Shown here: one piece after another, positions 1-54,849 of the stretch | Position numbering within the stretch: position 1 is the stretch's first letter | How the letters are laid out: each line of letters starts with the position of its first letter | DNA from: an uncultured Hippea sp. | Lineage (GTDB): Bacteria; Campylobacterota_A; Desulfurellia; JAADFJ01 | Reading direction: 5' to 3' | Assembly: GCA_913009315.1 (NCBI GenBank) | Contig: CAJVZA010000003.1 | Location: 1-54,849 of the forward strand | Length of the DNA stretch: 54,849 nucleotides | Translations under genes and position numbers: made by a program | Notes under the pieces: model-generated | Database searches by the model: none | Told to the model about the DNA's origin: nothing | What the model saw: only the letters and a program-made list of their open reading frames with translations

Positions 1-1
1 G

Positions 2-169
2 CTTCACAATATTATGGTTGAAGAGGAGATTAGTCATGCGATAATTTTGCCTGAATATGCACCGAAAATTGCTTGTCTGCATCCGGTTGAACGGATTTTG
101 AAAGTATCTGAAAAGTATGATGAATTTATACCGTTCGGAGCATTGAATCCGCATCTGCTCAATACTTAA
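2..169 (+). pseudogene. 3'-truncated amidohydrolase fragment, continuing left of the window
   Basis: An open frame entering from the left edge encodes the same peptide as residues about 47-98 of the amidohydrolase at 2927-3745, then diverges after base 156 and stops at 167-169. Bases 1-156 match 3064-3219 with only two differences (positions 70 and 73), both synonymous. An intact protein of this family is about 270 residues, so the copy lacks its C-terminal two thirds, including the later metal-binding His and the GTDFP motif. It is read as a broken duplicate lying just upstream of the aryl-CoA ligase. Whether its 5' part is intact cannot be seen. Confidence 0.75.
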
Positions 170-185
170 GAGGGAAAGAGAACAA

Positions 186-1721
186 GTGGTAGAAGTACCA
201 AAGAAGTTTAATGTCTCAGACTATATTTTGCAAAGAGCGGATGAGCTTGCCTCGAAAACGGCTTATATTTGCGGAGACCAACGGATTACTTATGGGGAAC
301 TGAAACGGAAAGTTAGTCAAGCAGGATGGGCATTCAAAGATTATGGGATTGAAATGGAAAACAGAGTACTTCTTCTTATGAAAGATACGCCTGATCTGCC
401 GATCGCCTTTCTTGGCGCTATAAAGATTGGCGCCGTTCCGGTTATGCTCAATAGCTGGCTTCATGCCGATGATTTTAGATATCTTTTTAATGATTCGAGA
501 GCAAAACTCCTTATTATTGATCGATCGCTTGTTCATTTTTATGAAGAGATAAAGCACGGACTTTCGTTCCTGAAAAAAGTGATTGTGGTGGGAGAAGAAC
601 CGGGTTATGAGAATTTTAAATCATGGATATATAGAAAACCTGAAATTCTGGAATCTGCATCTACCGATAGGGACGATTCAGCTTTTTGGCTGTATACTTC
701 AGGTTCAACAGGTGATCCTAAAGGAGTGATACACCTTCACAGGGATATACCATACTCGGTTGAAACCTACGGGACAACAATACTCAATATCAAAGAAGAT
801 GACATCACCTTTTGCTCATCAAAGCTGTTTTTTGCATACGGTCTCGGAAATAGCCTTTACTATCCTTTAACTTCAGGGGCAACAGTTGTTCTTTATCCTG
901 ATCAACCGCTTGCTGAGGTATTATATGAAATTATAAATCGATATTCTGTTACTATATTTTTTGCCGTTCCAACGCTTTACGGCAGAATGCTTCAAACCGG
1001 AGGATCATTAGGAAAAGTCAAAAAGTGCGTCTCGGCAGGTGAATCTTTGCCTGCTTCAATATACGATCAGTGGCTTAGCCGCTTTAATGTTGAGATAAAC
1101 GATGGTATTGGATCAACAGAGATGCTCCAGACCTATATATCAAACCGTTTTGGGAAGATTAAACCGGGAACCAGCGGAAAACCGGTTGATGGATACGAGG
1201 TAAAGATTGTGGATGAAAACGGTAATTTGCTGCCCGATGGCGAAGTGGGGACATTGATGGTTAAAGGCGGAAGCAGGGCTGCGCGTTACTGGAATAAGGA
1301 AGAAAAGACGAGAGAATCAATGGTTGGTCGATGGTTCAATTCGGGAGACGAATACTATAAAGATAACGACGGCTACTTTCATTATGCAGGGAGAAACGAT
1401 GATATGCTGAAAGTTGGAGCTATCTGGGTATCACCTGCTGAAGTTGAAAACTGCCTTATGTCATTCGTATCTGTTCTTGAAGCTGCGGTTATAGGAAAGA
1501 AGGATAAGCAGAATATGGTTAAGCCGATGGCTTTTGTGGTTCTGAAAAACGGGATCCACGGTTCTGAGAAGCTTACAAACGAGATCAAAGAGTTCTGCAA
1601 AAGTACAATCGCCCATTACAAATACCCCAGATGGATAAAATTTGTGGATAATCTTCCAAAAACATCCACTGGTAAAATACAAAGATTTAAACTGAGAGAA
1701 ATGGAGAATTTACGGAGGTAA
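186..1721 (+). CDS. Benzoate-CoA ligase family protein (AMP-forming aryl-CoA synthetase)
   Basis: This enzyme would activate an aromatic or related carboxylic acid to its CoA thioester with ATP, the usual entry step of anaerobic aromatic degradation. At 511 residues it has the normal family length. The ATP-binding motif YTSGSTGDPKG lies near residue 170, GIGSTEM near 306 and the catalytic C-terminal lysine in TSTGK near 497. The GIGSTEM and GTSGKPVDGYE stretches resemble benzoate-CoA ligases more than fatty-acid ligases. The start is GTG with a purine-rich AGAGGGAAAGAG just upstream. The next gene begins two bases after the stop, and its Shine-Dalgarno sequence lies inside this gene's end, so the two are cotranscribed. 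The exact substrate is inferred, not shown. Confidence 0.85.
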   Translation: MVEVPKKFNVSDYILQRADELASKTAYICGDQRITYGELKRKVSQAGWAFKDYGIEMENRVLLLMKDTPDLPIAFLGAIKIGAVPVMLNSWLHADDFRYLFNDSRAKLLIIDRSLVHFYEEIKHGLSFLKKVIVVGEEPGYENFKSWIYRKPEILESASTDRDDSAFWLYTSGSTGDPKGVIHLHRDIPYSVETYGTTILNIKEDDITFCSSKLFFAYGLGNSLYYPLTSGATVVLYPDQPLAEVLYEIINRYSVTIFFAVPTLYGRMLQTGGSLGKVKKCVSAGESLPASIYDQWLSRFNVEINDGIGSTEMLQTYISNRFGKIKPGTSGKPVDGYEVKIVDENGNLLPDGEVGTLMVKGGSRAARYWNKEEKTRESMVGRWFNSGDEYYKDNDGYFHYAGRNDDMLKVGAIWVSPAEVENCLMSFVSVLEAAVIGKKDKQNMVKPMAFVVLKNGIHGSEKLTNEIKEFCKSTIAHYKYPRWIKFVDNLPKTSTGKIQRFKLREMENLRR

Positions 1722-1723
1722 TT

Positions 1724-2905
1724 ATGTTACGGATTTTTAAAACGAGTTTATTGATAATGGCGATATCGTTGTTTCTATCATCTGTATTTGCTATAAACGG
1801 GTACAGTAAAAGTAAACCTTATGTCCTGGGTGCGGATCTTTCAATTACGGGGCGTTTTTCATTCTTAGGCGATCCTGAAGCTAAAACAGTTCCTCTTGTG
1901 ATTGATCAAATTAACAAGAAAGGCGGGATTAACGGTCATCTGCTGAAAGTGATTGTGTATAACGATGAGAGCGATACAACCAAAGCAAGGCTAAATATTG
2001 AGCGTCTTATAAAAAAAGATCATGTAACCGCGATCATCGGGCCTTCCGAATCATCCACTTCTTTGGCGGTCGTCGATCTTGCAAAGCGCTACAAGATTCC
2101 GCTTATTGCAATGGGATCAAGTGAAAGAATTGTGTTGAATCTAAAAACAGGTAAGCAAAGAAGATGGGTTTTTAAAACTCCTCAGTCCGCTTCGATAGTT
2201 GTCGAAAAAATATATGCTTTTATGCGTGAAAAAGGGATTAAAAGAGTCGCTATCATAACAATAAATGCCGCGTTCGGATTCGACGGAAGAAGACAGCTTA
2301 TAAAATATGCACCTGAATATGGCATAAAAATAGTTGCCGATGAAAAATATGGTCCAAAAGACACTGATATGAGTGTTCAGCTTACGAAAATCAAAAGCAC
2401 TAATGCGCAAGCGCTAGTTAACTGGTCTGCAGGTCCAACCCAGGTCATTGTAACAAGACAGTGGAAACAGCTCGGCCTTTCGAAGAAGATGTTTTTGTTT
2501 CAGAGCCATGCGTTTGGAAGCATAAGAGACATAAAACTTTCCGGAAGTGCTGCAGAAGGTGTATATTTGCCGCTCGGCAAGATTAATGTCGGATGGTTAT
2601 TACCCGCAAATGATCCTCAAAAGAAACCTATAATGGCTTTTGCGAAAAGTTATAAAAAACTTTACGGTATATGGCCTCCGTCTTTCGCAGGACATGCAAA
2701 AGATGCGTTAGGATTGCTGATTGATGCGCTCAAAACCGTCGGTCCGAACAAGGCAAAGATAAGAAATTATATTGAGCATAAAAAGGATTATATCGGAATG
2801 CATGGGATATTTAACTTTTCGCCAAACGATCATAACGGTTTAACAAAAGACAGTGCACTTGTGATGGTTGAAGTAAAAAACGGAGGATGGGTCATTGTCC
2901 ATTAA
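1724..2905 (+). CDS. ABC transporter substrate-binding protein, Liv/branched-chain type
   Basis: This is a periplasmic solute receptor of the Peripla_BP_6 (LivJ-like) family. A hydrophobic N-terminal signal (about residues 5-25, ending near SVFA) precedes the typical start of the mature protein, YVLGADLSITG. The later GPSESSTSLAVVDLA and GHAKDALGLLIDAL stretches also fit the family. It is 393 residues, the usual size. Proteins of this family bind branched-chain amino acids but also benzoate-like aromatic acids. Its position between an aryl-CoA ligase and an amidohydrolase suggests it delivers the acid activated by the ligase. No permease or ATPase genes are in the window; they may lie to the left. 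The start ATG has GGAGG six bases upstream. Confidence 0.88.
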   Translation: MLRIFKTSLLIMAISLFLSSVFAINGYSKSKPYVLGADLSITGRFSFLGDPEAKTVPLVIDQINKKGGINGHLLKVIVYNDESDTTKARLNIERLIKKDHVTAIIGPSESSTSLAVVDLAKRYKIPLIAMGSSERIVLNLKTGKQRRWVFKTPQSASIVVEKIYAFMREKGIKRVAIITINAAFGFDGRRQLIKYAPEYGIKIVADEKYGPKDTDMSVQLTKIKSTNAQALVNWSAGPTQVIVTRQWKQLGLSKKMFLFQSHAFGSIRDIKLSGSAAEGVYLPLGKINVGWLLPANDPQKKPIMAFAKSYKKLYGIWPPSFAGHAKDALGLLIDALKTVGPNKAKIRNYIEHKKDYIGMHGIFNFSPNDHNGLTKDSALVMVEVKNGGWVIVH

Positions 2906-2926
2906 AATAAATTGTAGGTGTAATCA

Positions 2927-3745
2927 ATGAAAATATTTGATGTTCACGTTCATGTAGGTGATAAATTTGCCTGGAAAGAAGAGGCATTCAGCTATCTTAT
3001 GTCGCTTGGAAAACGGTATGAAAAAAGACTTTATGATGATGCCGGCAATCAAATTGACAGCGAGCTTCACAATATTATGGTTGAAGAGGAGATTAGTCAT
3101 GCGATAATTTTGCCTGAATATGCACCGAAAATCGCCTGTCTGCATCCGGTTGAACGGATTTTGAAAGTATCTGAAAAGTATGATGAATTTATACCGTTCG
3201 GAGCATTGAATCCGCATCTCCACAACCCTGTCAAAGAGTTTGAACGCCAGCTTGCGCTGGGAATAAAAGGCATAAAACTTCACCCTGTTCATTGCGAGCA
3301 TTATGTAAATGACAGTGCGCTGTATCCTGTTTATGACAGATGCAGCAATCTGAATATTCCGGTTATGCTGCACGCCGGCACCTCTATATTTACCGGTTCG
3401 AGAATGAGATACGCCGATCCTTATACATATGATGATGTTGCAGCCGATTTTCCCGATTTAACAATTATACTCTCTCATGGGGGAAGAAGTTTTTGGCATC
3501 AGCAGGCTGAATTTATGGTGAGAAGACATAAGAATGTTTATATCGATGTTTGCGGTCTGCCTCCAAAAAATCTTCCCAAACTATTTCCATCAATGGGACG
3601 ATTTCCGGAAAAATTTCTTTTTGGAACCGATTTCCCCGGTGTGCCGGGCATAAGAGCAAATGCAGAGGCAATCTATCGGCTGGATATCTCCTCTGAGGCA
3701 AAATCGCTTATCTGTTATGAAAATGCGGCGAGGCTGTTTTTATAG
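2927..3745 (+). CDS. Amidohydrolase family (amidohydrolase_2) metal-dependent hydrolase or decarboxylase
   Basis: A 272-residue TIM-barrel protein of the amidohydrolase_2 family, which includes aminocarboxymuconate-semialdehyde decarboxylase and related ring-cleavage-product enzymes. The metal-binding HxH is in DVHVHVGD (His 7 and His 9). A further His is in VMLHAGTS (near 151), another in ILSHGGRSFW (near 186), and the catalytic Asp is in GTDFPG (near 236). It is the third gene of the short aromatic-type operon, 21 bases after the solute-binding gene, with a weak ribosome binding site (TAGGTG). The substrate cannot be named from sequence. Codons 47-98 are duplicated at the left edge of the window. 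Confidence 0.82.
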   Translation: MKIFDVHVHVGDKFAWKEEAFSYLMSLGKRYEKRLYDDAGNQIDSELHNIMVEEEISHAIILPEYAPKIACLHPVERILKVSEKYDEFIPFGALNPHLHNPVKEFERQLALGIKGIKLHPVHCEHYVNDSALYPVYDRCSNLNIPVMLHAGTSIFTGSRMRYADPYTYDDVAADFPDLTIILSHGGRSFWHQQAEFMVRRHKNVYIDVCGLPPKNLPKLFPSMGRFPEKFLFGTDFPGVPGIRANAEAIYRLDISSEAKSLICYENAARLFL

Positions 3746-3775
3746 TTTCTTCGCGCTTTATTGCGCAGCAATTTT

Positions 3776-3796
3776 ACTGAAGGATAAGAATTCAGT
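3776..3796. terminator. Possible small hairpin between convergent genes
   Basis: ACTGAA (3776-3781) and TTCAGT (3791-3796) form a perfect 6-bp stem with a 9-base loop. T-rich tracts lie on both sides, TTTT before and ATCTTTT after. It sits where the amidohydrolase operon and the minus-strand CoA-binding gene converge, so it could act weakly in both directions. The stem is AT-rich and short. Confidence 0.3.
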
Positions 3797-4196
3797 ATCT
3801 TTTGGAATGCTCTATTTTCATGCATCTGTTTGATACGACGAGAAGTCCGGCAGACTCAGCTTTTTTTTCAGCTTCAGGATTTTTGATTCCCAATTGAAGC
3901 CATACGGATTTTGCACCTATCTTGATTGCTTCATCTATAATAGGCAGTACTGCTTCAGATTTTCGGAATATATCAACAACGTCTATCGGAAACGGAATTT
4001 CCGATAGACTGCCGTAGCATTTCTCACCTAATATCTCATTCATTCCGGGTCTTACAGGGACAATTTTGTACCCATGCTTTTGCAGATATTGAGCAACTTG
4101 CCGGCTCGGACGTTCTTTTTTCGGTGATAAGCCTACAATGGCGACTACCTTATAGTTCTTTAATATCTCTTCGATTCTCTCTTTTATCTCGTTCAT
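3792..4196 (-). CDS. CoA-binding domain protein, YccU family
   Basis: A 134-residue single-domain Rossmann-like protein of the CoA-binding family PF13380 (E. coli YccU). The recognisable parts are VVAIVGLSPKKERPS near residues 17-31, PVRPGMNEILGEKCYGS in the middle and KSVWLQLGI followed by a conserved RCMKIEH near the C-terminus. Family members bind CoA or acyl-CoA, but their physiological role is largely unknown. The gene follows dnaJ on the same strand after 44 bases, with AAGAAGG before the ATG, so it may be the last gene of the heat-shock operon. The link to protein folding is only positional. Confidence 0.8.
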   Translation of the reverse strand: MNEIKERIEEILKNYKVVAIVGLSPKKERPSRQVAQYLQKHGYKIVPVRPGMNEILGEKCYGSLSEIPFPIDVVDIFRKSEAVLPIIDEAIKIGAKSVWLQLGIKNPEAEKKAESAGLLVVSNRCMKIEHSKRY

Positions 4197-4240
4197 TTTT
4201 ACCTTCTTTGCATCATAGGCAGGACATTCTAAAATAGCTT

Positions 4241-5308
4241 CTATGCATTAAGTGTTCCTTTAAAAAAAGTCTTTATTTTTTCGATAATATCTTTGTCGTT
4301 TTTGGCATTATCATAAAGTTCCGCAAATTCTTTAAACCGTTTTTTAGCCTCGAAGGTCAGATTTTTTGGAGTTTCAACGAATATTCTGACAATCTGGTTT
4401 CCTCCTCTTATCCCTTTGCCTCTCAAGATAAATTCTTCTCCTGAGTCTGTGCCGGCCGGTATTTTGATCTGTTCATAGCCATATACGGTTTCCACATTGA
4501 TCGTATCACCTAACACGGCGCTGACAAGTGATATAGGCTGATGCAGTATTATGCTGTTTCCGTCTCTGGTGAATTTTGTATCGTTGGTGACACTGAATTT
4601 AAGATAGAGGTCTCCGTTGGGTCCGCCGTTGCTGCCGGCATGGCCGTAGCCGTTCAATCTATAGTAGTGTCCGTTGTCGATACCCGCAGGAATTTTAATA
4701 GTTATCTTTTTTGGTTCTTTGACGGTTCCGCTGCCTTTGCAGACTGAACATCTTTTGGATATTATTCGTCCGGTGCCGCCGCATTTTGAGCATGTGGTGG
4801 AAAGAGAGATGAATCCGTGCGATATTTGGGTGCTGCCTCGTCCTGCGCATCTGGTGCAGGTAACAGTGTCTCCACCGACTCCGCCGCATAAATGACAGTT
4901 TTTTTCATAGTTTATCTTTATAGTTTTGTTTGCTCCCAATACTGCTTCTCTGAAACTGATCTTCAGTATCTGCTCAATATCATCTCCTGCCGCAGCGCTT
5001 GATGTTTCCGTAGAAGTCCCAAAAAAATCACCAAATAGATCGCCTAAGCCGCCGAAACCAAAGTTTTTAAATATGTCGTTTAAATTGATATTGGATCTGT
5101 CTACTGATCCAAACTGATCAAACTGAGCTCTCTTTTTTGGATCGGATAAAACCGCATATGCCTCGCTTATCTGTTTGAATCGTTCTTCCGCCTGCTTATC
5201 ACCCGGATTTTTGTCCGGGTGATATTTCATTGCAAGCCTTCTATATACAACTTTTATCTGATCTGTTGATGCAGATCTTTCTACTCCAAGTATTTGATAA
5301 TAATCCAT
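4241..5308 (-). CDS. dnaJ: Chaperone protein DnaJ
   Basis: DnaJ is the Hsp40 co-chaperone that delivers substrates to DnaK and stimulates its ATPase. An N-terminal J domain carries the HPD motif at residues 30-32. It is followed by a Gly/Phe-rich linker ([14 protein letters not shown]) and four CxxCxGxG-type zinc motifs at roughly residues 136-197 ([32 protein letters not shown]). The C-terminal substrate-binding and dimerisation domain comes last. At 355 residues it is slightly shorter than the common 370-380. It lies 10 bases after dnaK in the hrcA-grpE-dnaK-dnaJ order and should share its heat-shock control. Confidence 0.97.
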
Positions 5309-5318
5309 CTACACAGAC

Positions 5319-7223
5319 CTATTTATCCTCTTCTTCAACTTCGGCATCTATGACCTCTTCCTCGTTTGTCTCATCGTTATGCCCTGCGCTTTCTGAGCCT
5401 GATTCGGCAGATTTATCGCTGCCGGCTTTGTATGCCTGCTCCGCAATCTTGCCGGATGCGCTAACAACATTTTTTATGGCCGATTCTATCGCTTCTTTGT
5501 CGTTCTCATCTTTAACCTTTTTTAGGTTTTCCAACACACTGTTAATATTGCTCTTATCGTCTTGTGAAACTTTATCGCCAAGCTCATTAAGCGATTTTTC
5601 CGTTGCATATATGAGGTTATCTGCTTTGTTCCTGGTATCGATAAGTTCTTTCTTCTTTTTGTCTTCATCTGCATGCGCTTCGGCTTCTGCCTGCATCTTC
5701 TTGATCTCTTCATCGCTTAGACCGGATGATGCCGTAATTTTGATAGCTTGTTCTTTGCCGGTCGCTTTATCTTTAGCGCTCACATTTAATATACCGTTTG
5801 CGTCAATGTCAAAGGTGACCTCTATTTGAGGCACGCCTCTTGGTGCGGCAGGAATACCTACAAGCTCAAACCGCCCCAAAGTTTTGTTGTCCTGAGCCAT
5901 AGGTCGTTCACCTTGAAGAACGTGGATGGTGACTGCCGATTGGCTATCCTCAGCGGTTGTAAATATCTGACTTTTTCTGGTAGGAATAGTGGTATTTTTC
6001 TCAATTATCTTTGTCATCACCCCGCCGAGAGTTTCAATTCCAAGTGATAAAGGTGTTACGTCGAGAAGGAGAACATCTTTGACATCGCCTTTTAAAACTC
6101 CGCCCTGAATTGCTGCTCCTATGGCGACCGCTTCATCCGGATTTATATCCTGCCGCGGTTCTTTGCCGAAAAACTCTTTCACCTTTTGCTGAACCAGAGG
6201 AGTTCTCGTCATTCCTCCTACAAGTATAACATAATTTATATCGGACGGCTTGAGATTTGCATCTTCTAATGCCTTTTTGCATGGCTTTATCGTGCTTTCA
6301 ATCAGCGGCAAAACCAGCTGTTCAAGGTGAGCTCTGGTGAGTTTCAAATTAAGATGTTTCGGACCGGTGGCGTCTGCTGTTATGAAAGGAAGATTTATTT
6401 CGGTCTCAAGGCTTGAAGAAAGCTCAATTTTTGCCTTCTCTGCTGCATCCTTAAGACGCTGCAGGGCTATTGAATCGGTTCTCAGATCGATGCCGTTTTC
6501 TTTTTTGAATGTATCTAACGTCCAATCTAATATTTTGCGGTCAAAATCGTCTCCGCCTAAATATGTGTCGCCGTTGGTTGATTTGACTTCAAATACCCCG
6601 TCTGCAATTTCAAGAATCGATATATCAAAGGTTCCTCCGCCAAGATCATACACTGCGATATTACCTTTTTTATTTTTATCCAATCCAAAGGCGAGTGCGG
6701 CCGCAGTTGGTTCGTTAATTATTCTGAGAACATTTAAACCGGCAATAGCGCCTGAATCTTTGGTGGCCTTTCTCTGGCTGTCATTAAAGTATGCAGGAAC
6801 CGTTATTACCGCATCCTTAATTTTTTCTCCCAGCTGGCTTTCTGCATCTGCTTTGAGTTTTTGAAGAATAGCTGCAGATATTTCCTGTGTTGAGAGCGAT
6901 TTTCCGTCTATCTTTATTCTGCAGTCGTTACCCGGTCCCTGAATCAATTTGTAAGGAAGTCTTTTTTTTGCGTCTTTTACCTCTTCTGAATCGTAATGTC
7001 TGCCTATGAGTCTTTTGATCGAAAATATGGTTTTTGAAGGATTTGTGATAGCTTGTCTTTTTGCAGATTGCCCCACAAGACGTTCTCCTTTATCGGTAAA
7101 GGCCACTATTGATGGCGTTGTGCGGGTTCCTTCGCTGTTGGTTATTACTTTTGGTTCTCCGGACTGCATTATTGCCATGCATGAGTTTGTTGTTCCTAAG
7201 TCGATTCCTAATACCTTACTCAT
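5319..7223 (-). CDS. dnaK: Chaperone protein DnaK (Hsp70)
   Basis: DnaK is the ATP-driven Hsp70 chaperone that folds and protects cytosolic proteins. The 634-residue protein has the N-terminal phosphate-1 motif GIDLGTTNS (residues 6-14), the signature [15 protein letters not shown] near residue 190 and [11 protein letters not shown] near 330. A substrate-binding domain and an acidic C-terminal tail ending EVEEEDK follow. The length is normal for bacterial DnaK. Its start overlaps the end of grpE by 8 bases, which implies translational coupling with the nucleotide-exchange factor. Confidence 0.98.
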
Positions 7224-7779
7224 CTTCTTCCTCCATTTTGGCGTTTATTAATCTACTATTATTTTCTTCATCTTCTTTTTCTCTGCCGCTTACAATAACC
7301 TTTGCGGGTCTTAAACACAACCCTTTTGTTATGTAACCTCTTTCAAGCTGAGCTATAATTTTGTTTTTAGGCAGCTTACTCTGTTTGTCTATCATCATAG
7401 CTTCATGAATATTCGGGTCAAACTGTTTGTTTTCAGTATCAATTACCTCTATGCCTTTATTCTGCAGTATGGAATCGATTTTTTTTAATATCAACTTAAC
7501 GCCCTCAATAAATGCCAGCATGTTTTCGTCAAGTTTGTCGGCAAATTTATCCGACATTTTAAGCGTATTCTCAAGCTCGTCGGCAATAGGCAGAAAGTCC
7601 TTTATATTTTCTCTGATACTATTTTCCGCAATACTCAGTTTGTCTTTCGATGCGTTTTTTTTATAATTCTCGAAATCGGCATAGAGTCTTATATATTTGT
7701 CATTGAGCGCATTAAATTTATCCAGCAATTTGTTGTACTCCTCTGTTTTACTCTTGTTATCACCCTTTTCGTTCGGCAT
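7216..7779 (-). CDS. grpE: Nucleotide exchange factor GrpE
   Basis: GrpE releases ADP from DnaK. The 187-residue protein has a charged, coiled-coil-prone N-terminal half (for example [19 protein letters not shown], residues about 29-47). The family C-terminal region contains [20 protein letters not shown] and [20 protein letters not shown]. It lies between hrcA (immediately upstream, no gap) and dnaK (8-base overlap), the standard order of HrcA-controlled operons. Confidence 0.95.
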
Positions 7780-8811
7780 TTATTTATGTTCCTCCTCCTC
7801 GTATCTTTTTATAAACCATTTGAGTTGTATAGCTGCCTGATCGACCAAAAGCAGGTTCCTCTTGTAGTTCATCCTGAACGGACCGATCATGCCGATAAAT
7901 CCTCTGTTATTTTTTATGTTATAATCAGATGCTATTAGTGATGTTTCATCCGACAGATGAAGAGGATTATCTTTTCCTATGAATACCTTTGATCCTGAAC
8001 TATCCATTGCCTTGTTTAATATATTCGCAATTATCTCTTTTTTTTCAAGCAGCGATACGAGTGATTTTAAAAAACCGATATTTGCGTTGAGTTTCTTCAT
8101 TCCGAGAAGATTGTCAATTCCGCTAATAGCAACTCTTCTCTTTTTATCATATAGTTTTTCGTATAGATCTATTATCGAATTGTAGAGCTGCTCGCATCTT
8201 GCTCTTTTGGCTTTTATATCACTGATTATGCTGTCTTTTATATCCTTGATGGGAAAATTTTTATATCTTTTGTTCAGATTAGAGATAATCTTCTTTAGAT
8301 ATAAAAATCCGTCTTCATCCGTATTAATAATTTCGCTTATCATCCATCCGTATTCCAAAACAATAATTAGGTATCCTTTGGTTTTATCAAGATTTATGAG
8401 GTCTATTTTTTTAAGCTTTAATTCCGTTAGTTCGGGTGCTGTGATTGCCACGAGATAGTTGCTTTGACGAGACAGCCATGAGGAGGCAGCCGTCAAGGCG
8501 GTTTTCAATGTATCGCTGTTCTTAATAAAAACAGGAACAACAGCGTTTGGCGTCCTGTCCCGTTTCAGTATATTATTTACGTAATATCTGTAGCCCATTT
8601 CAGTGGGCACTTTTCCGCTCGACGTATATATGCTTTTCAGATAGCCCATATCCTGGAGATCATAAAGAGCATTTCTAAGCGTAGCAGGAGACATCAAAAG
8701 GCCGTATTTTTTTACAATTTTGAGCGATCCTTCGGATTTGCCATGCTCAATATAGTTCTCTACAACAATCTCCAATATTTTGTGAAGCCTTTCGGTCTCT
8801 ATAGTTTTCAT
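7780..8811 (-). CDS. hrcA: Heat-inducible transcription repressor HrcA
   Basis: HrcA represses class I heat-shock operons by binding the CIRCE inverted repeat and is kept active by chaperonins. The 343-residue protein starts with a winged-helix DNA-binding domain (LHKILEIVVENYIEHGK, then SPATLRNALYDLQDMGYL and SSGKVPTEMGYRYYV). A C-terminal domain with GFIGMIGPFRMNYKR near residues 306-320 matches the family. The highly conserved GxPVGS segment after the first helix is replaced by GKSEGS, a modest departure. It is the first gene of the operon, and an operator lies three bases before its start codon, so it is probably autoregulated. Confidence 0.93.
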   Translation of the reverse strand: MKTIETERLHKILEIVVENYIEHGKSEGSLKIVKKYGLLMSPATLRNALYDLQDMGYLKSIYTSSGKVPTEMGYRYYVNNILKRDRTPNAVVPVFIKNSDTLKTALTAASSWLSRQSNYLVAITAPELTELKLKKIDLINLDKTKGYLIIVLEYGWMISEIINTDEDGFLYLKKIISNLNKRYKNFPIKDIKDSIISDIKAKRARCEQLYNSIIDLYEKLYDKKRRVAISGIDNLLGMKKLNANIGFLKSLVSLLEKKEIIANILNKAMDSSGSKVFIGKDNPLHLSDETSLIASDYNIKNNRGFIGMIGPFRMNYKRNLLLVDQAAIQLKWFIKRYEEEEHK

Positions 8812-8814
8812 AAA

Positions 8815-8841
8815 TTAGCACTCTCTACCATGATCTGCTAA
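8815..8841 (-). promoter_or_regulatory. CIRCE operator (HrcA-binding site), one arm degenerate
   Basis: On the plus strand TTAGCACTC (8815-8823) is a perfect CIRCE half-site. After the canonical 9-base spacer comes ATCTGCTAA (8833-8841), which keeps six of the nine bases of GAGTGCTAA. Spacing and position match known CIRCE elements. Read on the minus strand, the perfect arm lies three bases before the hrcA ATG and contains its purine-rich ribosome binding site (GAGAG). The other arm covers the predicted transcription start. Confidence 0.85.
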
Positions 8842-8842
8842 C

Positions 8843-8870
8843 AAGATAGCCTGTTGTTCTATGATGTCAA
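8843..8870 (-). promoter_or_regulatory. Sigma70-type promoter of the hrcA-grpE-dnaK-dnaJ operon
   Basis: On the minus strand a consensus -35 TTGACA (8865-8870) is followed by a 16-base spacer and a -10 TATCTT (8843-8848). Transcription would begin near 8836, inside the CIRCE element, so HrcA bound there would block initiation directly. Confidence 0.75.
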
Positions 8871-8964
8871 GGGCAACTCTTCTAATTCTGAGCGTTCCGA
8901 ATTGAGAATCCAATCAATCTCATAAACTCATCTTACGCATTAGATGGTGCCCCGTAAAATTTAA

Positions 8965-10713
8965 TTATGATACTTTGTACATAAGAAGGTCGCCTTTTGT
9001 TATTATGCCTAACAGTCTTTTGGGATTATCTTCATCTACAACAGGGAGATGTGAAATTCCGTTTTCCCGCATCTTCCCGAGTGCCTGATCAAGAGTTTCA
9101 TAGGGGTATGTCAAGATCAGATTTTTGCTGCAGGCGTCAAATGCGGATAATGCCATATCGCTGTTTTTTTCTCTGTGCTGCAATACGTCTCTGCCGCTTA
9201 TTATGCCCACCAGTTCATTTTTATCGTTCATAACGGGGAATCCTTCATGGCCTGTTTTCATGATCTTGTTGCTTATATCTTGAATTGATTCATACATATT
9301 TGCAGTTATCACATCTCTTATCATCACGTTTTCGACCGTTTCATTCTTCAGAACGTTTATTTCAAGGCCATGAGGTATAAAGACTCCCCGTCTGGCAAGT
9401 TTTTCCGTATAGATCGTATTTTTAGCAAAGATACGGCTTGTGATGTCGGCTAAAACGCATGCGAATATTAGCGGGATTATGATACTGTAGTCACGAGTCA
9501 TTTCAAAAACCATTATAATTGATGTCAATGTTGCGCGACTTGTTCCTGCAAATACAGCAGCCATACCTACCAGTCCATACGCAGGATAAGGGGCGCTCAT
9601 GTGAGGAAATAACAAATTGATAATAATACCAAAAAATGCTCCAAATACTCCTCCGATAAATAGCGAAGGCGCAAATACGCCGCCCGATCCTCCTGAGCCG
9701 AGTGTTAATGACAATGCAAACATTTTAGCGATTAAAAGTGCAAACAGGGTAAGCATAAGGTAAACAGTCGGGCTGCCATAATTAGGACTGAGTATGTTGC
9801 CTATAGTTTTATATCCTACACCAAGTATCTGAGGAAATTGGAGTGCTATAATCCCAAGTAACATGCCTCCGATAGCAGGTTTGAAAACGGGATGGACTTT
9901 TATCTTATCAAACAGATCTTCTATGCGGTAAAGCAGTTTAAATTCCAAAATTCCGATAAATCCTGCAGCAATACCCATTATAAGGTAAAATAGGAGTTCG
10001 TATACCGATTTAAAGTGATATGCCGGAATAATAAATATGGGGTCGCTTCCTAAAAATAATCTTGATATAATAGTTGCGAAAACAGATGATGTAGCCAGAG
10101 GAACAAACGATTCTGTTCTAAATTCGAGTAGAATTAACTCAATGGAAAAAATTATGCCTGCCAGCGGAGCATTAAATGTTGCAGCTATACCTGCAGTTGC
10201 TCCACAGCCTACTAATATCTTGCGGTCAGTAATAGAAAGTTTTAAAAATTGGCTTACAGCTGATCCAAACGCGCTTCCTATTTGAACTATGGGTCCTTCC
10301 CTTCCTGCCGACCCTCCTGTTCCAAGGCATATTCCGGAGGCCAGTGTTTTGGCAATTACAACTCGCGGACGAATTATGCCCTGTTTTTTATACATAGCTT
10401 CCATTACTTCAGGTACACCATGTCCTTTTGCTTCAGTGGCGTAGTAATAGGTAATGAATCCTACAATAAGACCTCCCATTGCAGGCGGTATGATTACTAA
10501 ATATCCTAAGCCATTGCTTACAGGCGAGACAAAATAAATTGATAATTTGTGCCAAAATGATAGGTTATTTATGCTGTAATACAACCACCTGAATAAAACT
10601 GCACCAAATCCGCCGACAATACCGACCGAAACTGCCATAAGATTTAATCTTAGATTAATATAAAGACTTTTTTTCGGAAACCCCTTGCCAATAGATGCTA
10701 TACTATATTTCAT
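8965..10713 (-). CDS. ClC-family chloride channel or H+/Cl- antiporter with C-terminal CBS pair
   Basis: A 582-residue integral membrane protein of the voltage-gated chloride channel family, expected in the inner membrane. The selectivity-filter motifs are GREGPIVQIGS (near residues 136-146; its Glu is the gating glutamate of exchangers) and GSGGSGGVFAPSLFIGG (near 343-359). About ten hydrophobic segments precede residue 440. Two CBS domains follow from about 455 to the end (for example GHEGFPVMNDKNELVGIISG and GISHLPVVDEDN). The GREGP filter is that of chloride transporters, not of the fluoride-specific ClC-F group. It has its own promoter, divergent from the rpsB operon, and a good ribosome binding site (AAGGGG). 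Confidence 0.93.
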   Translation of the reverse strand: MKYSIASIGKGFPKKSLYINLRLNLMAVSVGIVGGFGAVLFRWLYYSINNLSFWHKLSIYFVSPVSNGLGYLVIIPPAMGGLIVGFITYYYATEAKGHGVPEVMEAMYKKQGIIRPRVVIAKTLASGICLGTGGSAGREGPIVQIGSAFGSAVSQFLKLSITDRKILVGCGATAGIAATFNAPLAGIIFSIELILLEFRTESFVPLATSSVFATIISRLFLGSDPIFIIPAYHFKSVYELLFYLIMGIAAGFIGILEFKLLYRIEDLFDKIKVHPVFKPAIGGMLLGIIALQFPQILGVGYKTIGNILSPNYGSPTVYLMLTLFALLIAKMFALSLTLGSGGSGGVFAPSLFIGGVFGAFFGIIINLLFPHMSAPYPAYGLVGMAAVFAGTSRATLTSIIMVFEMTRDYSIIIPLIFACVLADITSRIFAKNTIYTEKLARRGVFIPHGLEINVLKNETVENVMIRDVITANMYESIQDISNKIMKTGHEGFPVMNDKNELVGIISGRDVLQHREKNSDMALSAFDACSKNLILTYPYETLDQALGKMRENGISHLPVVDEDNPKRLLGIITKGDLLMYKVS

Positions 10714-10731
10714 AAAACCCCTTTAGTTTTT

Positions 10732-10755
10732 ACACAGCCCAACCTTTTTCTGTGT
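10732..10755 (-). promoter_or_regulatory. Hairpin in the ClC transporter leader
   Basis: In the leader between promoter and start codon, ACACAG and CTGTGT form a 6-bp stem with a 12-base loop. It lies close to the ribosome binding site. Function unknown; it does not match the fluoride riboswitch consensus. Confidence 0.3.
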
Positions 10756-10777
10756 AGGATCGCTTTAAAACGCCTGT

Positions 10778-10805
10778 ATTATACTTTACTTAAACCAAAA
10801 AACAA
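10778..10805 (-). promoter_or_regulatory. Sigma70-type promoter of the ClC transporter gene
   Basis: On the minus strand TTGTTT (10800-10805), a 16-base spacer and a perfect TATAAT (10778-10783) lie 65 bases before the start codon of the ClC gene. Confidence 0.6.
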
Positions 10806-10844
10806 CAGGTATCAGGACCGTTTTATCTTAATGCAGTCGGCCAC

Positions 10845-10872
10845 TTGAAAATTTTTTTTTATATGGTAAAAG
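10845..10872 (+). promoter_or_regulatory. Possible promoter of the rpsB operon
   Basis: TTGAAA (10845-10850), a 16-base T-rich spacer and TAAAAG (10867-10872). The -10 matches TATAAT in four of six bases, and the position just before the rpsB leader is right. The AT-rich surroundings allow other choices. Confidence 0.35.
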
Positions 10873-10890
10873 ATATAAAAAATCACACAT

Positions 10891-10928
10891 AAAGTTTTGT
10901 GAGTGAGCGGTGAAACTATTAAAACTTT
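10891..10928 (+). promoter_or_regulatory. Inverted repeat in the rpsB leader, possible S2 autoregulatory hairpin
   Basis: AAAGTTTT (10891-10898) and AAAACTTT (10921-10928) are perfect 8-base complements separated by 22 bases, ending 27 bases before the rpsB start. Ribosomal protein operons often carry a leader RNA bound by one of their products. The position fits, but I cannot match the loop to a known S2 leader motif. Confidence 0.35.
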
Positions 10929-10955
10929 ATGGAGGAACAACTCACAGGAGGAGAA

Positions 10956-11723
10956 ATGGAGCAGCAGATTACCGTTAAAATGAAAGAATTATTAGAGTCA
11001 GGTGTGCATTTCGGACATCAAACGAGACGATGGAATCCCAAAATGAGTCCGTATATATTTGGCGACAGGAAAGGGATTCATATAATTGATCTCCAGAAAA
11101 CCTTAAAGCTTTTTAATAAAGCTGCTGAATTTGTGTATAATTTATCTTCTCAGAATAAGAAGATTTTGATGGTCTGCACAAAAAAACAGGGTCAGGAAAT
11201 AGTTGGATCAGAAGCACAAAGATCAGGCATGCCTTATATAATTCAGAAGTGGCCTCCCGGTCTCTTTACAAACAGAAATACATTTAAAAAAAGTATTGCA
11301 ACTCTGAAACAACTTGAGACTTTCGACAAGACCGGAGAGTTCGATAAACTGCCTAAAAAAGAAGCAAAGAAGATGCGCAAGAGAATCGGCAGACTTGAAA
11401 GATATCTTGGAGGTGTCAAGGAGTTTGACGGGCTGCCTGATGCACTTTTTGTTGTAGATATCGTGCGTGAATATCTTGCGGTAAAGGAGGCTAAATCGCT
11501 TTCGATACCGATTATAGCGATCGTGGACACAAATTGTGATCCTGATCCTATAGACTATGTTATTCCCGGAAATGACGACGCTATAAAATCTATAAAATTG
11601 TTTACCGGAAAGATTGCCGACATTATAGTCGCCGGACAGGGAAGGTTTCAGAAAGATCAGGTTGACGAATCATCGGACAACTCGGATAACAATAATGCTG
11701 AAGAGAAAGAGGAGACTGAATAA
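10956..11723 (+). CDS. rpsB: 30S ribosomal protein S2
   Basis: Ribosomal protein S2 of the small subunit. The N-terminus [20 protein letters not shown] and the later [35 protein letters not shown] and [20 protein letters not shown] are family hallmarks. A longer reading from 10929 is open, but ATG 10956 is chosen because AGGAGG stands six to seven bases before it and the protein then begins as other S2 proteins do. It heads a long operon, with tsf directly after it. The C-terminal tail is rich in Asp, Glu and Asn. Confidence 0.95.
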
Positions 11724-12335
11724 ATGGGTACGATAAATGCCAGAGATGTGATGAATTTAAGAAAAGCTACAGGTGCCGGTATGATGGCATGCAAAAAAGT
11801 ACTGGTTGAAGCGGATGGAGATTTTGATAAAGCGATAGACCTGCTCAGAAAAAAAGGCATTGCGTCGGCGGCGAAAAAGGCGGGAAGAGAAACCGAAAAC
11901 GGAAAAATCGGTTCGTATATACATATGGGCGGCAAGATAGGTGTTTTGGTCGAGCTTGCATGCGAGACCGATTTTGTTGCCGATACGGATGATTTTGCGC
12001 AGCTCCTTAAGGACGTAGCAATGCATATCGCTGCTGCAAATCCAGCCTATCTCGACAGGGACTCCGTTCCAAAAGATGTTCTTGAAAAAGAGATGGAACT
12101 ACAAAAGGAAACGCTGATTTCAGAGGGAAAGCCCGCAGCAATTATTGATAAGATTGTAGAAGGTAAATTGAATAAGTTCTATGAAAGAAACTGTCTTATA
12201 GAGCAGCCGTTCATAAAGGATGACAAGGAGAGCGTTGGCGACTTGATTAAACACGCCGTTGGAAAACTTGGTGAAAATATCAAGATTATCAAATTCGCAC
12301 GTTTTGAGATAAATGCCCAGAGCTGTTCGGTATAA
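11724..12335 (+). CDS. tsf: Elongation factor Ts (short form)
   Basis: EF-Ts recycles EF-Tu by exchanging GDP for GTP. The N-terminal domain is clear (VMNLRKATGAGMMACKKVL, residues about 9-27), and the conserved CETDFVADTDDF, whose TDFV contacts EF-Tu, lies near residue 79. At 203 residues it is the short type, with one core subdomain reduced compared with the 283-residue E. coli protein. It starts immediately after the rpsB stop, and the pyrH start lies inside its end. Confidence 0.96.
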   Translation: MGTINARDVMNLRKATGAGMMACKKVLVEADGDFDKAIDLLRKKGIASAAKKAGRETENGKIGSYIHMGGKIGVLVELACETDFVADTDDFAQLLKDVAMHIAAANPAYLDRDSVPKDVLEKEMELQKETLISEGKPAAIIDKIVEGKLNKFYERNCLIEQPFIKDDKESVGDLIKHAVGKLGENIKIIKFARFEINAQSCSV

Positions 12336-13029
12336 ACGCATACTGCTTAAACTAAGCGGAGAAGCGTTAAAGGGGGATTCGGATTTCGGTATCGATCCTA
12401 AGATTTTATCCGATCTTGCATCTCAGATAGTCCGCATAGTTGAGTTAAAAGTTTCCGTTGCGATTGTTGTAGGAGGCGGAAATATCTTTCGGGGCATCAA
12501 AGGAGTATCTATTGGTATGGACATGGTGACATCCGATTATATGGGAATGCTTGCTACCGTTATAAACGGGCTGGCGCTTGCCGATGCAATAGAGAAGAAA
12601 GGTGTTGATACGCGCGTAATGAGTGCTATCGAGATGCGTCAGATTGCCGAACCTTATATAAGAAGACGCGCCATAAGGCATCTGGAGAAAGGACGCATAG
12701 TGATTTTTGTAGCCGGAACGGGAAGTCCCTATTTTACGACCGATACTGCGGCCGGTTTGAGAGCAGCTGAGATTGGAGCCGATGCGGTATTTAAGGCTAC
12801 AAAAGTGGGCGGCGTGTATGATAAAGATCCTAAGACCAACAGTGATGCCAAGCGGTTTTCTACAATAAGCTACATTGATCTCATTCAGAAACAGCTTCAT
12901 GTTATGGATTATACCGCTGTTTCTCTTTGTATGGAAAGAAAGGTGCCGATTGTAGTTTTGGATATTACGAGATCGGAAAGTCTGTTTAATGTTGTATCCG
13001 GAAAGGAAGAAGGAACCGTTGTGAAATAA
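12313..13029 (+). CDS. pyrH: Uridylate kinase (UMP kinase)
   Basis: PyrH phosphorylates UMP to UDP and belongs to the amino-acid-kinase fold, unlike eukaryotic UMP kinases. Motifs seen are KRILLKLSGEAL (residues 8-19, with the catalytic Lys), VVGGGNIFRG near 52-61 and GTGSPYFTTDTAAGLRAAEI near 136-155. Length (238 residues) is normal. The only suitable ATG lies 23 bases inside tsf, in another frame, so translation is probably coupled; no strong Shine-Dalgarno sequence is visible. Confidence 0.96.
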   Translation: MPRAVRYKRILLKLSGEALKGDSDFGIDPKILSDLASQIVRIVELKVSVAIVVGGGNIFRGIKGVSIGMDMVTSDYMGMLATVINGLALADAIEKKGVDTRVMSAIEMRQIAEPYIRRRAIRHLEKGRIVIFVAGTGSPYFTTDTAAGLRAAEIGADAVFKATKVGGVYDKDPKTNSDAKRFSTISYIDLIQKQLHVMDYTAVSLCMERKVPIVVLDITRSESLFNVVSGKEEGTVVK

Positions 13030-13041
13030 AGGAGGCTGTTT

Positions 13042-13587
13042 ATGATAGAAGATACTTCAAAAAGAATGGAAAATGTTGTGAATTGGCTAAACGGTCAACT
13101 TGGCGGTTTGAGAACGGGAACGGCAAGCGGTTCTATGGTTGAAAACATAAAGGTTGCAGCTTACGGCAATAAAATGACGATTAAATCGATTGCCAGCATA
13201 TCTGTGCCGGATAGATCAACAATCTTGATAGAGCCATGGGATCATTCCTTGACAAAAGTGATCGAAAAAGCCATAGGAAGCTCAACTCTTGGTATTATGC
13301 CGGTGGTCGACGGCAACCTCCTGAAGATCAGGATCCCGGAATTGACAGGCTGCAGGAGAGATGAACTTGCCAAGGTTGCCAGGGAGCTGGCAGAAAAGGC
13401 AAAGGTTAGAATTCGTCAAATCAGACGTGAGATAAACGCCGGAATCAAAAAAGATCAGGACGAAAGCTTAATAACAGAGGACGAGAGCGAAAAAAATCTT
13501 GATGCCGTACAAAAAACAACAGATCTGTATATAAAGAAAATTGATACTCTGCTTGCCTGGAAAGAGAAGGAAATCAAAACGATATAG
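13042..13587 (+). CDS. frr: Ribosome recycling factor
   Basis: RRF splits post-termination ribosomes together with EF-G. The 181-residue protein has the family features: an N-terminal helix (MENVVNWLNGQLGGLRTGTA, residues about 9-28), SISVPDRSTILIEPWD near 52-67, and the C-terminal three-helix bundle with RDELAKVARELAEKAKVRIR near 108-127. An AAAGGAGG ribosome binding site precedes the ATG. Its stop codon shares one base with the next gene's GTG start. Confidence 0.96.
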   Translation: MIEDTSKRMENVVNWLNGQLGGLRTGTASGSMVENIKVAAYGNKMTIKSIASISVPDRSTILIEPWDHSLTKVIEKAIGSSTLGIMPVVDGNLLKIRIPELTGCRRDELAKVARELAEKAKVRIRQIRREINAGIKKDQDESLITEDESEKNLDAVQKTTDLYIKKIDTLLAWKEKEIKTI

Positions 13588-14270
13588 TGAATCATGCAGA
13601 TAATTTTCCGAACCATGTTGCCATTATTATGGACGGAAACGGGAGATGGGCAAAAAAGAGAAACAGACAAAGAACCGATGGTCATGCCAAAGGGGCGGCT
13701 GTTGCTATCGATATTGTTTTGTGTGCAAAAAAGGTAAACATAAAATATTTAACTCTATTTGCCTTTAGTGCCGAAAATTGGAATAGACCCAAACGAGAAA
13801 TAGCTCTTATTCTCTCTCTTGTTGAAAATCATCTGAAAAACAAAGCGACAGAACTCAAAGAAAACGGTATCCGTTTCAAAACAATCGGTAATCTCGGCGA
13901 TCTGCCGAAGTCTACCGTAGATCTCATAGATACGGTCAGTGATATGACTAGCGGATGCACAAATATGGTTTTTACGCTTGCTATTTCTTATGGCGGAAGG
14001 CAGGAGATACGAGCAGCGGCTGAAAAATATAAAAATTCCGGGAACCCTATAGGATTTGATAGTTATATTCAAAGCGCATTTCTTCCCGACCCCGATCTTT
14101 TAATCAGGACAGGCGGCGAAAAACGTATAAGTAATTTTATGCTTTACGGTCTTGCATATACCGAGCTCTATTTTTTAGACAAATATTGGCCTGATTTTTC
14201 CTGTGAAGATCTTAAGGCCGCAATAAAAGAGTATAAACTCAGAAAACGAAGGTTTGGCGATCTGATATGA
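13587..14270 (+). CDS. uppS: Undecaprenyl diphosphate synthase (cis-prenyltransferase)
   Basis: Makes the C55 lipid carrier for peptidoglycan and LPS synthesis from farnesyl and isopentenyl diphosphate. Family motifs are HVAIIMDGNGRWAKKR (residues 10-25, catalytic Asp 16), LTLFAFSAENWNRP near 54-67 and the C-terminal DLLIRTGGEKRISNFML near 169-185. The start is GTG, overlapping the frr stop by one base. The 227-residue length is slightly short for the family. It is followed by cdsA with a 4-base overlap. Confidence 0.96.
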   Translation: MNHADNFPNHVAIIMDGNGRWAKKRNRQRTDGHAKGAAVAIDIVLCAKKVNIKYLTLFAFSAENWNRPKREIALILSLVENHLKNKATELKENGIRFKTIGNLGDLPKSTVDLIDTVSDMTSGCTNMVFTLAISYGGRQEIRAAAEKYKNSGNPIGFDSYIQSAFLPDPDLLIRTGGEKRISNFMLYGLAYTELYFLDKYWPDFSCEDLKAAIKEYKLRKRRFGDLI

Positions 14271-15049
14271 AAAAACGTATCATCACTGCGCTGCTAATCG
14301 TTCCTCCTGTTCTGATAACTGTTGCATATGCTCCTATATTGGTAATTAAGATTGTTTCATTTATCGCCGGTTTGATAGCCATAGATGAGTTCCATGGTTT
14401 AATTAAAAAAACCGACAAAATTTATTGGATCTATTCACTTTTTGCCTTTTCTATGGTATTCTGGCTTGCTGCCGAGAGGGCAGACCTTTTCGGACCTGCA
14501 ATCCTTATGACATTCATCATGCTTCTTTTGATTCCTCTGCTTACAAAAAACGACATCAACTATGACTTTACACATGTTGCGGGAAGCTGGCTTGCAATAA
14601 CATATGTCAGTCTATATAGCTTTTTTTATATTATGATACGCTTACCAAAGGGCAGAGGAATGCTCATTACCATTTTTTTTATGGTATGGATAACCGACAG
14701 TACGGCAATGCTGTTCGGCAAATTTTTTGGAAAAAGAAAATTGTCTCCGGTTATAAGTCCTCATAAAACAGTTGAGGGGTTTGCTGCAGGAGCAGTTGCT
14801 TCCATTGTCACATCGCTAAGCATCGGACAGTTTTTTAATCTGTTCAGTACTACCGATGCCGTTGCCATTGGTTTGATAGTTGGTATAGCAGGTCAGGCCG
14901 GTGATCTTATTGAATCGACATTCAAACGATACGCCGGCAAAAAGGATTCCGGAAAGCTGTTCCCCGGACATGGCGGAGTGCTGGACAGGCTTGACAGTCT
15001 GGCGATTTCGGTTGCTCTAAGTTATCTTTACATTACACTGGTTTCATAA
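14267..15049 (+). CDS. cdsA: Phosphatidate cytidylyltransferase (CDP-diglyceride synthase)
   Basis: An inner-membrane enzyme making CDP-diacylglycerol from phosphatidate and CTP, the branch point of phospholipid synthesis. It has multiple hydrophobic helices. The C-terminal CDP-transferase signature is recognisable in STFKRYAGKKDSGKLFPGHG and GGVLDRLDSL near residues 217-245. Length is 260. Its start overlaps uppS by 4 bases (ATGA), and its stop shares one base with the dxr start. Confidence 0.95.
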   Translation: MKKRIITALLIVPPVLITVAYAPILVIKIVSFIAGLIAIDEFHGLIKKTDKIYWIYSLFAFSMVFWLAAERADLFGPAILMTFIMLLLIPLLTKNDINYDFTHVAGSWLAITYVSLYSFFYIMIRLPKGRGMLITIFFMVWITDSTAMLFGKFFGKRKLSPVISPHKTVEGFAAGAVASIVTSLSIGQFFNLFSTTDAVAIGLIVGIAGQAGDLIESTFKRYAGKKDSGKLFPGHGGVLDRLDSLAISVALSYLYITLVS

Positions 15050-16191
15050 TGAAGGGAATCGGAATACTCGGTTCGACAGGTTCGGTCGGTATTCAAACAT
15101 TAAGCGTTATCAGCAAATTTCCCAAACTTTTTAAGGTTGAGATGCTTACCTCTTTTCATTTTTCCGACGAACTTATAAAACAGATAAAACGGTTTAAGCC
15201 GTCGTATGTCTATACTAAGGAAAAGAGCGGTTTCAGCCTCGAAGGCGAGGAATATACCAGCAGCATCGATGATCTGTTCAATTTTTTTGATTCTGATAGA
15301 ATAGATCTTATAGTTTCGGCGATATCAGGGATATGCGGAATTGTTCCGACATATGAGGCCGTTTTGACTGGAAAAGAGGTTGCAATTGCCAATAAGGAGA
15401 GCTGGGTTTCAGCCGGGCCGTTTCTCAAAAATGCAATAAACAGAAGCGGAGCGAAAGTGATTCCGGTTGATTCGGAACACAGTGCCGTTTTTCAGGCGAT
15501 CGGAAAGGACAAAAGATCAGTCAAAAAAATTATTTTGACTGCATCGGGAGGTCCGTTTCATGATGTTGAATCTTCCGGACTGAAAGATATAGGGATAGCT
15601 GAGGTTATGAAACATCCGGTTTGGAGTATGGGTCCTAAAATTTCTGTTGATTCTGCGACGTTCTTTAACAAAGGTTTTGAGATAATTGAGGCGGCTGAGC
15701 TTTTTGATCTTGATTTTGAAGATATCGATGTTTTTGTTCATAAACAGGGAATAGTTCATTCTTTGGTCGGGTTTAGTGACGGAAGCCTTATTGCTCAGCT
15801 GGGACAGCCTGATATGAGAATACCGATTGGATATGCTCTTAATTATCCGGAAAGACTGCCTTCTCTGCCTGACGATGTGGGAGAAGTCGAATTCGATCAG
15901 ATGAGCAATATAAAGTTTGACAAGCCGAATGAAAGGGAAAAAAGAACACTTGCTGTAGTGAAGGAGGCATGGATACGGGGGATCGGCTCGAGAATTGTTC
16001 TGAATGCCGCAGATGAGGCGGCTGTTAATGCATTTTTGTCCGGCAGAATCCGATTTTGCGATATAGTTGATTTTGTGGAAAATAAGGTTATTAATATTAG
16101 CCTTGGAGAAGTTTTTGGCATGAAAGATGTAATAGAATTGTCGGAGACTCTGTTGAGAGAATTTGATAAGGAGTTAAATAAAAAGATATGA
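15049..16191 (+). CDS. dxr: 1-deoxy-D-xylulose 5-phosphate reductoisomerase
   Basis: Dxr catalyses the second step of the MEP isoprenoid pathway with NADPH. The nucleotide-binding GILGSTGSVGIQTL is at residues 5-18. The substrate and metal-binding segments include IANKESWVSAG, VIPVDSEHSAVFQAI and KHPVWSMGPKISVDSATFFN, all as in the family. Length is 380. It shares the operon with ispG two genes later, so two MEP steps are in this cluster, alongside the C55 carrier synthase that uses their product. Confidence 0.97.
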   Translation: MKGIGILGSTGSVGIQTLSVISKFPKLFKVEMLTSFHFSDELIKQIKRFKPSYVYTKEKSGFSLEGEEYTSSIDDLFNFFDSDRIDLIVSAISGICGIVPTYEAVLTGKEVAIANKESWVSAGPFLKNAINRSGAKVIPVDSEHSAVFQAIGKDKRSVKKIILTASGGPFHDVESSGLKDIGIAEVMKHPVWSMGPKISVDSATFFNKGFEIIEAAELFDLDFEDIDVFVHKQGIVHSLVGFSDGSLIAQLGQPDMRIPIGYALNYPERLPSLPDDVGEVEFDQMSNIKFDKPNEREKRTLAVVKEAWIRGIGSRIVLNAADEAAVNAFLSGRIRFCDIVDFVENKVINISLGEVFGMKDVIELSETLLREFDKELNKKI

Positions 16192-17282
16192 TTATTTGGG
16201 GTATAATAGCTATAGCGATTTTGATTGTTGTGCATGAGGCAGGTCATTTTGCTGCGGCAAAAGCTCTCGGTGTCGGCGTTGAGGCGTTTTCAGTCGGGTT
16301 TGGGCCGATACTTCTGCGAAAGAAGATCGGAGAAACCGAATACAGAATTTCGTTGATTCCGCTGGGGGGATATGTAAAACTTGTAGGCGAAAATGATGAA
16401 ACCGAAACCGGAACCGAAACTGATCAAAAGATCAATTCATTCTCTGAGAAGCCGGTCTGGAAAAGAGCTGCGATTGTTTCAGCCGGGCCGATCACGAATC
16501 TTTTGATTGCAGTTGTCTTTTTTATAATGAGTTCGTGGATTGGCGTCACAACGCTTTCTTCTCAGATCGGCAAAGTTCTGAAAGGTTCTCCGGCGTATGT
16601 TGCCGGCATAAAAAAGGGAGACAGCATCGTCAGTATCAACGGCAGCAGCGTGAAAACTTTTAGAAAAATGGCTTCAATTATGAAAAAAAGCCCCGGAAAA
16701 CGTTTGAGGGTCGTTGTAAACAGAGACAGGGGCAGCAAGACTATCTTTGTAGTTCCTGAACTCAAACAGATGAAAAATATATTTGGTGAGAAAGTAGCGG
16801 CAGGTTTTATCGGCGTTATGCCCTCAGGAGAGAAGACTCTGCTGCGTTATTCATTCTTTTCCGGTATAAAAAACGGTGTTTATCAATCCTATAGAATAAC
16901 ATATCTGACCGCAGAATCATTTGTTAAACTTGTCAGCGGCAAGATGTCTGCCAAACAGCTCGGCGGTCCGATAATGATAATTAAGCTTGCCGGCGAAGAA
17001 GCGAATGCCGGCTTGGGAGTATTTCTTTTTTTCCTTGCAATCATCGGAATCAATCTCGGCATTCTTAATTTACTTCCGATTCCCATTCTGGACGGAGGGC
17101 ATCTTTTTTTCTTTGCGATTGAGGCGGTGCGAGGTAAAAAATTATCGGACAAGGTGGTAAGTATCTCTCAGCAGGTAGGCATGTCTCTTCTCATTCTGCT
17201 AATGGTTTTTGCAACCTATAACGATCTTGCACGTTTTTTTCCGCATATCAGTTCGACGGTGAGTTCACTATTTCATAAATGA
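16188..17282 (+). CDS. rseP: RIP metalloprotease RseP (site-2 protease)
   Basis: An intramembrane zinc protease that cleaves anti-sigma factors and signal-peptide remnants. The zinc site HEAGH is at residues 16-20 in the first transmembrane helix. One PDZ domain is visible (for example GSPAYVAGIKKGDSIVSING near residues 134-153). The third zinc ligand Asp is in NLLPIPILDGGH near residue 304. At 364 residues with a single clear PDZ, it is shorter than the 450-residue two-PDZ E. coli protein. It overlaps dxr by 4 bases and ispG by 4 bases. Confidence 0.95.
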   Translation: MIIWGIIAIAILIVVHEAGHFAAAKALGVGVEAFSVGFGPILLRKKIGETEYRISLIPLGGYVKLVGENDETETGTETDQKINSFSEKPVWKRAAIVSAGPITNLLIAVVFFIMSSWIGVTTLSSQIGKVLKGSPAYVAGIKKGDSIVSINGSSVKTFRKMASIMKKSPGKRLRVVVNRDRGSKTIFVVPELKQMKNIFGEKVAAGFIGVMPSGEKTLLRYSFFSGIKNGVYQSYRITYLTAESFVKLVSGKMSAKQLGGPIMIIKLAGEEANAGLGVFLFFLAIIGINLGILNLLPIPILDGGHLFFFAIEAVRGKKLSDKVVSISQQVGMSLLILLMVFATYNDLARFFPHISSTVSSLFHK

Positions 17283-18316
17283 GGAAGAAAAAGAGAACAG
17301 TTTTTATAGGAAAGGTTCCGGTTGGAGGAAATAATCCTGTTGTTGTTCAATCTATGACAAAAAATCCTCCGTCTAAATTGAACGAGGTCGCAGATGAGAT
17401 AAATCAGCTTGCTTCTGTCGGGTGTGAGCTGATAAGGGTTGCGGTTCCTACTGAAAAAGATGCGTATTTTCTTTCAGACTTAAAAAAAAAGTCGATATTG
17501 CCTGTTGTCGCCGATATTCATTTTGACGGCAGGATTGCGGTTAAAGCGATTGAAAACGGTGCTGATGAGATAAGAATCAATCCGGGAAATTTTCCTCAAA
17601 GGCAGCTTACCGATATAATAAGAGCTGCAAAAAAAAGAAAGATACCCATAAGAATCGGTGTCAACAGCGGATCTCTTGAAAAATCGCTTGTTTTATCGGC
17701 GTCTTCTCTCGCCGATTCTGCGTTGAGGTGGGTAAAGCGATTTGAGGATCTTGGATTTAGCGATTTAAAGATTTCCGCAAAATCATCCGATGCCGCTATG
17801 ACGGTGAAAACATATCGGATATTGGATGAGAAATCCGATTATCCGCTTCATCTCGGTGTTACCGAAGCCGGTACCGTTGCTACCGGAGCGGCACGTTCAG
17901 CCATTGCACTTGGAAGATTATTGAGCGACGGAATCGGCGATACAATAAGAGTGTCGTTAACCGGCGACAGGGTCGATGAGATTGCCGTTTGTTATGAAAT
18001 TCTAAGATCTACCGGTGTTAGAAATGTTGGAGCCAGGCTTGTATCCTGCCCGACATGCGGGCGAATTCAGATTGATTTGACAAGACTTGCCCAAGAGGTT
18101 CAAAAAATAATAGAGCGGATAAGAATGCCTATAACGGTAAGTGTTATGGGATGTGCGGTTAATGCAATTGGTGAGGCAAAGGATGCCGATATTGCGATAG
18201 CAGGCGGAGCAGGGTATGGATTGATTATAAAAAAAGGAAAGATTGTAAAAAATGTCAGGGAAGCGGACCTTCTCAGCGAGTTTAAAGAGGAGCTTATAAA
18301 AATGGAGCTGCTATGA
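17279..18316 (+). CDS. ispG: 4-hydroxy-3-methylbut-2-enyl diphosphate synthase (IspG/GcpE)
   Basis: A [4Fe-4S] enzyme that reductively opens the cyclic diphosphate MEcPP to HMBPP in the MEP pathway. The N-terminal NPVVVQSMTKNPPS and VADIHFDGRIAVKAIENGAD are typical. The three cluster cysteines are in SCPTCGR (near residues 257 and 260) and MGCAVNAIGEAKDADIAIAG (near 291). Length 345 is that of the two-domain bacterial type. The start overlaps rseP (ATGA) and the stop overlaps glmU (ATGA). Confidence 0.97.
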   Translation: MRKKKRTVFIGKVPVGGNNPVVVQSMTKNPPSKLNEVADEINQLASVGCELIRVAVPTEKDAYFLSDLKKKSILPVVADIHFDGRIAVKAIENGADEIRINPGNFPQRQLTDIIRAAKKRKIPIRIGVNSGSLEKSLVLSASSLADSALRWVKRFEDLGFSDLKISAKSSDAAMTVKTYRILDEKSDYPLHLGVTEAGTVATGAARSAIALGRLLSDGIGDTIRVSLTGDRVDEIAVCYEILRSTGVRNVGARLVSCPTCGRIQIDLTRLAQEVQKIIERIRMPITVSVMGCAVNAIGEAKDADIAIAGGAGYGLIIKKGKIVKNVREADLLSEFKEELIKMELL

Positions 18317-19665
18317 ATTTTGATATAATTATACTGGCTGCGGGTATGGGAACAAGAACCGGACTTCCTTACAGCAAGCTTGCAGCAAAGATTAATGGAA
18401 AACCGCTGATCTGTTTTTCGGCGGCAGCGGCAATAGATGCAAATCCGTCTGATATTGTTGTTGTGACAAATAGCGATAACGACGATGTTGAGAAAGCGTT
18501 AGGCGCACTCGGATATCCGTTTAAGTTTGCTAAACAGCAGTTGCTTGCCGGAACTGCCGATGCCCTGCAAACCGGACTTGAATTTTGTAAAGCAGACTGT
18601 CTTGTCGTGATAAACGGTGATATGCCGCTTGTTATACCTGAAATTATTGAAAAGATCGCATCTTTTCAAGCGGGTATTGATGAGGCGTTTATATATACCA
18701 AACCTGATAGTCCTGGAAATATGGGGAGGGTCTTTTTTGAGGGAGATGATTTTAGAATTATCGAAGCGCATGAACCTGCAGATGGAAAAACGGAGTATGT
18801 TAATTCGGGGGTATATTTTTTTAGGCGGGCTTTTCTTGAAGCGAATATTGACAAATTGAATGCAAATAATAAGAAAAATGAACTTTATATAACCGATCTG
18901 TTCAATTTAAAAGCAAACAAAAAGGCTGTTTTCTGCGAGGATTGGAAATCTTTGTCCGGAGTAAACTCACTTAAGGAATTTGAATTTGCAGCCAAAGCAC
19001 TAAGAGACAGAAAGATAGATACTCTTTTTGAAAAGGGAGTAATAATTTACGATAGAGAAACTGTTTATATAGAGAGCGATGTTGAAGTCGGAAATTCAAC
19101 TGTAATCTATCCGTACAGCGTTCTGAAGGGCGGCAGTAAAATCGGAAAAGAATGCGTAATTGAATCATTTTCTACAGTTTTAGAGTCTGAAATATCCGAT
19201 AATGTGATTATCAAGTCCGGCAGCTATATTGAAGGTTCCATAGTCGGAGAGAAATCTGTTATCGGTCCGATGGCTCATCTTCGTCCGGGTTCGGTTGTGG
19301 GACAATTATGCAGAGTGGGTAATTTTGTTGAAACAAAGAAAGCCGTGTTAAAGGAAGGCGTAAAGGCAAGTCACCTGAGTTATCTCGGCGATTGCGAGAT
19401 TGGCAGAGAAACAAATATAGGCTGCGGAACTATAACATGCAATTATGACGGATTTGAAAAGCATAAAACCGTTATAGGCAGCAATGTTTTTATCGGATCG
19501 GACAGTCAGCTTGTAGCTCCCGTCAAAATAGGGGATGCCGCTTTGATAGCTGCCGGAAGTACGATAACAGAGGATGTGCCTCGCGACGCCCTGGCAATAT
19601 CAAGGGCTAATCAGAAAAATATTCCCGGAGGCGCAGCACGCTTCAGGAAGAAAAGGCAATCCTGA
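18313..19665 (+). CDS. glmU: Bifunctional GlmU (glucosamine-1-P acetyltransferase / GlcNAc-1-P uridylyltransferase)
   Basis: Makes UDP-GlcNAc for peptidoglycan and LPS. The N-terminal uridylyltransferase domain starts with IILAAGMGTRT (residues 6-16) and has NGDMPLV near 99-105. The C-terminal left-handed beta-helix (from about residue 245) shows hexapeptide repeats. The acetyltransferase motifs HLRPGSVVGQLCRVGNFVE, HLSYLGDCEIGRETNIGCG and NYDGFEKHKTVIG follow. Length 450 is normal. It stands directly before glmS, so consecutive amino-sugar enzymes are coexpressed. Confidence 0.97.
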   Translation: MNFDIIILAAGMGTRTGLPYSKLAAKINGKPLICFSAAAAIDANPSDIVVVTNSDNDDVEKALGALGYPFKFAKQQLLAGTADALQTGLEFCKADCLVVINGDMPLVIPEIIEKIASFQAGIDEAFIYTKPDSPGNMGRVFFEGDDFRIIEAHEPADGKTEYVNSGVYFFRRAFLEANIDKLNANNKKNELYITDLFNLKANKKAVFCEDWKSLSGVNSLKEFEFAAKALRDRKIDTLFEKGVIIYDRETVYIESDVEVGNSTVIYPYSVLKGGSKIGKECVIESFSTVLESEISDNVIIKSGSYIEGSIVGEKSVIGPMAHLRPGSVVGQLCRVGNFVETKKAVLKEGVKASHLSYLGDCEIGRETNIGCGTITCNYDGFEKHKTVIGSNVFIGSDSQLVAPVKIGDAALIAAGSTITEDVPRDALAISRANQKNIPGGAARFRKKRQS

Positions 19666-21455
19666 TGTGCGGCATTGTAGGATATAGCGGCAAAAAGAAT
19701 GCAGCTCCCGTATTGCTTGAGGGATTAAGGAGACTTGAATACAGGGGGTATGATTCTGCAGGAATTGCGATTAACACAAAAAAGGGGATTAGATCCGTAA
19801 AGGTGAAGGGAAAAGTTGCCGGCCTTGAAGAGAAGCTTCTTGAAAAACCGGTGGTAGGAAGCTGCGGCATAGCTCATACGAGATGGGCAACTCACGGCAA
19901 GCCTTCCGTGAGAAACGCTCATCCGTTCAGATATAACAGTTTTGCGATTGTTCATAACGGCATTATAGAGAACTGGAAAACACTAAAGGATGATCTTATT
20001 AAAGCCGGTTACAATTTTACAAGCGATACGGATACGGAGGTTGCCCTTATCTGTTTTTGCGCACTGTTTGAAAAGACTCAATCAATCGGCAAAGCAATTT
20101 TACAGCTTGTAAAAATGCTTAAAGGCGCTTACGCATTTTTGATAATAGATGAACAAAATCCTTCAACAATAATAGGTGTAAAAAACGGCAATCCGCTGGT
20201 AGTCGGCAAAAATGCCGATGATATTATTGCTGCGTCCGATCTTACCGCGCTTCTGTCTTTTACAAACAGAGCGTTTTTTCTTGAGGATAGGCAATTTTTC
20301 GTAGCAGGAGACGGCAATATCGATTTTTATAATTTTGAAGGCGGTAAAATATCAAATACTCCGGTTGACGTTAAATGGAATCAGGAAGAGGCAAAGAAAG
20401 GCGGATATAAGCATTATCTGCTGAAGGAAATAATGGAGCAGCCCGCGGCTTTGACAAGAGCGCTGGCCGGACGGGTTGATAATCTGCTTTTCGATGAGCT
20501 TAAAAACAGAATTACCCCGAAGGGAAGAATTATATGCATTGCCTGCGGCACATCCTACAATGCAGCACTCTGTTTTAAATATTTCATCAATATGTTATCC
20601 GGAGTTTCCGTAACGGTTGAATTTGCATCGGAGTTTCGATATCAACCGCACGATTTGAGTGCCGACAGCCTTGTTATAGCGCTCAGTCAATCGGGAGAAA
20701 CATCCGACACCAAAGAAGCGCTTTTGAGGGCTAAAAATAGCGGAGCTCATACCATTGCAATAGTCAATAGCTGGGAAAGCAGCATAGCAAGGGCGGCGGA
20801 TGAGACAATCTACATGAATATCGGTCAGGAAATAAGCGTAGCTTCAACAAAGGCGTATACCGCCGAGGTTGCGCTGCTCTATCTTGTTGCGCTGCGAATT
20901 GCTTCAGAGAGAGGTGCTGCCGCTGAAAAAATTGATGCCTGGAAACAAAAAATTAAAGAAGTGCCCAAAATTCAGTCGAACTATTTGGAAAATAGCGGCA
21001 GTGTCGAAGATATTGCAAAAAAATATTACAAAAAAAAGAACTTCTTTTATATTGGAAGAGGAATTGGATATCCTGTTGCGATTGAAGGGGCGCTTAAGCT
21101 GAAAGAGCTCTCCTACATGCATGCGGAATGCTATGCATCGGGTGAAATGAAACATGGACCCATTTCGCTTATAGACAGTGAATTTCCAACGATTGCAGTT
21201 GCTCCGCCCGGCGGTCTAAGGGATAAGCTGTTTTCGAATGTCAGTGAGATAAAAAGCAGAATGGGGCAGGTAATTCTTGTTTCAGACAGTATGCTTGCCG
21301 GATGCGATTTTATCAAGATGCCAAAAATTGATGCATGGCTTTCTCCGTTCGTATATATACTTCCACTTCAGCTTTTTTCTTATTATGCAGCTAATCTTCT
21401 TGGAAATGATGTTGATCAGCCGAGAAATTTGGCGAAATCGGTTACCGTAGAATAA
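19665..21455 (+). CDS. glmS: Glutamine--fructose-6-phosphate aminotransferase (isomerizing)
   Basis: Forms glucosamine-6-phosphate from fructose-6-phosphate and glutamine. The N-terminal nucleophile Cys 2 is in MCGIVGYSGKKNA, with the class II amidotransferase motifs RRLEYRGYDSAGIA and GIAHTRWATHGKPS. Two SIS sugar-isomerase domains follow (CGTSYNAALCFKYF near residue 292, ALSQSGETSDTKEAL near 341). The C-terminal NLAKSVTVE is the family ending. Length 596. Its first base is the last base of the glmU stop. No glmS ribozyme motif is seen, nor would one fit inside the coding overlap. Confidence 0.98.
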   Translation: MCGIVGYSGKKNAAPVLLEGLRRLEYRGYDSAGIAINTKKGIRSVKVKGKVAGLEEKLLEKPVVGSCGIAHTRWATHGKPSVRNAHPFRYNSFAIVHNGIIENWKTLKDDLIKAGYNFTSDTDTEVALICFCALFEKTQSIGKAILQLVKMLKGAYAFLIIDEQNPSTIIGVKNGNPLVVGKNADDIIAASDLTALLSFTNRAFFLEDRQFFVAGDGNIDFYNFEGGKISNTPVDVKWNQEEAKKGGYKHYLLKEIMEQPAALTRALAGRVDNLLFDELKNRITPKGRIICIACGTSYNAALCFKYFINMLSGVSVTVEFASEFRYQPHDLSADSLVIALSQSGETSDTKEALLRAKNSGAHTIAIVNSWESSIARAADETIYMNIGQEISVASTKAYTAEVALLYLVALRIASERGAAAEKIDAWKQKIKEVPKIQSNYLENSGSVEDIAKKYYKKKNFFYIGRGIGYPVAIEGALKLKELSYMHAECYASGEMKHGPISLIDSEFPTIAVAPPGGLRDKLFSNVSEIKSRMGQVILVSDSMLAGCDFIKMPKIDAWLSPFVYILPLQLFSYYAANLLGNDVDQPRNLAKSVTVE

Positions 21456-21458
21456 GTT

Positions 21459-23387
21459 ATGACTAACAGTAAGCTTGATCAATACGAATTATTGAATGAG
21501 AATCAGAGGAAGGCGGTTTTTGCTGCCGACAGTCCGATGATAATTTTTGCCGGTGCCGGAAGCGGCAAAACAAGAGTGGTGACAAGCCGCATAAATCACT
21601 TTATCCAAAACGGTGTTTCGGCAGATTCGATTTTGGCTATTACGTTTACCAATAAAGCCGCAAGAGAGATGCGGGAAAGGGTCAATAATGTTTTAGAAGG
21701 CGGCCGGAGACCTACAATCGGCACTTTTCATTCCGTATGCGCAAGAATATTAAGAGAAAATGCCGATAAGCTGGGATACAGCAACCATTTTATCATCTTT
21801 GACGGAACTGATCAAAAGACGATGATAAGAAAGATAGTCAAAGAATACGATCTTTCCGATTCTATTTATAAACCGTCCAAACTCATGTCGCTCTTTTCAA
21901 AATACAAGCGGGAAATGACTGATATGGAAAGCCTTGATTCCGGTTCATACTATCAAGCCGGAAGGATTAAGATATTCAAGAGATATGAGGCTGTAAAAAA
22001 GGAATCCGACGGAATGGATTTTGATGATCTGCTGCTTAACGCAGTCAGACTTTTTGAGGAAAATCCCGAGCTGCTGAGATTTTATCAGGATCGGTTCAGA
22101 CATCTGTTTGTTGATGAGTTTCAGGACACAAATGCTGTTCAGTATAGATTTATCCGTCTGCTTGCAGGAAAATACCGCTCAGTATGTGTAGTTGGTGATG
22201 ACGATCAATCAATTTACCGGTTTCGCGGAGCCGATACGGGAAACATAGATCAATTTATAAGAGATTTTCAGAATACTGCTGTTTTTAAACTTGAGCAGAA
22301 TTATCGTTCTACAAAATCGATTCTTGAATTTGCTTCCGAAGTAATTTCAAAGAATAGCCACAGAACTGATAAAATGCTCTGGACAAGCAACAGCAGCGGC
22401 GAGCCAATTGATTTTTTCAGGGTTATGTCGGACAAAGAGGAAGCAAAAAAGGTTCTTTCTATTATTAATATGGAGCATAATAGAGGTAGAAATTATTCGG
22501 ATATCGCACTATTTTACAGAATGAATTCCCAATCGCGTATAATAGAGTTTGATCTGGCAGGTGTCGTACCGTATAAAATTTTGAAGGGACATCGGTTTTA
22601 TGACAGGCGTGAAATAAAAGATATAATATCATATATGCAGCTTGTGCAAAATAGCGACAATGATGTTTGTTTCGAGAGAATCGTGAATGTTCCTTCGAGA
22701 AAGATCGGCAAAAAAACCCTTGAACTTTTAAAGCAGGAAGCGGTAACAAATGATTGCTCTCTGCTGGAAGCCGCAGGAGAATTCATAGAAAGGCGAAAAA
22801 ATGTCGGGTTATCGTTTTTCGTTAAATTTATAAAGAATGCCAAAGAAAAAGTATCATTGGGAATTGTAAATTTTTTTGACTATATAGCGGAAGAATCCGG
22901 TTATATAGCTATGCTTAAAAATGAGGGAAATACGGTTGCGGAAAACAGACTGGCAAATATAATGGAGCTCAGAAATGCAATAGTTGAGCATTCTAAAAAA
23001 GAGGATAATTCGCTTGAATCGTTTATTGATCTTGCGGCTCTTACCGATGACAGCAATGATGTTTCTGAAGATAATGTCAATTTGATGACGTTTCATGCCT
23101 CAAAAGGGCTGGAGTTTCCGGTTGTTATAATTGTTGGAGCTGATGACGGGATAATACCTCATTCGAATTCGCTTTCGGATCCTCAACAGCTTCAGGAGGA
23201 GAGAAGACTGTTTTATGTGGGCATTACAAGGGCAAAGGAAAAGTTGTATGTCTTGTCGGCTGCTTCAAGAATGATAGCCGGATCGCTGTCGGGTTTTGCC
23301 GTATCGAGATTTGCAAAAAACCATTTTATGGAAAATAATTATCTTTATTTAGGAGAGAGAAATGGAAAATGTATCAAAAGATATTGA
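21459..23387 (+). CDS. uvrD: UvrD/PcrA/Rep-type ATP-dependent DNA helicase
   Basis: A superfamily 1A 3'-5' helicase for repair and replication restart. Motifs in order: Q motif LNENQRKAVF (near residue 9), Walker A GAGSGKTRVV (near 31), LAITFTNKAAREMRER, Walker B LFVDEFQDTN (near 216), VVGDDDQSIYRFRGAD (near 244), LEQNYRSTKSIL, VNLMTFHASKGLEFPVV (near 540) and FYVGITRAKEKLYVLS. At 642 residues it lacks the C-terminal extension of UvrD/PcrA (700+) and is closer to Rep in length. Its last 26 bases overlap the next gene. Confidence 0.92.
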   Translation: MTNSKLDQYELLNENQRKAVFAADSPMIIFAGAGSGKTRVVTSRINHFIQNGVSADSILAITFTNKAAREMRERVNNVLEGGRRPTIGTFHSVCARILRENADKLGYSNHFIIFDGTDQKTMIRKIVKEYDLSDSIYKPSKLMSLFSKYKREMTDMESLDSGSYYQAGRIKIFKRYEAVKKESDGMDFDDLLLNAVRLFEENPELLRFYQDRFRHLFVDEFQDTNAVQYRFIRLLAGKYRSVCVVGDDDQSIYRFRGADTGNIDQFIRDFQNTAVFKLEQNYRSTKSILEFASEVISKNSHRTDKMLWTSNSSGEPIDFFRVMSDKEEAKKVLSIINMEHNRGRNYSDIALFYRMNSQSRIIEFDLAGVVPYKILKGHRFYDRREIKDIISYMQLVQNSDNDVCFERIVNVPSRKIGKKTLELLKQEAVTNDCSLLEAAGEFIERRKNVGLSFFVKFIKNAKEKVSLGIVNFFDYIAEESGYIAMLKNEGNTVAENRLANIMELRNAIVEHSKKEDNSLESFIDLAALTDDSNDVSEDNVNLMTFHASKGLEFPVVIIVGADDGIIPHSNSLSDPQQLQEERRLFYVGITRAKEKLYVLSAASRMIAGSLSGFAVSRFAKNHFMENNYLYLGERNGKCIKRY

Positions 23388-23814
23388 AAATGAGGCCAAT
23401 GTTGAAAAATTTAATAAATTCAGTGAGAATCTTGCACTTACCGGAATATCGCTTAACAAGATGGACACAAAATACAACGATGATATGCCGGCTACAGAAA
23501 ATGAGAAGCAGGTTTTTATAGACAAGAAGGCGTTTTATCAGGTTATAGACGACAATCATTTCAAAGTTTACCAGGATTTTGCCCTGGCAATAGCAGATAA
23601 AGACAACAAGGACAATGCTGTTGTTCAGGTTAATTCAACTTTTGTGCTCAGTTTCGAATCCGAAATGAAGTTAGATGATGAAATTTTCGAAATTCTCGCT
23701 CAAACCACAGTTCTTATTACTGCATGGCCGTATTTTAGGGAGCTTGTACAGTCGGCGACAACAAGAATGGGTGTGCCGCCTGTTGTTATTCCTCCTTTGC
23801 AGGCGTCTGTTTAG
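23362..23814 (+). CDS. SecB-like protein-export chaperone
   Basis: A 150-residue protein with the general plan of SecB. It has an acidic N-terminal stretch, beta-rich middle segments (AFYQVIDDNHFKVYQDFALA, then VVQVNSTFVLSFES) and a C-terminal helix and tail TAWPYFRELVQSATTRMGVP followed by PVVIPPL, which is the SecB family ending. SecB keeps exported proteins unfolded for SecA; SecB-like proteins also serve as toxin-antitoxin chaperones, but no such pair is adjacent here. AGGAGAGAG precedes the ATG, which lies inside the end of the helicase gene. The 3' end overlaps the convergent slipin gene by 29 bases. Confidence 0.6.
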   Translation: MENVSKDIENEANVEKFNKFSENLALTGISLNKMDTKYNDDMPATENEKQVFIDKKAFYQVIDDNHFKVYQDFALAIADKDNKDNAVVQVNSTFVLSFESEMKLDDEIFEILAQTTVLITAWPYFRELVQSATTRMGVPPVVIPPLQASV

Positions 23815-24568
23815 GGTTTTTGATAAAAGCCTTAAACAGTTCTATCGGCAGCGGCAATATCAGTGTGCTGTTGTGATCGGCTGAAACCTCTCTGACAGTC
23901 TGAAGAAACCTGAGCTGCAAGGCTTCCGGATGTGTTGATATTATACTTGCCGCATCTCTCAGTCTGTTGGCAGCTTGATACTCGCCTTCGGCATTTATAA
24001 CTTTCGCTCTTCTCTCTCTTTCTGCTTCCGCCTGCTTGGCCATTGACCTTTTCATATTTTCCGGAATCTCAAGATCCTTTACCTCAACGATGCTTACCTT
24101 AATTCCCCATGGATCTGTATGTTTATCAATTATTTGCTGCAGTTTTTCATTAACCTTATCTCGTTGACTTAGCAATTCATCAAGGTCTATCTGTCCGACT
24201 ACGCTTCTCAATGTGGTCTGGGATATGGCGCTTGTGGCTTCTACATAATCGGAAATTTCAACTATTGATCTGTTTGGATCTATTACCCTGAAATAAACAA
24301 CCGCATTTATTTTTACAGGAACATTGTCTTTCGTTATTGTTTCTTGACTTGCAACATCAAGCGTTATAATTCTAAGACTTACCTTTACTATTTTATCTAC
24401 AAACGGAATAATAAAGATAATTCCGGGTCCTTTGTCTCCTATGAGCCGTCCCATTCTAAATACAACGGCGCGCTCGTACTCTTTCAGAACATGTACAGCT
24501 GAAGAAAACAGTAGAAGCAATACGATAATTAGCCCTATCCATCCTCCAAAACCAAGTGAAATATTCAT
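23786..24568 (-). CDS. Slipin / stomatin-like SPFH (band 7) membrane protein
   Basis: A 260-residue SPFH protein anchored by one N-terminal membrane helix (residues about 7-27). It has the stomatin signatures LKEYERAVVFRMGRLIGDKG, VAINAVVYFRVIDP-like KINAVVYFRVIDPNRSIVE and QTTLRSVVGQIDLDELLSQR. A coiled-coil-prone MAKQAEAERERRAKVINAEG segment near residues 175-194 follows. Slipins form oligomers in membrane microdomains and are nearly always paired with NfeD. Here the NfeD gene is directly upstream with a 4-base overlap, so the two form an operon. Confidence 0.92.
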   Translation of the reverse strand: MNISLGFGGWIGLIIVLLLLFSSAVHVLKEYERAVVFRMGRLIGDKGPGIIFIIPFVDKIVKVSLRIITLDVASQETITKDNVPVKINAVVYFRVIDPNRSIVEISDYVEATSAISQTTLRSVVGQIDLDELLSQRDKVNEKLQQIIDKHTDPWGIKVSIVEVKDLEIPENMKRSMAKQAEAERERRAKVINAEGEYQAANRLRDAASIISTHPEALQLRFLQTVREVSADHNSTLILPLPIELFKAFIKNPKQTPAKEE

Positions 24569-25860
24569 TTTTCCTCCTTTACAACCAATCTTGTGGTTTC
24601 TTTTCTTATTGTATCGATAACGACTATATGTTTTCCTGCTTTAACTTTATTTTTGGCAACCGCATTCCATCTTTCGCCATGAACCTTCACTACTCCATCG
24701 GTTGAAATATCTGTCAGCGCCGTTCCCGACAATCCGATTAATCCTTCTAAACCCGTTGTGGGACGCTTTCTGTAAATTGCTATCATTTTAGAAACGGCAA
24801 AAACAATAAATATGCTGATTCCGATTGTTATGCCCAAAATCAGCCCCAGAGGCACACCTAAGCCGGGAGCTTTAGGTGATCCTATTATCATTGTCGAGCC
24901 TATAAACAGAGAGACGGCGGCTCCTATCGATAATACACCATGAAAGTTTGAAAATAGATCTATCGCAAAGAGTGCAAAAGCGAAGAGTATGAGGGCGATT
25001 CCGGAAGTATTTATGGGAAGTATACTGGTTGAGAACAGAAAAAGCAATAAACTGATGACGCCTGCCACTCCCGGAAGTATAATTCCGGGATGCACCAGCT
25101 CTGTAAACAGTCCGACCGCAGCAGCGAGAAAAAGCAGATAACTAACGGTAGGATAACTTATAAAATGCAGGAATTGTTCTTTTGTATTCATGTTTTTGGT
25201 GACAATAGTTATATTTTTGGTATTCAATAGGATGGTTTTTCCATTCAAACTTATTTTTCGATTATTCAGCCATGAAAGTAACTGCTGCTGATTTTCTGCA
25301 ACTACATCTATAACATTTTTCGCTAAAGCCTCCTTTGCAGTTATTGCCTCGCTTTTTTGTACTGCCATTACAAGAAAATCTGCGTTTCGTTTCCTTTTTT
25401 CGGCAATTCCTCTCATAAAAGCAGATAAATAGTTGGTTATTTTTTCTTTCATAACCTTGTTTTTGCCGCTGAAAAGCCCGAGAGAAACAGGATGAGCCGC
25501 ACCTATTGAGGTGGCGGGCGCCATTGCGGCAATGTTGCAGGAGGCAACTATAAATGTTCCGGCTGAAGCTGCTTTTGCGCCTGAGGGCGATACATAGCAA
25601 ACTGTCGGAATTTTGCTGTTTAAAAGCAGTTTTACAATTTTTTCCATAGATGAAACAAGACCTCCGGGAGTATCAACTCTGATTAACATAAACTCCGAAT
25701 CTGCGTCTTGCGCTTTGCGCATGGAACCGGCGATATATTCTACGCTTACAGGCGTTATAGGTCCCGTCAGGTCGATTTTGTAGACGATTTTAGAGGCATA
25801 GACGGGTTTTACATTGATTAAAGCGGATAAAAAGATAAGTATCAATATCGCTCTTTTCAT
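24565..25860 (-). CDS. NfeD family membrane-bound ClpP-class serine protease
   Basis: A 431-residue protein: signal peptide (residues 1-22), then a ClpP/SppA-like protease domain with MLIRVDTPGGLVSSM (near 57) and YVSPSGAKAASAGTFIVASC (near 88-107, holding the catalytic Ser). Four to five membrane helices lie between about 235 and 345, and a C-terminal OB-fold NfeD domain follows (LIGLSGTALTDIS, GERWNAVAKNKVKAGKHIVV). Homologues cleave stomatin and act with slipin in membrane quality control, matching the overlapping downstream slipin gene. Confidence 0.92.
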   Translation of the reverse strand: MKRAILILIFLSALINVKPVYASKIVYKIDLTGPITPVSVEYIAGSMRKAQDADSEFMLIRVDTPGGLVSSMEKIVKLLLNSKIPTVCYVSPSGAKAASAGTFIVASCNIAAMAPATSIGAAHPVSLGLFSGKNKVMKEKITNYLSAFMRGIAEKRKRNADFLVMAVQKSEAITAKEALAKNVIDVVAENQQQLLSWLNNRKISLNGKTILLNTKNITIVTKNMNTKEQFLHFISYPTVSYLLFLAAAVGLFTELVHPGIILPGVAGVISLLLFLFSTSILPINTSGIALILFAFALFAIDLFSNFHGVLSIGAAVSLFIGSTMIIGSPKAPGLGVPLGLILGITIGISIFIVFAVSKMIAIYRKRPTTGLEGLIGLSGTALTDISTDGVVKVHGERWNAVAKNKVKAGKHIVVIDTIRKETTRLVVKEEK

Positions 25861-25909
25861 AGTCTGTGTATACCTCCTGCATTTGATTTACGGTCTTAAA
25901 GAGATGCTC

Positions 25910-26596
25910 TTAAATCGTTTTTGATTGCCCCGGCGAAAGTATAGACACATTTGAACTGTCACCTACATATTTTTTAAATACCAGCGGATCTTGTCTGATA
26001 ACATCGAATGTATTGTAATGCATTGGGATTATCTCTTTGCAATTCAGCAGACCTGCAGCATAGGCCGCATCTTCGGGACCCATTGTAAAATTGTCTCCTA
26101 TAGGAAGGAGGGCAAGATCAATTTGATTCAGTTCTCCTATAAGCTTCATATCGCTGAATAATCCGGTATCTCCGGCATGATAGATTGTTTTTTCATCAAG
26201 TTCTATAAGCATTCCTACGGGATTGCCGGTATATGTGATTGTTTCACCCATCGCAGCAGATCCGTGATGGGCGATCGTAAACTTTATTTTTAGATTATCG
26301 GTAAATCGAAAAGAGCCTCCGATATACATCGGATGGACATTTTTAGCTCCCTGCATCTGACAATACGTAGCAAGCTCATACGGGGCTATTATTGTAGCGC
26401 CGCAGTTTTTGCTTATACCGATGGCATCTCCGAGATGGTCGGCATGACCGTGTGTTACAAGAATATAATTGCAATCTATTTCATCCGGTTTGATTTCAGT
26501 ATTCGGATTGCCTGATATAAACGGATCTATTATAATCTTTTCGGATCCTTCAAACAGAAAACATGAATGTCCTACATATGTTACTTTTACTCTCAT
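25910..26596 (-). CDS. UPF0173 metal-dependent hydrolase (metallo-beta-lactamase fold)
   Basis: A 228-residue protein of the UPF0173 (YtkL-like) family. The N-terminus VKVTYVGHSCFLFEGSEKI leads to the metal motif THGHADHLGDA near residues 49-59. Further conserved parts are AHHGSAAMGE, IYHAGDTGLFSDM and GPEDAAYAAGLLNCKEIIPM. Substrates of this family are mostly unknown. The gene is separated from the NfeD gene by 49 bases and has GAGGAGA before the ATG. Confidence 0.88.
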   Translation of the reverse strand: MRVKVTYVGHSCFLFEGSEKIIIDPFISGNPNTEIKPDEIDCNYILVTHGHADHLGDAIGISKNCGATIIAPYELATYCQMQGAKNVHPMYIGGSFRFTDNLKIKFTIAHHGSAAMGETITYTGNPVGMLIELDEKTIYHAGDTGLFSDMKLIGELNQIDLALLPIGDNFTMGPEDAAYAAGLLNCKEIIPMHYNTFDVIRQDPLVFKKYVGDSSNVSILSPGQSKTI

Positions 26597-26616
26597 CTTC
26601 TCCTCCTTTTAATTCA

Positions 26617-26738
26617 CCTTATACGCCGGGCATAGTTCTCAGCGAAAAGAGAAGGCGTCAGATGCAGACTGTTCTTGTCAGTGCAGCGTACAGTGGCAAC
26701 GCTTCAAAGCTGTTGAGAACTGCGTTTGGCGCATAAGG
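26617..26738. repeat. Long imperfect inverted repeat with a dispersed repeat inside
   Basis: The 27-base arms 26617-26643 and 26712-26738 are complementary at 20 positions, and four more would be G-U pairs in RNA, separated by 68 bases. The left arm and loop (about 26630-26690) hold the module with core AGCGAAAAGAGAAGG that recurs at 45652-45710 and, reversed, at 41605-41655. It fills most of the gap between the hydrolase gene and pyrE. It looks like a miniature mobile or REP-type element; it could also work as a terminator or processing hairpin. Confidence 0.6.
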
Positions 26739-26767
26739 CCGATATATATCTTTTGCAGTAGTTTGCA

Positions 26768-27355
26768 TCAGTCACGTTTGTTTTTAATTTTTTGACTGCC
26801 GGGCTTTTCTAATTTTATTCCCTTTTCACATAATGGACAATTTTCTTTGTCATAGCTTTTAACGGCTATTTTCAGCAAAGGAAGATATGGTATATCAATC
26901 TTTTTCCCCAATCCGCTTTCTCTGTCAACAAGTGCCCCAACTACTGCAATATCGCCGCCGAACGATTTTACAATCTCAATTGTTCGAAGCAGCGATCCTC
27001 CTGTGGTCACAACATCTTCAATTACAGCACATCTTTCGCCTTCTGAAATCTCAAATCCCCTTCTCAGGGAAAGTTCTCCCGATTTTCTTTCGACAAATAT
27101 CATTCTTGAAGAGAGTGCCCTTGCCGTCTCATATCCTATCAAAAGTGCACCGATTGCAGGTGATATCACGGTTTTAACTTTGTAATCTCTAATTTTGTCT
27201 GCAAGCAGCCTGCCAAGCATTTCAGCGTGCCATGGATATTGCAGAACGAGTGCGGACTGCATATATCTGTTGCTGTGCATCCCGCTGGAAAGCTCAAAAT
27301 GTCCCTCTTTTACTGCACCGGAATCCTTATATAATTTCAACAGATCTGTCTTCAA
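26768..27355 (-). CDS. pyrE: Orotate phosphoribosyltransferase
   Basis: Converts orotate and PRPP to OMP in pyrimidine synthesis. The 195-residue protein shows GHFELSSGMHSNRYMQSALV near residue 18, the PRPP-binding loop region RCAVIEDVVTTGGSLLRTIE near 109-128 and VISPAIGALLIGYETARAL near 63-81. A short Cys-containing C-terminal extension (NCPLCEKGIKLEKP) is seen in many anaerobe PyrE proteins. It overlaps the end of pyrF by 29 bases, so the two consecutive pathway enzymes are translationally linked. Confidence 0.95.
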   Translation of the reverse strand: MKTDLLKLYKDSGAVKEGHFELSSGMHSNRYMQSALVLQYPWHAEMLGRLLADKIRDYKVKTVISPAIGALLIGYETARALSSRMIFVERKSGELSLRRGFEISEGERCAVIEDVVTTGGSLLRTIEIVKSFGGDIAVVGALVDRESGLGKKIDIPYLPLLKIAVKSYDKENCPLCEKGIKLEKPGSQKIKNKRD

Positions 27356-28055
27356 TATTAGTCTCCTTTACAATATTTTCCAGAACTTTTTCAGGATTAT
27401 TGGATTTGTAAATAGGGCGGCCTACTACAATATAATCGGCGCCGTTTTCAATAGCCTCCCTCGGAGTTGCAGTTCTCTGCTGATCAAATTTTGAGGCTCC
27501 TTTGGGTCTTATTCCGGGCGTAATAATCAACTTGTTCCCTATCTGTTTCCTTAGTCTTTTAAGCTCGTGAGATGATGCAATGATTCCGTCCATGCCGGAT
27601 TTTATTGCGGTCTCCGTGAGCAGCATTGCCATATCGGATGCCTGATACGGTATGTTAAGATCCGATGCAATGTCGGATGCAGACAGTGACGTCAACACCG
27701 TAACGGCTATAAGAAACGGACCTCTTTTGCCGGTTTCATCCTGATATCTTTTTACACCGTTAACTGCGGCCTTCATCATTTTTCTTCCGCCAAGAGTATG
27801 AAGACTCAGGAAGCTGGTGCCGAGCATGGAAGCCTGATATATAGCATTTTCTACAGTATTAGGTATATCATGATACTTAAGATCCAAAAATACTTTTGCG
27901 AATTCGGCCATTCTTCGAACAATATTCGGTCCGTACTTTGTAAATAGAATTGATCCGACTTTTATTGCGGCAAGGTTGTCCGATAGTCGTTTGGCAAGAT
28001 CAACAGCCCCCGTTTCCGTTTCAATATCATCTGCAAATATTACATACTTTTTCAT
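27327..28055 (-). CDS. pyrF: Orotidine 5'-phosphate decarboxylase
   Basis: Decarboxylates OMP to UMP. The catalytic Asp-Lys-Asp array is in FLDLKYHDIPNTV (Asp 58, Lys 60, Asp 63), with IIASSHELKRLRKQIG and ITPGIRPKGASKFDQQR later, and GADYIVVGRPIY near the end for phosphate binding. Length is 242 residues. Its start overlaps nusB by 4 bases and its end overlaps pyrE. Confidence 0.96.
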   Translation of the reverse strand: MKKYVIFADDIETETGAVDLAKRLSDNLAAIKVGSILFTKYGPNIVRRMAEFAKVFLDLKYHDIPNTVENAIYQASMLGTSFLSLHTLGGRKMMKAAVNGVKRYQDETGKRGPFLIAVTVLTSLSASDIASDLNIPYQASDMAMLLTETAIKSGMDGIIASSHELKRLRKQIGNKLIITPGIRPKGASKFDQQRTATPREAIENGADYIVVGRPIYKSNNPEKVLENIVKETNIEDRSVEII

Positions 28056-28441
28056 ATCTTATCCAGTACTCCGTTTATAAGTGATGCGGCTTTCGGATCA
28101 GCATATATTTTTGCCAGTCTCACAGCCTCGTTTATAATCACAGCTCGGTCATTCAGATTGTTGATTAGCTCATATGCGCCAATCCTCAAAATTTCCTTTT
28201 CTATAATGTTAAGCTCTGAAAAATCCCATCCTTTCAGAAATTTCTTTATCTTTTCGTCTATCTCGTCTTTGTTCTGTTGTATTTCTCTTACATATTTATC
28301 GACAATCCGGCTTTCATTTTCATCGGTCACAGTAGATACGTCTTTAATTGTCTTTTCAATTGTCTTTTCAATCGGTGCATGATTCAGATCCATGGTATAC
28401 AATATCTTTAGGATATTTGACCGTACTTTTCTAAGTGACAT
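28052..28441 (-). CDS. nusB: Transcription antitermination factor NusB
   Basis: NusB binds boxA RNA with S10 in rRNA antitermination complexes. The 129-residue all-helical protein has the family C-terminal motifs LRIGAYELINNLN, AVIINEAVRLAKIYADPKAA and the terminal SLINGVLDKI. It follows ribH by 3 bases and overlaps pyrF by 4, a widespread ribH-nusB arrangement. Confidence 0.93.
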   Translation of the reverse strand: MSLRKVRSNILKILYTMDLNHAPIEKTIEKTIKDVSTVTDENESRIVDKYVREIQQNKDEIDEKIKKFLKGWDFSELNIIEKEILRIGAYELINNLNDRAVIINEAVRLAKIYADPKAASLINGVLDKI

Positions 28442-28444
28442 CTA

Positions 28445-28906
28445 TTAAAACTGCTTATAAAGATTTATCATTTCAATAAGTGCGGCTGCGGCACTGAAAC
28501 CTTTGTTGCCCATTTTACTTCCGGCTCTCTGGATTGCCTGTTCTGTTGTGTCCGTTGTCAAAACTCCAAATGAGATCGGAATATCGCTTGTAAGCGCCAG
28601 CTGAGCGACTCCTTTTGAAACTTCATTTGCTATATAATCAAAATGCGGGGTTTCTCCTCTTATAATGGCCCCTAATGAAAGGATTCCGTCGAATTCACTT
28701 TTTCTTAATAATCTGGATATAGCCATAGGTATTTCAAATGCTCCGGGAACCTTATACAACATGATATCGTCACTCTCTATTCCGTGTCTTGTGAATGAAT
28801 CAACCGCTCCTTCTATCAGCCTGCCTACTATTATGCTGTTGAATCTCGAGGCCACTATAGCAACTTTGTAGCCTTTTCCAATTAATTTACCCTCGATAAT
28901 ATTCAT
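28445..28906 (-). CDS. ribH: 6,7-dimethyl-8-ribityllumazine synthase
   Basis: Condenses the ribBA product with the pyrimidine from the ribD branch to form lumazine, the riboflavin precursor. The 153-residue protein shows VAIVASRFNSIIVGRLIEGA near 15-34, KVPGAFEIPMAISRLL near 52-67, GAIIRGETPHFDYIANEVSK near 85-104 with the active-site His, and GNKGFSAAAALIEM near the end. It abuts ribBA with no gap. Confidence 0.96.
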   Translation of the reverse strand: MNIIEGKLIGKGYKVAIVASRFNSIIVGRLIEGAVDSFTRHGIESDDIMLYKVPGAFEIPMAISRLLRKSEFDGILSLGAIIRGETPHFDYIANEVSKGVAQLALTSDIPISFGVLTTDTTEQAIQRAGSKMGNKGFSAAAALIEMINLYKQF

Positions 28907-30103
28907 CTACACCTCCTCAAGCAGATGCCCCATTTTAGTTTTTTTTGTAATCAGATAGTCTTTGTTGACGCAGTTCAGCCCTGTTTCGATGGGAATGCGT
29001 TCCACTACCTCCAGTTCATACCCTGAGAGTCCGACAATCTTTTTTGGATTATTCGTCAAAAGCTTCAACTTTTTTATTCCGAGATCCACTATTATTTGAG
29101 CACCTATGCCATAATTTCTCAAATCAGCCTTAAATCCAAGTTTTTCATTTGCCTCTACCGTATCGAGCCCCTCGTCCTGCAGATGATAAGCCTTTATTTT
29201 GTTAACAAGGCCGATTCCTCTTCCCTCCTGCTGAAGATAGATTACCGCTCCGGTTTTGGCTTTACTGATCATTTCAAGAGATTTGGATAATTGAGAGCCG
29301 CAATCGCATCTCAGGCTTCCAAGCACATCTCCCGTGAAGCAGGATGAGTGCACACGTACCAGTACGGGCGTGTTCCCGCTTACATCACCCTTTATGATTG
29401 CAACATGTTCTTTGTTGTCAATGAAATTTGTGTAAACTATAATTCTGAAATTTCCATATTTTGTTCGCAAATGCGCACTTGCCGCTCTCTGAATCAGTCT
29501 TTCGTGCTGCAGGCGGTATTTTACAATATCGGCAATTGTGACAATGGTTAAGTTGAATTTTTTTGCCATTTTCTCAAGTTGAGGCCTTCTCGACATTGTG
29601 CCGTCATCGTTCATTATTTCACATATAACGCCTGCCTCGTAAATGCCTGCCAGTCTTGCCAGATCAACAGAACCTTCGGTCTGGCCTACTCTGACTAAAA
29701 CGCCGCCTTTTTTTGCCCGCAGCGGAAAAATATGTCCGGGTCTTGCAAGATCCGCCGGTTTGGCATCAGGGCGTATGATTGTTTGAATGGTAGTTGCTCT
29801 GTCGGCTGCAGAAATTCCGGTTGTCGTGCCTCTTGCGGCGTCAACGGAAACCGTAAAGGCCGTTTTAAATTTGGAGTCGTTATCGATAACCATCAGCGGC
29901 AGTGCGAGCTGATCGGCCTTGCCGTTTGTCAGCGTTACGCATATTAGCCCTCTGCCGTGTTTACTCATAAAGTTTATTGCATCAGGTGTTGCAAATGCTG
30001 CGCCCATGCAAAGATCACCCTCATTTTCTCTGTCCTCGTCATCTACAAGAATAACCATTTTTCCGTTTCGTATCTCATCTATCGCTTTTCTAACACTATC
30101 CAT
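28907..30103 (-). CDS. ribBA: Bifunctional DHBP synthase / GTP cyclohydrolase II
   Basis: The N-terminal half makes 3,4-dihydroxy-2-butanone 4-phosphate (VDDEDRENEGDLCMGA, SKHGRGLICVTLTN, GHIFPLRAKKGGVLVRVGQT). The C-terminal half opens GTP (zinc-binding VHSSCFTGDVLGSLRCDCGS near 255-275 and YLQQEGRGIGLVNKIKAY). The open frame extends to 30121 from a TTG, but ATG 30103 is preferred because AGGAG lies seven bases before it and homologues begin near that point. It is first in the ribBA-ribH-nusB-pyrF-pyrE run and has its own promoter. Confidence 0.95.
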   Translation of the reverse strand: MDSVRKAIDEIRNGKMVILVDDEDRENEGDLCMGAAFATPDAINFMSKHGRGLICVTLTNGKADQLALPLMVIDNDSKFKTAFTVSVDAARGTTTGISAADRATTIQTIIRPDAKPADLARPGHIFPLRAKKGGVLVRVGQTEGSVDLARLAGIYEAGVICEIMNDDGTMSRRPQLEKMAKKFNLTIVTIADIVKYRLQHERLIQRAASAHLRTKYGNFRIIVYTNFIDNKEHVAIIKGDVSGNTPVLVRVHSSCFTGDVLGSLRCDCGSQLSKSLEMISKAKTGAVIYLQQEGRGIGLVNKIKAYHLQDEGLDTVEANEKLGFKADLRNYGIGAQIIVDLGIKKLKLLTNNPKKIVGLSGYELEVVERIPIETGLNCVNKDYLITKKTKMGHLLEEV

Positions 30104-30135
30104 TTTTGCTCCTGTTATCAATTCATCTATATTGT

Positions 30136-30163
30136 ATTATAGCACGTTTTTCAGAGTTATTAA
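30136..30163 (-). promoter_or_regulatory. Candidate promoter of the ribBA-ribH-nusB-pyrFE operon
   Basis: On the minus strand a perfect -10 TATAAT (30136-30141) stands 16 bases after a weak -35 TTAATA (30158-30163), about 33 bases before the ribBA start. No FMN riboswitch consensus is seen in the short leader. Confidence 0.5.
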
Positions 30164-30256
30164 CTCCCTTTGCGCTGCGATGCAAAAAAGTTACGCAGTT
30201 GATATATTGCGCAGCAGTCTTGCAATGTTACAGAATTAATCCAATCCCAAGTTCGT

Positions 30257-30330
30257 AAGGGCTGCCCCGTGCCTATCTTGTTAATGAATCGCAAGAAACA
30301 AACGGGCAACCACAAGGGATTGCCCCTACT
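30257..30330. repeat. REP-like inverted repeat between ribE and ribBA
   Basis: GGGCAA (30304-30309) and TTGCCC (30320-30325) form a hairpin ending one base before the ribE stop codon. A related GC-rich half, AGGGCTGCCCC, lies at 30259-30270. The GGGCAACCACAAGGG pattern is a widespread dispersed repeat type in bacterial genomes. On the minus strand it could serve as terminator or stabiliser behind ribE. Confidence 0.55.
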
Positions 30331-30898
30331 GCAGCGAGATCATTCTGCTTATATACCTTGCTACAATATCCGCCTCGATATTCAATTTCGCTCCGATTTT
30401 TTTTGTTTCCAGGGTTGTATGACTGAATGTGTAGGGAATTACCATCAGCGTCATCGTGCTGCCTGTTATCCGGTTAATAGTCAGGCTTATTCCTTCAAGA
30501 GCCACAGAGCCTTTTACTGCGAGAAAACGGGCTATCTTTTTATCAAATTGAACGGAAATCTCATGAAATCCATGCATATTTTTATGCTTTGTGAGAGTTG
30601 CCGTTCCGTCTAAATGTCCGGTTACGATATGCCCGTTAATGCCCTTATTTAGAGACAGAGCTTTTTCAAGATTTACGTGTCCGGCATATTTAAGATTGGA
30701 CAATCTCAGTGTTTCGTCAGAGGCATCAACCCAAAAGTAACCTTTTTCTATTTTTGCTGCAGTCAGACATGCGCCGCTTACCAGTACACTGTCGCCTTCG
30801 TTTAAAAGAAGCCCCGATCTTATTTTGATGCTTGCTCCCGAGGAGTAACTCCTTTTATCAACAATCTCTCCTATCTGCTCCACGATACCGCTAAACAT
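30326..30898 (-). CDS. ribE: Riboflavin synthase alpha subunit
   Basis: Dismutates two lumazine molecules to riboflavin. The protein has the tandem lumazine-binding barrel pattern: MFSGIVEQIGEI at the N-terminus, the first repeat ending near residue 95, then KGSVALEGISLTINRI in the second. ATG 30898 is chosen because all homologues begin MFSGIVE; a TTG one codon earlier is possible. The start lies inside the 3' end of ribD, so translation is coupled. Length is 190 residues, a little short at the C-terminus. Confidence 0.94.
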   Translation of the reverse strand: MFSGIVEQIGEIVDKRSYSSGASIKIRSGLLLNEGDSVLVSGACLTAAKIEKGYFWVDASDETLRLSNLKYAGHVNLEKALSLNKGINGHIVTGHLDGTATLTKHKNMHGFHEISVQFDKKIARFLAVKGSVALEGISLTINRITGSTMTLMVIPYTFSHTTLETKKIGAKLNIEADIVARYISRMISLQ

Positions 30899-31964
30899 CA
30901 AAGTATCCCGACATCACTATGTCTTTGCCGATCTTTCTGCACTCTGTTTTTTTCAGGATTATCGCATTTTTCATAAAATCGACACCTTTTCCCTGAAAAA
31001 GAGGAATACCGCTTCCTCCCAGAAATTTTGGAGCTATGAAAATAAAGGCTTTATCGTACAGATGTTTTTCTAAAAATGATTTATGAATAAGCGATCCGCC
31101 TTCTACGAAAATACTCATAATTCCCATCTCAAAAATTGTGCCTAAAACCTGCTTAATGTCAAGCATACCTTTGTTGCTATTGACCTTTTTTATAATAATT
31201 TTCTTATCTATAGATTTATGTTTTGCGTCATCTGTCTCGTTGTCACAAAATATCACCAGATTATCGGGCTGCGATAAGAGATTCGGATAATCCAGAGATA
31301 GTTTGCCATCAAGTATAATACGATAAAATTTCCCTGCCTTTTTATATGGCATAAGTACAGGGTTATCGCTTTTTGCCGTTTTTGCTCCTATTAGTATCGA
31401 GTCATATCTTGCCCGCAGTCTTTTTGAGTATCTTCTTGAAATGTGTCCCGATATCCAGCCGCTGTCGCCTGCGGTCGTTGCGATTTGTCCATCCAGAGTT
31501 ACGGCAGCTTTCATAACAACAAACGGACGCTTTCTATTTACATTAGTTATGAATACTTCATTAATTTTTCTTGCTGCTTGTCTGCATACTCCAACCTTTA
31601 CCGTTATTCCCGATTGTCTTAGTCGTTTTATGCCTCCCGCCGCAGCCGGATTCGGATCTTCCGTCGCAATAATAACGGTTTTGATGCCGCTGTTTATTAT
31701 AGCAGATGTGCATGGAGGCGTTCTGCCGTAGTGATCGCAAGGCTCAAGCGTAATATACATTTCCGCACCATCTGCATCAATTCCGGCAATTTTGAGCGCC
31801 TCAATTTCTGCATGAGCCTCTCCCGCCTTATGATGATACCCCGCGGCAATCAGACGATTATTTTTAACGATGGCTGCTCCCACCGCAGGATTCGGAGATG
31901 TTGATCCTATCGCTTTTGCAGCCTGCCTTAGAGCAATCCTCATCCAGTATTCATCTTTATGCAT
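30891..31964 (-). CDS. ribD: Bifunctional pyrimidine deaminase / reductase RibD
   Basis: The N-terminal zinc deaminase domain (PNPAVGAAIVKNNRLIAAGY, then AGEAHAEIEAL and TLEPCDHYGRTPPC with the ligand His and Cys) and a C-terminal NADPH reductase domain (FVVMKAAVTLDGQIATTAGD, near residues 146-165) act on the GTP cyclohydrolase II product. Length is 357. The start has no clear Shine-Dalgarno sequence, so expression may be low. The next gene, ribE, overlaps by 8 bases. No riboswitch is seen in the 73-base gap upstream. Confidence 0.95.
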   Translation of the reverse strand: MHKDEYWMRIALRQAAKAIGSTSPNPAVGAAIVKNNRLIAAGYHHKAGEAHAEIEALKIAGIDADGAEMYITLEPCDHYGRTPPCTSAIINSGIKTVIIATEDPNPAAAGGIKRLRQSGITVKVGVCRQAARKINEVFITNVNRKRPFVVMKAAVTLDGQIATTAGDSGWISGHISRRYSKRLRARYDSILIGAKTAKSDNPVLMPYKKAGKFYRIILDGKLSLDYPNLLSQPDNLVIFCDNETDDAKHKSIDKKIIIKKVNSNKGMLDIKQVLGTIFEMGIMSIFVEGGSLIHKSFLEKHLYDKAFIFIAPKFLGGSGIPLFQGKGVDFMKNAIILKKTECRKIGKDIVMSGYFDV

Positions 31965-32037
31965 CGTTTAGTTTTTTCGTAATTTAAATAACATTGTATT
32001 ATCAGCCATGCCTTCCTTCATAAAGTCGATTTTCCAG

Positions 32038-32892
32038 TTACCTGTTTATGCATCTTTTTACGGTATCTTTTAACGCATCATCTTTTAACGCAAAATCAAT
32101 CGTTGCTTCGAGCATGCCCGGCTTGCTCCCGCAGTCGTATCTTTTTCCGGAGAATTTAAAGCCGTAAACAGGTTCGTTTTGCGCCATAAGATTTATCGCA
32201 TCCGTAAGCTGTATTTCGTCGCCTTTGTCGGGGTTTGTCTGTTTCAGATATCCGAATATTGATTCTGAAAGTATGTATCTTCCAACTACGGCCAGATCTG
32301 ATGGTGCGTTTTCCGGATCAGGCTTCTCAACGAGTCGTTTAATTTTATATATTGTGCCGTCTTGAGATTCCGCTTCAATTATGCCGTATTTGCTGATATC
32401 TGTTTTATCTACCTTCATTATCGCCACTACTGATCCGCCGGTTTTATTATAGACATCCATCATCTGTTTTAGTACGGGAATCGCCGAATCTATAATATCA
32501 TCAGTCAGCACTACTGCAAAAGGCTCTTCTATGACCGGTTCAGCCCGCAGAATCGCGTGTCCCAGTCCAAGCGGATTCTTTTGACGAATATAGATATATG
32601 TTGCGCGGTCCGAAAGCCGGTTGGAATCTGCTATAAGATTTTCCTTTCCCTTAAATCTTAAAAGCGACTCTAATTCGTAGGAATGATCGAAGTAGTCCGC
32701 TACAGCTCTTTTTCCCCTTCCCGTGATGAGAATCATTTTGTCTATTCCGCTTTTGATCGCTTCCTCAACTCCATAATGTATAAGCGGTTTATCTATGAGA
32801 GTCAGCATCTCTTTCGGTACGGATTTTGTAGCAGGCAGAAAACGGGTCCCAAATCCACCCACCGGAAAAACAGCTTTAGTTATCGGTTTCAT
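32038..32892 (-). CDS. galU: UTP--glucose-1-phosphate uridylyltransferase
   Basis: Makes UDP-glucose for surface polysaccharides. The nucleotidyltransferase signature AVFPVGGFGTRFLPATKS (residues 8-25) is followed by the conserved VPKEML, and LTDDIIDS, RLVEKPDPENAPSDLAVVGR and YDCGSKPGMLEA appear later. Length is 284 residues. AAGGAGG precedes the ATG. It appears monocistronic, with a 238-base gap to hemB in which I see no gene. Confidence 0.95.
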   Translation of the reverse strand: MKPITKAVFPVGGFGTRFLPATKSVPKEMLTLIDKPLIHYGVEEAIKSGIDKMILITGRGKRAVADYFDHSYELESLLRFKGKENLIADSNRLSDRATYIYIRQKNPLGLGHAILRAEPVIEEPFAVVLTDDIIDSAIPVLKQMMDVYNKTGGSVVAIMKVDKTDISKYGIIEAESQDGTIYKIKRLVEKPDPENAPSDLAVVGRYILSESIFGYLKQTNPDKGDEIQLTDAINLMAQNEPVYGFKFSGKRYDCGSKPGMLEATIDFALKDDALKDTVKRCINR

Positions 32893-33130
32893 CGTTCCTC
32901 CTTGGAATTAATTTTATCTATATTCTGCTTGCTGCTATGATTACATTAAGTATGGCTGTCTTCGTATAACTTATCCTGAACCCCGAATTTATCTTGTGCG
33001 TTACAAATTCCGGCAATACAATTATTGCCTGCAGCTTGCGCTTTATCGGCGGATTTGGATTTTCAATTTGAAACGCCCGAAATAGGTATTCATAATATAT
33101 CTAAAAAACCGCTGCTAATAAATTTAAATT

Positions 33131-34111
33131 TCAGGATATTTTTCCCTCTTCGGCAATCTCTTTGGCAAAATATGTAATAATCAGGTCAGCACCGGCTCTT
33201 TTTATCGATATCAACGATTCGTCTCTTACCGCCTTTTCATCAATATATCCAGCTTTGGCGGCGGCTTTAATCATCGAATATTCACCCGAAACATTATAGG
33301 CGGCAAGAGGAAGGTTAAAATTTTCCTTTATCCTGTGAATTATATCGAGATAGCTCAAAGCCGGTTTGACCATTATCATGTCTGCTCCCTCTTCTACATC
33401 AAGAGCAACTTCCCGCAATGCTTCATCTGAGTTTGCAGGATCCATCTGATAGCTTTTTCTATCTCCGAATTGAGGTGCAGATTCGACTGCGTCTCTAAAA
33501 GGACCATAGAATGCGGAAGCATATTTTGCCGAATATGAAAGAATTATAGTGTTCTGGAATCCCGATTGATCTAAAGTTTTTCTGATGGCTCCGACCATTC
33601 CGTCAATCATGCCCGAAGGCGCAACCATATCTGCGCCGGCTTTCGCATAGCTTATTGCTTCTTTCCCGAGGTTAATAAGCGTAGGTTTGTCCAGCAACTC
33701 ACCATTTCCGGATATAACTCCGCAATGCCCATGGGTCGTATATTCGCAGAAACAAGCATCGGCTACAACGGCAATATCAGGGTATTTTTCCTTAATTTTT
33801 CTTATGGTTTGCTGAACCAGTCCGTTATCATTCCACGCTTCGCTGCCGATATCATCTTTTTTTTCAGGGATTCCGAAGATCAGCAGAGCTCTGATTCCCG
33901 CCTCATAACTTTGTTTGACCTCATCCATTATCCTGTCTACGGAAAATTGATATATGCCGGGCATTGAATTAATTGGATTCTTAACAGATTTTCCCGGCTT
34001 TACAAATATGGGATAGATCAAATTCTCCAATCTCAGGCGGGTTTCTCTTGTCATATTTCTTATTGTATCGTTTTTTCTTAATCTTCTTAAGCGGACATAT
34101 GGAAATGACAT
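33131..34111 (-). CDS. hemB: Delta-aminolevulinic acid dehydratase (porphobilinogen synthase)
   Basis: Condenses two ALA molecules to porphobilinogen. The two Schiff-base lysines are in [17 protein letters not shown] (near 195) and [12 protein letters not shown] (near 248). The three zinc-binding cysteines are in [15 protein letters not shown] near residues 117-131, indicating a zinc-dependent form. Length is 326. GGAGG precedes the ATG. The later heme genes are in a separate cluster at 46.6-51 kb. Confidence 0.96.
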
Positions 34112-34309
34112 TGATTTGCCTCCGGATTATGGTTTTTGCATCAAATGCGCTTTTATTATATACTTAAACATAATGATATCAAATGATATTTTAGGTAGGG
34201 CGTGCGCTTATTGTGCAATGGTATCATTATGTTGGGTAACACTGCATATACACAATGTTGGTCGGTACCTTGCGGATTTTGGACAAATAAACCGTAAGTT
34301 CTTTTCAAT

Positions 34310-34588
34310 CTACCTGTAACTCTGTTTCCGGTGCTCTGCAACGATCATAAAAACGGTCTTCTCTTTTTCATCAATCTGGTAAAAAAACCTGTAGTTTCCG
34401 ATGCGGTATCTCCATGTGTGTGGGGTAAAATCCCTCAGCTTCTTGATATTGGGGCCAAAGCTGGGATTTTCTTTGAGTTGCGGATATACATAATACCTCA
34501 GCTTTTTAAGGATCTTTTTCTGGTGCCCTTCAAAATCGGTGTCTATATCTTTAGTAAAGCCTTCCGTTTCAAAAATTCGGTAATTCAC
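34310..34588 (-). CDS. RelE/ParE family toxin
   Basis: A 92-residue basic protein of the RelE/ParE type, expected to act as an mRNA interferase or gyrase poison. The core pattern NIKKLRDFTPHTWRYRIGNY and RFFYQIDEKEKTVFMIVAEH, with a final HRKQSYR, matches the family beta-sheet and C-terminal basic residues. The start overlaps the preceding antitoxin gene by 4 bases, which is typical of type II toxin-antitoxin operons. Confidence 0.82.
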   Translation of the reverse strand: MNYRIFETEGFTKDIDTDFEGHQKKILKKLRYYVYPQLKENPSFGPNIKKLRDFTPHTWRYRIGNYRFFYQIDEKEKTVFMIVAEHRKQSYR

Positions 34589-34827
34589 TCAACAAAACGC
34601 CCTTTTATCTCTTTTGCTTCCGCTGTTCCTCTTTTGAGCCTTTGTGTCAATACAGGATTTGCAAGAATATCTTCCATCTCAATGCGGTCAACAAAGATCT
34701 CCTCTTCCAGTTTTCTTAGGGCCAGGGTTTCGATGAGATTGGAAATGGGACGCCTTTCTGCTCCTGCAGCAGCCAGAAACTTCCGGTATGTTTCATCGGA
34801 GAGCCTCAGGGTAATCGTTTTGGGCAT
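34585..34827 (-). CDS. Antitoxin of the RelE/ParE pair, ribbon-helix-helix type
   Basis: An 80-residue protein starting PKTITLRLSDETYRKFLAAA, a ribbon-helix-helix DNA-binding beginning, with a charged C-terminus that should wrap the toxin. The open frame extends further upstream, but ATG 34827 has AGGAGG seven bases before it. The long extension would also overlap the promoter. Confidence 0.75.
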   Translation of the reverse strand: MPKTITLRLSDETYRKFLAAAGAERRPISNLIETLALRKLEEEIFVDRIEMEDILANPVLTQRLKRGTAEAKEIKGRFVE

Positions 34828-34855
34828 GGCAGAACCTCCTATTCGTTTTAACTTA

Positions 34856-34883
34856 ATTATATTCTTTTTCGTTCTAAATGCAA
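34856..34883 (-). promoter_or_regulatory. Promoter of the RelE-type toxin-antitoxin operon
   Basis: On the minus strand TTGCAT (34878-34883), a 16-base spacer and a perfect TATAAT (34856-34861) lie 29 bases before the antitoxin start. Confidence 0.6.
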
Positions 34884-35038
34884 CCTGCAGAACGCCATCG
34901 GGATCTATCATCTAAAATACGATGACAAACCCCGACAATTTTTCTTATACACAAAAGCCAAAAGTCGAAAAAAGTAAAAAGTAAAGCTCTGACCCCGCTA
35001 CCTGATTCAATTATGGATTCAAGAGGTAATTCGTATGC

Positions 35039-35066
35039 TTGACAAAACAGTAATCTTTACTATAAT
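35039..35066 (+). promoter_or_regulatory. Full-consensus sigma70 promoter of vapBC
   Basis: TTGACA (35039-35044), a 16-base spacer and TATAAT (35061-35066): both hexamers are perfect. The -10 lies inside the 31-base palindrome at 35051-35081. Confidence 0.85.
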
Positions 35067-35081
35067 TTATAGTAAAGATTA
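35051..35081 (+). promoter_or_regulatory. Perfect 31-bp palindromic operator overlapping the vapBC -10 box
   Basis: Two perfect 15-base arms (TAATCTTTACTATAA and its complement) surround a single central T. The site covers the -10 box and probable transcription start, so binding by the AbrB-type antitoxin would autoregulate the operon. Confidence 0.85.
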
Positions 35082-35097
35082 TTAAAGGAGGCTTAAT

Positions 35098-35352
35098 ATG
35101 CCTAAAGTTGCGACAAAGCTTAGAATATCGAAAAAAGGCCAAATAAGTATTCCAAAGCGTGTACGAGAGAAATTAGGCATAGTTCCGGGAGATATGGTTG
35201 CCTTTGAACAAGTAGATGAAGGGTTTATCTTAAAAAAGAAGAAAACCGTATTTGATTATATAGGATGTATCCGGCCTAAGAAGGAGATAGACATCAAAGA
35301 GCTCATAGAAAAGGCAAGAAAGGAATCGGGAGCCAAAAGATCTCTGCTATAG
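35098..35352 (+). CDS. vapB: VapB-type antitoxin, AbrB/MazE swapped-hairpin family
   Basis: An 84-residue protein with the SpoVT-AbrB DNA-binding fold: ISKKGQISIPKRVREKLGI (residues 9-27) followed by PGDMVAFEQVDEGFILKKK. The C-terminal part (KEIDIKELIEKARKE) is the likely toxin-binding segment. AGGAGG precedes the ATG. The stop overlaps the next gene's GTG by one base. Confidence 0.88.
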   Translation: MPKVATKLRISKKGQISIPKRVREKLGIVPGDMVAFEQVDEGFILKKKKTVFDYIGCIRPKKEIDIKELIEKARKESGAKRSLL

Positions 35353-35756
35353 TGTTAGATACAAATTTTATATTATCTTTATTCATACAACGGCAATATA
35401 CAGATAGGGCAAAGGAGCTGCTGAATAAATTTATAGCAAACAAAAACAGGATTTTTGTGCCGCAGCAGGCTATTGCAGAAACCGTGTATGTGCTGGAAAA
35501 CATTCATAAAGCAGATAGCTCAATCGGAAAATTGTCAAAAAGGGAAATTAAGGAGATGTTAGAAAGCCTGATAGATACTCCAAAAATTAAAATAGAAAAA
35601 GAGATCCCGACAAGAGAGGCGTTGGATCTTTATCATCAATTGAATATCAGCTTTGGAGATTGCCTAATATACACAACGGCAAAGCAAAATCACATCAGTT
35701 CAATAGCCACCTTTGATGCGGATTTTGATAGATTGGATATAGAAATTGTGCATTAA
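35352..35756 (+). CDS. vapC: VapC-type PIN-domain ribonuclease toxin
   Basis: A 134-residue PIN-domain protein. Conserved acidic residues are in LDTNFIL (Asp 3), AIAETVYVLE (Glu near 42) and SFGDCLIYTTAKQ (Asp near 99), with ATFDADFDRL near 119-128. VapC toxins cut tRNA or other structured RNA. GTG start, coupled to vapB by a one-base overlap. Confidence 0.88.
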   Translation: MLDTNFILSLFIQRQYTDRAKELLNKFIANKNRIFVPQQAIAETVYVLENIHKADSSIGKLSKREIKEMLESLIDTPKIKIEKEIPTREALDLYHQLNISFGDCLIYTTAKQNHISSIATFDADFDRLDIEIVH

Positions 35757-36134
35757 CTGTCTCCATATTTGACATAGCTCCCTCCTTTTTTTGATTTGAA
35801 CTTATAATTTTATCCGTATCAGCTAAAACCGGCAGGCTTATTTCTCTGTCGTTGATTAAAAATAAAGGTATCTCTAAAAGTTCTATGCGGATCTACAGAA
35901 GACAGATATTAGAAGTGATATTTGATGAGCTGTTTTTTGAAGACTTTATGTATAGTTATTTTTCCAAACAATACCGGAACGAACGGTCGGAATACCGCAC
36001 TCAAAATCAATATCCTTGACCTTGAGTGTGAGGCATTCCTGCAATTTTGGTCCGCCTCTGTAAAATCCGCAAACCGTCTCAACCATGCAGGATAAAATAA
36101 CAGCATTTTCAACCATTTTGTTTCAATTATTCGC
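35757..36134. other. Gene-poor stretch between vapC and the isochorismatase-like gene
   Basis: No convincing gene is seen here. A 44-codon open frame from 35887 has no recognised family and no strong ribosome binding site. A GAGGGAGCT-like purine tract occurs near 35780 on the minus strand. The stretch looks like decayed intergenic or former gene sequence. Confidence 0.4.
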
Positions 36135-36164
36135 TTGACCTTTTAAACGAGAGGAAGGTATAAT
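36135..36164 (+). promoter_or_regulatory. Candidate promoter of the isochorismatase-like cassette
   Basis: TTGACC (36135-36140), an 18-base spacer and a perfect TATAAT (36159-36164). The ATG overlapping the -10 box (36163) has GAGGAAGG before it and opens a 22-codon frame that ends directly before the next gene, so a downstream leader peptide is conceivable. Confidence 0.5.
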
Positions 36165-36231
36165 GAAATGCTTTGGTAAAAAAGCGGCAGGCCGGATAAT
36201 ATATGATGTTATACCAATAAGGAGAATGTAA

Positions 36232-36813
36232 ATGGCAGATAATTCAACAACGGCGATACTTGTTGTCGAATTTCAAAAGACCTGGACGGAAAGAAGTTTT
36301 TTTCATGGGCTAATAAAGAAAGAATATGAATTAAAAAATGTATACCAAAATACGAAACAATTATTGGAAGTTGCTAGAAAAAATGGTCTTAAGATAATAC
36401 AGTCGCCTTTCATACTGGATAAAAATGACAAAGAAAGATATAAAAAAATCCCCTTTCTTCCAAAACTGTTTGGTCAATTTACTGCAAATACATGGAGGGC
36501 AGAATATACAGAAGGCATATTTGATAAATCTGACATTGAAGTAAAAGGAAGGACGGGATTTGATAATACTAAAGGTAGCAACCTTCAAAACATACTCAAA
36601 GAAAATAAAATTGAGAAAATATATTTTATAGGTTTTACGACCGACCACTGTGTGGCTGAAACTATGGATACGCTTTTGTCTAATGGGTATGGATGCATAT
36701 TAGTATCTGACTGTACGGCTACAAGAAATAGCAAATTACAGCAGAAAATTGAAAACAAGTACTTGTCTATTGAGAGTAAACAAATTATAGAAAAAATTGC
36801 AAATTTGGTATAA
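36232..36813 (+). CDS. Isochorismatase-like cysteine hydrolase (probable integron gene cassette)
   Basis: A 193-residue protein of the isochorismatase/nicotinamidase-like fold. The catalytic Cys is in TTDHCVAETMDTLLSNGY (near residue 140), a Lys is in the EVKGRTGFDNTKGS stretch, and the N-terminal catalytic Asp position reads Glu in ILVVEFQK (near residue 13), a conservative change. The substrate is unknown; amides and N-carbamoyl compounds are common for the family. TAAGGAG precedes the ATG. The stop codon lies inside the first core of an attC site, the hallmark of an integron cassette. Confidence 0.8.
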   Translation: MADNSTTAILVVEFQKTWTERSFFHGLIKKEYELKNVYQNTKQLLEVARKNGLKIIQSPFILDKNDKERYKKIPFLPKLFGQFTANTWRAEYTEGIFDKSDIEVKGRTGFDNTKGSNLQNILKENKIEKIYFIGFTTDHCVAETMDTLLSNGYGCILVSDCTATRNSKLQQKIENKYLSIESKQIIEKIANLV

Positions 36814-36879
36814 CAAGGCGCTGCACCTGACCGCCATTTCGCTACGCTCCATAGCGGCAGGTGAGCTTGGATGTTAGCG
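36808..36879 (+). other. attC recombination site (integron cassette, 59-base-element type)
   Basis: The site opens with GTATAAC (36808-36814) and closes with GTTAGCG (36873-36879), whose TAAC and GTTA cores pair. Between them ACCTG (36825-36829) pairs with CAGGT (36858-36862) and CCGC (36831-36834) with GCGG (36854-36857). One unpaired A (36830) is left as an extrahelical base. The loop contains a further CGCTA/TAGCG stem. The AACAAGGCGCTGCACCTGAC beginning is the common chromosomal-integron form. No integrase gene is in the window. Confidence 0.82.
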
Positions 36880-36916
36880 TAATGAGCTCATCTATCATTA
36901 TGGAGGTAAGAAAACT

Positions 36917-37882
36917 ATGGAAGAAAAACGCTATTGGGCAAGTAGTACTGATAAGGAAAATAGAGAACCTCTGTTTTCAGAATTACAAAACGGAAAAATT
37001 ACAAGACTAAATTCAGATTTTATCAGCGAGGGGACACGTTGTGCGGGATGGTTATACCGCCCCGTGGGCGCCGCAGAAACACCTATCGTTATTATGGGAC
37101 ACGGATTCGCGGCAGAGAGAACCTTTCGACTGCCGGCTTTTGCAGAGGCGTTTGCTAAAAAAGGCCTGTCGGTTTTTCTCTTTGATTACAGAAACTTTGG
37201 CGACAGTGACGGAGAACCACGGAACCTGGTCAATCCATTTCGTCATGTGGCGGATTGGAAATCTGCTATTGCTCATGTGCGTACGCTTCCGGGAATCAGC
37301 AAGATTGCACTCTGGGGGTCTTCATTCGGAGGCGGCCATGTCATCGTTGCAGCCTCGAAGGATCCCGAAATTGCGGCCATCATCGCCCAGGTGCCGTTTG
37401 TAGATAGTTTATCAACGGTATCCATGATCGGTTTCAAAAACACGTTAAAAGGATATATTGCCGGGTCCAGGGATGTCTTTCGAATGATCACCTTCCGTTC
37501 CCCCTATTTCATTCCTGTTGTGGCGGAACCGGATACCTATGCCGCTATGAACACGCCGGAGTCCAAAGCGGGTTACATGGCACTTATACCGGACGGTTCT
37601 TCGTGGGAAAACAAATGCCCTGCCAGGGTTATCTTTACGATGTCCGCATATCGGCCGATTTCTTATGCAAAGCATGTAAAATGTCCGGCATTGATTTTGA
37701 TGGCTGAACAGGATTCGTTAATCAAGCCCGAAGCTGTTGAAAAAACCGCCTCCCGGATCGAAAATGCTACCTTAGTTCGGTTGCCCTACAATCACTTTTC
37801 GGTGTATCGTGGAGAAGCATTTGATCATGTGTTGAAAATCGAGACTGATTTTCTCATGCAGCATTTGCTGGATTCTGTTTAA
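36917..37882 (+). CDS. Alpha/beta hydrolase
   Basis: A 321-residue alpha/beta-hydrolase-fold protein. The oxyanion motif is in MGHGFAAERTF (near residue 61). The nucleophile elbow GSSFGGG places the Ser near residue 136, an Asp is in LMAEQDSLIKPEAV near 265, and the final His is in LPYNHFSVYRG near 293. Physiological substrate unknown; DLH-like and peptidase-like members look similar. TGGAGG precedes the ATG. It starts 38 bases after the attC site, so it may be the next cassette, and its stop codon lies in GTTTAAC, which fits an attC core. GC content is higher than in the housekeeping genes. Confidence 0.85.
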   Translation: MEEKRYWASSTDKENREPLFSELQNGKITRLNSDFISEGTRCAGWLYRPVGAAETPIVIMGHGFAAERTFRLPAFAEAFAKKGLSVFLFDYRNFGDSDGEPRNLVNPFRHVADWKSAIAHVRTLPGISKIALWGSSFGGGHVIVAASKDPEIAAIIAQVPFVDSLSTVSMIGFKNTLKGYIAGSRDVFRMITFRSPYFIPVVAEPDTYAAMNTPESKAGYMALIPDGSSWENKCPARVIFTMSAYRPISYAKHVKCPALILMAEQDSLIKPEAVEKTASRIENATLVRLPYNHFSVYRGEAFDHVLKIETDFLMQHLLDSV

Positions 37883-37897
37883 CGATTTTTTCAGATA

Positions 37898-38013
37898 TAG
37901 TGAACCCCAAAAACCGGATGCATGGCTAAGCGCATGGTGGAATAGGGTTTAATGCGGTACCTGTCAAAAAAAGGGCACTAAGCCGGACTTTGTACAATTT
38001 TAGGGGTTCACTA
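37898..38013. mobile_element. Small inverted-repeat element (MITE-like)
   Basis: The left end TAGTGAACCCCAAAA (37898-37912) and the right end, the complement of TTTTAGGGGTTCACTA (37998-38013), match in inverted orientation apart from one extra base, with about 85 bases between. No gene is inside. Ends of this kind mark non-autonomous insertion elements; no related transposase is in the window. The rest of the gap to 38256 shows no gene. Confidence 0.6.
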
Positions 38014-38256
38014 CACTGAGCCGGCGCCGGGTGAAACGACGGAACCGGCGATCAAAGGCACGACTTATAACCAAGACAGGCTGCAACAAAACGTTCAACC
38101 ATGTTTTTCTTTGTGCCTTGGTGGTTCATTTGAGCATGAAGGGGGATGGGTAACGTATTCACCGCTCGACCGTCGCGGCCCCCTTGACTTACAAGAGCAA
38201 TTTTTCTATACTTAATTCCTGAAAAAGCAACTTTTTATTACTAAGGGGGGTGCAGT

Positions 38257-39792
38257 ATGGATCTTGGAACACTGGTCGCACGTAACGCTCGGACAGTGCC
38301 GAACAAAGAAGGCATTATTTACGAAAACAACCGCTATGACTGGAAAACGGTCAACGAAAAAGTCAATACCGTTGCCAACACCTTGATCGGCGCCGGGGTC
38401 AAAAAGGGAGATAAGGTGGCCATGTGGATGTTTAACACGGACATGTTTATTTTTAGCTTTTACGGTATTTTGAAAGCCGGCGGTGTGGCTGTTCCGGTCA
38501 ATTTCCGGCTGGCGCCGCCGGAGGGAGAGTATATCTTCGGCAATTGCGATGCGGCAGCGGTCATTTTCGATGATGCCTTCGAACCGGCGATGCAGGCAAT
38601 GAAACCGCGGTTGAAAAAGGTCAAATATTTTCTTTCCGCCGGCAGCGGGCGGTTTGAAAATTTCGATCCGCTGGCCGATGTTCTGGCCGCCGGAGACATC
38701 AATGAGCCGGGGGTAGCAGTAGACGAATTCGATGAAAGCGAAATTCTCTATACTTCCGGAACCACCGGAAGACCCAAAGGAGCTCTCTTTGCACATCACA
38801 ATCACTTGACTCTGGTTACCACCATGGCCGCGTTGATCGGCCTCCGGTCCACCGACCGGCTGCTGCACGCCGCTCCCCTGTTTCATTCGGCGGAGCTGAA
38901 CCTTTATTTGAACCCGGGCACATATCTGGGATGTACCCAGACGCTGGTCAAAGACTTTGTCCCGGACAAGATTCTGGGCATGATTGATAAGGAGAAAATC
39001 ACCCAGTTTTTCGGTGCGCCGGTGATGTATTCTTTCATGATGAACGTGCCGGATTTTGACAAATATGACCTCTCATCGGTGCGCTATTACGGGTACGGCG
39101 CTGCCCCCATGGCTGCCGAATCGGTCAAGCAAATGATTGATAAATTCAAAACCGACCGCTTTTTCTGTCTTTGCGGATTCACCGAGGCCGGACCCGGTGG
39201 GATCGCCCTGCCCCCTGAAGATCAGCTCCGCAAGGCCGGTGCCGGCGGCAAGTACCTTGTCAACATGGAATCGCGCCTGGTGGATCCGGAAGGTCATACC
39301 GTGACCCAGCCCGGGGTGGTGGGAGAACTGGTCATCAAGGGCGAGACCATCATGCAAGAATATTATAAAAATCCGGCGGCCACCGCCGAAGCCATCAAGA
39401 ACGGATGGGTCCACTCCGGTGATCTGGGTGTCATGGACGAAGAAGGGTATATCACTCTGGTGGACCGCAAAAAGGACATGATCATCACCGGTGGGGAAAA
39501 CGTGTACAGCAAAGAGGTGGAAGATGCCATCTACGAAAACTCCAAAATCTCTGCGGCCGTTATCATCGGTGTGCCCCACCCGGAATGGGGAGAAACGGTA
39601 ATGGCGGTAGTCAGCCTGAAAGAAGGCGAAACTTTAACCATAAAAGAACTGCGCGAATTTTTGAAACCCCGGATTGCCTACTATAAGATTCCCCGACTGC
39701 TGGAAGTTGTGGATGCTTTGCCCATGAATGTTTCCGGCAAAGTGCTCAAATATCAACTGCGGGACAAGTTCAAAGATAAGGCTGCCCTGTAG
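38257..39792 (+). CDS. Acyl-CoA synthetase (AMP-forming), GC-rich
   Basis: A 511-residue class I adenylate-forming enzyme that activates a carboxylic acid with ATP and CoA. Motifs: ATP loop YTSGTTGRPKGALFAHHNH (near 166-184), GFTEAGPGG (near 307), the hinge region GDLGVMDEEGYITLVDRKKD with MIITGGENVYSKEVED, and the catalytic Lys in MNVSGKVLKYQL (near 499). It resembles medium or long-chain fatty-acid and feruloyl-CoA ligases and is only distantly like the first gene of the window. AAGGGGGG precedes the ATG. Base composition and codon use (many GCC, CTG, ACC) are clearly more GC-rich than the surroundings, which points to recent transfer. Confidence 0.9.
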   Translation: MDLGTLVARNARTVPNKEGIIYENNRYDWKTVNEKVNTVANTLIGAGVKKGDKVAMWMFNTDMFIFSFYGILKAGGVAVPVNFRLAPPEGEYIFGNCDAAAVIFDDAFEPAMQAMKPRLKKVKYFLSAGSGRFENFDPLADVLAAGDINEPGVAVDEFDESEILYTSGTTGRPKGALFAHHNHLTLVTTMAALIGLRSTDRLLHAAPLFHSAELNLYLNPGTYLGCTQTLVKDFVPDKILGMIDKEKITQFFGAPVMYSFMMNVPDFDKYDLSSVRYYGYGAAPMAAESVKQMIDKFKTDRFFCLCGFTEAGPGGIALPPEDQLRKAGAGGKYLVNMESRLVDPEGHTVTQPGVVGELVIKGETIMQEYYKNPAATAEAIKNGWVHSGDLGVMDEEGYITLVDRKKDMIITGGENVYSKEVEDAIYENSKISAAVIIGVPHPEWGETVMAVVSLKEGETLTIKELREFLKPRIAYYKIPRLLEVVDALPMNVSGKVLKYQLRDKFKDKAAL

Positions 39793-39821
39793 CCGCCGCA
39801 TAAAGGCCCGAGTCCCTGGTC

Positions 39822-39853
39822 ATGGGGTCGTGTCTTTGCATTTGACATAACTC
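39822..39853 (+). repeat. 30-bp dispersed repeat, copy 1
   Basis: ATGGGGTCGTGTCTTTGCAT followed by TTGACATAACTC. Near-identical copies are at 43281-43313, 45586-45617 and, reversed, 54662-54692. This copy lies 29 bases behind the acyl-CoA synthetase stop. A partial reverse copy (AGACACGACCCC) is near 40252-40264. Confidence 0.85.
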
Positions 39854-39937
39854 TCTGATTTTAGGTTATAAGTAACAGGTGAATTAGTGCATTTCTATGG
39901 CAAGACCGCAAGTACAGCGGTAATTTTCAACGTATCA

Positions 39938-40160
39938 TGGGCATTGCGAGCGGAGTAATTTCACCACAGGCAGGATGCCTATGATACACTGAGACTGCCG
40001 CGGCCTTCGGCCTCGCAGTGACAGAAGGAAAAAGTCATTGCCTTGAAATTTCCCCTCCGTCATTGCGAGCGAAAGCGCGGCAATCTCGTCTTTGGACTGC
40101 CGCGTCGTTTTGCTTTGCTCCTCGCAGTGACTAAAATATAGAGGCCATTGCAATCGCGCA
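39938..40160. repeat. REP-like repeat cluster behind the acyl-CoA synthetase
   Basis: Several palindromic units are packed together: CATTGCGAGCGGAG, GACTGCCGCGGCCTTCGGCC with CTCGCAGTGACAG, CGTCATTGCGAGCGAAAGCG with CGGCAATCTC, and GACTGCCGCGTCGTTTTGC. The same units recur at 43363-43590, 45731-45760, 53346-53480 and 54488-54630. They are typical repetitive extragenic elements mobilised by RAYT (TnpA-REP) transposases, fragments of which are present in the window. No gene is seen between 39793 and 40288. Confidence 0.8.
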
Positions 40161-40288
40161 GCGAAGCAATCTCAAAAACACTGACAATAAAAGAATTGCC
40201 ATGCACCTTTTGGTGCTCGCGTCACAAATAAGAGTTTATCAACAGTCTGCAGAGACACGACCCCGATTGACCCGGGAACAAAATCAGA

Positions 40289-40561
40289 TTATTTTGATAG
40301 TTCTTCTTCCACTTTTTCCTGCAAGAATAACTTGATTAAAGACTGATAGGGTACATCTTTTTTGTGAGCGATTGCTTTTATTTCATCCAAAAAAAACTCA
40401 GGCAGACGTAAAGATATGGTTTTTGTTGATGGTTTTAAATTCGGAAATAGAGTTTTTTTGCCCTTATGCCAGTCTATATATTTAGTTGAATCCGCTTTTG
40501 CCCAGAATTCTCTTTCCTCGTTTTCATCCTTGAATTCAGGTATCTTTTTTGATTTACTCAT
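40289..40561 (-). CDS. brnA: BrnA-type antitoxin
   Basis: A 90-residue protein with the characteristic BrnA beginning FKDENEEREFWAKADSTKYI and a C-terminal ribbon-helix-helix domain (NLKPSTKTISLRLPEFFLDE, then KDVPYQSLIKLFLQEKVEEE). It binds DNA and neutralises BrnT. ATG 40561 is chosen because GAGAGGG lies at a proper distance before it, although an in-frame ATG at 40570 is open. The start overlaps the end of brnT. Here the toxin gene comes first, as usual for this family. Confidence 0.85.
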   Translation of the reverse strand: MSKSKKIPEFKDENEEREFWAKADSTKYIDWHKGKKTLFPNLKPSTKTISLRLPEFFLDEIKAIAHKKDVPYQSLIKLFLQEKVEEELSK

Positions 40562-40766
40562 AATACGCATCCCTCTCTTTTTTATTCATATCTCTTGCTG
40601 AGATCACTCTTATTGAACTGTCTCTTACGGTAAATACTACAAACAATAATCTTTCTCCGTCTGTTTTTTCAAGTACATACCACCTTCTTTCTTGATGTGA
40701 ATGTGATGTGTCTTTTCCTGTAATCAGAGGTTTGTTGAAGAAAACCTGTTCGCATTCGGCGTTCAC
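40554..40766 (-). pseudogene. brnT: BrnT-type toxin, probably N-terminally truncated
   Basis: The 70-residue frame contains the family's middle and end: CEQVFFNKPLITGKDTSHSH, RRWYVLEKTDGERLLFVVFT and RVISARDMNKKERDAYYE. BrnT proteins are usually about 90 residues and begin with an FEWD-type strand and a KHG-like motif that are missing here. The frame opens with a GTG that lacks a ribosome binding site. Upstream in the same frame stand DAEIKK and DHD separated by TAA, and another frame contains KKFES, so the 5' end looks damaged. The toxin is probably inactive or reduced. Confidence 0.65.
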
Positions 40767-40860
40767 TTTCTTTATTTCGGCATCTTAGTCGTGATCTCAC
40801 TCTCAAATTTTTTAACGTATAGCAGTTATAGAGGCGCTTTGCATGTTAATATCGACATTT

Positions 40861-41010
40861 GAGTATTATCAGCATAATTTCGGAATATTCACCGATGCAA
40901 CTTCCCTCATTTTTATCTTCTGTGCCGCATTATTTCGTGAGAAATTGGAAGAGGAAGGCATACATATCAGATTGGTCGGGTATTTAATGTGTAATAATAA
41001 CCGCGTGTAA
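40861..41010 (+). pseudogene. Possible remnant of a Y-family DNA polymerase (DinB) C-terminus
   Basis: A frame without a start codon reads FGIFTDATSLIFIFCAALFR followed by EKLEEEGIHIRLVG. This resembles the little-finger domain end of DNA polymerase IV (TRS-TL ... ALFREKL ... IRLVGV). Nothing of the polymerase core is left. It overlaps the 3' end of the convergent cupin gene. The assignment is by eye from a short stretch. Confidence 0.35.
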
Positions 41011-41328
41011 TTTTAACGGAGCAGTACCGATATTTTTGATGCTGTGACTTGCGCCGTTGCCGGTAACTACCACATCTCCCGCTTTAACGGATTTTTTCAC
41101 ACCATTATCCATAACAATGCCGGTTCCTTCTAAAATTGTGTAATATTCGGTTTCCGAATTGTGGTGATGCTCTCCGATAGATGCGCCGGGCGGCAAGGTA
41201 GCTTCCGAAAAGAGTCGGGCATTTTTCATAGATGCGCCGTCGACAAAATGAACGAGAGTAACCGTTCCTTCTCCTCCCATCATCTTTTCTCTTAGTTCGA
41301 CTTTCATTTCATTGCGATGAATAATCAT
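40984..41328 (-). CDS. Small cupin-domain protein
   Basis: A 114-residue single-domain cupin. Metal-binding motif 1 is visible as GEHHHNSETEYYTILEGTGI (near residues 54-73), and motif 2 near GNGASHSIKNIGTAPL supplies the last His. Small cupins of this kind bind a metal and often a small molecule; the function is unknown. The open frame continues upstream to 41373, but ATG 41328 is chosen because GAGGAGA lies in front of it and homologues begin near there. Confidence 0.8.
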   Translation of the reverse strand: MIIHRNEMKVELREKMMGGEGTVTLVHFVDGASMKNARLFSEATLPPGASIGEHHHNSETEYYTILEGTGIVMDNGVKKSVKAGDVVVTGNGASHSIKNIGTAPLKLHAVIITH

Positions 41329-41659
41329 AAATATTTCTCCTCTGTCTGTTTTAATATAATTATAGACTGACAAAACAGCATTTCAACGATAATTCTACGA
41401 ATCTTCGGGAAACGTTTTCGCGTTTGGCACTTGTCCCCAAATCTTTTAACAGTTTGGACAAATATTGAGTACTTCCCGCATTAACTTGACATTTGGGCAT
41501 TATTGGCGTAGTTTCAGGGTATGCCGCATGCCGAAAATAACAGATAGCAAGGTTTGTGTCGCAGATTATCCTCATAGTATTACTCGGCGTGTAAATAACA
41601 GAGAACCGGCCTTGCGCTCAGTACCTTTTCTTTTCGCTTAGACTGTGTTTAGTGTGTAA
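41329..41659. other. Gene-free stretch with a dispersed repeat copy
   Basis: No supported gene. Positions 41605-41655 hold a reversed copy of the repeat module with core AGCGAAAAGAAAAGG (41624-41638 as its complement), related to 26630-26690 and 45652-45710. A 30-base segment at 41488-41517 resembles 40854-40883, with only transition differences. Confidence 0.5.
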
Positions 41660-41821
41660 AGTGAGATATACGACAAGGAAATAAAAAAATCTATAGAGAT
41701 GCGGATGACTACCGGAAAACTTCTCGGCAATGCAGGTTTTATACAATTACTCAAAAAGAAACTTGACAGAAATCTGCTGCCGGAGAAGGCAGAGCGTCTG
41801 GGAAAAAAGAAATATGGATAA
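41660..41821 (+). pseudogene. C-terminal remnant of an IS200/RAYT-type (Y1) transposase
   Basis: A short frame without a proper start reads RMTTGKLLGNAGFIQLLKKK then LDRNLLPEKAERLGKKK and a stop. It resembles the C-terminal tail of REP-associated tyrosine transposases (TGRPLG..FI..LE...GR.L.P.KRGRP). The catalytic HUH and Tyr regions are absent. It directly abuts a reversed copy of the dispersed repeat at 41605-41655. Confidence 0.45.
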
Positions 41822-41963
41822 CGGGGTAATGCTGCTATGTTTCGCTTTAAAGTCTGAAATGTTCCGAACAAAGCAAAGGTTTTTAAATTTCTTCAAAGCA
41901 TTATTTTTTTGAGCGAATCGTTCAAAAAAGTATGTAAAACAATCATTTGATTGGAGGTTTTAT

Positions 41964-42071
41964 ATGGCGAAAGGCAAGAGTAAAGCAAAATCACAAGAAA
42001 AGAAAAAACCGCAAAACAGTATTAAAGAAAAAAGAAAATTAAAAAAGGAAAAAGCTTCAAGAAATTCTTAA
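41964..42071 (+). CDS. Small lysine-rich basic protein (35 residues)
   Basis: A short gene encoding MAKGKSKAKSQEKKKPQNSI and a second half rich in Lys, ending RNS. TTGGAGG lies seven bases before the ATG. Similar tiny MAKGK-type, Lys-rich proteins are found in many bacteria without a known function; binding to nucleic acid or ribosomes is plausible from charge alone. Confidence 0.6.
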   Translation: MAKGKSKAKSQEKKKPQNSIKEKRKLKKEKASRNS

Positions 42072-42694
42072 TTTCGGTGTAATTCAAGCTGTGATAACTG
42101 AATTCATATCCGCGTGCGTTTTTTCGGAAGCCGGATCATAAAAATTACCGTACCTGTCAAGATCGGATTTTGCGCAATTTTTTAAAAAATGTGCAGAGGT
42201 TTTATTATACGGGCTTCTGTCTTTCTTGTTTGGTTTTTTGGATTTAATTGACAATTAAAAACCACCGGATATAGTTTTTTGGTAAGACCGTTATACCAAA
42301 CATTCAGAGGGGGAGGGCAATGAGATAAGGATGAGATAAGATAGTTTGAGGATGTAATTTCAAAATATGCCGGGGGTAATATGATTAGACAATACTTGAA
42401 ACAAAACAGCGAAGTTGGTATATACGGCTGACATGAGTAAATCCATACCTTCACAAATTGAAAACTCAAATCCGTCGTATATATTCGGCTCACGCTTATG
42501 CGCAATTATTACCTGAGTTTGCAAGGCATAGTTAGGAAACTGATCGGAGGTTAGAATGATTGTTCACGGATTACCGGAGACGATTTAAAGCAGTAATTGC
42601 AGAGATTTAGAACGAACAGACTCATGTTGAGCGAATAATAGTTGTGGATGGTTTAGATTGAAATACCTATAAAAACAACAGAAAGGAGTTGATT
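42072..42694. other. Gene-free stretch before the PfpI gene
   Basis: No supported coding sequence. A GGGGGAGGGCAATGAGATAA stretch near 42308 and AT-rich surroundings suggest old mobile-element debris, but no transposase or intron protein can be read. Confidence 0.4.
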
Positions 42695-43276
42695 ATGAGT
42701 GTAAAGAAAATCTTGATGCTTGTCGGTGATTATGCGGAAGATTACGAAGTAATGGTGCCTTTTCAGGCACTTTCGATGGTAGGACATACAGTTCATGCGG
42801 TCTGTCCCGACAAAAAAGCAGGCGAGTCTATTCGCACCGCGATACACGATTTTGAGGGAGATCAGACCTACAGCGAAAAGCCCGGGCATAATTTTGTGCT
42901 GAATGCTACTTTTGCGGAGATTAAGGCCGAAGATTACGATGCATTGGTCATCTCCGGCGGGCGTGCACCGGAATATATTCGCCTGAACGAGACGGTATTG
43001 AATATGGTGCGTCATTTTTCACAGGCAAATAAGCCCATTGCATCCATCTGCCACGGTGCACAGGTACTTGCCGCAGCCGGAGTCATCAAAGGCAAAACCT
43101 GTTCCGCTTATCCGGCGGTGGGACCTGATGTAACTTGTGCGGGAGGCAAATACGTAGATATCCCAATGGATAAGGCCAACGTAGACAACAAGTTAGTTAC
43201 TGCCCCTGCCTGGCCCGCTCATCCCGATTGGCTTGCAAAATTTCTGCAGGTGCTGGGGACGAAGATCGAACCATAG
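42695..43276 (+). CDS. DJ-1/PfpI family protein (protease or deglycase type)
   Basis: A 193-residue protein of the PfpI/DJ-1 superfamily. The nucleophile elbow is [15 protein letters not shown] (Cys near 115), a conserved Glu is in GDYAEDYE (near residue 13), and [15 protein letters not shown] near 85-99 fits the family. Members act as general stress proteases or as protein/nucleotide deglycases. ATG 42695 has AAAGGAG before it. The 30-bp dispersed repeat follows 5 bases after the stop. Confidence 0.9.
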
Positions 43277-43280
43277 CATC

Positions 43281-43313
43281 ATGGGGTCGTGTCTTTACAT
43301 TTGACATAACTCT
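43281..43313 (+). repeat. 30-bp dispersed repeat, copy 2
   Basis: ATGGGGTCGTGTCTTTACAT followed by TTGACATAACTCT, one base different from copy 1. It lies 5 bases behind the pfpI-like stop codon. Confidence 0.85.
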
Positions 43314-43362
43314 TTCAGAAAATGCTTATGTCTTCTCTTTTATAAGGAGATGGCATAAGCAA

Positions 43363-43590
43363 CGAGACTGCCGCGGCCTTCGGCCTCGCAGTGACAAAAG
43401 AAGGAAGGTCATTGCCATAGATATTTCCTCTCCGTCATCGCAAGTATTTTCTTCCCCGTCATCGTAAAATACAAGAGCGCAGCGAAGTAATCTCAGCTTC
43501 TTTAATGTATCACAGGCATTCTGCCTGTGGCAAGGTTGTTTTGCCTGCCTGTGCGTAGCACGCAGACAGGTCGCTTTGTTCCTCGCAATG
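43363..43590. repeat. REP-like repeat cluster
   Basis: Contains GACTGCCGCGGCCTTCGGCC with CTCGCAGTGACA (as at 39.99 kb), GAGCGCAGCGAAGTAATCTC, the palindrome CACAGGCATTCTGCCTGTGG and GTGCGTAGCACGCAGACAGG. The stretch from 43277 to 44232 holds no gene I can support. Confidence 0.75.
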
Positions 43591-43785
43591 ACAACAGGAA
43601 AGAATAATGCTGCAACGGTTTTCTCTTTCGTTGAGAACACTCGAAGGATATGCGATAATCTCAAATACTCTTTTCCTTTATTACTTTTTGAACGACCAAA
43701 AATGAGGTCAGACTGAGTGACACCTGCCACAACCTTGCTTGTCTTTTGCCTGAAATATATCTGGAATATATTAAAAACAGAATAT

Positions 43786-43828
43786 TCTTCCTTATTTTTT
43801 GAATGTGCTTAATGTGCGGCGGTTTCTC
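43786..43828 (+). repeat. Dispersed repeat segment, paired with 45767-45808
   Basis: TCTTCCTTATTTTTTGAATG followed by TGCTTAATGTGCGG resembles the 45767-45808 segment (TTCTTCCTTATC then TTTTTGAATGTGTTTATTG). Both lie downstream of REP-like units, so the two intergenic regions share a common composite structure. Confidence 0.5.
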
Positions 43829-44232
43829 TATATGTTATTCAACCTTTCATTTCATACGATTGCACGCGTGACTGTTGATGCAGCGATCCCTGAGTGTATT
43901 GCTATTTCAACTGCAAACAAGCGCATAGATGAATGCGCGGTTTTGACTTATTTCATTTCGGCGATTGCCCACCTCATGAGAATGAATTAATTTGCTGCGG
44001 TTTATATAAAGTGGCGGTCGAATTGTTTGCACGGTCAGCTTTGCAGACTATAATTAGCAAAAGTTGATATTGTTTGTAAAATATTTGCACGATTTATGTT
44101 ATAATGAATAGTTGCGACAATAACATGCAATTAGGGTAACGTGAATAATTTGAATTATATGCAATCCTGCAGTAGTCTCAACTGCTATAAAGCACGGCAT
44201 ATAAATAGAACAAGGAAAGTCTGGCGGTTACA

Positions 44233-45579
44233 TTGATTACTGAAAATAAAACCATCACAGCGATAACAATTAGCTTAGGTGCTTTCTTAACACCGTTTTC
44301 TATTGCATCGCTTAATGTGGCACTCCCTTCCATTTCAAGGGATCTTTCAATGAACACAATTTCAATGAGTCTTACCTTAATATCATTTCTTTTGACTGCT
44401 TCTATTTTTCTCCTTCCATTCGGCAATATAGGCGATAATCACAGCAGAAAGACCGTATTCATTTCTGGTATAGGTATATTTATTATCGCATCATTTATGT
44501 CGGCTGTGTCTCAAACGGCAACGATATTGATCATCGCAAGGGCTCTATGCGGGGCAGGGAGCGCAATGATTCTCTCAAATGGAATGCCTGTGCTCATAGA
44601 ATCCTTTCCGGTGAATGAGAGAGGCAAAATACTTGGAATCTATTCGGCATTTATATATGTAGGTTTAGCATTAGGTGCTCTTGCCGGCGGCTTTTTGACT
44701 CAGCTGTTATCCTGGAGATGGATTTTTTTTATTATGCTGCCGATTGGATTAAGCGTGTTGATTCTGTCATTCAAACTGCCTCAACCGAACAGGCGGTTAA
44801 AGCGCAGCAAGTTTGATATTGTTGGGTTTGTACTGTACGCCATGTCACTGTTTCTAATTATCTACGGATTTACAACAATAGATAAGTCAAAGAATATTAT
44901 TTACATAGTTATAGGATTTCTGCTTCTCCTTGTATTTATAGCAAAACAGCTGAGATCCAAATTCCCATTAATAGATGTCAGAATATTTTTAACAAACAGA
45001 ACTTTTGCTTTATCAAGTTTATCTGTCTTGACGCTTTACATCTCAACGTTTTCTTTTCCTTTTATTTTAAGTCTGTATTTACAGTTTATAAGAGGACTCA
45101 ATGTTCAGACAACAGGTTTAATACTCGTTATTCAGCCTATTTTTATGAGTATTATAGCACCTGTTGCAGGAAAACTTTCGGACAAGGTTCAACCGAGAAT
45201 AGTTGCGTCTTCAGGAATACTTTTTATAATTGTCGGTTTTCTGCTGCTTGCTTATCTGCAGCGCTGGCCTTTTATTATACCTATACTGGTACTTTCGCTT
45301 ATGGGTATGGGTTTTGGATTATTTTCATCACCAAATGCGAACGCTGTTATGAGTTGTGTTGATAAATCTATATACGGTGTAGCATCTGCCACGCTAAGTA
45401 CGATGAGAACGATAGGCCAGACAATGAGCATGGCATTGGTGGCACTTATTTTTTCTGCCAACATAAGATATTCAAACGCAAAAGTTTCTATGCATGATAT
45501 TGCGATAATATTTTCCATATCTATTGCGATTACCTTCATAAGCCTACTATTCTCTCTGCTAAGAGGAAAGATACGCTAA
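44233..45579 (+). CDS. MFS transporter, DHA2 (EmrB/QacA-like) drug exporter family
   Basis: A 448-residue protein with about 14 hydrophobic segments, expected in the inner membrane as a proton-coupled exporter. FLLPFGNIGDNHSRKTVFIS near residues 58-77 is motif A between helices 2 and 3. RALCGAGSAMILSNGMPVLI and AGGFLTQLLSWRWIFFIMLP are typical of DHA2 proteins. Substrate unknown. The start is TTG without a good Shine-Dalgarno sequence, but no alternative leaves the first helix intact. The third copy of the 30-bp repeat follows 6 bases after the stop. Confidence 0.88.
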   Translation: MITENKTITAITISLGAFLTPFSIASLNVALPSISRDLSMNTISMSLTLISFLLTASIFLLPFGNIGDNHSRKTVFISGIGIFIIASFMSAVSQTATILIIARALCGAGSAMILSNGMPVLIESFPVNERGKILGIYSAFIYVGLALGALAGGFLTQLLSWRWIFFIMLPIGLSVLILSFKLPQPNRRLKRSKFDIVGFVLYAMSLFLIIYGFTTIDKSKNIIYIVIGFLLLLVFIAKQLRSKFPLIDVRIFLTNRTFALSSLSVLTLYISTFSFPFILSLYLQFIRGLNVQTTGLILVIQPIFMSIIAPVAGKLSDKVQPRIVASSGILFIIVGFLLLAYLQRWPFIIPILVLSLMGMGFGLFSSPNANAVMSCVDKSIYGVASATLSTMRTIGQTMSMALVALIFSANIRYSNAKVSMHDIAIIFSISIAITFISLLFSLLRGKIR

Positions 45580-45585
45580 AAGCTC

Positions 45586-45617
45586 ATGGGGTCGTGTCTT
45601 TGCATTTGACATAACTC
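45586..45617 (+). repeat. 30-bp dispersed repeat, copy 3
   Basis: ATGGGGTCGTGTCTTTGCAT followed by TTGACATAACTC, identical to copy 1. It lies 6 bases behind the MFS gene. Confidence 0.85.
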
Positions 45618-45651
45618 CTTAATTTAAGCTTGCAACCTGCCTTGAGCACTA

Positions 45652-45810
45652 CACTAAACGTAGTTTCAGCGAAAAGAAAAGGTGTTGAATGCGAGGCGGG
45701 TTCTTGCCGGTTTTTTCTCTTTTTCTCCATAATTGCGAGCGCAGAGAAGTAGTCTCGAATACGCTTTTCTTCCTTATCTTTTTGAATGTGTTTATTGTGC
45801 AGGGTCTCTT
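45652..45810. repeat. Composite repeat region (AGCGAAAAGA module, REP-like unit, paired segment)
   Basis: 45652-45710 carries the module with core CAGCGAAAAGAAAAGG found also at 26630-26690 and, reversed, at 41605-41655. ATTGCGAGCGCAGAGAAGTA (near 45731) is a REP-like unit, and 45767-45808 matches 43786-43828. No gene is seen between 45580 and 45959. Confidence 0.65.
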
Positions 45811-45922
45811 AAGCATTTATCGTTGATTGTGTGAGCCGCAAGCCTTGCTGTAATTGACAAATTTTTATCATCGGTGTATAAGTTTGATGTGTATAAAAAG
45901 ACTGTTGGGCGGTTAAAAGGTG

Positions 45923-45950
45923 TTGTTTACCAAAGTGCAAAGAATATAAT
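45923..45950 (+). promoter_or_regulatory. Promoter of the nucleotidyltransferase pair
   Basis: TTGTTT (45923-45928), a 16-base spacer and a perfect TATAAT (45945-45950). The ATG of the first gene is only ten bases after the -10 box, so the mRNA would be leaderless or nearly so. Confidence 0.6.
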
Positions 45951-45959
45951 GGTGGCGCG

Positions 45960-46172
45960 ATGAGGACAAGAACCGAGTTTATGGAGCTCAGGGGAAAGAT
46001 ACAGGATCTGGACAGGTCGTTTGACCTGATTTTCTGGCAAGCACAAAGTTCCGACGAAAGATTTGCTGCTGCATGGGAGTTAATCGTTTATGCAAGCAGG
46101 ATAAGGGGTGTTAATGTTCGTGAACTCCGACTTCACCGAACTATTGAAACTTTTCAACGACAGCAAGGTTAA
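45960..46172 (+). CDS. Small partner protein of the nucleotidyltransferase (antitoxin-like)
   Basis: A 70-residue protein with LDRSFDLIFWQAQSSDERFA near residues 17-36 and a terminal LRLHRTIETFQRQQ. This pattern (FD..FW...  and a closing LQRTVE.F) is seen in small proteins encoded before this type of nucleotidyltransferase. Its 3' end overlaps the next gene by 59 bases, implying coupled translation. An antitoxin role is inferred from the arrangement only. Confidence 0.6.
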   Translation: MRTRTEFMELRGKIQDLDRSFDLIFWQAQSSDERFAAAWELIVYASRIRGVNVRELRLHRTIETFQRQQG

Positions 46173-46569
46173 ATATCTGATAATCGGTGGATATGCGTTT
46201 ATTCAGTATGCTGAACCGCGCTACACAAAAGATTTGAATTTGTGGATAAGCACAGATACGACAAATGCGGCGGCAGTGTATGCTGCGTTGAAGGCATTTG
46301 GAGCACCGTTGACAGAGTTGACCGAGAAAGACTTTGCAGAAGAGGGGTATTTCTATCAAATGGGAGTACCGCCGATAAGAGTGGATATTCTGATGGGAAT
46401 ACCGGGGATAGAGTTTGAGCAGGCGTGGAAGCGACGGGAAGGAGTGGACTTTGATGGATTGGTAGTGCCGTTTATCAGCAAAGGAGATTTGATAACTGCA
46501 AAGCTGGCATCAGGGCGTCCGCAGGATTTGATAGATGCAGACATATTAACCCGAGCTGGTGAGGAGTAA
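46114..46569 (+). CDS. Nucleotidyltransferase-fold protein (DUF6036/AbiEii-like), catalytic Asp changed
   Basis: A protein of about 151 residues with the nucleotidyltransferase start KYLIIGGYAFIQYAEPRYTK and DLNLWI (near residues 20-46), then GVPPIRVDILMGIPGIEFEQ and a final RPQDLIDADIL. In most relatives the motif reads DLDIW, giving two metal-binding aspartates; here the second is Asn. ATG 46114 is chosen because AAGGGG stands before it. Similar proteins occur in toxin-antitoxin and abortive-infection-like modules. Confidence 0.72.
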   Translation: MFVNSDFTELLKLFNDSKVKYLIIGGYAFIQYAEPRYTKDLNLWISTDTTNAAAVYAALKAFGAPLTELTEKDFAEEGYFYQMGVPPIRVDILMGIPGIEFEQAWKRREGVDFDGLVVPFISKGDLITAKLASGRPQDLIDADILTRAGEE

Positions 46570-46651
46570 AGAGAAAATATGAGACTGCCGTTCAACAAAC
46601 ATCATATATCTACAGGTATCTGCAGAAATTAAAAGTCTTTCTATAAAAGTT

Positions 46652-47971
46652 CTAAGCAGTCATAGAAAGTGCGGCTTTTTTTCCGGCACTGACGCAGTCG
46701 TTTAATCCAATGCCCCGAAACGCATTTCCGATTATTTTTAGACCTTTGTTCCGACTCTCTTTCTCATCAATAATTTTGACAATATCCTTATGATTCATAA
46801 GATATTGCGGTATAGCTTTTTTGTGACGAATAATTCTTATGAGATCAGGTTCAACATTCAAATCCATTGTTCGCTTCAGCTCTTCTTTGGCTATATTGAT
46901 AATTTCCTCATCGCTTTTGTCTGCCATATGATGCAGTCTGGCTCCTCCGATAATGATTCTAATCAGCGAATGACCGGCAGCAGCCCGCGGAAAGATTGAA
47001 GAGTCCCAGAGCACGCCGATTGCCGAATTCATCTGATCAAGTGCGAAAAGAAACCCGAATCCGTCAAGTTCAAGTTTTCTGTTGTATCCAAATGCCGCAA
47101 CATCAACCGGCGCATAACTTATTATGTCGGCAGTCTCGGCAAGCTCTTTATCGAAACCGACGGCTATTTTTGCCAATGTATATGCCGGAAGTGCCGAAAT
47201 CAGTCGTTTTGTCTTTATCTCGCCGCTATCGGTTTCTACAATAAACAATTTTTCATCTTTTCTTATCAATAATGCCCGGCAGTTCAGTCTTATTCCTATT
47301 CCTTTTGAAATGCCGCCGACCATCTGACTTAATCCGCCTGTGAAACTTGTGAGTCTTCCTCCTCCGAAGGCGGCTGCATTACTTGATTTTTTAAGCTTTA
47401 TCAAAGCCTTAAAAAGTGATCCGTAGTTTCTCTCAAGCTCCTTTATTCTTCCGAATGCAGACTCCACGCTCATTGTATCGGGGTCGCCCGCATAAACTCC
47501 CGTAGCCATCGGCCCGATAAGTTTGTTAAGCGCCTCCTTGCCGAATCTTCTTTTGACAAAGTCCGCCAATGTTTCATCTTCATATTTTTTGCGTACAAAC
47601 GGTTCGGCAGCGAGTCTCAGTTTCCCTCCAAAAGATAAAAGCGGAGATTTTATAAATGCGGCAGGCGAGAACGGCAGCTCGTGAAGTCTGCCTCCGGAAA
47701 AGATAAATCGTTTTTCGGCTTTATCGTTTGCCCTCAAAAGATCCGGATTAAGCAGTGACTTTTCTGCAAGTTCCAAAGTATCGGGCTTGTTGTCCAAAAA
47801 TCCGTTCGGACCTTCTTCTATAACGAAATCTGCAGTCCTTTCCGTATGAGCTTTTCCTCCGGCATAGCTGTTTTTCTCAATAATAAGCGGCTCTATGCCT
47901 CCTAATTTAAGGAATTTTGCTGCCGACAGACCCGAAATACCCGCACCCAATATAACCGCATCATAGATCAT
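46652..47971 (-). CDS. hemG: Protoporphyrinogen / coproporphyrinogen III oxidase, FAD-dependent (HemG/HemY type)
   Basis: A 439-residue FAD enzyme with the dinucleotide motif VILGAGISGLSAAKFLKLGG (residues 6-25), IEEGPNGFLDNKPDTLELAE near 51-70 and a closing GNAFRGIGLNDCVSAGKKAA. It oxidises protoporphyrinogen IX to protoporphyrin IX, or coproporphyrinogen III in the coproporphyrin-dependent route; motif reading cannot decide. Last gene of the heme cluster, overlapping hemH by 11 bases. Confidence 0.93.
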   Translation of the reverse strand: MIYDAVILGAGISGLSAAKFLKLGGIEPLIIEKNSYAGGKAHTERTADFVIEEGPNGFLDNKPDTLELAEKSLLNPDLLRANDKAEKRFIFSGGRLHELPFSPAAFIKSPLLSFGGKLRLAAEPFVRKKYEDETLADFVKRRFGKEALNKLIGPMATGVYAGDPDTMSVESAFGRIKELERNYGSLFKALIKLKKSSNAAAFGGGRLTSFTGGLSQMVGGISKGIGIRLNCRALLIRKDEKLFIVETDSGEIKTKRLISALPAYTLAKIAVGFDKELAETADIISYAPVDVAAFGYNRKLELDGFGFLFALDQMNSAIGVLWDSSIFPRAAAGHSLIRIIIGGARLHHMADKSDEEIINIAKEELKRTMDLNVEPDLIRIIRHKKAIPQYLMNHKDIVKIIDEKESRNKGLKIIGNAFRGIGLNDCVSAGKKAALSMTA

Positions 47972-48893
47972 TGATCTTCTCCTTTATTTTTTCGGCTATT
48001 AATTTTACAAACCTGTCATCATCGTTTATACAGTCTGCTCTGACAAAGAAGCTTGCTCCCCATTTTTTGGCAAGCGCTTTATACAGCAGATCGATTTCGT
48101 AAATTGTTTCCGAATTATCAACAATAAAACTGATCGGAATCATTACTATCGGCAGACGTTTTTTTGCCAGTTCCATAATCTTATCCGCAGTCGTCGGATT
48201 AAACCATTTTACAGGTCCCAATTTTGACTGAAATGCAAGTTCGTATCTATGTTTCGGAAATCGCTTTACCGCCAGTTCCACGCTTTCTTCAACCTGTTTG
48301 ATGTATGGATCTTTGGTTGTTTCTGCCAAAGCAATCGGAAGAGAGTGAGCGGAAAACAGGAGAACTGCTTCTTCTCTCAAATGCTCCGGGATTTTTTCTA
48401 TCGCATCTTCAATTTTTTGTTCGACAATATCAATATATTCCTTATCTTTATAGAACGTATCGATTCTCTCACTCTTTTTCGACACCCTTTCAAATTTATC
48501 CATAAAAGAACCGACTGTCGTATAAGAAAACTGAGGCAAAAGAGAAACAATAAAGATTTTTTCATAGTGTGTCAGTTTATTTACAATCTCTGCGATTTTC
48601 GGCTTTGTGTATCTCATCGCAAAAAAAAGATCGGTTTTGAGCAAAATTTTAAGCTTTTTGACAATTGAGTGTGTATAAAAAATAACCGGCGACGGACCGG
48701 ATTGTTTCAATATGCTGTAGGTTTTTGGCCATCTTAAGGCGATTATGGCAATAGCAAGCAAAAATCTGACAGGCCGGCTGTAAGGCAGGATTCTTTTATC
48801 GGTAAACATTCCTAACAGGAATTGCGGAATATCGGAAATTTTTGCTATACCGCCCGTCGAAACGATTACAACGGCATACCGGGAATTTTTCAC
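47961..48893 (-). CDS. hemH: Ferrochelatase (protoporphyrin or coproporphyrin)
   Basis: Inserts ferrous iron into the porphyrin. The catalytic His is in VLLFSAHSLPIALAETTKDP (near residue 182), and the acidic motif is in SFIVDNSETIYEIDLLYKAL (near 258-277). The length of 310 residues is normal. The gene begins two bases before the hemE end region and overlaps hemG. In the coproporphyrin route the same family acts as CpfC. Confidence 0.94.
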   Translation of the reverse strand: MKNSRYAVVIVSTGGIAKISDIPQFLLGMFTDKRILPYSRPVRFLLAIAIIALRWPKTYSILKQSGPSPVIFYTHSIVKKLKILLKTDLFFAMRYTKPKIAEIVNKLTHYEKIFIVSLLPQFSYTTVGSFMDKFERVSKKSERIDTFYKDKEYIDIVEQKIEDAIEKIPEHLREEAVLLFSAHSLPIALAETTKDPYIKQVEESVELAVKRFPKHRYELAFQSKLGPVKWFNPTTADKIMELAKKRLPIVMIPISFIVDNSETIYEIDLLYKALAKKWGASFFVRADCINDDDRFVKLIAEKIKEKINDL

Positions 48894-48894
48894 C

Positions 48895-49890
48895 TTATTC
48901 CTGATTATGAATCCAATCGACTAATCGCTTCAGCTGCTCCTGATCGGTATCCGGCAGAACGCCATGTCCGAAATTTACTATATATCTGTTCTTCGGAAGT
49001 TCTTTCAGCAGCCTGCCCTGCTTTTTCGTAATAGTTGAAAAATCCGTAAACATAATTGCAGGGTCGAGATTTCCCTGAACCGCACCGGGAAATTTTGAAG
49101 CAACTTTCAGAATGTCGGTTCTCCAGTCACAGCTTATGCAGCTTATCCTGAGATCCGATATAATGTCCGATAGATGTGCTGCTCCGCCGCCCGCATAATA
49201 GATTATTGGAGCGAATCTGCCGATTTTTGAAATAATTCTTTTTATGGAAGGAAAAATCAGTTCTCTATAAATATCGGCAGGCAGCACACCTACCCAGCTG
49301 TCAAAAAGCTGAACGGCATCAACTCCGGCTCTTATCTGAAACATCAGATAATCGATAACCATTTTCTCAAGTTCGAAAAGCTCTTTGATTGGTTCCCCGT
49401 ACATCAGTTTTCGCATAAGAGCATATTGGTCTTTGCTTTTTGATCCTTTCAGATAACAAGCAAGCGTAAAAGGTGCTCCTGAAAATCCCAGCAGCGGCCT
49501 GTCTTTAAGCTCGCCTTTTATGTTTGAGATTGTTTTTGCTATAAAATCCAGCGACCCTCCGAAGCCATGAAACTCGAAACCGGTCTCAGAATCAACAACA
49601 GGTGTAACATCTTTTGAAAATGCCACCCCGATTCCGGATGCCTCAAGCGGAATCAGGATATCGGAAAACAGAATTGCGGCATCAACATCCAGCTGTTTAA
49701 CCGGCATAAGCGTGATTTCAGCGGCAAGTTCGGGAGTATGACATAGCGTCAGGAAATCATATTTTTCCTTCAATTTTCTGTAATCGGCAAGAATTCTTCC
49801 TGCCTGTCTCATAAACCACACCGGTCTGTAGGAGGCATTTCGTCCTTTTAGAATATCCAAAACCGCAAATCTGTTTTGCCGGTTATTCAT
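48895..49890 (-). CDS. hemE: Uroporphyrinogen decarboxylase
   Basis: Decarboxylates uroporphyrinogen III to coproporphyrinogen III. The N-terminal [20 protein letters not shown] (near residues 22-41) is the invariant family motif, with [20 protein letters not shown] and [14 protein letters not shown] further on. The frame is open to 49935, but ATG 49890 is chosen because it forms an ATGA overlap with the preceding gene and gives the normal start. Confidence 0.96.
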
Positions 49891-50957
49891 TTGAGCACAG
49901 AGTGTTTCTTTGAAATCTTCGGAATATAGGCGCAATACGGTTCTTCGGCCATATAATCACCATAAATTGCGTCTGCGCGCGCCCTGCATCCGCCGCATAC
50001 ATTAAGAAATTCACATTCTCCGCATTTTCCTTTATAACTTTTAAAGTCACGCATATCCCTGAATATTTTACTTTCTTCCCAGATTTTATGAAACGGTGTT
50101 TTGAATACATTTCCGGCAGAGCGCAGGAAGTAACTGCACGGCTTGACATCACCGTTTGCCGTTATAAGAGCTATCAGCTGGCCGGCAAGGCATCCTTTGG
50201 AGCCTCCGGTAGAAAATTTCAAATTACGCCTTTTATATTTGATGCCGTTTCTATAGGAGTTCTGAAGGGCAATTCTATAATACTGCGGAGCGCATGTAGG
50301 TCTGACAAGAATATCATTTTCCTCCATTTCTCTGTCAAAATGCCATTTCAGTATTTCTTCATATTCATCAGCCTGCACCAGCTCATTCAGGAGATTTTCT
50401 CCTCTTCCGGTAGGGACAATCAGAAACAAATACCATGCCGTTGCTCCAAGAGATTTGGCAAGTTTGTAAACCTCAGGAATATCATCTTTGTTTCTTTGAG
50501 TAAAGGAAGAGTTGATGATAAATGGAATATCATGTTTTTTGAAAAGTCTGGCGGCTCTTACAGTTCCATCAAATGCCCCTTTTGCTTTTCTGAAGTCATC
50601 ATGAGTTTGGGCATTTTTTCCGTCAAGCGACAAGGAAACAATCTTGATGCCGGAAGTTTTTATTTTTTCGCAAGTTTTGTCATTAACAAGAATTCCGTTT
50701 GTAGCCATAGCCATTCTCAGACCTTTGTCTGTCCCGTATTTTGCAATATCAAAAACATCTTCTCTTAAAAGAGGTTCTCCGCCGGTCAAAACCATGACCG
50801 GATTGTAGCGGGAGGCTATTTCATCGATAAGTTTGAATGCGGCATCTGTATTGAAATAATCTTTATGATACATATCTGCAGAACATCTGCAGTGAATACA
50901 GGAAAGATTGCATCGCTCCGTAAGCTCCCATGCAATCCATTTGGGAACGAACTCCAT
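49887..50957 (-). CDS. ahbD: Radical SAM/SPASM protein, AhbD-like heme-pathway enzyme
   Basis: A 356-residue radical SAM protein with the CX3CX2C cluster motif in [11 protein letters not shown] (Cys 16, 20, 23) and GGEPLL near residue 59. A C-terminal SPASM-type cysteine region follows ([14 protein letters not shown] near 219, [27 protein letters not shown] near 311-325, PYCAYIP). AhbD converts iron-coproporphyrin III to heme by decarboxylating two propionates; NirJ and PqqE-like enzymes share this layout. The ATGA overlap with hemE and the nearby hemH and hemG support a heme role. The symbol is inferred. Confidence 0.68.
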
Positions 50958-51154
50958 TAAACTTGTTTATTGGTTTTGCAGGTTCCGATTCCAAAAACCG
51001 CATAAAGCCGGCAGATGCCCGCAGCGTCTGTAATCAGAGGAATTAATCCTGTCCGTCCCGGGGATATTTTGTGTCCGGCAAAAACAAGCGGCAGAAGTAT
51101 AATATCTAAAATTATTCTTACAATTTTGTCCGCTGTTGATTCGTCAACCTTCAT
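50957..51154 (-). CDS. DUF2892 (YgaP-like) small membrane protein
   Basis: A 65-residue protein with [20 protein letters not shown] at the N-terminus and [20 protein letters not shown] near the end, the two-helix pattern of DUF2892. Family function is unknown, often near redox or sulfur-transfer proteins. The frame is open far upstream through both tRNA genes; ATG 51154 is chosen because GGAGG precedes it. The stop overlaps the start of the ahbD-like gene by one base. Confidence 0.8.
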
Positions 51155-51174
51155 CAAAACCTCCCCAAACAAAG

Positions 51175-51249
51175 TGGTAGCCCCACAGGGAATTGAACCC
51201 TGGTTTCCGACGTGAGAGGCCGGCGTCCTAACCGCTAGACTATAGGGCC
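51175..51249 (-). tRNA. tRNA-Glu (anticodon CTC)
   Basis: On the minus strand the gene begins GGCCCTATAGTCTAGCGGTT and ends with an encoded CCA. The anticodon loop reads CCTCTCA with anticodon CTC. The acceptor stem GGCCCTA/TGGGGCT, the D arm and the T arm CAGGG-TTCAATT-CCCTG fold normally. It lies three bases after tRNA-Gln in the same transcript. Confidence 0.95.
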
Positions 51250-51252
51250 TTG

Positions 51253-51326
51253 TGGTTGGGGAGAGAGGATTCGAACCTCTATAACAAGATTCAGAGCCTT
51301 GGGTCCTGCCATTAGACGACTCCCCA
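51253..51326 (-). tRNA. tRNA-Gln (anticodon CTG)
   Basis: On the minus strand the gene starts TGGGGAGTCGTCTAATGGCA and ends with an encoded CCA. The acceptor stem TGGGGAG/CTCCCCA is perfect, the anticodon loop is CTCTGAA with anticodon CTG, and the T arm GAGAG/AGAGG region folds normally with TTCGAAT in the loop. Confidence 0.94.
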
Positions 51327-51340
51327 GCAACAGCAGAGCA

Positions 51341-51369
51341 AAAATAGCGCATAAATTCTCTTTTGTCAA
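51341..51369 (-). promoter_or_regulatory. Promoter of tRNA-Gln, tRNA-Glu and the heme cluster
   Basis: On the minus strand TTGACA (51364-51369), a 17-base spacer and TATTTT (51341-51346) lie 15 bases before tRNA-Gln. A GC-rich run follows the -10 box only weakly. No terminator is evident between the tRNAs and the DUF2892 gene, so the heme genes may be transcribed from here. Confidence 0.65.
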
Positions 51370-51406
51370 CCGGATAATAAGATCGCCGCGTGCAGAAAGT
51401 GAGTTA

Positions 51407-51435
51407 TTGACAAGCAAAACCAAACAAAATAGAAT
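51407..51435 (+). promoter_or_regulatory. Sigma70-type promoter of the riboswitch-dynamin unit
   Basis: TTGACA (51407-51412), a 17-base spacer and TAGAAT (51430-51435). Transcription would start near 51442, a few bases before the riboswitch aptamer. Confidence 0.75.
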
Positions 51436-51447
51436 ATCACTTTATTT

Positions 51448-51516
51448 GCGGTGATGGAGTTCGCCCAATCGCCTTTTTAGGCTGATAACTCCTGCAAACA
51501 ACAGTTATAAGGAGTT
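51448..51516 (+). promoter_or_regulatory. Fluoride riboswitch (crcB motif) with its expression platform
   Basis: The aptamer runs from GCGGTGATGGAGTTCGCC (51448-51465) through CCAATCGCC to GGCTGATAACTCCTGC (51479-51494). This matches the crcB consensus GGCGATGGAGTTCGCC ... GCTGATGACTCC. GGTGA pairs with TCGCC, GGAGTT (51455-51460) with AACTCC (51487-51492) as the long-range helix, and GCC/GGC closes the small hairpin. In the expression platform AACTCCT (51487-51493) is also perfectly complementary to AGGAGTT (51510-51516), the ribosome binding site of the next gene. Ligand binding would free the site, suggesting translational activation by fluoride. Confidence 0.88.
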
Positions 51517-51519
51517 GGC

Positions 51520-53301
51520 ATGTCGGGAAACCATATTGGCAAGAGCAAAACAGCCGAATATGATAAAGAAGATTTTTTGCATAACACCATAAAGTGCTCT
51601 ATAGATGTTCTTGCTGAATCGGATATTGATTTTGAGCAGGAGATTTTTAAACTTAAAGCAATAGATGATCGTTTGGAAAATGAACGCTTTCATCTCGCCG
51701 TTTTGGGGCAGTTCAAACGCGGAAAAAGTACCTTTGTCAACGCATTGATGGGCGAAGAAATCCTGCCCTCTTCTGTTTTGCCTCTTACTTCTATTCCAAC
51801 TTATATTCAGTTCGGCAAACAGCGTTCGGTTGAGATATCCTTTGATGACAAAAGTGATAAAGAAACTCTGACCGATGATTCCGCAAGCAATCTAAACAGT
51901 TTTCTTGCACGATATGTAACCGAATCATCGAACTCTAAAAATCACCTTAATGTATCGTATGTCAATGTTTTTTATCCTTCCGAACTCCTTGAGAACGGTA
52001 TTGTACTTATAGATACGCCGGGAATAGGTTCCGTGCACGAACATAATACTGAAGCAACACTCAATTTTCTGCCCCAGTGCGACGCAGCAATTTTTGTAGT
52101 TTCCGTTGACCCTCCAATAACAAAAACAGAGATTGAATTTTTAAAAAAGATAGAGCAGAGTATTCCCAAGTTATTTTTCGTTTTGAATAAAATTGATTAT
52201 TTAAAAGGGCAGGATCTAACGCTTTCGATAGAGTTTTTAAAAAAGACGCTCTATAACCGCAATCATGCAAACATTGATAATATCTCTATTTATCCTGTCT
52301 CCGCTCTGATGGGCATCAATGCTGTGAAAGAAAATGATGTACAGAAATTAAAAGAAAGCGGAATTTATGATTTTAAGACTGAACTAATCAATTTTTTTAA
52401 AGATAAAAAGAAGGCGCTGCTCAACGAAGCGCTTCAGAAAAAAACAGATAATATTCTGAAAGCAGTTAGAATGAAGATTGATCTCGCAATTAAAGCGCAG
52501 AGAATGCCGCTGGAGGAACTAAATAACTGCCTTAATCTGTTCAACGAAAAGCTTTCTGAAGTAGAGACTCAAAAGGTTGTTGCCAGTGATCTTTTGAGCG
52601 GAGACAAGAGACGTTTGACGGCATCATTAGAAGAGTATGCCGAAAAGTTACGCGGCGAGGCAAGGACATATTTAAAAACAATTATGAAAGAAGCCTTCGC
52701 AAAAAACGGTTCGGGCGAAATTGATTACGACACAATTTATAATGCGGTTGCGGAACCTATTCCATCATACTTTGAACATAAATTCGGTGAGCTTTTCGAT
52801 GAATTTAATTCCAGGATAACCGAAATATTAAATCGTCATAATCAAAAATTAAATACTCTGACGCAATCTGTCTGGCAAGCGGCGGCAGATATTTTCAGCA
52901 TCAGCTATTATCATTTTGAAGGTTCCGGAACTATTTCCGGCAGATACAAACCGTATTGGACTACACACAAATGGGATACAAGCTTTACCCCAAACCCGGA
53001 AGGTATGCTCGAGCATTTTTTGCCGCAGAAAATGAAGAGACTGAGTATCGCAAAACGTGTCAATAAACAGATAGATCTAATTGTAATGCATAATGTGGAG
53101 AACCTTCGCTTTTCCCTGATTCAGAATATAAATACTCTCTTTGCCTCTTTTGCGCAGACATTTGATCAGAATATTGAGGAAACCATATCAAATATAAAAA
53201 ATGTTATATCTGAAACGGTTGAAAAATATAAAAATAGAACAGAATCGTCAGAGAAAAGTATCGTGAATCTCCAATCGGTTTTAACTCGTCTCATGCGCTA
53301 A
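51520..53301 (+). CDS. Dynamin-family large GTPase
   Basis: A 593-residue bacterial dynamin-like protein. G1 is GQFKRGKST (residues 63-71), the G2 threonine is in VLPLTSIPTYIQFG, G3 is DTPGIGS (near 165), and G4 is NKIDYL (near 223). Long helical regions follow (for example LNNCLNLFNEKLSEVETQKV). A GRYKPYWTTHKWDTSFTPNP segment lies near 475 and a coiled-coil-like C-terminus ends the protein. No clear transmembrane helix is seen, so membrane contact may be peripheral. Bacterial dynamins remodel or seal membranes under stress. AAGGAGTT precedes the ATG and is the sequence targeted by the upstream fluoride riboswitch. Confidence 0.9.
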   Translation: MSGNHIGKSKTAEYDKEDFLHNTIKCSIDVLAESDIDFEQEIFKLKAIDDRLENERFHLAVLGQFKRGKSTFVNALMGEEILPSSVLPLTSIPTYIQFGKQRSVEISFDDKSDKETLTDDSASNLNSFLARYVTESSNSKNHLNVSYVNVFYPSELLENGIVLIDTPGIGSVHEHNTEATLNFLPQCDAAIFVVSVDPPITKTEIEFLKKIEQSIPKLFFVLNKIDYLKGQDLTLSIEFLKKTLYNRNHANIDNISIYPVSALMGINAVKENDVQKLKESGIYDFKTELINFFKDKKKALLNEALQKKTDNILKAVRMKIDLAIKAQRMPLEELNNCLNLFNEKLSEVETQKVVASDLLSGDKRRLTASLEEYAEKLRGEARTYLKTIMKEAFAKNGSGEIDYDTIYNAVAEPIPSYFEHKFGELFDEFNSRITEILNRHNQKLNTLTQSVWQAAADIFSISYYHFEGSGTISGRYKPYWTTHKWDTSFTPNPEGMLEHFLPQKMKRLSIAKRVNKQIDLIVMHNVENLRFSLIQNINTLFASFAQTFDQNIEETISNIKNVISETVEKYKNRTESSEKSIVNLQSVLTRLMR

Positions 53302-53345
53302 AGGAATTCATCATTATCAATAGTTTCGATATTTTCTCCGTTATT

Positions 53346-53480
53346 ACATTGAGACTGCTTCGGCCTGCGGCCTCGCAGTGACAGAAAACAGAGGCCGTTG
53401 CCTTGAAATTTCCTTTTCGTCGTTGCGAGCGAAGAGCGGCAATCTCAGTTTCTTATGTATCACAGGCATCCTGCCTGTGT
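53346..53480. repeat. REP-like repeat cluster behind the dynamin gene
   Basis: GAGACTGCTTCGGCCTGCGG with CCTCGCAGTGACAG, GTCGTTGCGAGCGAAGAGCG with GCAATCTCAG, and the palindrome CACAGGCATCCTGCCTGTG (53461-53479). These are the same units as at 39.9, 43.4 and 54.5 kb. No gene lies between 53302 and 53680. Confidence 0.8.
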
Positions 53481-53581
53481 TCTCTTCTCTCTTTATCCGC
53501 ATTTGAGAAAAGATATTAAGAAAATCTTCTGATGAAGCGTATAAAATAAGGGCGACTCTAAGAGCCATATACGGTCATAGC
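53437..53581 (+). repeat. 145-bp direct repeat, left copy
   Basis: Matches 54704-54849 with three substitutions and a one-base gap. It includes the CACAGGCATCCTGCCTGTG palindrome and a following unique-looking segment ending ACGGTCATAGC. Confidence 0.9.
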
Positions 53582-53610
53582 TTTAATAAAAGGAATTAAC
53601 AGTCGAATTA

Positions 53611-53630
53611 ACAGGGTCAGATGACCCTGT
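53611..53630. repeat. Perfect 20-bp palindromic hairpin
   Basis: ACAGGGTCA (53611-53619), two bases GA and TGACCCTGT (53622-53630). It lies between the REP-like cluster and the yafQ-like gene. On the minus strand it would stand behind the toxin gene and could act as a terminator-like stem, although no T-run follows. Confidence 0.6.
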
Positions 53631-53680
53631 GACCCTTGCACATAATGCGAGATACAACTCCCAAGATTTCCATCTATGAG

Positions 53681-53968
53681 TTAGAACTTTTTGTAAACGT
53701 GAGGATGCTTACCAATCATCACCAGATTAAGATAATGTCTATCAATTTTAAAAACCAACAACCAATCATTTTTAACATGGATTATCTCATAGGATTGCAT
53801 ATTTCCAGATAATATATGCCTCTTGAAACGTTTATCTATAGGTTGCCCATTTAATAAGTTATCGACAATTTTTTTTAACAGATTAAAATCTTTTGCAGAA
53901 TAGTTGCCGGATTTTTTATCTCTTTGAATATCCTTTTTGAAAGATTTCTCAATTCTTATTTCAAGCAC
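53681..53968 (-). CDS. YafQ-type toxin (RelE superfamily)
   Basis: A 95-residue basic protein: LEIRIEKSFKKDIQRDKKSG at the N-terminus, then LLNGQPIDKRFKRHILSGNM and a C-terminal HVKNDWLLVFKIDRHYLNLV with a final His (GKHPHVYKKF). This is the YafQ pattern of ribosome-dependent mRNA endonucleases. It starts 4 bases after the upstream antitoxin gene. Confidence 0.83.
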   Translation of the reverse strand: MLEIRIEKSFKKDIQRDKKSGNYSAKDFNLLKKIVDNLLNGQPIDKRFKRHILSGNMQSYEIIHVKNDWLLVFKIDRHYLNLVMIGKHPHVYKKF

Positions 53969-53972
53969 TTAC

Positions 53973-54224
53973 TTATATGCCTAAATCCTCCGCAAGCTCC
54001 TTTGCATCTTTATATATAGAACTGTTTCGATTATTGTCTATATTTTTAATTCTTGAGCTCAGTTCATCAGTTATAGAAAGATCAAAAGGAAATCTTTTCT
54101 CCATAGCAACCTTTGCCAAAAATATGTTAGTGGCATCACCAAAGCTCATACCAAAAGCAGCAAAAACCTTCTTGGCTTCTCTATAAAATTTATCTTCAAC
54201 TCGCACACTTGTTTGAATTTTCAA
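53973..54224 (-). CDS. RelB/DinJ family antitoxin
   Basis: An 83-residue protein with the DinJ/RelB ribbon-helix-helix start (QTSVRVEDKFYREAKKVFAA) and the conserved FGMSFGDATNIFLAKVAMEK segment followed by RFPF. The C-terminal KDAKELAEDLGI should bind the toxin. TTG is the start, supported by AAGGAGGG just upstream. First gene of the pair. Confidence 0.85.
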   Translation of the reverse strand: MKIQTSVRVEDKFYREAKKVFAAFGMSFGDATNIFLAKVAMEKRFPFDLSITDELSSRIKNIDNNRNSSIYKDAKELAEDLGI

Positions 54225-54236
54225 TCTTCCCTCCTT

Positions 54237-54258
54237 GAATACACCATATGGAGTATTC
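54237..54258 (-). promoter_or_regulatory. Palindromic operator of the DinJ/YafQ-type operon
   Basis: GAATAC-A-CCATATGG-A-GTATTC is a 22-base palindrome with only one mismatched pair (the two A positions). It overlaps the -10 box and lies between promoter and antitoxin gene, as expected for autoregulation by the antitoxin. Confidence 0.75.
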
Positions 54259-54283
54259 TAATATAGGCTCACTTGTCTGTCAA
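54255..54283 (-). promoter_or_regulatory. Promoter of the DinJ/YafQ-type operon
   Basis: On the minus strand TTGACA (54278-54283), a 17-base spacer and TAGAAT (54255-54260). A second palindrome, CACTTGTCTGTCAAGTG (54270-54286), covers the -35 box. Confidence 0.75.
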
Positions 54284-54376
54284 GTGTTTTTTTGAAACAA
54301 TTTTAAGGAACTAACAAGGTCAGGTCTGGCCCCAAGGTCTTGAATTCAGTTATTCTTCTGATACTATTCAGACATT

Positions 54377-54517
54377 ATGACACGTTCTTTAAGACTCTCC
54401 TTTGAAAACGCATTTTATCATATAATCGCAAGAGGCAGTAAAAAAAGAGAAATATCCAATGTTGAGAGGTTGTTGATAAACTCCTATGTGTCGTTGCGAG
54501 CACCGAAAGGTGCGTGA
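54377..54517 (+). pseudogene. N-terminal fragment of a REP-associated tyrosine transposase (RAYT)
   Basis: The frame reads TRSLRLSFENAFYHIIARGS and KKREISNVERLL, the characteristic start of Y1-type RAYT/IS200-like transposases (compare ..RPLRIEFPGAFYHVIARGN..). It then runs into a REP-like unit (GTCGTTGCGAGCACCGAAAG) and stops after 46 codons; intact relatives have about 200 or more. The HUH and catalytic Tyr parts are lost. A GTCAGGTCTGGCCCC sequence upstream is of the kind that flanks such genes. Confidence 0.75.
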
Positions 54518-54630
54518 CAATCCCTTTATTGTCAACGTTTTTTGAGATTGCTTCGCTTCGCTCGCAATGACCTTCCTTCTTTTGTCACTGCGAGGCCGCA
54601 GGCCGAAGCAGTCTCAGCTTCTTCGCGTAT
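54488..54630. repeat. REP-like repeat cluster interrupting the RAYT fragment
   Basis: Two oppositely oriented units: GTCGTTGCGAGCACCGAAAG ... and GAGATTGCTTCGCTTCGCTC with GCAATGACC, then TTTGTCACTGCGAGGCCGCA with GGCCGAAGCAGTCTC. Together they form a large palindromic arrangement at the point where the transposase frame is broken. Confidence 0.75.
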
Positions 54631-54661
54631 CACAGGCATCTTGCCTGTAGGTTTAAATCAG

Positions 54662-54692
54662 GGAGTTTTGTCAAATGCAAAGACACGACCCC
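54662..54692 (-). repeat. 30-bp dispersed repeat, copy 4 (reversed)
   Basis: GAGTTTTGTCAAATGCAAAG followed by ACACGACCCCA is the complement of copies 1 and 3, with one base changed. Unlike the others it is not directly behind a gene. Confidence 0.8.
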
Positions 54693-54703
54693 AATATGTT
54701 ACT

Positions 54704-54849
54704 CGGCAATCTCAGCTTCTTATGTATCACAGGCATCTTGCCTGTGTTCTCTTCTCTCTTTAATCCGCATTTGAGAAAAGATGTTAAGAAAATCTTCTGA
54801 TGAAGCGTATAAAATAAGGGCGACTCTAAGAGCCATATACGGTCATAGC
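54704..54849 (+). repeat. 145-bp direct repeat, right copy, ending at the window edge
   Basis: Second copy of 53437-53581. The window ends at the base where the shared sequence, as visible, also ends (GGTCATAGC). Confidence 0.9.

Follow-up and report, generated by a model that had tools for sequence, protein, structure and literature searches.

A probable collapsed sedentary integron holding one attC-bearing cassette in an uncultured Hippea sp.

The 54,849-nucleotide stretch of DNA analysed here (the window) probably contains a collapsed sedentary integron, reduced to a scrap of the integrase gene intI, a promoter in the Pc position and a single cassette with its attC site (Table 1). An earlier note on this DNA had proposed an integron-type attC behind an isochorismatase-like gene. 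That claim is borne out by a covariance-model match (E 5.5e-4) and by the ends of the cassette, neither of which was available to its author. The relic is genuine but of an ordinary kind, left by a gene-capture system that is already known.

Table 1. Features of the integron relic and its surroundings (positions in the window)
Feature	Position	Strand	Basis or remark
Dispersed genomic repeat copy, overlapping the decayed end of intI	35804-35973		Sequence search
intI remnant, 58-aa open frame	35949-36122	-	Matches positions 126-160 of a six-IntI profile
Sigma-70-type promoter, TTGACC-18-TATAAT	36135-36164	+	11/12 consensus matches; function inferred from position only
5' recombination point GTTATAC	36208-36214	+	From its second base, the cassette's own R' half; complements R'' GTATAAC at 7/7 positions
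Gene cassette, 665 bp, G^TTATACC to the G of the attC core	36209-36873	+	Homology limits against L052 and L053
Isochorismatase-family hydrolase gene, 193 aa, stop codon inside R''	36232-36813	+	Open reading frame; PF00857, E 2.1e-24
attC as standing in the chromosome	36808-36879	+	Match to covariance model R1, E 5.5e-4

The attC site is an imperfect palindrome of about 72 nt, with the R'' box GTATAAC at 36808-36814 and the GTT cleavage core at 36873-36875. Its stem is long and imperfect and has extrahelical bases, in line with the earlier note, and the stop codon TAA of the hydrolase gene (36811-36813) does lie within the first core box. The conserved structure was scored with a covariance model of our own, R1. 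Its eight training sites all lie outside this genome: six came from class 1 plasmid integrons (loci L075, L076, L078 and L079) and one from each of two MAGs. They were cut to fixed-length arms and aligned without gaps. The annotated structure covaries strongly within these eight training sites. When both strands of the window were searched, the sole significant match was at 36811-36876 (23.6 bits), the runner-up having an E value of 2.1. Across the whole 1.74 Mb genome the site scored 26.7 bits and one on contig C23 scored 27.0, a tie for the top two places. In an alignment of 13 attC sites including that of the window, 86% of the cells were paired and covariation was 0.440, compared with 0.07-0.13 in slid controls, so that the attC structure has the support of compensatory changes. 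Rfam had no match at this location. The site is a real attC.

The fold of the 91-nt genomic stretch by itself proved nothing, because it was no better than that of shuffled sequences (z -0.3 for the top strand and -1.0 for the bottom strand). The two core boxes, R'' and R', which the earlier note took to be paired, are complementary at only four of seven positions in the chromosome; when the ends of the cassette are joined as a circle, R'' meets the cassette's own 5' end (36208-36214) and all seven positions pair. In this rejoined form the bottom strand folded at -16.3 kcal/mol (z -3.42), with no shuffle equally good, and the top strand slightly more weakly at -14.5 kcal/mol. An R' half at the 5' end of the cassette is what integron recombination at G^TT would predict. 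In the computed fold of the rejoined bottom strand the R and L boxes are paired, the spacer is left unpaired and some bases are extrahelical. These are the features by which IntI recognises an attC, and the site could therefore still be recombinable by an IntI acting in trans.

Protein relatives of the hydrolase occur in 23 loci, and in two of the closest, L052 and L053, the gene is followed by an attC. The L052 DNA, from a MAG reported as actinobacterial, is 97% identical to that of the window and has an internal deletion in its attC. L053, from a MAG reported as Marinimicrobium, is 82% identical; its attC stem differs in sequence with the pairing kept. Homology of the window with both loci runs from the GTTAT core at 36208 to the inside of the attC, and these limits define the cassette. 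The earlier reading of the unit as a gene cassette was therefore right: it has one promoterless gene whose stop codon lies at the attC, and its homologues have the same core sites at their ends. The start of a third copy, L054, is likewise a GTTAAACC core, but this copy shows no attC. In the MAG reported as Marinimicrobium, the same cassette family lies between attC sites, and two intact intI genes are present. The 97% identity with L052, in a MAG reported from another phylum, is a direct trace of cassette exchange. The GTTATAC motif at 36208 is the only copy in 35701-36232 and one of four on the plus strand of the window.

The PF00857 domain confirms the isochorismatase-like assignment of the gene. 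Isochorismatase is also among the cassette annotations of the ACID database, with 22 cassettes (PMC2674596), the likeness to our cassette being at the level of annotation. In the subfamily that comprises the window gene and loci L052-L072, every homologue read apparently has Glu (VVEFQKTW) in place of the usual catalytic Asp; the Cys (DHCV) is kept, while the residue at the Lys position is variously K, Q, E, R or S. The catalytic triad of this subfamily is possibly altered, as judged by eye from loci found with the search seed EFQKTWTE, which biases the sample toward the Glu reading.

According to the earlier note there was no second attC or integrase nearby. The first part stands, as the next R1 match in the window was insignificant, but the second does not. 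A profile of six IntI proteins, run against the six-frame translation of the window, found one significant stretch, the minus-strand frame listed in Table 1 (E 5.8e-5; next match 1.2). This frame reads ..FYRGGPKLQECLTLKVKDIDFECGIPTVRSG.. and then reaches a stop codon, before which the Arg of the GLRL motif is replaced by Lys (GPKL). Its best NCBIfam match is TIGR02249 (integrase_gron; E 0.0024) and its best PDB match is IntI4 (E 0.024). Against mixed loci that included many Xer-type recombinases, the non-self matches with E below 0.1 were IntI genes or fragments. The scrap is short, with about 35 aligned residues, and its E values are modest outside the targeted six-IntI search. It lies 85 bp upstream of the cassette start, in divergent orientation, and we infer that it derives from the integrase that belonged to this integron. 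About 370 nt of N-terminal coding sequence are missing, more than these 85 bp could hold, so a deletion must have occurred between the scrap and the cassette, and the original attI may have been lost with it. By homology comparison and R1, the GTT at 36208 is a recombination point that has no recognisable attC to its left; no attI is recognisable either.

The dispersed repeat at the decayed end of the scrap is about 100-165 nt long. Eight further partial copies occur in the same genome (on contigs C48, C2, C23, C7, C56, C58, C75 and C14) and four in a second genome, G001. A shared hairpin was predicted for the repeat, but it was no better than those of shuffled sequences, and Rfam had no match. 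A search for the empty site among close relatives did not find it, returning only copies of this repeat and, within the genus, a single weak match to attC.

In integrons a promoter lies near attI, and the majority of cassettes carry none (PMC8946536, PMC9024848). The earlier note had credited the hydrolase gene with a promoter of its own, which is unusual for a cassette. A promoter is indeed present, but the cassette begins only at 36209, and the promoter lies outside it, in the gap that separates the intI scrap from the insertion point. This boundary removes the puzzle, and the promoter stands in the Pc position of an integron.

These features suggest the following history. IntI would once have integrated the circular 665-bp cassette between the GTT on the attI side and the DNA now downstream. 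The divergent intI upstream would then have been eroded at both ends, with loss of the N-terminal part and of the C-terminal half, leaving a dead scrap, the promoter and one cassette with its attC. The hydrolase gene would now be fixed in place, and the promoter left behind may drive its expression. The cassette is most likely the first and only survivor of the decayed integron, although the layout is that of a MAG assembly, in which contigs may be misjoined. The region would thus exemplify how an integron ends, with its integrase dead, its last cassette retained and its promoter perhaps keeping that cassette expressed. Neither the decay nor the cassette exchange described here changes the understanding of integrons.

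In its attC R and L boxes, its recombination at a GTT core, its promoterless gene and its divergent intI with a promoter between, the region resembles a sedentary chromosomal integron. It differs in having only a scrap of intI, one cassette and no recognisable attI. It falls short of a complete integron, since the window yielded no functional intI and retains only about profile positions 126-160. The term CALIN denotes a cluster of attC sites lacking an integron-integrase, and IntegronFinder 2.0 by default reports those with at least two attC (PMC9024848). The element is close to the single-attC case of this class, since its attC has no functional integrase nearby; it differs in falling short of the default number and in having an intI remnant beside the cassette.

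The structure behind the hydrolase gene could in principle be a transcription terminator or another structured element, since it is an imperfect inverted repeat just 3' of a stop codon. We regard this as highly improbable. There is no T run and no terminator-like match, R1 identifies the structure as attC, and homologous genes in other MAGs are likewise followed by attC, in one case with a different stem in which pairing is kept. Cassette boundaries at the GTT core also contradict a terminator. The earlier suggestion of a lone or relocated cassette has more in its favour. An IntI encoded elsewhere could have inserted a single-attC CALIN at a secondary chromosomal site, and the intI-like scrap would then be a chance neighbour: the genome had at least one other intI (on contig C14) and attC sites on several contigs, the scrap is short, and a recognisable attI is absent. 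The scrap, however, is the sole IntI-like stretch in 55 kb, and it stands next to the start of the cassette, divergent from it as is canonical, with the promoter between. A collapsed integron is the likelier reading because the intI remnant and the Pc-position promoter are immediately upstream, and we consider a relocated cassette unlikely.

A variant compatible with the collapsed integron would add a second survivor. The alpha/beta hydrolase gene at 36917-37882, oriented like the cassette, comes directly 3' of the attC. Its stop codon falls in GTTTAAC, an R''-like heptamer, and the gene could be the final cassette of this array, with its own attC decayed. R1 has no attC match there, heptamers of this kind often arise by chance, and the G+C content of this gene is 47%, against 34% in the cassette. 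We think it improbable that this gene belonged to the array.

The genome-wide search for intI and attC that the earlier note had proposed brought further remains of integrons to light. The assembly has 96 contigs, and no intact intI was found in it; as it is 87.6% complete, the missing part may hold one. The longest intI, at C14:32253-33195, is nearly full-length and frame-disrupted (longest piece 240 bits), and C-terminal fragments occur on contigs C69 and C50. Four other attC sites (one on C23, two on C1 and one on C69) and a half site on C10 were found. The two sites on C1 (C1:47396-48192; L003, L021) flank a MazE/PemK toxin-antitoxin pair at a distance of about 730 bp from each other and constitute a two-attC CALIN. 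Among 24 relatives within the genus or class, none had an intI above the family cut-off; some had partial matches and several had attC-like sites, which suggests that the decay of integrons may be common to the lineage as a whole. More tentatively, it is possible that the chromosomal integrons of the lineage have broken up into scattered single-attC cassettes, some beside dead intI scraps, that incoming integrases could still move in trans, an idea we hold as more doubtful than not.

At the start of contig C23 (L002 1-300), one reading frame contains FFFNDTATTEIYTLSLHDALPI, which we take to be a phrase typical of untrimmed sequencing adapter, and this end of the contig is therefore probably contaminated. 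In the window, a MazE-type antitoxin and PIN-domain toxin pair (35098-35756) adjoins the integron relic in the orientation of the cassette and has no attC. Farther along, a fluoride riboswitch (RF01734) at 51441-51501 lies upstream of the open reading frame at 51520-53301.

Follow-up and report, generated by a model that had tools for sequence, protein, structure and literature searches.

A predicted translational fluoride riboswitch ahead of a dynamin-like GTPase in an uncultured Hippea sp. and its recurrence across a family of bacterial and archaeal dynamins

The genes described as targets of fluoride riboswitches include mutS, K+ and Cl- transport genes and formate hydrogenlyase (Weinberg 2010, PMC2864571) as well as CrcB, CLC-F, Na+/H+ antiporter, pyrophosphatase, enolase, haloacid dehalogenase-fold proteins and others (PMC11139923). 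HF crosses the membrane into the cell and reduces the proton-motive force (PMC11139923). Bacterial dynamins have been described in membrane surveillance, fission and fusion, and PMC8844932 connects Bacillus subtilis DynA with membrane surveillance and phage tolerance. A dynamin is absent from the fluoride-riboswitch targets named in PMC2864571 and PMC11139923, and the initial annotation of the locus, which listed no dynamin among the crcB-motif targets, is consistent with these open-literature target lists. No relevant work linking dynamins to the fluoride riboswitch, to crcB or to resistance against fluoride was found in a search of the open-access literature (the target list and supplement of Baker 2012 lie outside this scope).

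The DNA analyzed here (the window) is the whole 54,849-nt stretch from an uncultured Hippea sp., and the features of the locus under study are the following:

51407..51435, + strand: sigma-70-type promoter, TTGACA - 17 nt - TAGAAT (11/12 consensus positions)
51441..51501, + strand: fluoride riboswitch aptamer (crcB motif, RF01734; covariance-model match)
51456..51461, + strand: 5' strand of the aptamer pseudoknot, GGAGTT (sequence; position in the RF01734 alignment)
51487..51493, + strand: AACTCCT, the 3' pseudoknot strand of the aptamer, which doubles as anti-Shine-Dalgarno strand in the predicted OFF hairpin (sequence; minimum-energy fold; co-variation across leaders)
51510..51516, + strand: AGGAGTT, the dynamin gene's Shine-Dalgarno, hidden in the predicted OFF state (sequence; fold)
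51520..53301, + strand: dynamin-like GTPase, 593 aa, apparently a single-gene unit (ORF; Dynamin_N; AlphaFold model)

A cmscan search with all of Rfam identified a single fluoride aptamer in the window, which covers model positions 1-64 completely and exceeds the curated threshold (47.5 bits, gathering score 34; E 4e-10). P1, P3 and the pseudoknot are all present, with GGAGTT pairing to AACTCC (51487-51492), and relatives vary both pseudoknot strands jointly (GGAGTT/AACTCC to GAGGTT/AACCTC). Rfam's own fluoride model was applied throughout; the P3 loop aligned badly among 27 aptamers (alignment A2). The initial annotation had placed a crcB-motif aptamer at 51448-51494 and had named the lack of a significant RF01734 hit as an outcome that would speak against it; the strong covariance match bears the aptamer out, with GGAGTT located one base to the right of the 51455-51460 given there. 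The aptamer begins a few bases 3' of the TTGACA-17-TAGAAT sequence and appears to have its own promoter, as had been proposed; the chance expectation for even weaker promoter matches (9 or more of 12 positions) in this stretch is 0.4.

The aptamer ends 18 nt ahead of the dynamin gene and the sequence from the aptamer to the start codon reads AACTCCTGCAAACAACAGTTATAAGGAGTTGGCATG. The seven-base pairing between AACTCCT and the ribosome site, noticed in the initial annotation, was found again at the same positions: the two strands are perfect complements over 7 bp, and the unconstrained minimum-energy fold (RNAfold, which is unable to form the pseudoknot) holds exactly this helix plus one U-G pair, at an unremarkable fold energy (z -1.3). 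Since AACTCCT is shared by the pseudoknot and the Shine-Dalgarno helix, the ligand-free RNA would hide the ribosome site and the fluoride-bound RNA would expose it. Without fluoride, AACTCCT would pair with AGGAGTT; Mg-bound fluoride would stabilize the aptamer and draw AACTCCT into the pseudoknot with GGAGTT, leaving the ribosome site open for the dynamin to be made. No terminator-like site was found in the window leader, which is consistent with translational control, and control by a transcription terminator was rejected for the window on this ground.

The two strands of the putative OFF helix change together among related leaders. Within the genus of the window the leaders carry AACTCCT/AGGAGTT, and a sister family has AACCTCT(ACC) as its aptamer strand and, changed in step, (GGT)GGAGGT as its Shine-Dalgarno. 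Pseudoknot strands were more complementary to their own leaders than in shuffled pairings, both among 13 dynamin leaders of the class (permutation p 1e-4) and among 68 family leaders (p 5e-5), p values that overstate independence because the sequences are related; Wilcoxon tests of own-leader complementarity gave p 0.003-0.02 (0.01 for the 13 and 0.02 for the 68 leaders), and part of the complementarity is built in through the anti-Shine-Dalgarno-like CTCC that is conserved in every fluoride aptamer. A crude classification of the family leader platforms resulted in 38 that are Shine-Dalgarno-like, 11 that are terminator-like and 19 that are unclear. The co-variation of pseudoknot strand and Shine-Dalgarno across leaders supports the earlier proposal that fluoride binding would open the ribosome site. 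Overall, the window leader should act as a translational ON switch, the direction of switching being deduced from its alternative pairings; fluoride regulation of the window dynamin is strongly supported by these sequence features, and we infer an in vivo induction of the gene by fluoride.

The 593-codon ORF behind the leader matches Dynamin_N (PF00350) with E 1.5e-30 and 106.9 bits (Pfam cut-off 27), confirming the dynamin-like GTPase of 593 residues that had been annotated initially. The motifs G1 GQFKRGKS, G3 DTPG and G4 NKID are intact, and the corresponding columns (GQxKRGKS, DTPG, NKxD) are essentially invariant across 46 family members, so the protein should be active as a GTPase. The AlphaFold model (mean pLDDT 82, pTM 0.69) displays a full-length dynamin shape with long helices, including a helical neck and trunk that continue past the GTPase domain. 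Its closest solved fold is IniA (6j72; Z 23.1, rmsd 8.0 over 513 residues), followed here by BDLP (2j69; Z 20.0, rmsd 9.5 over 527 residues) and by mitofusin matches that span about 330 residues; the predicted fold is thus that of a full-length bacterial dynamin, similar to IniA, BDLP and mitofusin. The tip (459-502), where a membrane-binding paddle is expected, contains conserved aromatic residues and is poorly modelled (pLDDT <50 at 470-492). Two divergent tRNA genes lie 5' of the unit (cmscan) and no co-directional ORF of at least 80 aa was found 3' of the dynamin gene in the rest of the window, making the dynamin apparently the only gene of its unit. On the minus strand, two small adjoining ORFs (53681-54224) were judged by eye to be toxin-antitoxin-like (RelE/YafQ-like and RelB/DinJ-like).

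The 80 most similar loci in the GTDB collection were chosen by dynamin alignment, ignoring the leaders; the seed alignment was drawn from riboswitch-linked loci and may lean towards linked subfamilies. These loci (34-46% identity in the best segment) belong to the Bacillota, Planctomycetes, Atribacterota, Deltaproteobacteria, Latescibacterota, Spirochaetes, Acidobacteria, Omnitrophota and methanogenic archaea, and RF01734 is present in 48/50 and 27/30 of the homologue genomes. A same-strand RF01734 match lies upstream of the dynamin at 68 of the 80 loci, or 68 of the 75 for which upstream sequence exists; homologous dynamins thus usually carry the motif, the consistent lack of which had been named in the initial annotation as an outcome that would speak against its reading. 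Among the 12 loci without a switch, five have no more than 240 nt of sequence upstream and one (L108) contains a sub-threshold match of 28.7 bits at the expected place; RF01734 was not detectable upstream of the family members L061, L085, L096, L112, L114 and L083. The dynamin is the first gene behind the riboswitch in 58 of 67 loci. Across 40 homologue genomes, 59 Dynamin_N genes were found at E 1e-8, of which 39 have a switch within 1.1 kb. Most of the remaining genes are paralogues of other subfamilies (family profile <290 bits, against >400 for members), and a few of these paralogues are also linked to a switch or arranged in tandem. Distant dynamin subfamilies were observed approximately 0.25-0.7 kb behind fluoride riboswitches (L148:2086-3771, L129:177-2444, L139:5717-7885, L130:3227-5158), some of them beside a main family member. 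From the sequence comparison, the window gene is a member of a widespread family of dynamin-like proteins in bacteria and methanogenic archaea that is mostly under a fluoride riboswitch.

Gene clusters around the 80 dynamins contain enolase (19 loci), a Na+/H+ antiporter (14, with a second cluster of 4), an MFS transporter (12), a MutS-like protein (11), a universal stress protein (7), CrcB (6) and DUF190 (6), and in methanogens an alpha-alpha toroid protein is coupled to the dynamin (6 loci). Co-location with known fluoride genes holds in the relatives, whereas the window dynamin stands alone. One genome outside the class contains a riboswitch, DUF6062, dynamin, DUF190, DUF190 and CrcB in a row. 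In one genome (L138:483-2561) DUF6062 is joined to the C-terminal portion of a dynamin, and in another (L048:1757-2410) it forms a separate gene just 5' of the dynamin in a fluoride operon, which suggests that it is a dynamin partner. In three methanogen loci (L100, L106 and L115) the gene of the alpha-alpha toroid (prenyltransferase-like) protein shares a few bases with the end of the dynamin gene, which makes joint translation of the two proteins probable. At L058, L065 and L122 the riboswitch and the dynamin are separated by two short MutS-like genes in a row (about 510-550 aa).

The source genome (87.6% complete) contains two fluoride riboswitches. The second (L002 / L185; C17:22652-22715, minus strand) precedes an operon that was judged by eye to resemble a membrane-bound hydrogenase or formate hydrogenlyase, the latter being a known type of target (PMC2864571), and most of the class shows this arrangement again. 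Among 60 surveyed relatives, a dynamin was found directly after a riboswitch in 2 further genomes of the same genus, in 9 genomes of one sister family and in 1 genome of another. The sister-family dynamins share 26-30% identity with the window protein and fall into a separate clade (FastTree; several long branches), and the window dynamin is nearer to that of Moorella (41-42%). Two distant dynamins, low in mutual identity and in separate clades, are thus found under the same switch in a single class. In 25 class genomes, among them several that are 99-100% complete, no CrcB (Fluc) was found; all 25 contain ClC-family genes, whose motifs are insufficient for a safe CLC-F assignment. Neither of the ClC-family genes of the source genome adjoins a riboswitch, and one of them (window 9433-10476, minus strand) has the canonical GREGP motif and is extended at its C-terminus.

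A further 99 genomes were sampled evenly and without selection from one phylum other than that of the window; RF01734 occurs in 43 of them, and 17 matches to the family profile lie in 16. A same-strand switch lies 46-230 nt ahead of 14 of the 17 matches; the remaining three are at a contig edge (G173), weak (G196:C281) or without a switch (G212:C31). All 16 dynamin genomes contain a fluoride riboswitch, as compared with 27 of the 83 others (Fisher p 2e-7). Only 6 of 39 CrcB genes in the same 99 genomes have a riboswitch within about 1.5 kb upstream (hand count), matching the figure of roughly 15% in a 2024 review (PMC11139923). With 14 of 17 dynamins and 6 of 39 CrcB genes linked, the dynamin family is tied to the switch more tightly than the exporter in the same genomes. 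A depletion of CrcB in dynamin-carrying genomes is not clear (4/16 vs 34/83), and a role of the dynamin as a CrcB substitute is unsupported by these counts. Back-to-back divergent pairs of fluoride riboswitches, roughly 100-200 nt apart, were observed at L066, L118, G183:C13 and G219:C12; in the last pair one riboswitch faces a dynamin and the other CrcB.

Taken together, the data favor, with a probability of about 0.82, a translational ON fluoride riboswitch that controls a bacterial dynamin-like protein of the fluoride-stress regulon. That the motif in this leader is degenerate or a chance resemblance that binds no fluoride is extremely unlikely: a score of 47.5 bits is moderate, and the joining region lacks two model positions and the P3 loop lacks one, but the score is well over the curated threshold, the aptamers of homologous leaders score up to 55-61 bits, aptamer and leader are almost identical in a genome of the same genus (G001), and G002 has the same arrangement at 56% protein identity. 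The dynamin might also be a passenger in fluoride gene islands, with the riboswitch serving the rest of a fluoride operon, given that some dynamins are second to fourth in operons after enolase, CrcB-DUF190, MutS-like or antiporter genes. This is very improbable and largely refuted by the predominance of dynamins as the first gene behind their own riboswitch; the apparently solitary dynamin of the window and the closer switch linkage of dynamins than of CrcB likewise speak against it.

The main competing explanation takes its model from enzyme replacement. Enolase and pyrophosphatase are overproduced under fluoride to outrun inhibition, and a dynamin with an everyday role could be overmade in the same manner to make up for GTPase that is trapped by fluoride-metal complexes (GDP with AlFx, BeFx or MgFx). 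The presence of enolase and MutS-like ATPases in the same operons agrees with this idea, as do dynamin-family structures that are trapped with GDP-AlFx according to their entry titles (OPA1, 8eew; Vps1, 6djq). Enolase and pyrophosphatase are, however, housekeeping enzymes that must keep running, whereas the family dynamin is missing from most genomes of the sampled phylum (present in 16/99) and is usually the only dynamin of its genome (in about three quarters of the 40 homologue genomes just one Dynamin_N gene is found at E 1e-8), which argues that it is not a housekeeping protein. Its presence furthermore tracks that of the riboswitch, and the explanation is on balance unlikely. The dynamin is very probably part of the microbial fluoride response, in a role that was not found in the open literature. 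The entry of HF through the membrane and the membrane roles of dynamins make membrane remodelling, protection or repair under fluoride the most likely function by analogy: the protein would remodel the membrane by fusion, fission or scaffolding and would protect or repair the inner membrane as HF enters and the proton gradient falls. A more specific and rather doubtful version is a dedicated fluoride effector, in which GDP-metal-fluoride might lock the riboswitch-induced GTPase in an assembled state on the membrane, the polymer limiting HF entry or proton leak or resealing the membrane. Fluoride control of the family would assign a stimulus to a large group of uncharacterized bacterial and archaeal dynamins, point, past the enzymes and exporters already studied, to the membrane as a target of fluoride toxicity, and provide research on bacterial dynamins with an inducible system that has a simple chemical input.

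Among known dynamins, B. subtilis DynA resembles the window protein in its link to membrane stress (PMC8844932, which describes no link to fluoride) and differs in sequence: its NCBIfam model has 1187 positions, two stretches of which match the window protein far below the cut-off. Nostoc BDLP (2j68), mycobacterial IniA (6j72), the Campylobacter-type DLP pair (5owv) and SynDLP (7zw6) share with the window family a GTPase domain and a long helical neck and trunk along the chain, but the window family is only about 14-18% identical to them over the whole chain, forms a separate clade, and is distinguished by a conserved aromatic tip motif (PYWVTHKW-like, residues about 478-485) and by the fluoride riboswitch leader; none of its members is named in the open literature covered. 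IniA, named as isoniazid-inducible, sets a precedent for the stress induction of a dynamin. The window leader itself agrees with described fluoride riboswitches (RF01734) in its full aptamer, its position directly upstream of the gene and its predicted ON-switch geometry, and differs from them in that the gene it appears to control encodes a dynamin-like GTPase.
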